Source of the DNA: a virus
Reading direction: 5' to 3' (one strand)
DNA: 20,493 bases
Virus record (IMG/VR): IMGVR_UViG_3300001836_000039
Location: 1 to 20,493 of that record
Of this stretch, positions 1-20,493 are shown piece after piece. The position numbers and the translations under genes are program-made. Numbering within the stretch: position 1 is the first letter of the stretch; each line of letters begins with the position of its first letter. A model generated the notes under the pieces. That model had not been told where the DNA came from and did not search any database. It saw only the letters and a list, made by a program, of their open reading frames with translations.

Positions 1-2148
1 CGCCGTCGTGCCGGTGTCCCATGTATAGTCAATAGCGACAGGCCCCGAAGCGCCGGTCGAGCCAGTCGATCCGGTCGCGCCGGTCGCACCCGTCGCACCC
101 GTTGCGCCGGTCGCACCTTGATCGCCCGTGCGATAAAACGACACTAGCAGCTGATCGCCGTTGGTGAGCGCTGTCGGCGCCGTGATGTTGGCGACGTTGA
201 ACGTCAGCCAAGACGAATTGTCGGTAACGGCGCTCGTCACGTCGAACACGGCGACGGTAACGCCCGACGTTTGTTTGCGGATGACGAGCTGGCCGCGATG
301 CGCCGAGGTCGTCGAATCGTCCCACGTTGTGACCCATCCAGAGACGTTGGGGTTTCCGGTCTCGGCTGTCGTCGGAGCGATAGCGATCTGCGTGGCAGAG
401 CCGATCGTGGCGCTATTGAAGCGCAACCCGCCCGCAGACGGCGCGGCCATCGTCGTGGTCGAGTCGTAGGTGTATTTGATGCCGCCGTCAGACCCGGCCG
501 ACCCGGTCGCGCCGGTCGCACCCGTCGCACCCGTCGCACCCGTTGCGCCGGTCGCACCCGTCGCACCCGTCGCGCCGGTCTGCCCCTGCAGCGACACGCC
601 CGCAGGCCATGCCCCGGACGCCTTCGGGCCGTACATGATCCTAGCCGCCGGATCGTACGCATAATCGCCATCGATCCCCGTGTTACTGGACGGCGCCCCG
701 CTCGTCGTTAGGATCGTCTTTACGCTCGACGACGCGCCCGCAAACAGAGCCAGGTCGTAGATGATGACGTAATGAACGTACACGTTCTTGACGCGGTTCT
801 CGCTGATCGTCGGAGAACTGGCGTCGGTGCCGTACAATCCACCCGGCGCAACGAAAGCAGTATAGCTGCTGCCAGTACCGTTACCTACCTGTAACTGCGA
901 GCTCGGAAAATTCTGAATAGTATGCGTGTGCGACTTCAAACCGTCGTTTTGGAACGAGCCGACATGATCGCCGACCGCGCCACCCGTCTTAAGCGCATAG
1001 CGAAGGTTGACCGTGCCGCCCGAGGTATAGGTGCCGGCGAAAACCGAGCCGTTGAGGTCGAACGTCGTCGAGCTTTGGACGGTTATAATCCAGTTGCCGT
1101 TGGCCGCGGTCGCGCCGACGACGCCAGAAATGGTAACGCGGTTGCCGCTTTCGAGCTTTGCTGTGCTGGCCACCGTGATGCGGCAGACGCCCGCCCCGTT
1201 GTTCGTAACGTTGGTCACCGCCAGCGTCGTCGTCGCGTCGGTATCGACGCCCGCGCCATTGTTCCAGCCTCGCGGGACGTAGCCGCGTCTGTCCGGGATG
1301 TTGAACGTGGTCGCGTCGTTCGCGCCGTAGGTCGTGCCGATCACCGCGAACAGATCGGCATAGGTCGTGCGAGATTTTGACGAGCCGTCGCACGTCCACG
1401 TGCCAGCCCATGGCGTCTCAGACGGACACTCGATGATCTGCCCGAGACGCATCAGGCCGCCGGTAATCCGGCTGTCGAGCATGTTGGACGTGATCAAACC
1501 GGACGCGTATCCCGTGCGCGAAAACGCGACAGACTTCCACGCATTTGCGCCGTTGCTTACCAGCGTGATTGCGTCGCCGGTCGCCGTCAGCGCGATTGAG
1601 GACGCGTTGTTGAGCAGATCGCCGCCGGTGCCGATCAGAGTGAGGTTGTTCGAGGCGCCCTTGCGGATCGCGGTGAACGTCGTCCCATTGCCGGCAGCGA
1701 GTGCAGTCGGGATCACGACAGAAATGTTGCCGCCCGAGGTGTCAAACTCTTTTGCCGTCCCGTAATCCGCCGGGACTACGGTGTACGTCGTGGAGGCAAC
1801 CGCGGCGATCGGCACGTTCCAAAGCCCGCTACCCGTGCCGCCGCCAACAGCCGCGCCCTTCACGTTGTCGTGGGAGGCGAGCGTGACGCCGAGCGCGTCC
1901 TTCAGCGTCACTTTGTAGGCATCAGTGCCGGTGTAGATCAGCACCTTGTTGCCGCCGGAGGACGGATAACCGCTCGCGTCGGTCGTGATCGAGACGCCGA
2001 GCGAACTCGACAACCCCAAGTCGGAATAGACCGTCTTCGGCGTCGAGGTGCCAGCGTTGTAGAACTCGATCGACCCACCCGACACCGGGTTGTCGTTCGC
2101 ATCAGTCAGCCGCCAGCCCGGAGGAAAGACGGCAACGGAATCGGTCAT
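1..2148 (-). CDS. Tail fibre with tail-collar domain and collagen-like repeats (partial, runs off left edge)
   Basis: An open frame of 716 codons starts at ATG 2148 and reaches the window edge with no stop, so the C-terminus is missing. Residues about 16-95 (DANDNPVSGGSIEFYNAG, later YTGTDAYKVTLKDA) match the N-terminal domain common on phage tail fibres. A phage tail-collar domain begins near residue 236, with PDRRGYVPRGW at 285-295 and an HTH triad at 407-409. Collagen-like Gly-X-Y blocks lie at about 522-556 (eight GAT triplets) and 675-702. The start is 2 nt after the stop of the metalloprotease-like gene. The likely role is a trimeric receptor-binding fibre, or its stem, at the distal end of the virion. 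The fold assignments come from motif reading; the receptor and the missing tip are unknown. Confidence 0.88.
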   Translation of the reverse strand, partial: MTDSVAVFPPGWRLTDANDNPVSGGSIEFYNAGTSTPKTVYSDLGLSSSLGVSITTDASGYPSSGGNKVLIYTGTDAYKVTLKDALGVTLASHDNVKGAAVGGGTGSGLWNVPIAAVASTTYTVVPADYGTAKEFDTSGGNISVVIPTALAAGNGTTFTAIRKGASNNLTLIGTGGDLLNNASSIALTATGDAITLVSNGANAWKSVAFSRTGYASGLITSNMLDSRITGGLMRLGQIIECPSETPWAGTWTCDGSSKSRTTYADLFAVIGTTYGANDATTFNIPDRRGYVPRGWNNGAGVDTDATTTLAVTNVTNNGAGVCRITVASTAKLESGNRVTISGVVGATAANGNWIITVQSSTTFDLNGSVFAGTYTSGGTVNLRYALKTGGAVGDHVGSFQNDGLKSHTHTIQNFPSSQLQVGNGTGSSYTAFVAPGGLYGTDASSPTISENRVKNVYVHYVIIYDLALFAGASSSVKTILTTSGAPSSNTGIDGDYAYDPAARIMYGPKASGAWPAGVSLQGQTGATGATGATGATGATGATGATGATGSAGSDGGIKYTYDSTTTMAAPSAGGLRFNSATIGSATQIAIAPTTAETGNPNVSGWVTTWDDSTTSAHRGQLVIRKQTSGVTVAVFDVTSAVTDNSSWLTFNVANITAPTALTNGDQLLVSFYRTGDQGATGATGATGATGATGSTGSTGASGPVAIDYTWDTGTTA
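43..126 (-). repeat. Collagen-like tandem repeat block 2 inside the tail fibre
   Basis: A second Gly-X-Y run (GDQ, five GAT triplets, GST, GST, GAS, GP) lies about 120 residues downstream of block 1. Between the blocks sits a beta-rich stretch without Gly-X-Y periodicity. The central part of this block is nearly identical in DNA to part of block 1, so the two could recombine in frame. Confidence 0.88.
481..585 (-). repeat. Collagen-like tandem repeat block 1 inside the tail fibre
   Basis: These 105 bp encode 35 residues of Gly-X-Y: GQT, then eight consecutive GAT triplets, then GSA, GSD and GG. At DNA level this is a 9-bp unit alternating between ggtgcgacg-type and ggcgcgacc-type copies. Such units are expected to form a trimeric collagen-like stem and to change in copy number by slippage. 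Confidence 0.9.
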
Positions 2149-2150
2149 GT

Positions 2151-3605
2151 CTATTGGGTGTCCTGAGACGAACGCGCACTAGCCGCAGCGCCGCCGGCCA
2201 TCAGGCCAGCCAAGCCGTAGCGGCGGAGGATTTCTTCAATAGTGTTCATGTCTACGTCGCGCCCGGCGTTAAACCTGTCCGCCGGGGAAGCAACTTTCGG
2301 CTTTCCATTGGCACGGATGCCCTGGGGTGGGTGCGAGAACGTTTGACCTGGAGGCGTCACTCCTGCCGCGCCGTCGCGGCGCACAAGTTCGGCCGGCGGT
2401 TGGTAGTCCCTCGAAACACGCCCTTTCGCGTCGAAATAGTCGCGCGCCGCTGGCGTCATTGCTTCTGGCGCATAAACGTCAAGACGATGCGGGGCGGTGT
2501 CCCAAATCGCCGACGGGCCTCGCGTTGCCGCCATGTTGTCGTAAAGGACCGAAGCGCGCGCCAGCCGTTCTTGCGTATTGTTCAGATACGCGGCCAAATC
2601 GCGAGCTTCACCGGCCTCGCTTGGCTTTATGCGTCTCAAAGCAACGCCGATCTTTTCCGCAGTCGTGTCACGCACGGGCGGCTCGCCCACGCGGGCGCCT
2701 CTGAGCCCAACGCCATCCTCGATCGAAGCGAGATGTGCGAGTTCGTGTTTCAGCGTCGATACAAGATCGGGCTTGGAGTTGCCACCAAACGTGATGCTTT
2801 CCCCGCCGCCGGGGAGGACGTATTCGGACATGGTTCCGTCATTACGAGATGACACTTGACCATGCCCACCGTTGTTTGCCTCAACACGCGATGTTTTTGA
2901 GGCAAGCGCAGGTTGCGCTGTTTGCAAATCCGCAGGAAGTTCAACAAGATCGCCAAGGCGGCCCGTTCTTGCTTCAAACTTGCCGCCCGCAAAAGCCGGA
3001 TCAAGCGCCTGCCAGATTTCCGGTTTTAGCGTTGTTTTCGACGTGTCGACCCACGTCATCGGTTTTGACCCCGGAGCGACACCCCCGAATGTCTCCGGGT
3101 GCCCCCACCCGGTTGCTTTCCACACGCGGTCTTGGAGCTCCGGCGATCCCATCCCGTGCTTGCGCCAGATATCTTGCGCGACTTGCAGGGCTTCTTTCGA
3201 ACCGGGCGCACCGGGGGCGATCCGGCCCGCTGTTTGCAACCGCAGCGCGCCCGCAGGGCCGATGAACGCCGCAGGTATCAGGAAATTTGACGCCAACAGT
3301 AGCTTTTGCGCCGCGTCGCTGTTGAGCGCGTCGGCTACTGCGGCCCGCCAAGGGTGGTTTTCCCGCAAATTCCACGGGCTCCCCGGCGTGTTTTCCCACA
3401 TGGCGTTGACGGCTTGGGTGTTCCTCAGATCATCTGCATACTTGCTACGGTCGACATGGACTTGAGGGACCCCGAGGCGCGTAATCCAATCGGCGAATAC
3501 CGGCTGCGCCGACGCTCGCTTGGAAAACGGCGATCCCTCAGCGTCTGCGCTCTCTGCTGCGACGTAGGGGCCCCAGTTCATCAGGGCGTTTTGCGTCATG
3601 CTCAC
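2151..3605 (-). CDS. HELAH-motif putative metallopeptidase, ejected-protein candidate
   Basis: The product has 484 residues. The start ATG overlaps the upstream stop (ATGA). Residues 286-291 read KHELAH, the HExxH zinc-binding signature, with H287, E288 and H291. The motif is preceded by TL and followed by a possible third-ligand helix, YLNNTQER, at 340-347. The segment around 155-215 (tGWgHPE, then WVDTSK and a GRLGDLVE-like string) recalls the domain found before HExxH in large phage polyvalent proteins. A small hydrophobic run, GLAGLMAGGAAA, sits at the C-terminus. The gene is the last before the tail fibre and follows three ejection-protein candidates, so packaging in the virion and delivery into the cell is a reasonable inference. 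The substrate is unknown and activity is unproven. Confidence 0.75.
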   Translation of the reverse strand: MSMTQNALMNWGPYVAAESADAEGSPFSKRASAQPVFADWITRLGVPQVHVDRSKYADDLRNTQAVNAMWENTPGSPWNLRENHPWRAAVADALNSDAAQKLLLASNFLIPAAFIGPAGALRLQTAGRIAPGAPGSKEALQVAQDIWRKHGMGSPELQDRVWKATGWGHPETFGGVAPGSKPMTWVDTSKTTLKPEIWQALDPAFAGGKFEARTGRLGDLVELPADLQTAQPALASKTSRVEANNGGHGQVSSRNDGTMSEYVLPGGGESITFGGNSKPDLVSTLKHELAHLASIEDGVGLRGARVGEPPVRDTTAEKIGVALRRIKPSEAGEARDLAAYLNNTQERLARASVLYDNMAATRGPSAIWDTAPHRLDVYAPEAMTPAARDYFDAKGRVSRDYQPPAELVRRDGAAGVTPPGQTFSHPPQGIRANGKPKVASPADRFNAGRDVDMNTIEEILRRYGLAGLMAGGAAASARSSQDTQ

Positions 3606-5605
3606 TCCATCGCCATAGGGACATACGACCTATGGAGCCATGGGGATTGACGCGGCGGCGACTGATCTCCCGCTCTTCCACCGATCGCGGAATCGATCAA
3701 TCTAGCCGCGCCCGCACGCCTGACGGGGGTCTGTGCCGCGCGCCGCATGCTGTAGTCCGCAAGCGCGTTGATCATCGCCGGATCGCGCGACATACCAATG
3801 GTGAGCAACTCGTTCGCCACCGCTGGCGTCATGCCGGTAAAACGGTTGTAGCCCTGCGCGACAAGGTTCAGGGCGGGTTCCAGCTTGCCCGTTAGCGCGT
3901 TCATGACGTTGTTCGCGACACGAGACGCCTTGCCCGCCTGCTCGCCCTCGGCGAGTTGCTTTGCCGTCGTCGAGTTGCCCTGCAACGCCTTCCGGCTGTC
4001 CGCCATCTTCGCTTCGATGACAAGCTTCTTCTGGAATTCGCGGAACGACGCACTGTCCGGAAGCACTGCGCGCAATTTCATCTGCATCAACGGCGATCCG
4101 AACACGCCGTCTGTTCGGTCGAGGTTTGCGTTTCCCGCTCGAACCTTGTCAATCACCGCCCGTTGCGCGCCGAGCCGGTACATCATGCGCTCGGCGCCGG
4201 TTCCAAGCGCCTCGATCGCTGCTGTGATCTCTTCCGGGGCTGCTTTGGTGAAGTGCTCAAAGCCGTCTTCGGCGGCGTTCATGAGCTTGGCTTGGCCCGC
4301 GTATTGCTTCAGTGCGTGCTTGTATTCCGGGTTGTCGATCGCATTCATAAAATCGCGCCAGAGCGTCGTCAGCGTGCCCTTGTCCCATCCGGCTTGGGGC
4401 TTATTGCCCATCTTCTGTGCACGCACCGCAATCCCGATTTGGTCATCCAGTTCAAGCTTCATCCGGTGGAAAAATTCAGTTGTATTTAAAGTGTTGATCG
4501 GCCGGCCTTCGTCCGCGATCTTGCGCGCCACGATCGATTGCAACTCCTGCATCGTCGGCCGCTCAAGCACCGCCGCGAGCTTCGGCGTGATCTTGGTTTC
4601 CGTGCGGAGCGCCGGCTGGATCGCCGCGTTGCCGATCTCGTCCATGTTTTGGGCCAGTTTGGCAATCGACTGATGGTAGTTGTCGCCGATGCCGAAGGCG
4701 TCTTTCAGATCACTTTCGAGGCGTGCGTATTGGTTTGCCGCCCGAGCGTCGAGCGCTCGCTTGGCGCCAGCCCGCGCTTGGTTCGGCACGTTGACGGCAG
4801 CGCGCATGATGCCGTGCACGTTCTCGCCGCCCGCGTCCATGACGCGCGCCTGCGGATTGCCTTGGCTCATGGTTGCAAACTTGTTGGCGAACCGGGCCGC
4901 TTCACGCGCCGGTATTCCAGCGCCGTCAGCCGCAACTGACATATCGCGATAAATCGCCTCGCTCAGCTTCTCGGCCGCCATGGATCGCGGGTTCATCGCC
5001 GCACGGATCGGAGTCGTAGCCCTGGTTGCCACCGCGCCGGCTAAATCGACGGCGCCAGGCGCCAGCGCGCCGAGCGGCCCTGCAATAACGGCGCCCTTGA
5101 CCGCGCCCGTCAGTCGATCCGGTAGCCAGCCTTCGGCGGTTCCAGCTCCGGTTGCGGCGCCGTAGGCCGCAGCTTCTTTGCCAGCAGCGAGAGACCGAGC
5201 ACCAAGCCCAAGATTAGAAGCGGTGGCAAGAGACCCACGAATTCCTGCACGGGCAAGCCCTCCGGGCACAATCAGCGATCCGCCAATGTCGCCTGCGTAG
5301 AACGCTACCGGGTTCGAATCCTTGGCGGCGGCAACGCGAGCGCGCGGGATCGCGACGCCCTCATCGTATAGATCACCGATACTGCGCTTGTCACCTGTGA
5401 GTTTGCCGTACAACGCACGCGCGCCGCCCTCGATCTCGTCTGCGAATCCGAGCGTCACGCCTTGCGCAAGACCTTCCGCGCCAGCGGCAAAGTTGCCGAC
5501 CTCTGGGGTCTGCTCGATCAACTTAAACCCCGGCGGCAACTGAATGTTGCTCGCTGGCGTGATCAGGGCAAACCCCGGCGGAAGTTGCACATTGGGATCG
5601 GCCAT
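3602..5605 (-). CDS. Large DNA-ejection / internal virion protein (P22 gp16 position)
   Basis: The product has 667 residues. The start ATG shares its A with the upstream stop (TAATG). Two copies of QLPPGF lie near the N-terminus (about residues 7-12 and 22-27). Alanine/glycine-rich hydrophobic stretches at about 105-205, including GAVKGAVIAGPLGALAPGA, could insert in a membrane. The rest is long, helical and charged. Size, the last position of three large proteins after the tail genes, and the hydrophobic segments fit an ejection protein that forms part of a trans-envelope conduit. No catalytic motif was seen. Sequence similarity to P22 gp16 itself was not recognised, so the call rests on position and composition. 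Confidence 0.68.
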   Translation of the reverse strand: MADPNVQLPPGFALITPASNIQLPPGFKLIEQTPEVGNFAAGAEGLAQGVTLGFADEIEGGARALYGKLTGDKRSIGDLYDEGVAIPRARVAAAKDSNPVAFYAGDIGGSLIVPGGLARAGIRGSLATASNLGLGARSLAAGKEAAAYGAATGAGTAEGWLPDRLTGAVKGAVIAGPLGALAPGAVDLAGAVATRATTPIRAAMNPRSMAAEKLSEAIYRDMSVAADGAGIPAREAARFANKFATMSQGNPQARVMDAGGENVHGIMRAAVNVPNQARAGAKRALDARAANQYARLESDLKDAFGIGDNYHQSIAKLAQNMDEIGNAAIQPALRTETKITPKLAAVLERPTMQELQSIVARKIADEGRPINTLNTTEFFHRMKLELDDQIGIAVRAQKMGNKPQAGWDKGTLTTLWRDFMNAIDNPEYKHALKQYAGQAKLMNAAEDGFEHFTKAAPEEITAAIEALGTGAERMMYRLGAQRAVIDKVRAGNANLDRTDGVFGSPLMQMKLRAVLPDSASFREFQKKLVIEAKMADSRKALQGNSTTAKQLAEGEQAGKASRVANNVMNALTGKLEPALNLVAQGYNRFTGMTPAVANELLTIGMSRDPAMINALADYSMRRAAQTPVRRAGAARLIDSAIGGRAGDQSPPRQSPWLHRSYVPMAME

Positions 5606-6876
5606 TACTGTGCAAGCCTCCAGTTTATACCGTCATCGCTTTCGATGATCTGGCCTTGCGAGCTTTGGGCACGGTATCTGGGCGCCGCCGCTGGCTGCTG
5701 TGGCGTTTGCGGCTGCGGTCGCGGTTGCTGGGGGCCGCCTTGCGGCTGGTAGTAGTTGCCGCCGCGAAGCTGATCGACACGCTGCTGATTGAAATCGATG
5801 CGCCGTTCGGCCAACGCAATGGCCCGCCGGTAAATCTCATCGCGTACCGACTGCGCCTTGTTGACCGATCCGGCCAACTCCAGGAGGATTTTGCGCTCGC
5901 CCTCGGTCGGGTTGCCGCCGAAGATGGATTTTAGGCTCTGCACCGCGTTCGTGGCGACGATGTTGTGCAGGTTCTCCGTGGCCTCGCCGGCAGGCGAACC
6001 CACTATCGAACTAATGTAGCCTCGCGCGCCCGCAGTCGGCCCGGTGTAAGCCTTGGCGCTCTCTTGCAAGGCAAGTTTCAGGTTTTCCACGGACTGCCGA
6101 GCCGTCTGAAGCTGTTCTTCCGCCTCAAACACCGCTTTCTTGTCCGTGGCCGTCATCGGATCGGCCTGCGGCAACTTCCCGTTCGCGAGGTACACCTTGC
6201 CCGCGTGCGAATTCGGGTCGACTCCCATTTCGGAGAGCTTGGCGCGGCGACCTTCCGTCGTGTCGCCTGCCGTCGTCGGGGTGAAGGTGCCGGCCCGTTC
6301 GTTGACGAATCCGCCGGTCTCGCCTTCCTTGAAGTGCACGAACTTGTTGGACGGCGGCGCGTAGTTGCCCGTGATGACGAACTGCTTGCCCTCCGGCGTG
6401 CTCGCGTCGATGCCGAACCGATGGGCATTCGCCATGCGCCATTCCGGCGTTTGCATCTTGAGCTGCTGAAGCTGGGCCATCGATGTGGCCGTGCCCGCGC
6501 GCGAATGTTCGATTGACGCCTCGGCCTTGCGCCGCTCGATGTCGTCGTTTCGCGCCTGCATCAGCGCGTTGAGGCCGTAGTGCAGCCCTTCCGGGCCAAG
6601 CGCGCCGACGAACGGGCGAACCCCCGCCGGAAGATCCGCCATGTTGGCGGGGTTGCTCATGAACGTCTGGTAGCGTTGCTGCGCCAGAGCGCGATCGTCG
6701 AGCCGCGCGTCAACTTCTCGCTTGTGCAACCCGAACTGGTCCCGCGCGAGCTGGTGTTTCGCCTGCTCATCCATCCCGCGCCGGTACTGCATCAGCGCGT
6801 TGTTGATCGGCTCGAAGAAATTCCCAGGGTCGACTTGCGTCGCCTGATAGGCCGGGAGCTGCATCAGTGGCGGCAT
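5605..6876 (-). CDS. Ejection / internal virion protein (P22 gp20 position)
   Basis: The product has 423 residues. The start ATG lies 10 nt after the previous stop, with GAGGG as a plausible ribosome site. The N-terminal half is charged and helical, with Q/R-rich stretches (residues about 30-165). A middle helical part contains GPTAGARGYISSIVGSP and IFGGNPTEGERKILLELAG. Residues about 375-402 form a proline/glutamine linker (PQGGPQQPRPQPQTPQQP) ahead of a short tail ending in INWRLAQ. The helical, low-cysteine make-up and its place in the block between tail hub and tail fibre suggest a protein packed in the head and ejected with DNA. No enzyme motif was seen. The call is from context. Confidence 0.62.
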   Translation of the reverse strand: MPPLMQLPAYQATQVDPGNFFEPINNALMQYRRGMDEQAKHQLARDQFGLHKREVDARLDDRALAQQRYQTFMSNPANMADLPAGVRPFVGALGPEGLHYGLNALMQARNDDIERRKAEASIEHSRAGTATSMAQLQQLKMQTPEWRMANAHRFGIDASTPEGKQFVITGNYAPPSNKFVHFKEGETGGFVNERAGTFTPTTAGDTTEGRRAKLSEMGVDPNSHAGKVYLANGKLPQADPMTATDKKAVFEAEEQLQTARQSVENLKLALQESAKAYTGPTAGARGYISSIVGSPAGEATENLHNIVATNAVQSLKSIFGGNPTEGERKILLELAGSVNKAQSVRDEIYRRAIALAERRIDFNQQRVDQLRGGNYYQPQGGPQQPRPQPQTPQQPAAAPRYRAQSSQGQIIESDDGINWRLAQ

Positions 6877-6886
6877 GCGTCAGCCC

Positions 6887-7660
6887 TCACCATTGTCCGG
6901 CGCCAGTGACGGGCAGATAGCCGCCGGTCTCGCCTGTTCCGCCGCCACTCCACCAATTCGAAAGCGCGTTGCCCATGTTGCCGAAGGCCGAGCTGCCTCC
7001 CGCGCCAGGGACAGTCCCCTGCATAATGAACTGCCCTAACCCGCCCGCGCCCTTCATGATCGCGTTTACTGAGTTGGTCTTGTTCGCAGCGCTCGCGTTT
7101 CCGTAGTTGATCGCGTTGCCGGCTTGTTGCTGACCGAGCCCAAGTCGGGCATCGCCTTGCCACTGCCCGAACTGATTGGCCATTTGCGCCTGTTGGCCAG
7201 CGATCTGAGCACCCATCCCAGCCTGGCCTTGCAAGCGAGATTGCCAATTATTGTAATCCTGATACCCCATGCCCTGCCGCGCGCGGGCGACGGCCAGCGC
7301 GTTGTATCCCGTGTTGAGGCCGCCCCGGGCGTTCGCGGCCCGGTCGATTTCCGTTTGAGCGCGGTTTTGCTCCCAATCGAGATAGGGATTGCGGGCGTTC
7401 TGGTACATCGTCAGGGCGTTTTTGCCGCCCTCGGCGCCGTTGAGGCCGATCGAGTCGTCATAGGCCGACTGAGCGCGCCGCCCGCTTGCGGCATACGGGT
7501 CGTAATAGCTCTGCGCCTTGTCGTAGTAGCCCTTCGCCGCCCCCGTCGCTTCGTCGTAGCCGGATTGCAGATAGCCCTTCGACTGGTTGTAGGCGTTGTC
7601 GATGTCCTTCTGCTGGCTCTTGCCAGTCAGCTTGTCGAAAAAACCGCCGAACGCGCTCAT
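6887..7660 (-). CDS. Glycine/glutamine-rich DNA-transfer (ejection) protein candidate (P22 gp7 position)
   Basis: The product has 257 residues and begins MSAFGGFFDKLTG. An upstream in-frame start exists, but ATG 7660 overlaps the stop of the 42-residue gene (ATGA) and is preferred. Residues 30-90 are rich in tyrosine, alanine and glycine (GYYDKAQSYYDPYAASG). Residues 120-215 are rich in Q, G and N, with several QAG or QQA strings. A glycine-rich hydrophobic C-terminus ends in GAGQW. This make-up is typical of podophage DNA-transfer proteins encoded just after the tail completion genes. It is assumed to be an internal virion protein, and no precise homologue was recognised. Confidence 0.62.
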   Translation of the reverse strand: MSAFGGFFDKLTGKSQQKDIDNAYNQSKGYLQSGYDEATGAAKGYYDKAQSYYDPYAASGRRAQSAYDDSIGLNGAEGGKNALTMYQNARNPYLDWEQNRAQTEIDRAANARGGLNTGYNALAVARARQGMGYQDYNNWQSRLQGQAGMGAQIAGQQAQMANQFGQWQGDARLGLGQQQAGNAINYGNASAANKTNSVNAIMKGAGGLGQFIMQGTVPGAGGSSAFGNMGNALSNWWSGGGTGETGGYLPVTGAGQW

Positions 7661-7785
7661 GGAGCCCTCTTCAGTGCGAGCAATAGGGCCGCGAAGAACT
7701 GCAGCCACACCTTGTTCATGGTCCCGTCGTCGTTGATCACGGGCGTCGAGGCGGCCGGGAGCGGCGGGAGATTGGAGATCGCCAT
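7657..7785 (-). CDS. Small conserved-looking phage protein, 42 residues
   Basis: ATG 7785 overlaps the gp10-like stop as TGATG, and the stop overlaps the next ATG as ATGA, so the gene is tightly fitted between two virion genes. The product begins MAISNLPPLP and contains INDDGTMNKVWLQFF followed by a leucine/alanine run. Short proteins with a 'v..dGk.t..W..ff..L' pattern often occur next to phage tail genes. Their role is not established as far as I can tell. The hydrophobic end could be a membrane or packing helix. A longer upstream in-frame extension reads through the gp10 gene and is not needed. Confidence 0.65.
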   Translation of the reverse strand: MAISNLPPLPAASTPVINDDGTMNKVWLQFFAALLLALKRAP

Positions 7786-9284
7786 CAGGCCACCAGTTTT
7801 TCTGCGTCGAGCGCGGCTTGCATCCAGCCCTTCACGACGGCGGCGGAAACCGAGAACTCGAACGTGCGCCCCTGAGGCGGGACAATCCCAAGGCGACGCA
7901 TGATCCCGCGCCGGATCGTGTCGCCCTGCCGCCCGAGAGGGATGCGCCGCTCGCCCGACCACGTGGCGCCGCCGTTGTCCGACCAGCGCACCATCATCTC
8001 GGGGGTGGCGTCCTGCGTTGCCGTGCTGTTGAGCCCGACGCCAGCGACAAAATCCACGTAGAGCGTGCCGACCTGCAATCGGTTCGGGAACGAATGCACC
8101 GGAGGCGTCCGCACGGTCATGATCAGCGGCGCGTTGCCCTCAGAGGCATAGTCGAGGCTCATCGTGTAGAGCTTGCCGAGGGTGGCATCGCCCGCGATCC
8201 ACTTTGTGCCGAAATTGGAAACCACCGAGCATCGCCAGCGGCTTTTGCCGTAGCTCTGCCGCTCGCTCCAGGTGTTGGTGGTCCGGTTCCAACACCACGT
8301 CCAATCCGGCGAGCTGATCTGGTAGAAACTGTGCCCGCGCGCCGCCCATGACGTAGACGTGATTTGATCCGGCACGGCAGACGCAATGTCACGCTCTACC
8401 GCATGTGTCGAGATGCGCTGCCCATCGTAGCCCGCCATTAGCCGCACGGTTCCATCGTGCGCAATCCATGCAAGCGTGCGCTCCACCTTCGCGACGCTAC
8501 CGGCGGCGAGGCATCCAAGCTCGGCGATGGCCACGCGGCCATCCTTAAACGGAAAATCGACGTTGCCAGTGTCTTTCCACCATTCCGTCGATCGCGAGCC
8601 GAACAGCACCACCTCGCCCTCGCGCGTCTCGGCGCGCACGATCTCATCCGGGTTGCTGTCCGCCGTGCCGAAATCGAGCGGATCGATCGTTGTAAAATCA
8701 TCGATACCGGTCGTGAACCACCGCCCGTTGCTCACTGGAATGATGCCATACCCGTCAAGCACGGTAAGCGACGATCCCGGCGGCAGGGTCCAGGCGCTGG
8801 ACGCCGCCCCTAATGACGGGTCCGTTAGCGTGGGGTCCGGGTCCGTTAGCGTGGGGTCCGTTAGCGTGCTCGTGCTCGTCGCGCCTGTCACCAATTGAAG
8901 CGTATTGGCACCCGTGTCGATTACGTAAAAAAGGCCCGAAGACAAAATGCCAATTTGCGGGACAGCGCGCCGATTCCGCGCCATGTAGACCGGCCCATCT
9001 GTCGGAATGCCGCCAATCGTCGTCACGCCGCCGCCCGCGTCCACCCGATACACCTGCCGGCCCGACACGACGTAGAGATAGGCACCGACCTCGATCATCC
9101 CGCGCACACCAGCGCTCGCCAGCGTCGCAAAGTTGGCAAGCCCATCGTGCGCCACGATCAAATTCGGCGTTTTCGCCTGGTCTCCACTCTGCTCCACGTA
9201 GCAGTTGATGTGCCGAGCCGCGCCCGCAACATCAAACCGCGCCCTGTTGCTGCCGGTGCCGAGGGAAATGGGGACGACCGTCAC
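7785..9284 (-). CDS. Packaged-DNA stabilisation / tail-hub protein, P22 gp10-like
   Basis: The product has 499 residues (P22 gp10 has 472). The GTG start overlaps the upstream stop (GTGA). The N-terminus (VPISLGTGSNRARFD, then INCYVEQ), followed by beta-propeller-like repeats such as YLYVVSGRQVYRVD, WFTTGIDDFTTIDPLDFG and VVLFGSRSTEWWKDTG, matches the P22 stabilisation-protein family. That family closes the portal after packaging and bridges to the tail. The SRSTEWW motif at about 230 is characteristic. A short TLTDP-repeat insert lies at residues about 140-156. The gene directly follows the gp4-like gene, as in P22. Confidence 0.9.
   Translation of the reverse strand: MTVVPISLGTGSNRARFDVAGAARHINCYVEQSGDQAKTPNLIVAHDGLANFATLASAGVRGMIEVGAYLYVVSGRQVYRVDAGGGVTTIGGIPTDGPVYMARNRRAVPQIGILSSGLFYVIDTGANTLQLVTGATSTSTLTDPTLTDPDPTLTDPSLGAASSAWTLPPGSSLTVLDGYGIIPVSNGRWFTTGIDDFTTIDPLDFGTADSNPDEIVRAETREGEVVLFGSRSTEWWKDTGNVDFPFKDGRVAIAELGCLAAGSVAKVERTLAWIAHDGTVRLMAGYDGQRISTHAVERDIASAVPDQITSTSWAARGHSFYQISSPDWTWCWNRTTNTWSERQSYGKSRWRCSVVSNFGTKWIAGDATLGKLYTMSLDYASEGNAPLIMTVRTPPVHSFPNRLQVGTLYVDFVAGVGLNSTATQDATPEMMVRWSDNGGATWSGERRIPLGRQGDTIRRGIMRRLGIVPPQGRTFEFSVSAAVVKGWMQAALDAEKLVA
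8819..8868 (-). repeat. Three imperfectly spaced copies of a 14-bp unit inside the gp10-like gene
   Basis: The plus-strand unit ggtccgttagcgtg occurs at 8819-8832, 8840-8853 and 8855-8868. The offsets are 21 and 15 bp, both multiples of three, so the frame is kept. It encodes the low-complexity string TLTDPTLTDPDPTLTDPS, which interrupts the propeller-like protein between two beta segments. It is probably a recent slippage expansion in a surface loop. Confidence 0.92.
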
Positions 9285-9874
9285 TGTATCTGATCGATCT
9301 GATAGGGCCAGATTTGCGAGGGCATGCGCGTCAAGCCGTAGTCGACGGCGACCGGGCGGATCGGCATGAAGGCAGCTATGAGCGCGGTCATTCCGTCGCT
9401 CGCGCGCTTTGCCGTCAGCGGGCCAGGATCGACGTTGAACGACGCGGCCATGTTCATGGCGAGCATGGCGATGACGCCCGACCTGAACTCGAGCCCAAGC
9501 GGGAACTCGTCATCGATCGCAAGTTCCACCATCGGGTAGGCTGTCCAGTAGGACGACCAGTTCGGCGACGTGCCGGGCCGGTCGTATTCGCTGGACGTGT
9601 GCAGCGTCGAACAGACGTAGACGCTGCCGGAGCGCAGCACGCCATCGTTGACAGCGTACTGTGTGAGCGTCGCCCAATCGCCGCGCCAGTTGATGCCCGC
9701 GGGAAGCGTCCCGAGCAGCGGCGGAATGAACATGCCCTGCGTAAGCCACCGCGCGGCCATCTCGTTGAGCCCGGCGAGGGTGTCGCTGATGGCCTCCGCC
9801 GAAGGGGTTTCCCCCTCCGCCGTGAACATCAGTTCCTTCAGAGCCCGAGTGCAGATGTCGCGCGCGGTGGCCAT
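9281..9874 (-). CDS. Tail accessory / head-completion protein, P22 gp4-like, with carbohydrate-binding-like insert
   Basis: The product has 197 residues (P22 gp4 has about 166). ATG 9874, two bases after the coat stop, gives MATARDICTRALKEL, the typical N-terminus of the gp4 family. The later part, with LEFRSGVIAMLAMNMAASF, also fits the family. P22 gp4 binds the portal ring after packaging and is needed for tail assembly. Residues about 61-112 are an insert with aromatic spacing W63, W67, Y73, Y86, C88, H92, W106 and W110, plus the strings SVYVCSTLHTS and TSPNWSSYW. This resembles a CBM5/12-type chitin-binding module and accounts for the extra length. The gp4 call is strong; the binding function of the insert is inference. 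Confidence 0.85.
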   Translation of the reverse strand: MATARDICTRALKELMFTAEGETPSAEAISDTLAGLNEMAARWLTQGMFIPPLLGTLPAGINWRGDWATLTQYAVNDGVLRSGSVYVCSTLHTSSEYDRPGTSPNWSSYWTAYPMVELAIDDEFPLGLEFRSGVIAMLAMNMAASFNVDPGPLTAKRASDGMTALIAAFMPIRPVAVDYGLTRMPSQIWPYQIDQIQ

Positions 9875-9876
9875 GA

Positions 9877-11136
9877 TTACGAGCCCGACACGCGCACGCC
9901 GAGGCGCGGATCGATGACCTTCCGGCCATAGAGCAGATCGAGGCGCCATTTCGAAATGTCGTTGGTACCGTCGTAGATCGGGATCACGCGAACCGACAGG
10001 CCCTTGTAGCTCTCGCGGTGTCCGCCGTAGGCCGCCGCCGGCATCTCCATCGGCACCACGGCCAACGCCATCGCGTTCTTGTGGTACATCAGGTTTTGCG
10101 GGTAGCCGGTCGAGGCCGTGCCGTTGATGACGATGCCGGCGTTGTCGGCAGGGGCCACGTTGACGGTCTGGTGCGGGCCGCTGGTGATGATCGGCGGCGA
10201 GATCGTCAGCGTCAGGTTGCCCGAGCCGTCAGACGAGCCGTCCGCGGTGATGACGAACTGCGCATCCTGATCCGTCACCGCCTTCGTTTTCGGGTTGACG
10301 AATTTCACCTTCGCGCCCGACGAGCCAGCCGCGTAGATCGTGAACACATCGCCTTCCTTGACGCGGGAGGCAGCCGCAGCCGTCCAGCCGTCGGTGATCA
10401 GCGATTGCGTCCAGGAGTTCTTCGCCGTGTCGTACGTGACGTTCTGCGCACCACCGTTGACCAGCGGCGTGCCGCCGAGCGGGCCGACCGTGTGCGTAGG
10501 TACGACCTGGCTCATGCGGGTCTCGACGCCGCCGATCTTGCCGAGCGAGCCTTCACGGTAGGCGCCCTTGGCCGCGTCCTGGATGTAGAGCGCGGTTTGA
10601 GACCCGAGCAGACCCCAGTGATCGGCCGGCGACAGAGCGGCGTTGCGGCCATCCATCGGCATGGCCATGGTATCCATGCGCTGCGGACCAAGCGCAAAGT
10701 CGGCGAAACTGTTTATGGTCTGGCCCGGCGTGCCTACCCAATGATAGAGCCGCTTGTACATGGTCGAGAACACGTCGTTCGCCATGTAGTTGATGATGCT
10801 GCTCATCGCAGGCTTCATCACGCGTTCGGACAGGTCCGTTATCTTCAACGTCAGGTCCGAGCTGGTGAACTGGAAGTCGACGCCGACCTGTTGGTCGATC
10901 GTCAGCGTGGTCTTGCCCTCGATCACGTCCTGCGCCGACAGCGTGGCGCCGGTGCGCACCGTGAAATCGGCCGGGCGACGGATGCTGATCGTATCGCCGA
11001 CCTTGTAGCCGTTGACGGTGTTCGAGAACTCGTCTTCGTAGGCTCGATGGACCGTCTTCAGTACGCCAAGTTCGTTTTCGAGGATCGCCAGTGCGGTCCT
11101 GGCGACCACATCTGCGGTAAGTGTCGTGTTGCTCAT
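9877..11136 (-). CDS. Major capsid protein, P22 coat (gp5) family
   Basis: The product has 419 residues (P22 coat has 430). It begins MSNTTLTADVVARTALAILEN, and YKVGDTISIRRPADFTVR followed by DLTLKITDLSERVMKPAM is diagnostic of the P22 coat family (HK97 fold). Residues about 220-330 (WTAAAASRVKEGDVFTIY, then beta-rich segments and LTISPPII) correspond to the inserted domain on the coat surface that stabilises P22 coat. The ATG is preceded by GAGAGATC. The gene lies 24 bp downstream of the scaffold gene, in the order portal, scaffold, coat. It forms the icosahedral shell. Confidence 0.95.
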   Translation of the reverse strand: MSNTTLTADVVARTALAILENELGVLKTVHRAYEDEFSNTVNGYKVGDTISIRRPADFTVRTGATLSAQDVIEGKTTLTIDQQVGVDFQFTSSDLTLKITDLSERVMKPAMSSIINYMANDVFSTMYKRLYHWVGTPGQTINSFADFALGPQRMDTMAMPMDGRNAALSPADHWGLLGSQTALYIQDAAKGAYREGSLGKIGGVETRMSQVVPTHTVGPLGGTPLVNGGAQNVTYDTAKNSWTQSLITDGWTAAAASRVKEGDVFTIYAAGSSGAKVKFVNPKTKAVTDQDAQFVITADGSSDGSGNLTLTISPPIITSGPHQTVNVAPADNAGIVINGTASTGYPQNLMYHKNAMALAVVPMEMPAAAYGGHRESYKGLSVRVIPIYDGTNDISKWRLDLLYGRKVIDPRLGVRVSGS

Positions 11137-11160
11137 GATCTCTCAGCTTTCGGGATGGGC

Positions 11161-12015
11161 TTAGCTCTTGCCGTACCCCAACATTCCCGCGATCTCGGCG
11201 ACGCTCGCGCTCTGCAGCGTCGGGGCTGCAGGGGCGGACGACGCTCCAATCATGGGGACGGGCGGGGGTGCGGCGCTGGTCCGGCGCGGCTGGACGGAAC
11301 CAATGCGTTGCTCGATGCGAGCAAGCTCGGCGCCCTGTTTCGCGGCCGGCATTCGCGCGAGGCGATGCGCCTGCTCCGGGTTCTTGGCCAGGAAGTAGGC
11401 GAGTTCTGCGGCTTTCGTGCTTTCTGCGAGCACTTCGGCAGCTTCCGACGACAGCGGTAGGTTGGCGAAATCCCGCAACGCTTGATCAATGTCGGGGATG
11501 CGCTCGCGGGCCTCGTCAACCTTGGCTTCGAACACCGCGGCTCGCGTCTCGGCAATGCGTTGTTCGGCCTGCCGGGCTCGATCTGCGGTTTCCTCGGCCC
11601 TCTCGACGCCGATCACGCGGCGAAGCCGTTCGGCCTCTTGCGCGCCGTAGTCGTTGGGGTCGATCTCGCGGGGTTGAAGACGTTCGCGGAGCTGATTGAA
11701 CCTCGCTATCGCATCATCCCGCTCGCGCTGCGCCTGGTACTTCTGGGCAGTCAGCTCATCAATGCGAGCTCGAGCGGATTTCCTCTTCGCGGTCTCAGGC
11801 TTTTCGTCTTGAGCGGCATCCTGATCGCCGGGGTCTGTTTCGCCATCCTTGGGCGGCTCTTTTGCCGCTTCGGCCGGAGGCGGGGCCGGGGTATTCGACT
11901 CGGGAACGTTCAGTGCTTTCGGCGCCGGCACGGTGGCCGGGTCGAGGATATTCGCAGGCGTTACAGGTACGGGAACGGGTGCAGCGACCGGGGTCGCCGT
12001 GGCAGTGTCAGTCAT
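11161..12015 (-). CDS. Scaffolding protein
   Basis: The product has 284 residues (P22 gp8 has 303). It lies between portal and coat, the invariant place of the scaffold in this phage group. The N-terminus is a disordered proline/alanine/threonine region (TPVAAPVPVPVTPANILDPA). Residues about 75-175 form a highly charged helical region (KRKSARARIDELTAQKYQAQ, then RQAEQRIAETRAAVFEAKVD). A proline-rich patch near 255 precedes a short C-terminal helix, which could be the coat-binding segment as in gp8. The protein would guide procapsid assembly and then exit. Scaffolds diverge strongly, so the call rests on order, size and composition. Confidence 0.85.
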   Translation of the reverse strand: MTDTATATPVAAPVPVPVTPANILDPATVPAPKALNVPESNTPAPPPAEAAKEPPKDGETDPGDQDAAQDEKPETAKRKSARARIDELTAQKYQAQRERDDAIARFNQLRERLQPREIDPNDYGAQEAERLRRVIGVERAEETADRARQAEQRIAETRAAVFEAKVDEARERIPDIDQALRDFANLPLSSEAAEVLAESTKAAELAYFLAKNPEQAHRLARMPAAKQGAELARIEQRIGSVQPRRTSAAPPPVPMIGASSAPAAPTLQSASVAEIAGMLGYGKS

Positions 12016-12098
12016 GTGAGTGGCTACCTTTTTAGGGCGCGGCGAACCGCGAGGTCGTGCTAAACTCGTGGGCTACTGCTTCGGAAAATGGGGCGACG

Positions 12099-12308
12099 AT
12101 GCCTGACACCATCACGTGGTTTGGAAAGTCGATCGACGATATGACAGCGGACGAATTGCGCGTTGTGGTTCGCGAATTGGCCGACAGCGACCGAAGGTTC
12201 GCAGCGACGCTGCGCGCACAACAGTCGATCTTCGAGGCGGCGATATCTTTGCCAACCATTCCTACCGTTCGAATCAGGCGCCCCAAGGATTTCATCCCGC
12301 GGGGATAG
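12099..12308 (+). CDS. Small plus-strand protein between portal and scaffold genes
   Basis: This is the only supported gene on the plus strand. The product has 69 residues from ATG 12099 (MPDTITWFGKSIDDMTADEL). An in-frame GTG at 12057 would add 14 residues. Residues 7-48 look like a genuine short globular or helical protein, with a DDMTADELRVVVRELADSD helix and an arginine/lysine/proline tail. Small phage proteins with an 'iTWFGK..ddMt.deL' style opening occur, but I cannot name a family. It fills the gap between the portal and scaffold genes, and its last 17 bases overlap the portal end in convergent orientation. A TGcTAAACT string at 12058-12066 could be an extended -10 element. It may be an independently expressed moron gene. 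Confidence 0.6.
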   Translation: MPDTITWFGKSIDDMTADELRVVVRELADSDRRFAATLRAQQSIFEAAISLPTIPTVRIRRPKDFIPRG

Positions 12309-14388
12309 CCATCGGCTCGCCGGGCGGGGCCATCGGCGGCATGTTGTCGGCGTCGAAATCGCCCGGCCCGCCCATCTGATCGGCGTCGGGCTCGGGATGC
12401 GGTGGCATCGCTCCAGGCGGCATGCCCGGCGGGCCTTGCGGCTGCGGTGACGGCATCAGCACGCCCTCGGGCGGCGGCAGCACCGGCTCGGGCATCACCA
12501 TTCCAGCCGCTTCCTGGCGCGTCTTCTGAGCATCCGCATAGGCTTTCGCGGCTTGGGCGTCCCGGAGCACGATTTCCGAGCGCAAAACCGGGTCTTCCAA
12601 CGGATTTGGCGGGGGAGGTGGCGGTGGCGAGTTCGGGTCTTCCGGGTCGTGCAGGAGTTGCGGCGGCATCGCCTGCTTGAACCGCTTCGCCATTTCGTCG
12701 GCGCCGGGCCAATCCATGTTCTTGATCAGCAGATCGCGCACCATCGGCAGCGCTTGCGGATCCGCCTTGAGGTACTGAACCATCATGTCGGCCGCTTCCA
12801 TGCGCTTGGTCGCGTAGCTGGCGCCGATCGTTGCGCGCACGTCGAAGCGTCCGGCCGATAGATCGTTGATCGTGATCGGAACTCCATCCGGTCCCATCAC
12901 GGAATGATTTATCCGGTGGTGTTCCTCGCTGTCGTCCTCGCCCATGATCCGCACGACGCGCTCGGTGTCGTAGATCTGCGGAATCATCTCGATCAGGATG
13001 CGCCCGGCGTGCCACATCGAGCGTTCGAGGTTGTCGGAGAAGTGATAGTTCGCCGTGTCGCCCTGATGCTCGCGGTTGCGAATGGCGATGCCGGAAGTTT
13101 CATTCGAGCGGGCGCCGAGCGAACTGTCATAGATGCCCGTCGTCGCCTTCATGTCGCCGTCGGCTAGCTCGGCTTCCTTCACAAAGGCGGGCGCCATGGC
13201 CGGCGGGGCAATGCGATTGGGCGCCGGAACGTCCTTTTGCGAGTCGTAAGGCAGATATGGGTAGTTGGTGCGGTTGATAGAATCCCAGATGTGTTTGAAC
13301 GGCGCGATCGACTTCGCGTCCACGAGCCACGGCGCCTTGGGCTGCAGCGCAAGCGTCTCGGCCGCTGCCGTCCGGTTGTAGTTGTAGAGTTGCTGCGGGT
13401 CTCGCGCATAGCGGATCAGGCCGGCACGGACCACCGCCGTCTCGAGCGGCGTTTCCGAGCCGATAACCGGGATGATCGGAATCCACTTCGACGGCCACTT
13501 GTGCGGGCCTGAGAGCACCGATCGGCCGCTGATGATGTACTGCTCCACCTCATAGCTATCGACTTGCCGCGTGCGCGTGATCCCGATCAGCGGCCACATC
13601 TCGCGCTTGATCTTCGACAGGTCGACCGTCTGCCCGTCCCGCGTCTGCCCGATCATCTTCTTGACCGGCTTGCGCACCCAATATTCCGCGATCCGCACAC
13701 CGTCTCGCGTGAGCCACGTCAGGCGGTCGCCGGTGCCGTCAGTCGGCGGGTCGATGCCGTCCAGGCTTTCGCCGGGGTACTGCTCCTTGAATGCGTCGGT
13801 CGGGATTATCTCTGTGATGAACATCCACTTCGCATCCGAGCGGTCAGGCTCGATCGCCGCCGGGTCGCAATAGACGCTCAGAGGATTGCGGACGCTCTTC
13901 AGCCGTAGTTCTAGGTTGAACGTCTCGTCATCGGTGTACTCGGTGCAGAGCCGGAACCAGCCGATGCCGCAACTCACCTGATGCTCGGCAGCGGCGCCGT
14001 AGACGTGCTTCGCGCTCGACTGATAGTGAATCTGCCGGAGCAGGCCGTTGAATATTTTTGCGAGCTTCGGGTCCGACCGGTCGTCGACCGGCGAGACCTT
14101 GATCGAAAGATCGGCCTGCCGAATGTCGTTCGTGACTTGGCGCACGAACTGCGGCAACCGATTGATAGTGAGAATGGGCCGACCTTGCGCCTGACGCTCC
14201 TTGCGGATCGACTCGGGCCACTGGTAGCCGGCGAGGAACGCGAGGTCCAACGATGCTTCGCGCCGGTTCTCGCGCTCGTACAGGTAGGCGGCATCGAGCT
14301 TCTTCCGGCAGTCCACGAGGAACTTGCCCTGCTCCGCGTCGCTCATCTTTGGCTTGGAAGCCTCGCCCGGCTGGGCGTAGTTCTCCAT
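12292..14388 (-). CDS. Portal protein, P22 gp1-like
   Basis: The product has 698 residues (P22 portal has 725). ATG 14388 is chosen because it overlaps the upstream stop as TGATG and gives MENYAQPGEASKPKMSDAEQ; a longer in-frame start at 14514 would cover the previous gene. The strings LAGYQWPESIRKERQAQGRP, LTINRLPQFVRQVTNDIRQ, NPLSVYCDPAAIEPDRSDA and later ETSGIAIRNREHQG are characteristic of the P22 portal family. The C-terminal 110 residues are proline-rich (PPPPPPPNPLEDP and several PP.PP runs) in place of a clear long helical barrel. The dodecameric ring is the DNA entry and exit channel, and docks the terminase and the gp4-like protein. Confidence 0.94.
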   Translation of the reverse strand: MENYAQPGEASKPKMSDAEQGKFLVDCRKKLDAAYLYERENRREASLDLAFLAGYQWPESIRKERQAQGRPILTINRLPQFVRQVTNDIRQADLSIKVSPVDDRSDPKLAKIFNGLLRQIHYQSSAKHVYGAAAEHQVSCGIGWFRLCTEYTDDETFNLELRLKSVRNPLSVYCDPAAIEPDRSDAKWMFITEIIPTDAFKEQYPGESLDGIDPPTDGTGDRLTWLTRDGVRIAEYWVRKPVKKMIGQTRDGQTVDLSKIKREMWPLIGITRTRQVDSYEVEQYIISGRSVLSGPHKWPSKWIPIIPVIGSETPLETAVVRAGLIRYARDPQQLYNYNRTAAAETLALQPKAPWLVDAKSIAPFKHIWDSINRTNYPYLPYDSQKDVPAPNRIAPPAMAPAFVKEAELADGDMKATTGIYDSSLGARSNETSGIAIRNREHQGDTANYHFSDNLERSMWHAGRILIEMIPQIYDTERVVRIMGEDDSEEHHRINHSVMGPDGVPITINDLSAGRFDVRATIGASYATKRMEAADMMVQYLKADPQALPMVRDLLIKNMDWPGADEMAKRFKQAMPPQLLHDPEDPNSPPPPPPPNPLEDPVLRSEIVLRDAQAAKAYADAQKTRQEAAGMVMPEPVLPPPEGVLMPSPQPQGPPGMPPGAMPPHPEPDADQMGGPGDFDADNMPPMAPPGEPMAIPAG

Positions 14389-14687
14389 CAGGTAGCCGCC
14401 ATTACGCTTTGCAGCGCCGTCAACAGTCGTTCGGCCTGCTGGATCGCCGTCTGGCGGTACAGGCGCCCTCGGCCATGCCCCGCGTAAGTAAACTCGATCC
14501 GGAATGCCGGCCAATCAGGACCTCGTCGCTCGATCACAAGCGCGGGCTGCATGCCGGGCCTGTCTTCAGCGAACAGCGCCAGCCCGTTATAATGGTGGCG
14601 TCCGATGTCGATACCGCGCATGCGAGCCCAGCGGCTCAAAATGCCGTCCAATTCATAGGGCGTTAGAACTCGATAACCCCTCTTCAT
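14388..14687 (-). CDS. Unknown 99-residue protein between large terminase and portal
   Basis: ATG 14687 overlaps the terminase stop (ATGA), and the stop overlaps the portal start (TGATG), which fixes both ends. The product begins MKRGYRVLTPYELDGILSRW and includes the strings GIDIGRHHYNGLALFA, ALVIERRGPDWPAFRIEF and a C-terminal helix QQAERLLTALQSVM. It is slightly basic and has no membrane segment. No family was recognised. The tight coupling to terminase and portal suggests a role in packaging or head assembly, but this is context only. A 136-residue version starting inside the terminase gene is less likely. Confidence 0.7.
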   Translation of the reverse strand: MKRGYRVLTPYELDGILSRWARMRGIDIGRHHYNGLALFAEDRPGMQPALVIERRGPDWPAFRIEFTYAGHGRGRLYRQTAIQQAERLLTALQSVMAAT

Positions 14688-15955
14688 CCGATCATCCACC
14701 GTTCGCCGGTCGCCGCGCCGGGGTGAGCCACTTCGCCAATCGTCCAGTTCGGCTGATCCTTGCGCACAATGCTCGGCATGAGTTCCGTGATCGCCCACAC
14801 CAGCGCGTCGCAGCGGTCAGGAGAGCCGTTGCCCTCGTAGCCACCCGCCGTCATCTGGCACATCTGGTCCTCGAGCTTGTCGAAGGTGCCAACGTGGCTG
14901 ATCCGGCCCATGGAATAGAGCGCGGCAATCGGCTCGGCCCGCACGTGCTTGCCGCGCGTGGCGACGACCTCGATCACCGGCAGGTCCGGCCGCACGTTCT
15001 TGAGCGTGTGCTTGACCATATCGCCGCCCTGGTTGCGCTCGACCACGATCGCGTCCGCGCTCCACTTGTCGAAGGTGGCGATTGCGCGCTCGGCCCATTG
15101 CCGGGGCGAGCCCTTCATGGACGTATCGTCGAGCACATATCCGCGCTGATCCTCGCCTATGCCGGCGGCCACGATGCCGTGCTCATCCGAGCCGATCTCA
15201 GCCGAAACTGCTGGGTCCACGGCGACCACGATGCGCTTCAATTCGGGCTGCTCCCGCCGACGGTTGGCGTGGATCGTCTGCCGGTCCCATATCGCGCCGA
15301 TCGCCATGGGCTCGTATTCGCCGAGCCAGATGTGTGCGTAGCGGTCGCGCTTGGCCTGCTTGTCGTGACGGCGCTCGGTTTCGAGTTCGGCCGGAAAGAA
15401 CGGGTTGGCGTCGAAGTTGACCTTCTGAATGACCGCGTTATCTGGTGGCCGAAGCCCGCGGAAGAACTGATCCACGGCGTCGAGCGCGCTCCGGGGGTTC
15501 CACGAGAACCACAACTCAGAGCCAGGCTTGCGGATCGTCGGGCGAAGGAACTCCAGCGATAGCTCCGAGAGCGTCTGCGCTTCTTCGACCCATGCCACGT
15601 CGAAGCCTTCAAGCGATTTGATCGACTCGGCCGTGTGGTCCTGCATGCCTTGGAACAGGATCACGCCGCCGCCTGGGGTAATGATGTGGTCATTCCTCGG
15701 TTTGCCGCCGAACAGGGGCCATACGCCGTGCCGTGTGATCTTGTCCTCAATCAGCCGCTTGGCTGATTCCTTGAGGGACTTTTGCACTTCGCGGACGCAC
15801 ACCGCGCGCAATCCCTTTCGGCGCACGGCAACATCGACGATTTCCTCGGCGAAAAAATGCGACTTGCCTGAGCCGCGCCCGCCATAGGCCGCCTTGTAGC
15901 GCTTCGGGTTGAGGAACGGGGCAAACGCTCTAGGCGTCTGGATTTCGAGGATCAA
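14684..15955 (-). CDS. terL: Terminase large subunit (packaging ATPase and nuclease)
   Basis: The product has 423 residues. The TTG start at 15955, inside the end of the small terminase gene, gives the expected N-terminus; no better ATG is in frame. The Walker A motif GGRGSGKS is at 25-32, the Walker B VAWVEEA at 120-126 (catalytic E124/E125), and the coupling motif FSWNPR at 150-155. The ATPase half closely resembles the phage Sf6 type (RYK.AYGGRGSGKS, SLEGFDVAWVEE, TIRKPGSELWFSWNP). The nuclease half has D247 in VAVDPA, E306 in VVERNQGGDMV and D380/D383 in SPDRCDALVWA, a pattern known from Terminase_6C and gene-transfer-agent terminases. The enzyme pumps DNA through the portal and cuts concatemers. 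Confidence 0.95.
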   Translation of the reverse strand: MILEIQTPRAFAPFLNPKRYKAAYGGRGSGKSHFFAEEIVDVAVRRKGLRAVCVREVQKSLKESAKRLIEDKITRHGVWPLFGGKPRNDHIITPGGGVILFQGMQDHTAESIKSLEGFDVAWVEEAQTLSELSLEFLRPTIRKPGSELWFSWNPRSALDAVDQFFRGLRPPDNAVIQKVNFDANPFFPAELETERRHDKQAKRDRYAHIWLGEYEPMAIGAIWDRQTIHANRRREQPELKRIVVAVDPAVSAEIGSDEHGIVAAGIGEDQRGYVLDDTSMKGSPRQWAERAIATFDKWSADAIVVERNQGGDMVKHTLKNVRPDLPVIEVVATRGKHVRAEPIAALYSMGRISHVGTFDKLEDQMCQMTAGGYEGNGSPDRCDALVWAITELMPSIVRKDQPNWTIGEVAHPGAATGERWMIG

Positions 15956-16337
15956 CGATGGTCCGCTTGATCTCTGTGACCTGCACTCGGGCGTTCATGT
16001 CCACTTCGGACTTCTCACGCCAGTCGTCGGGGAAGCGGGCGCCCATCGAGCGCGACCACATGGACGACTGGAACCCTTGCGTGGCGAGGTTGTCGCGCCC
16101 CTTGCGCTCCCACCACACTTGCTCGGCCTCTTTCGCTCGCGTAATCGCGTGGAAAAAGTCTTCATACGCCGCAGCCCAATTGTCGAGGGTTTTGCGGTCT
16201 ACGCCGAGTTCGTAAGCGATCTCGACCTTTGATTTCCCCTCCGACCCCAAGGCGACGGCGCGGTCGCAGAACTCGGGGTCATACTTGGTCGGGCGCCAGG
16301 GGGGGCGCTTGGGCTGGTCTACGTCGTCGAAAGCCAT
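15930..16337 (-). CDS. terS: Terminase small subunit
   Basis: The product has 135 residues, similar to Sf6 gp1 (about 140). The opening RPTKYDPEFCDRAV is followed by a helix-turn-helix at about 33-55 (GKSKVEIAYELGVDRKTLDN), as in DNA-binding small terminases. The helical segment AYEDFFHAITRAKEAEQVWW is suited to ring oligomerisation. The tail contains FPDDWREKSEVDM, an end pattern frequent in this group. It would recognise the packaging site and hand DNA to the large subunit. Its 3' end overlaps the large subunit by 26 bases. The 17-nt gap before ATG 16337 holds a CACGTG palindrome and no strong ribosome site, so translation may be coupled to the upstream gene. Confidence 0.9.
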   Translation of the reverse strand: MAFDDVDQPKRPPWRPTKYDPEFCDRAVALGSEGKSKVEIAYELGVDRKTLDNWAAAYEDFFHAITRAKEAEQVWWERKGRDNLATQGFQSSMWSRSMGARFPDDWREKSEVDMNARVQVTEIKRTIVDPRNPDA

Positions 16338-16353
16338 TGTTCCACGTGTGACA
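16338..16353. promoter_or_regulatory. CACGTG-centred imperfect palindrome in front of the small terminase
   Basis: The 16 bases TGTTCCACGTGTGACA have matching outer TGT/ACA arms and a perfect CACGTG centre; 6 of 8 base pairs are symmetric. They match the bacterial parS consensus at 13 of 16 positions. They fill the gap between the stop of the 62-residue gene and the terS start. The site could be an operator, a terminase recognition element or a chance palindrome. Confidence 0.3.
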
Positions 16354-16354
16354 G

Positions 16355-16543
16355 TTATTTACGAACGACTTTGCGGCCGAGGTACATCGGGTTGGCCGCA
16401 AACTTCTCCTTGCCCCCGAATATCTTTGCGAGCATGTCCCACTCGCCCTGGGTCACAGTCCACGTCTTGCCCTCGATGGGCTCGCGGCGGCGTAGCGATT
16501 CGGTATACTCTGTGATGAAGTCACTGACGGTTCTGTCGGCCAC
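16355..16543 (-). CDS. Small unknown phage protein, 62 residues
   Basis: The GTG start at 16543 lies three bases past the previous stop, with GGAG about 9 nt upstream. The product opens with an acidic helical segment (DRTVSDFITEYTESLRRRE), followed by KTWTVTQGEWDMLAKIFGGK and a basic C-terminus (YLGRKVVRK). No family was recognised. It directly precedes the small terminase in the same transcript direction and is separated from it only by the palindrome. A DNA-packaging or regulatory accessory role is possible but unsupported by any motif. Confidence 0.6.
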   Translation of the reverse strand: MADRTVSDFITEYTESLRRREPIEGKTWTVTQGEWDMLAKIFGGKEKFAANPMYLGRKVVRK

Positions 16544-16546
16544 GAA

Positions 16547-16825
16547 TCAGTCTCCGAAATCTGCCCCCGGCCCCTTGCGAACCGGGATCAGGGATGCGGG
16601 GTCGACAATCTTGAAGGTGTTGCCGAAGCGATCGGCGAGGATGTCGCCGGGGCGAAGCGGGCCGTCTCGATCTTCGATGATCTGTAACAGCCGTTCCCCG
16701 GCAACGTCGGTGTCGGGGTCGTAGGTCGGGATCGCGATCACTTCCACACCGTCACGGAACCCCATGGTGGCGTTGGGGTGCGCTTTCTGGATGATGGGCC
16801 AGCGGGAGCGGGGTACGGTTTTCAT
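16547..16825 (-). CDS. Unknown phage protein, 92 residues
   Basis: ATG 16825 overlaps the upstream stop (ATGA). The product begins MKTVPRSRWPIIQKAHPN and has a central beta-rich section with LQIIEDRDGPLRPGDILAD and RFGNTFKIVDP, ending in an acidic DFGD. The 'lrpGDil.d.fGN.fkI' portion reads like a small beta-barrel fold. No family was recognised. The gene is part of the coupled run of small genes upstream of the terminases. Confidence 0.6.
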   Translation of the reverse strand: MKTVPRSRWPIIQKAHPNATMGFRDGVEVIAIPTYDPDTDVAGERLLQIIEDRDGPLRPGDILADRFGNTFKIVDPASLIPVRKGPGADFGD

Positions 16826-16977
16826 ACGCCCTTCTCATCGATTAGCGATGCGTTCGCGGCATCTCGGGCCATCTGTGTCCGCAGAAGTCGCAACGCCTCG
16901 TCTGCCATCAGACGCGGGATGGCATGTTGCCGGTTGGGGTGCCCTTGGTCCTTCAAGGCTCGCTCCAGTTCGGTCAC
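16822..16977 (-). CDS. Small unknown phage protein, 51 residues
   Basis: The GTG at 16977 overlaps the stop of the membrane-protein gene as GTGA, giving a start MTELERALKDQGHPNRQHAI. A longer frame from 17019 would invade the upstream gene. The product is helical and charged (LMADEALRLLRTQMARDAAN). The stop overlaps the next ATG. No family was recognised; it is supported mainly by the two exact stop/start overlaps. Confidence 0.55.
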   Translation of the reverse strand: MTELERALKDQGHPNRQHAIPRLMADEALRLLRTQMARDAANASLIDEKGV

Positions 16978-18086
16978 GCTGCACCATTGAGGCTGCGGGC
17001 TTCCGGGGTCTGAGCCCAACGGCGGAGCGCCTCGTCCAAGCGGACCACGTCGGTGCGATGGACGACAGGCGCGAGCGCGGTCGCATGCGGCGGCACGCTC
17101 GGGGGCATGGGGGCCGGCATCGGGCGGGGCTCGATGGGGGGCAGGGATGCGTAATCCGGCCGGCGGTTGCGACCGGCGGCGAACATGAGAGCTGGCGCCA
17201 GAATGAGGAACGCTAGCGATGTCGTCCCCATGCTCGCGAGATTGACGATAGTGGCGGGCGTTTCCCGCCCGCTAACGAGCGTCCACAGCTCGCCGAGCGC
17301 GGTAGTGCTGTTCACCGCTACCGAGCTGCGCATCCCAGCGTCTGACACGGCCGCCAATTTGGCGTCGATTGTGCGCTGCGTAGCTGCAATCCGGCGGTCC
17401 AGCTCGACTAGCCTGGCAGTTACGCCCTCCAGACGCTCGACGCTCGCGATTTGCTCGCTCACCCGAAGCTTCTGATCACGCAATTTCTCGCACTCGGTTT
17501 TGCAGCCGGCCGCTCGGCCGCCACGGCCGCCATTAATTTCGTCCGCAATTTTTTTGTCGAGATTGTCCGCGTGCTCGCGCAATGCAATGGCCGTCGTCGC
17601 CGTCACCCACGGCGAGCTTTTCACGATGTCGGCCCGCTCGGCGGCGAGCTGCGCCCGCTGATTGCGCCACAGATCGAGGTTAGTTTCTTCACTTTTGCCG
17701 GCGCGGATTGCGGCCTCGACTTTTGCATTGTGGAACCCGGTTTGCTGCAGGTCGCCCAGGCGGATGCCCGCGCCGTAGCCGATATGGCTCTGATACGCGA
17801 CGCCGCCGAGCACGCAGCAAATCAGCACCAGGACGCACGCTGCGGCCCTGGCGCCTTTGTCGGCCTCGCGGGCCGCCAAATCCGGAAACAGCGCGAGAGC
17901 GATGGCGACTAACGAGTACCCGGCCGCGTGGGCCAGGCTCATCGAGAGCCCGTATTCCCACGAGATCGTGGCGTCCACGGCGATGGCGACAAGCGCCAGC
18001 AAAAATAGGAGTTGGCCGGTCGGCGTGTACTGGCCCCAGATGTCGCCGAGGAATCGCGTGACGAAATTGATCGGGCGCCGGATCAT
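16974..18086 (-). CDS. Multi-pass membrane protein with long coiled coil, function unknown
   Basis: The product has 370 residues. ATG 18086 is preceded by a strong GGAGGT formed by the end of the upstream gene. Predicted membrane segments lie at about 25-42, 49-68, 83-101 and 285-306. Residues about 115-255 are a charged helical region likely to form a coiled coil (QRAQLAAERADIV, KLRDQKLRVSEQIASVERLE, ELDRRIAATQRTIDAKLAAV), with a GCKTEC cysteine pair near 190. The C-terminal 65 residues are proline-rich then basic, and probably cytoplasmic. Similar 'three helices, coiled coil, one helix' proteins occur in prophages, and no activity is known to me. It could act in the host envelope, for example in exclusion or lysis timing, but this is speculation. 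Confidence 0.72.
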   Translation of the reverse strand: MIRRPINFVTRFLGDIWGQYTPTGQLLFLLALVAIAVDATISWEYGLSMSLAHAAGYSLVAIALALFPDLAAREADKGARAAACVLVLICCVLGGVAYQSHIGYGAGIRLGDLQQTGFHNAKVEAAIRAGKSEETNLDLWRNQRAQLAAERADIVKSSPWVTATTAIALREHADNLDKKIADEINGGRGGRAAGCKTECEKLRDQKLRVSEQIASVERLEGVTARLVELDRRIAATQRTIDAKLAAVSDAGMRSSVAVNSTTALGELWTLVSGRETPATIVNLASMGTTSLAFLILAPALMFAAGRNRRPDYASLPPIEPRPMPAPMPPSVPPHATALAPVVHRTDVVRLDEALRRWAQTPEARSLNGAA

Positions 18087-18093
18087 TTTAGAT

Positions 18094-18294
18094 CTACCTC
18101 CGATGCGGTCCGTAAAGCGGGGAATTGGCGAGCGCGCCCTGATAGCGGGCGCTCCACCGTCGATAATAGTCGGCCCTGTTTCGGCGAATGCGCTCAGCCC
18201 GCCACGAGTCTGCGCTCTGGCGGGCGAGTATCTGCATCGATGGAGTCGGGTCGTCGTTTTCGAACGCGTCTTGGCGCTCGGCGTCGCGGAACAT
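18094..18294 (-). CDS. Small basic protein, 66 residues
   Basis: The product begins MFRDAERQDAFENDDPTPSM and becomes strongly arginine/tyrosine-rich (SWRAERIRRNRADYYRRWSA). Its end contains the ribosome site of the membrane-protein gene, which starts 7 nt later. The ATG at 18294 overlaps the stop of a tiny upstream frame as TGATG, and no clear ribosome site precedes it, so coupled translation is likely. No family was recognised. The basic helix could bind nucleic acid. Confidence 0.5.
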   Translation of the reverse strand: MFRDAERQDAFENDDPTPSMQILARQSADSWRAERIRRNRADYYRRWSARYQGALANSPLYGPHRR

Positions 18295-18392
18295 CAGCGA
18301 TTAGGCATAGTTATAGACTTGGCTCCCGATGGATGGTCGGGCAGGGGCGTCTCAATCTGACGTACAGGCGTCGCAAACAACAGCGCAATCAG
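18294..18392 (-). CDS. Possible 32-residue hydrophobic peptide with CTG start
   Basis: This open frame begins with CTG 18392, overlapping the stop of another short frame as CTGA, and ends in TGA overlapping the next ATG as TGATG. The sequence opens with a short hydrophobic run (LIALLFATPV) and ends SITMPNR. The hydrophobic opening and the double overlap suggest a real cistron. The only initiators are CTG or an internal TTG, and no ribosome site is visible. Confidence 0.2.
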   Translation of the reverse strand: MIALLFATPVRQIETPLPDHPSGAKSITMPNR

Positions 18393-18534
18393 TCAAGCCG
18401 CTTGTCCGACTGTGCCAATACCGTGATTTGGTAGGCGTCGTCAACGGTGGTGGTGGCAACAAGTTAAAGGCCCTCAGCGTCCACTCGACGCTATCGACAA
18501 TCTCGTCGGCAAGAGCCTTAGCTTTCTTTCTCAA
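18389..18534 (-). pseudogene. Possible short gene with a frame break near 18460
   Basis: One frame from TTG 18534 reads MRKKAKALADEIVDSVEWTL and RAFN with GC-rich third positions (about 67%). After about 18464 this frame becomes atypical (LPPPPLTTPTKS, about 53% GC3). The minus-one frame takes over with VATTTVDDAYQITVLAQSDK and RLD, then a stop at 18389 (about 71% GC3). This pattern fits a single gene of about 48 residues broken by an indel or read by frameshifting; the site is not a canonical slippery heptamer. The uninterrupted first frame would instead run to 18352 as a 60-residue product. Both readings are weak. Confidence 0.3.
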
Positions 18535-18550
18535 CGGGGCCAGCGCTCGC

Positions 18551-18862
18551 TCACACGCGTTTCTTGTGCATGACCGGGCGTGACGGCCATAGATCGCCCG
18601 CCTCGTGCGTCCACCACGATCCATTGGGCCACTCGCCTTCGTAGTGGCACGCGTGGATGCCCGTCGAGCCGAACTCGATAGCATCAAACGTGCTGCCGTC
18701 CTTCGGGCAGTAGATGGCATCATTCCAGCCGAGGTCCTTGAGCCGCGAGTAGGCTTCCATCATCACTCGCAGACAGTCGTGCTCGGTCGGCATCTGCGCA
18801 GCGCGGCGCGCCTTGGCTGCCTCCCAATCGTCGAAAACTATTTTCGCACTCTCCAGTGCCAT
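18551..18862 (-). CDS. Phage protein of unknown function, 103 residues
   Basis: ATG 18862 is preferred because GAGGAG sits 8 nt upstream; GTG 18871 and ATG 18868 lie on or too near that site. The product begins MALESAKIVFDDWEAAKARR and has a helical first half. The second half contains WNDAIYCPKDG, IEFGSTGIH and GSWWTHEAGDLWPSRP. This aromatic 'DaiYCPKDGs.f..ie.GStGih...y.g.wp.g.WW' pattern is familiar from small proteins of temperate phages, with no assigned role. It follows the PPCQ protein gene by 12 bases. Confidence 0.72.
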   Translation of the reverse strand: MALESAKIVFDDWEAAKARRAAQMPTEHDCLRVMMEAYSRLKDLGWNDAIYCPKDGSTFDAIEFGSTGIHACHYEGEWPNGSWWTHEAGDLWPSRPVMHKKRV

Positions 18863-18874
18863 CGCCATCACTCC

Positions 18875-19561
18875 TCATTCCACAATTGCAGATTGCTTCG
18901 ACGCAAGGCGAGCGATGCCGATCAGCACGTCTCTAAATTCGACCGGCGTTGCGTTCCTGATCTTCGTCTTGTCCTTGCCACCGACCATGGCCGTCATGCC
19001 GATACGGCGTGCCTTCTCATAGCCGTATCGGGCTAGCGCGGTCGGGTGCAAGCGTTGTTCGCCTTTCGACCAATTCAGTACTGGCAACTGTTCTCGTGCG
19101 ATCCCGCACGTCAGCAGCCACGTCGGCTTGCGGCTCATGTGGCCGTAGTGCCCCTGCTCGACGTAGCAGGTCCACCAGTGGCCATGACGGCGCAGCTCTG
19201 GGTCGATGCCTGCGATCTTGTATTTCGGGCCTGGCGTCTGAACCCATCCGGCATGACGCTTTGGCGTTGTCAGATCGAAATGCGCCCATGCCTTGCTATC
19301 GCACGGATGCTCCAAGACACCGCCGTATTTCCACAAAGCGCGGAGTGCGGCGCTGAAGCAGCCGCCGTCGTCTCCTGGAATTTGCGTTCCTGGAGCACTA
19401 GGGCCGCCATGCGCCATGCGACCCCATCTTTGGCATGGGGGATGGGCGACGACGGGGCTCGGGCCACTATAGCCACGGGCGTCTCTCCAGATGTCCCACG
19501 GGTCAACTCCTGGAACTCCAAAATAGCATCCGTCTGTTTCGACAAACAGGGCCGCAATCAT
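18875..19561 (-). CDS. PPCQ-motif protein resembling a C5-cytosine methyltransferase core
   Basis: The product has 228 residues. ATG 19561 overlaps the preceding stop (ATGA). Residues 39-46 read AHPPCQRW, like motif IV (PPCQ, catalytic cysteine C43) of DNA cytosine-C5 methyltransferases. GGVLEHP at 80-86 resembles the motif VI ENV/ENP position, and GHMSRKPTWLL at 140-150 recalls the late KPTWLy-type string. The N-terminus (LFVETDGCYFGVPGVD) lacks a clear FxGxG SAM-binding loop, and the length is well below typical C5 enzymes (over 300). It may be a divergent or inactive methyltransferase-fold protein that protects or modifies phage DNA. The motif resemblance is direct; the function is uncertain. 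Confidence 0.65.
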   Translation of the reverse strand: MIAALFVETDGCYFGVPGVDPWDIWRDARGYSGPSPVVAHPPCQRWGRMAHGGPSAPGTQIPGDDGGCFSAALRALWKYGGVLEHPCDSKAWAHFDLTTPKRHAGWVQTPGPKYKIAGIDPELRRHGHWWTCYVEQGHYGHMSRKPTWLLTCGIAREQLPVLNWSKGEQRLHPTALARYGYEKARRIGMTAMVGGKDKTKIRNATPVEFRDVLIGIARLASKQSAIVE

Positions 19562-19722
19562 TTGTCGTCGCGCTCCAGATCAGCAACGCGCAACCGCAAA
19601 CGCTCGATTTCATTGGCCGCATCTCGAACTGCGGCACGTCCTGCATCTGTCAGCCGAGAGATTGGCCGCGCTTCGGTCGCAAGGTCGGCGAGATCGCGCA
19701 ACCGTCTTGGCAAATCGTCCAC
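19558..19722 (-). CDS. Small coiled-coil-like protein, 54 residues, GTG start
   Basis: The frame starts at GTG 19722, with AGGAG 7 nt upstream overlapping the stop (TAG) of the previous gene. It ends in TGA 19558, overlapping the next gene's ATG as ATGA. The product begins MDDLPRRLRDLADLATEARP and ends in a heptad-like helix, NEIERLRLRVADLERDD. Spacing, ribosome site and both junctions support it as real. It is short and easily missed. The role is unknown; small helical dimerising proteins of this sort are common in phage accessory runs. Confidence 0.65.
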   Translation of the reverse strand: MDDLPRRLRDLADLATEARPISRLTDAGRAAVRDAANEIERLRLRVADLERDDK

Positions 19723-19732
19723 GTCTCGGCTC

Positions 19733-20077
19733 CTAGGTTACAGGCATCGGGAACCGATCGCCTGGGGTGTAATCGTCCGCCCTATGCTCAACGAAACGCG
19801 TCTCAAAGCCCTGCAACGCATCATTGATATCGTCGACGGACGGGGCATCGATCAGAGCAACAACTGTTGCAGCGTCGTCGGACATCCGGTAACCGCTCAC
19901 CCACTCTCCACGCACAACAATCGGCGGCTGCCATTCCGGGCTATCGCGTTCCACCAGATCACCCTCGTCAGGCGTTTTGGCCGGCTCAACGACGCGAACA
20001 ACAGGCGAGTACCAACTGACCCAAAATCGCATTGTGCACGCCTCGTTGGTCGCCTTGCTGAACTCCTGGCGGCTCAT
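19733..20077 (-). CDS. Unknown phage protein, 114 residues
   Basis: ATG 20077 overlaps the stop of the DUF1367-like gene (ATGA), with AGAGG 4 nt upstream. A later ATG at 20032 (MRFWVSWYSPVV) is an alternative start without a ribosome site. The product includes RFWVSWYSPVVRVVEP, PEWQPPIVVRGEWVSGYRMS and an acidic section DAPSVDDINDALQGFETRFV, ending PGDRFPMPVT. It reads like a small alpha/beta protein. No family was recognised. Confidence 0.65.
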   Translation of the reverse strand: MSRQEFSKATNEACTMRFWVSWYSPVVRVVEPAKTPDEGDLVERDSPEWQPPIVVRGEWVSGYRMSDDAATVVALIDAPSVDDINDALQGFETRFVEHRADDYTPGDRFPMPVT

Positions 20078-20490
20078 GCTGCCTCTCGCGCCTTGAGAAT
20101 GTCGTCAGCGCGCAGGCCGGTCTCAGCCTCGATGATCGCTTCCACGTCGTCACTGATCTTGCAGAATTGCTCGTGCGGGCACTTGTCGAATGCGATGCTG
20201 TCCGCGACGCACACCTGCAACTCGTTGCCGACGGCGCGCGCCCATGAGTGCTGGCCGAGCATGGTGGCCATCACGAACGGGATGAGCTTGGCGCTTTCGG
20301 TGGCGTCGTCGTCGAGGAAGAACGATTTGATGATGCAGTGCTTGGCGCGGACCAGGAGCCACGCGCGAAGGTGCTCGGGGTTTTCGGGCTGAAATTTGTG
20401 CTTCTCAGGCCAGTTGTGGAACGTCGCCGCCACGAGGCCGAAGAACCGCCTGTGCTGCTCCGTCGATCTTGCTTTGATCCTGTCCGACAT
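20074..20490 (-). CDS. DUF1367-like phage protein
   Basis: The product has 138 residues from ATG 20490, only three bases inside the window edge, so an upstream start cannot be excluded. The string STEQHRRFFGLVAATFHNWP, followed by PENPEHLRAWLLVRAKH and later VADSIAFDKCPHEQFCKISD, follows the 'sl.qhR.ffaLl..a...w', 'hLr.wl..kag' and 'SIaFd.md...F..l' pattern of DUF1367 proteins of temperate phages. That family lies among nin-region or accessory genes and is suspected to act in recombination, without proof. The C-terminal helix is acidic then basic. Confidence 0.6.
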   Translation of the reverse strand: MSDRIKARSTEQHRRFFGLVAATFHNWPEKHKFQPENPEHLRAWLLVRAKHCIIKSFFLDDDATESAKLIPFVMATMLGQHSWARAVGNELQVCVADSIAFDKCPHEQFCKISDDVEAIIEAETGLRADDILKAREAA

Positions 20491-20493
20491 TGC

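Follow-up and report, generated by a model that had tools for sequence, protein, structure and literature searches.

A divergent solo LPD23/metallopeptidase gene beside phage ejection genes, with a C-terminal tail common to ART-PolyVal proteins and a natural catalytic deletion in a sister phage

Introduction

The metallopeptidase (MPTase) is the commonest domain of phage polyvalent proteins (Iyer et al. 2017, PMC5512222), and the role of this most frequent of their enzyme domains is still unproven. Autoprocessing, processing within the head and attack on host proteins have each been put forward, all of them as proposals (PMC5512222). The class is already known from that work. Phages often carry short solo members of it, and one of these phages is P22-like. 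A second described system is gp50 (vRNAP) of phage N4, an ejected protein whose C1 domain carries an HExxH motif and has been described as resembling zincins (PMC12633501).

Here we describe a gene of this kind in a 20,493-nt sequence from an uncultured, P22-like phage (IMG/VR record IMGVR_UViG_3300001836_000039), referred to below as the window. Its product is a divergent solo member of the known class, in the expected genomic place. We put at roughly 60% the probability that it is a small single-enzyme relative of the polyvalent proteins that serves as an injected accessory zinc-peptidase cargo. What the locus adds is, in close relatives, a natural deletion of the catalytic part and, in the window protein, a tail shared with ART cargo.

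Results

The features of the locus are collected in Table 1. The start codon as called is GTG; the alternative ATG two codons in, with GGAG ahead of it, is on sequence grounds the likelier start. Residues are numbered here from the GTG of ORF 3605..2151, and in this numbering KHELAH occupies residues 286-291 and YLNNTQER residues 340-347, exactly where the original prediction had placed them. The ORF directly adjoins the 667-aa ORF, whose stop lies at 3602-3604, and family matches of the neighbours bear out the context first described, a gene set between three ejection-protein candidates and the tail fibre. The window portal belongs to phrog_156, with portals named P22-like as its best matches in annotated phages. 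Searches for promoter and terminator signals gave none above shuffles. From the composition of the protein, 0.008 occurrences of HExxH would be expected; the six-frame translation of the 20.5-kb window has two, one in this gene and one in a plus-strand frame.

Elsewhere in the window, residues 83-133 of the head-tail adaptor (phrog_637; 9281-9949, minus strand) resemble the tail-fibre modules phrog_5073 and phrog_9851, and this stretch is perhaps an inserted surface-binding domain.

Table 1. Coordinates of the solo gene, its parts and its neighbours in the window
Feature	Position (nt)	Strand	Details
Tail fibre/collar protein, runs off window	1..2148	-	Start 2 nt past the stop of the solo gene
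Solo LPD23/metallopeptidase gene (candidate cargo)	2151..3605	-	484 codons from GTG; 482 from ATG at 3599
C-terminal tail TIEEILRRYGLAGLMAGGAAASARSSQDTQ, residues 455-484	2154..2243	-	Common to phage ART-PolyVal proteins
In-frame deleted segment in L001-L003, ~residues 264-456, whole catalytic part	2236..2816	-	Comparison with relatives
Predicted third-ligand helix, residues 339-352; E346 favoured, E330 alternative	2550..2591	-	Alignments and PWM
HELAH, residues 287-291; predicted Zn ligands H287 and H291, predicted general base E288	2733..2747	-	Invariant columns
LPD23-like segment, residues ~136-190, TGW motif at 165-167	3036..3200	-	PF18838 sub-threshold match and hhalign
phrog_5880 protein, ejection-protein candidate, directly upstream	3602..5605	-	667 aa; E 1e-58
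phrog_24990 protein, ejection-protein candidate	5605..6876	-	423 aa; family match
P22-like DNA ejection protein, phrog_598	6887..7708	-	273 aa; E 3e-7

Direct scans of Pfam, PHROG and NCBIfam with the protein sequence gave no model at its cut-off, and PDB gave nothing usable. Neither tblastn in the phage collection nor scans of genome contigs returned a close relative, and a scan with the C-terminal half of the protein found no relatives. A DinB_2 match (E 0.019) lay under the cut-off and was discarded. A consensus fragment, used to probe the phage collection, first led to the canonical family, after which only retrieved real sequences were used; the members read were EBPR podovirus 3 gp3 (335 aa), ct2G2228 UOF81783.1 (299 aa), F116, AF and others. 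Among 47 family members, Pfam LPD23 matches 46, and DUF6782, a putative metallopeptidase, matches 18 at E<=0.01.

Compared by hhalign with the LPD23 plus putative-metallopeptidase module of these 47 members, residues 136-300 of the window protein matched at 95.6% (E 1.3e-8), over 139 columns that extend far past the HExxH motif. The maximum among 150 shuffles preserving STLKHELAH was 47.6%, and five neighbouring window proteins all stayed below 1%. A 74-sequence HMM scored the protein at 15.2 bits, with residues 136-291 aligned, against a maximum of 6.5 in 2000 shuffles. In these profile comparisons HELAH falls where the family has its catalytic helix. The LPD23 model itself (PF18838) gave 8.9 bits at residues ~158-168, which does not reach its gathering cut-off of 27 bits, and for this reason we claim LPD23 membership only as a distant homologue, through profile-profile comparison; the DUF6782 model (PF20573) did not match the protein. 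Identity to family members is 15-23%, and the residues altered from the family-invariant state fall in HExQH (HELAH here), in AYP (AQP here) and in the R/F-E-I-x-D motif of LPD23. The resemblance of the upstream segments to the polyvalent-protein metallopeptidase domain, suspected in the original prediction, was recovered as homology by hhalign, a 48-row alignment, AlphaFold2 and Foldseek.

With a six-member alignment from which the window protein was left out, 80 family loci were retrieved from viral contigs. HExxH is present in all 80, including 9/9 recruited by the LPD23 pattern alone, although 66 of the 80 are no test of its conservation because they match only the recruiting pattern that contains HExxH. 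Conservation of the motif among homologues differs with distance: the distant relatives have it, whereas the closest ones (L001-L003, below) are without the whole segment. Family ORFs are mostly short, 46 of the 59 complete ones being <=700 aa, and solo members (290-600 aa) adjoin genes for portal, terminase, capsid or internal virion proteins. In the P22-like ct2G2228 the solo member comes after the tail spike. Many solo LPD23/MPTase genes (e.g. L021, L040, L083, L087, L091) lie beside portal and terminase genes, not ejection genes, and such neighbours hint at packaging with the head. Having one enzymatic domain, the window protein falls outside the polyvalent proteins sensu Iyer et al. 2017 (PMC5512222), which are defined by several unrelated enzyme domains within one polypeptide.

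The columns invariant in the 48-row alignment are, in window numbering, L227, H287, E288, H291, G303, Y340, E346 and R350. When the family third-ligand helix was scored along the whole protein as a PWM, the E346 site was the top-scoring place, with 134 of 5000 shuffles equalling it. Most alignment sets place E346 at the third-ligand Glu; since some prefer E330, assignment of E346 as the third zinc ligand from the alignments is probable rather than certain.

AlphaFold2 run on the family alignment gave a mean pLDDT of 71.7 and a pTM of 0.73, and for most blocks of the core pLDDT was between 80 and 96; from the single sequence, without relatives, pLDDT was only 34.7. The model, which leans on the alignment, has the three-stranded sheet and flanking helices of the polyvalent MPTase fold. 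HELAH sits on model helix 168-186 (residues 278-296), the first C-terminal helix, which is the place of HExxH in polyvalent MPTases. In a Foldseek search of BFVD the ten leading matches all had probability 1.00, and five carry the name Large polyvalent protein; the same model found no significant match in PDB, N4 vRNAP appearing at E 1.7 only. The confident core and the matches of both Foldseek and hhalign to polyvalent phage proteins are in line with the original prediction. As the input alignment had already brought the residues together, the model is supporting and not independent evidence for the third ligand.

The closest relatives are three viral contigs (L001-L003) that are mutually identical across the region. 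They share ~91% DNA identity with the window in the tail fibre and 89% in the solo gene, from which they have lost the entire catalytic part in frame. What they keep is the N-terminus together with the LPD23 part and, at the other end, the final 27-28 residues. This in-frame natural deletion of the catalytic segment is a new observation. With the metallopeptidase present in the wider family, it is simpler to suppose that L001 lost it. Because the HExxH segment was lost in frame, the catalytic half is dispensable in the L001-L003 lineage; the deletion shows dispensability in that lineage only and says nothing on what the catalytic half does. In the comparison with L001, dN/dS is ~0.13 (0.046/0.363) for residues 113-263 and ~0.08 (0.017/0.212) for the tail.

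Further upstream, L001 and the window are 82% identical over 6352-9274. Between 3605 and 6352 there is a mosaic exchange, in which L001 encodes, in place of the 667-aa phrog_5880 protein, an unrelated one of 730 aa that matches no PHROG, and the catalytic deletion might be linked to this swap of the ejection candidate. Two other contigs, L099 and L100 (IMGVR 3300001842_000070 and 3300001849_000281), match parts of the window at 100% identity. As 3300001849 also holds the deletion variant L002, the window phage and the deletion phage co-occur in one metagenome.

The C-terminal tail led to a different set of proteins. When DNA was searched with a degenerate pattern encoding IEILR[x]YGL, 42 contigs matched, and nearly all matches lie <=38 residues from a C-terminus. 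Three of these contigs are L001-L003, with the solo gene itself; ten other proteins bearing the pattern were tested, and 10/10 match ART-PolyVal (PF18760), most of them just under the family cut-off. The form EILR[RK]YGLxGxxAGGAA was noted in the window, L187, L203, L105 and L182-L223, and the tail of L203 (IEILRKYGLAGLMAGGAA) is a close match to that of the window protein. Other solo metallopeptidases in the sample lack an ART-type tail. Sharing of this tail between a metallopeptidase and ART-PolyVal proteins is a new observation.

The phrog_5880 gene directly precedes the metallopeptidase gene here and in L026, and directly precedes ART genes in L187 and L146; the L146 ART protein has a different C-terminal end, without the shared tail, and in L105 the ART gene stands two genes further on. 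A slot behind the phrog_5880 candidate that holds either a metallopeptidase (here, L026) or an ART (L187, L146) is likewise new. Loci of phrog_5880 relatives were found with an alignment-based scan, the single 667-aa sequence having given none as a query. Within the fetched flanks of these loci a family metallopeptidase was present in 0 of 80, with positive controls detected, and the metallopeptidase is therefore not a fixed partner of phrog_5880.

Discussion

We propose that the window protein combines three parts: an LPD23-type segment on the N-terminal side, then a metallopeptidase domain of the zincin type, and a C-terminal tail of the ART-cargo type. H287, E288 and H291, together with a downstream Glu that is probably E346, would hold zinc and activate water. 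Expression is probably late, the gene forming a tight operon with those for the ejection proteins, and the product would then probably be packaged and injected along with the DNA; early in infection it would cleave a host protein, or itself. The protein looks accessory, because enzymes of another kind can fill the slot and a phage can do without the catalytic half. Its single enzyme, its dispensability, its interchangeability with ART genes and the lack of a tie to phrog_5880 are best accounted for by an injected accessory effector.

A maturation protease would instead act during assembly on itself or on the neighbouring ejection proteins, in the way Iyer et al. suggest for P1 DdrB; for polyvalent MPTases the leading proposal is autoproteolysis (PMC5512222). 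In the L001 phage neither the 667-aa ejection protein nor the catalytic half is present, a pattern that would fit a joint loss of protease and substrate, and because the ejection protein went too we regard maturation as unlikely rather than dismiss it. However, a protein with a single enzymatic domain has little to release, and N4 vRNAP, in which an HExxH domain is present, is packaged unprocessed (PMC5512222). The count of 0/80 phrog_5880 loci with a nearby family metallopeptidase also leaves ejectosome maturation, one of the roles first suggested for this gene, unsupported as a general role.

The L001-L003 proteins retain just the LPD23 part and the tail in frame, both with low dN/dS, and the loss of the catalytic segment would suit a non-catalytic virion or ejection component in which the HExxH fold survives as a vestige or serves as a scaffold, the important elements being the two retained parts. 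A vestige would be expected to lose its catalytic positions, though, and in the window protein all of them are intact despite much non-catalytic divergence, which makes a non-catalytic role quite improbable. A chance HExxH in an unrelated protein, consistent as it is with the lack of any Pfam model at its cut-off, is highly implausible when the 139-column profile-profile match beats every STLKHELAH-preserving shuffle and the HMM, AlphaFold2 and Foldseek results concur on the family.

Alongside the preferred reading of an injected accessory peptidase, a more speculative and on balance doubtful idea concerns the tail. E-I-L-R-[RK]-Y-G-L-x-G-x2-A-G-G-A-A might be a portable packaging/ejection tag, with podovirus-type phages swapping enzymes (zincin, ADP-ribosyltransferase) in a fixed slot after phrog_5880 and the tag persisting in L001 after deletion of the enzyme. 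The shared stretch may, however, begin within the final strand of the ART domain, so that part of the tail could be an ART remnant from recombination and not a tag. The presence of one tail on two unrelated enzymes is suggestive of a modular signal for delivery. A 50-kDa solo member together with a sister-phage catalytic deletion makes a tractable test, because the putative delivery parts are separable from catalysis.

Among known systems, the polyvalent metallopeptidase module (LPD23 PF18838 plus a DUF6782-like zincin; PMC5512222) was compared through EBPR podovirus 3 gp3, ct2G2228 UOF81783.1 and Pseudomonas phage F116 gp60. The window protein has in common with it the domain order, the HExxH helix, a probable Y-x5-E-x3-R third-ligand helix, the predicted fold, the late structural-gene context and the solo form. 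It differs in having HELAH where the module has HE[ILV]QH and in its degenerate HP-x-LF-x-AYP and EGF-x-GG motifs, and the ART-type C-terminal tail sets it apart from the sampled solo metallopeptidases. N4 gp50 is an ejected phage protein bearing an HExxH domain. It is 3,500 aa long, and neither our model (Foldseek E 1.7) nor our profile (none at E<=10) matched it significantly; we treat it as a functional analogue, not as an established relative. The ART-PolyVal (PF18760) cargo proteins with the tail IEILRKYGL-x-G-x2-AGGAA (L187, L203, L105) have their C-terminal tail in common with the window protein and, in L187, the slot after phrog_5880, which the tail-less ART of L146 also occupies; they carry an ADP-ribosyltransferase domain, whereas the window protein has a predicted zincin.

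Follow-up and report, generated by a model that had tools for sequence, protein, structure and literature searches.

A predicted CBM5/12-like module between core helices 2 and 3 of a podovirus head-tail adaptor

Results

The DNA studied, called here the window, is a 20,493-base virus record (IMG/VR IMGVR_UViG_3300001836_000039). According to PHROGs matches, its minus strand carries a podovirus block with small and large terminase, portal, scaffold, major capsid, adaptor and Hc3 genes and an ejection-type gene. The adaptor gene (9281-9874, minus strand; 197 aa plus stop), assigned to the P22 gp4/Ad3 type by PHROGs and the predicted fold, sits between the genes for the major capsid protein and for the P22 gp10-like head closure protein Hc3 (7785-9284, minus strand; phrog_578, E 1.1e-94). 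Hc3 is the expected partner under the adaptor ring and the portal protein (12292-14514, minus strand; phrog_156, E 4e-144) the expected partner over it. A short LTDPxLTDPD-type repeat was seen at about residues 140-155 of Hc3, and a tail-fibre-like gene with collagen-like Gly-x-y repeats and without a CBM_5_12 match runs off the left end of the window (1-2148, minus strand). Searching the window for Rfam families and tRNA genes gave no hits.

Both ends of the adaptor matched PHROGs families, residues 1-51 corresponding to phrog_12985 (E 1.2e-7) and residues 120-177 to phrog_637, head-tail adaptor Ad3 (E 9.6e-8); residues 58-108 were the sole region matched by two tail-fibre families and one family of unknown function. 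The only Pfam hit of the protein among 24736 models at E up to 10 was CBM_5_12 (PF02839; residues 67-110, E 3.4e-4), with scores of 21 bits for the whole protein and 24.5 bits for the segment alone, under the curated cut-off of 26.2 bits. CBM_5_12 matched nowhere else in the window. P22_Tail-4 (PF11650) was absent from the Pfam listing of the window adaptor at E up to 10 and matched one of the eight adaptor sequences described below (E 0.086). A similarity of the module region to MHC class II (E 0.02 or worse) was taken as chance.

Scanning of IMG/VR gave eight loci with module-bearing adaptors, all on metagenomic contigs; the protein of one of them (L002) was identical to ours, and the alignment used throughout contains the window and the other seven (eight rows). 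Identity of the whole adaptor ranged from 43 to 76% and the module was present in all eight rows, each of the eight distinct sequences, window included, matching CBM_5_12 (best E 9.6e-9). Fifteen module residues were invariant (P58, W63, W67, Y73, V79, G83, Y86, C88, S94, D98, P100, G101, S103, W106, and W110) and H92 was His in six of the eight. The core Trp position of CBM5/12 fell on W110, not on W106, in the alignments. A profile built from 27 phage modules retrieved the chitinase A1 domain 1ED7 from the PDB sequences at 5.7e-9.

These results bear out most of a sequence-only reading that had placed a CBM5/12-like block at window positions 9539-9694: the interval does encode residues 61-112 of the 197-aa minus-strand protein, the aromatic residues, C88 and H92 that it had listed are where it put them, and the profile check that it had proposed returned CBM_5_12, under the cut-off as given above, in place of an absence of CBM similarity.

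No further adaptor relatives came from scans with the alignment or with the L007 or L005 relatives as queries. Among bacterial and archaeal contigs, 235 pattern matches (single protein) and 46 (eight-row alignment) were obtained and none was confirmed, with a filter that could miss distant relatives. In INPHARED, tblastn revealed no module-bearing adaptor among seven records (window protein as query) or 25 (L005 relative). With the latter query, four records spanned at least 80% of its length and corresponded to long adaptors with a beta domain (L023, L029, and L032 being read and the fourth, MW202655, classed from the match alone); the remaining adaptor matches spanned just the first 50 residues or so. 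Matches to the module itself in INPHARED were annotated as minor tail, tail-fibre or hypothetical proteins, one record being unannotated. Our literature search, of limited coverage and thus a weak negative, found no published description of an adaptor with a CBM module.

All structural results presented here are predicted models. AlphaFold2 with the eight-row alignment gave a best model, of five, with a mean pLDDT of 80 and a pTM of 0.71 (scores from 75 to 56 for the others); the module region reached pLDDT 80-89, and residues 174-197 were unreliable. By VIA-align the adaptor model matched the Pan3 adaptor 9vyg (Z 16.5, 2.9 Å, 116 residues), P22 gp4 8u10 (Z 15.8, 2.1 Å, 112 residues), and Sf6 gp7 (Z 14.2, 3.7 Å, 122 residues), the fold matches to P22 gp4 and Sf6 gp7 ranging from Z 11.6 to 15.8. 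As judged by sequence matches and predicted structure, the 197-aa protein is a podovirus head-tail adaptor with the P22 gp4 fold.

Predicted strands lay at residues 62-66, 77-81, 84-88, and 110-113, and residues 64-114 of the model superposed on the CBM of the Vibrio cholerae chitin deacetylase (4nz4; Z 8.3, 1.3 Å, 48 residues). The module modelled alone from the 27 phage modules (pLDDT 89) gave a comparable result with chitin deacetylase CBMs (Z 8.4, 1.4 Å, 50 residues). Other matches fell below Z 8, a range in which VIA-align scores may reflect only a common arrangement: residues 134-184 of the cyanophage A-1(L) tail fibre 8kec (Z 7.5, 1.6 Å, 50 residues with the module in the adaptor model; Z 7.7 with the lone module) and, for the lone module, 1ED7 (Z 5.4, 1.6 Å, 44 residues) and, weakly, residues 162-228 of T4 gp23 (Z 4.6, 2.7 Å, 51 residues). 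The best Foldseek E-value of the 61-residue lone model against PDB was only 0.0075. Residues 58-114 (9533-9703, minus strand) are thus assigned, from the Pfam match, the predicted strands and the fold match to the 4nz4 CBM, to an extra domain with a predicted CBM5/12 fold.

In the model this domain lies outside the core fold, between core helix 2 on its N-terminal side (residues 26-45; 9740-9799, minus strand; predicted model and phrog_12985) and core helix 3 on its C-terminal side (residues 128-146; 9437-9493, minus strand; predicted model and phrog_637). The profile matches, the predicted structure and the existence of adaptors lacking the segment agree with the earlier description of a plug-in block in a gp4-family protein; the segment is missing from the adaptors of P22, Pam5, and ctkAd229, and so is not a core element of all gp4 homologues. 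The excess of about 30 residues over P22 gp4 holds for the whole protein (31 residues longer than the 166 aa of gp4) but not for the block: residues 1-174 of the model pair with P22 residues 3-124, which makes the block about 52 residues long and the C-terminal tail shorter than that of P22.

The region between helices 2 and 3 was compared in 14 adaptors, those of 12 phage records reached through Hc3 or the adaptor plus two more that were aligned. Their lengths were 117 aa in Pam5, 137 aa in ctkAd229, 182 aa in Pam1, and 220-327 aa in the others, ctn9Y15 being the longest. Helix 2 ran almost directly into helix 3 in the short adaptors, and about 100 residues or more separated the two helices in the long ones. 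CBM_5_12 was found in none of the eight comparison adaptors scanned (of the 14) at E up to 1, one of these eight matching the Pfam family SU10_adaptor above its cut-off. CBM-type and long adaptors are homologous (hhalign 99.3%), and the module showed no detectable relation to the slot beta domains of eight long adaptors (hhalign probability 0.5%). The module has not, then, been inserted into an otherwise invariant protein: the slot itself is variable among adaptors. The order of the sequence and the SU10_adaptor match suggest that it would be the site of the fibre dock of T7 and SU10.

The adaptors of Xanthomonas phage PBR31 (L025:2988-3941; 317 aa) and of ctn9Y15 (L031:1836-2819; 327 aa) contain about 80 extra residues within the slot domain. 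In Acetobacter phage phiAX1 the gene directly preceding Hc3, the expected place of an adaptor, is annotated as cycloisomaltooligosaccharide glucanotransferase (L033:1618-3438, plus strand); it was left out of the comparison because its start is unlike adaptor sequence.

A 20-row tree of Hc3 placed the eight CBM-type phages in one 10-row branch (99/99), which also contained ct2G2228, with a long-type adaptor, and Pam5, with the shortest one. The occurrence of CBM-type, long and shortest adaptors in a single branch indicates that what fills the slot has changed among related phages. Slot labels needed two changes on this tree, and a single origin was recovered in 18% of the bootstrap trees.

When the module alone was used for scanning, 49 loci were obtained, eight of them the adaptor loci and 41 encoding other proteins; all ten of these 41 proteins that were scanned matched the tail-fibre family phrog_5073. 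Another of the 41, L059, on the contig of relative L017, is a 1052-aa tail protein (L017:2093-5251, plus strand) of phrog_376, which we take to be a T7 gp12-like nozzle. About five CBM5/12-like modules could be discerned by eye in this protein, three stretches passing the Pfam search individually, and the module block searched had no INPHARED match at 1e-4. The nearest sequence relatives of the adaptor module were these tail-fibre and nozzle modules of phages. A loop H-T-S...D-x-P-G-x-S-x-x-W was common to adaptor and nozzle modules, fibre-type modules lacking it. We infer that the module was probably acquired by exchange from the stock of tail-fibre or nozzle modules that phages share.

According to PMC8449059, CBM5 contacts sugar through a pair of adjacent aromatic residues and a third aromatic, and has a Tyr and a Trp in its core; the reference list of that paper names Gln679 and Trp687 as contacts of chitinase A1. 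Residues were compared on exact translations of the 27 modules, eight from adaptors, 17 of fibre type (from 40 other loci) and two from the L059 nozzle protein. The core equivalents of W656, Y662, Y675, C677, P689, and W696 were kept in every adaptor. The Trp687 position was Asp in all eight, in contrast with Trp in three enzyme modules (one from chitinase A1, two from a Vibrio deacetylase). At the Gln679 position the adaptors had Thr, Val or Ala, never Gln, followed by Ala, Val or Leu; the CBM5 aromatic pair is therefore absent from each of them. Fibre-type modules had a gap at the Trp687 site (17/17) and Gln at the Gln679 position in five of 17, indicating that loss of the canonical site is common among the phage modules sampled. 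The glycan-binding patch suggested by the sequence-only reading was consequently not borne out, the known chitin contacts being missing from all adaptors and the nearest relatives being tail-fibre and nozzle modules.

W106 was invariant in the adaptors, present in both exact nozzle modules and missing from the 17 aligned fibre-type modules. It stands four residues ahead of the core W110, Tyr296 of CjCBM5 standing three ahead of its core Trp299, and could contact sugar near the place of the third CBM5 aromatic. The conserved residues D98, P100, and G101 (8/8) and H92 (6/8) ring one loop, which could be a ligand site.

Discussion

P22 gp4 and Sf6 gp7 share with the present protein the helical adaptor core and the gene place between capsid protein and Hc3, but nothing folded intervenes between their helices 2 and 3, and the C-terminal tail of P22 is longer. 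According to PMC6702177 and PMC9509320, the adaptors of T7 and SU10 bear an extra beta domain that serves as a fibre dock and that P22 and Sf6 lack. Like the module, it lies beside the helix bundle; unlike it, it holds fibres in solved structures, as these sources describe, and is presented there as a jelly-roll, and no relation of the module to the beta domains of related adaptors could be detected. Chitinase A1 ChBD (1ED7, CBM12) and the Vibrio chitin deacetylase CBMs share the fold and core residues; compared with the former, the adaptor module lacks Trp687 and Gln679 and is located in a virion ring protein. The collagen-type tail-fibre modules (phrog_5073) and the A-1(L) fibre 8kec share the motif PxGxxWRGxW...YAxND but sit in long fibres, the adaptor and nozzle modules adding the DxPGxSxxW loop. 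The module shows that the conserved head-tail ring of short-tailed phages has a slot that exchanges unrelated small domains.

With the canonical chitin residues lost, although W106 is kept, we lean slightly towards the module being a structural or docking part of the neck ring, ahead of glycan binding and, third, of a domain without a specific task. In such a role, twelve modules would point outwards from the neck adaptor ring, by analogy with known adaptors, and might bridge adjacent subunits, brace the portal clip or the capsid, or hold a fibre of the phage itself, from the slot where T7/SU10-like adaptors carry a fibre dock and P22-like ones just a loop. This role would resemble that of the chitin-binding-like domain inserted in the capsid proteins of T4, which bridges neighbouring subunits according to PMC3185693. 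The insertion of gp23/gp24 is likewise plugged into a conserved virion protein, but it is found in the capsid, not in the neck, and the structural match is the weak one to gp23. Against docking, no fibre of this phage matching the module was found; the conserved W106, the H92/D98 loop and that weak T4 match could also count against a structural or docking part.

A tentative and clearly less probable alternative is that the twelve neck modules decorate the virion and weakly bind host or environmental glycans through a non-canonical site (W106 and the loop with H92 and D98), which would aid reversible adsorption. It would account for the predicted CBM5/12 fold, for the retention of W106 in adaptor and nozzle modules and for the loop conserved around H92, D98, P100, and G101, and glycan-binding decorations, Ig-like and other, occur on some phages (PMC7602432). 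The substitutions at the Trp687, Gln679 and aromatic-pair positions in all adaptors argue against it, as does the lack of W106 in fibre-type modules; moreover, the CBM ending the neck fibres of phage A-1(L) showed no host-cell binding when tested, according to PMC10966104.

Near-neutral filling of the slot, in which the loop between helices 2 and 3 would tolerate any small beta domain with close ends, spread by recombination and with no specific task, is unlikely. Related phages, among them the close Hc3 relatives ct2G2228 and Pam5, do have the slot empty, short or occupied by an unrelated domain, but the 15 invariant residues persist at whole-protein identities down to 43%, and a degraded module was seen in no relative. 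That the module is a diverged standard fibre-dock domain resembling a CBM by chance, an idea favoured by the common slot and by an hhalign alignment of full adaptors running through the middle, was already disfavoured and is highly improbable given the 0.5% probability for the isolated domains, the CBM_5_12 match of all eight sequences and the predicted superposition at 1.3 Å over 48 residues on solved CBMs.

More speculatively, and with considerable doubt on our side, the helix 2-3 slot may serve generally for the exchange of outer-surface domains and, in addition, the CBM5/12-like neck modules of the adaptor and of the L017 nozzle may bind host or environmental glycan through a new site formed by W106 and the H92/D98 loop. 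With the adaptor module it can be tested whether a CBM-shaped virion domain binds sugar or is a mere building block. Automated annotation may read carbohydrate binding from the Pfam hit, and the known binding residues are missing here. Among predicted structures in BFVD, the second-best match to the whole adaptor model was A0A6J5LNM8, a 492-aa 'ChiA1_BD domain containing protein' from an uncultured phage.
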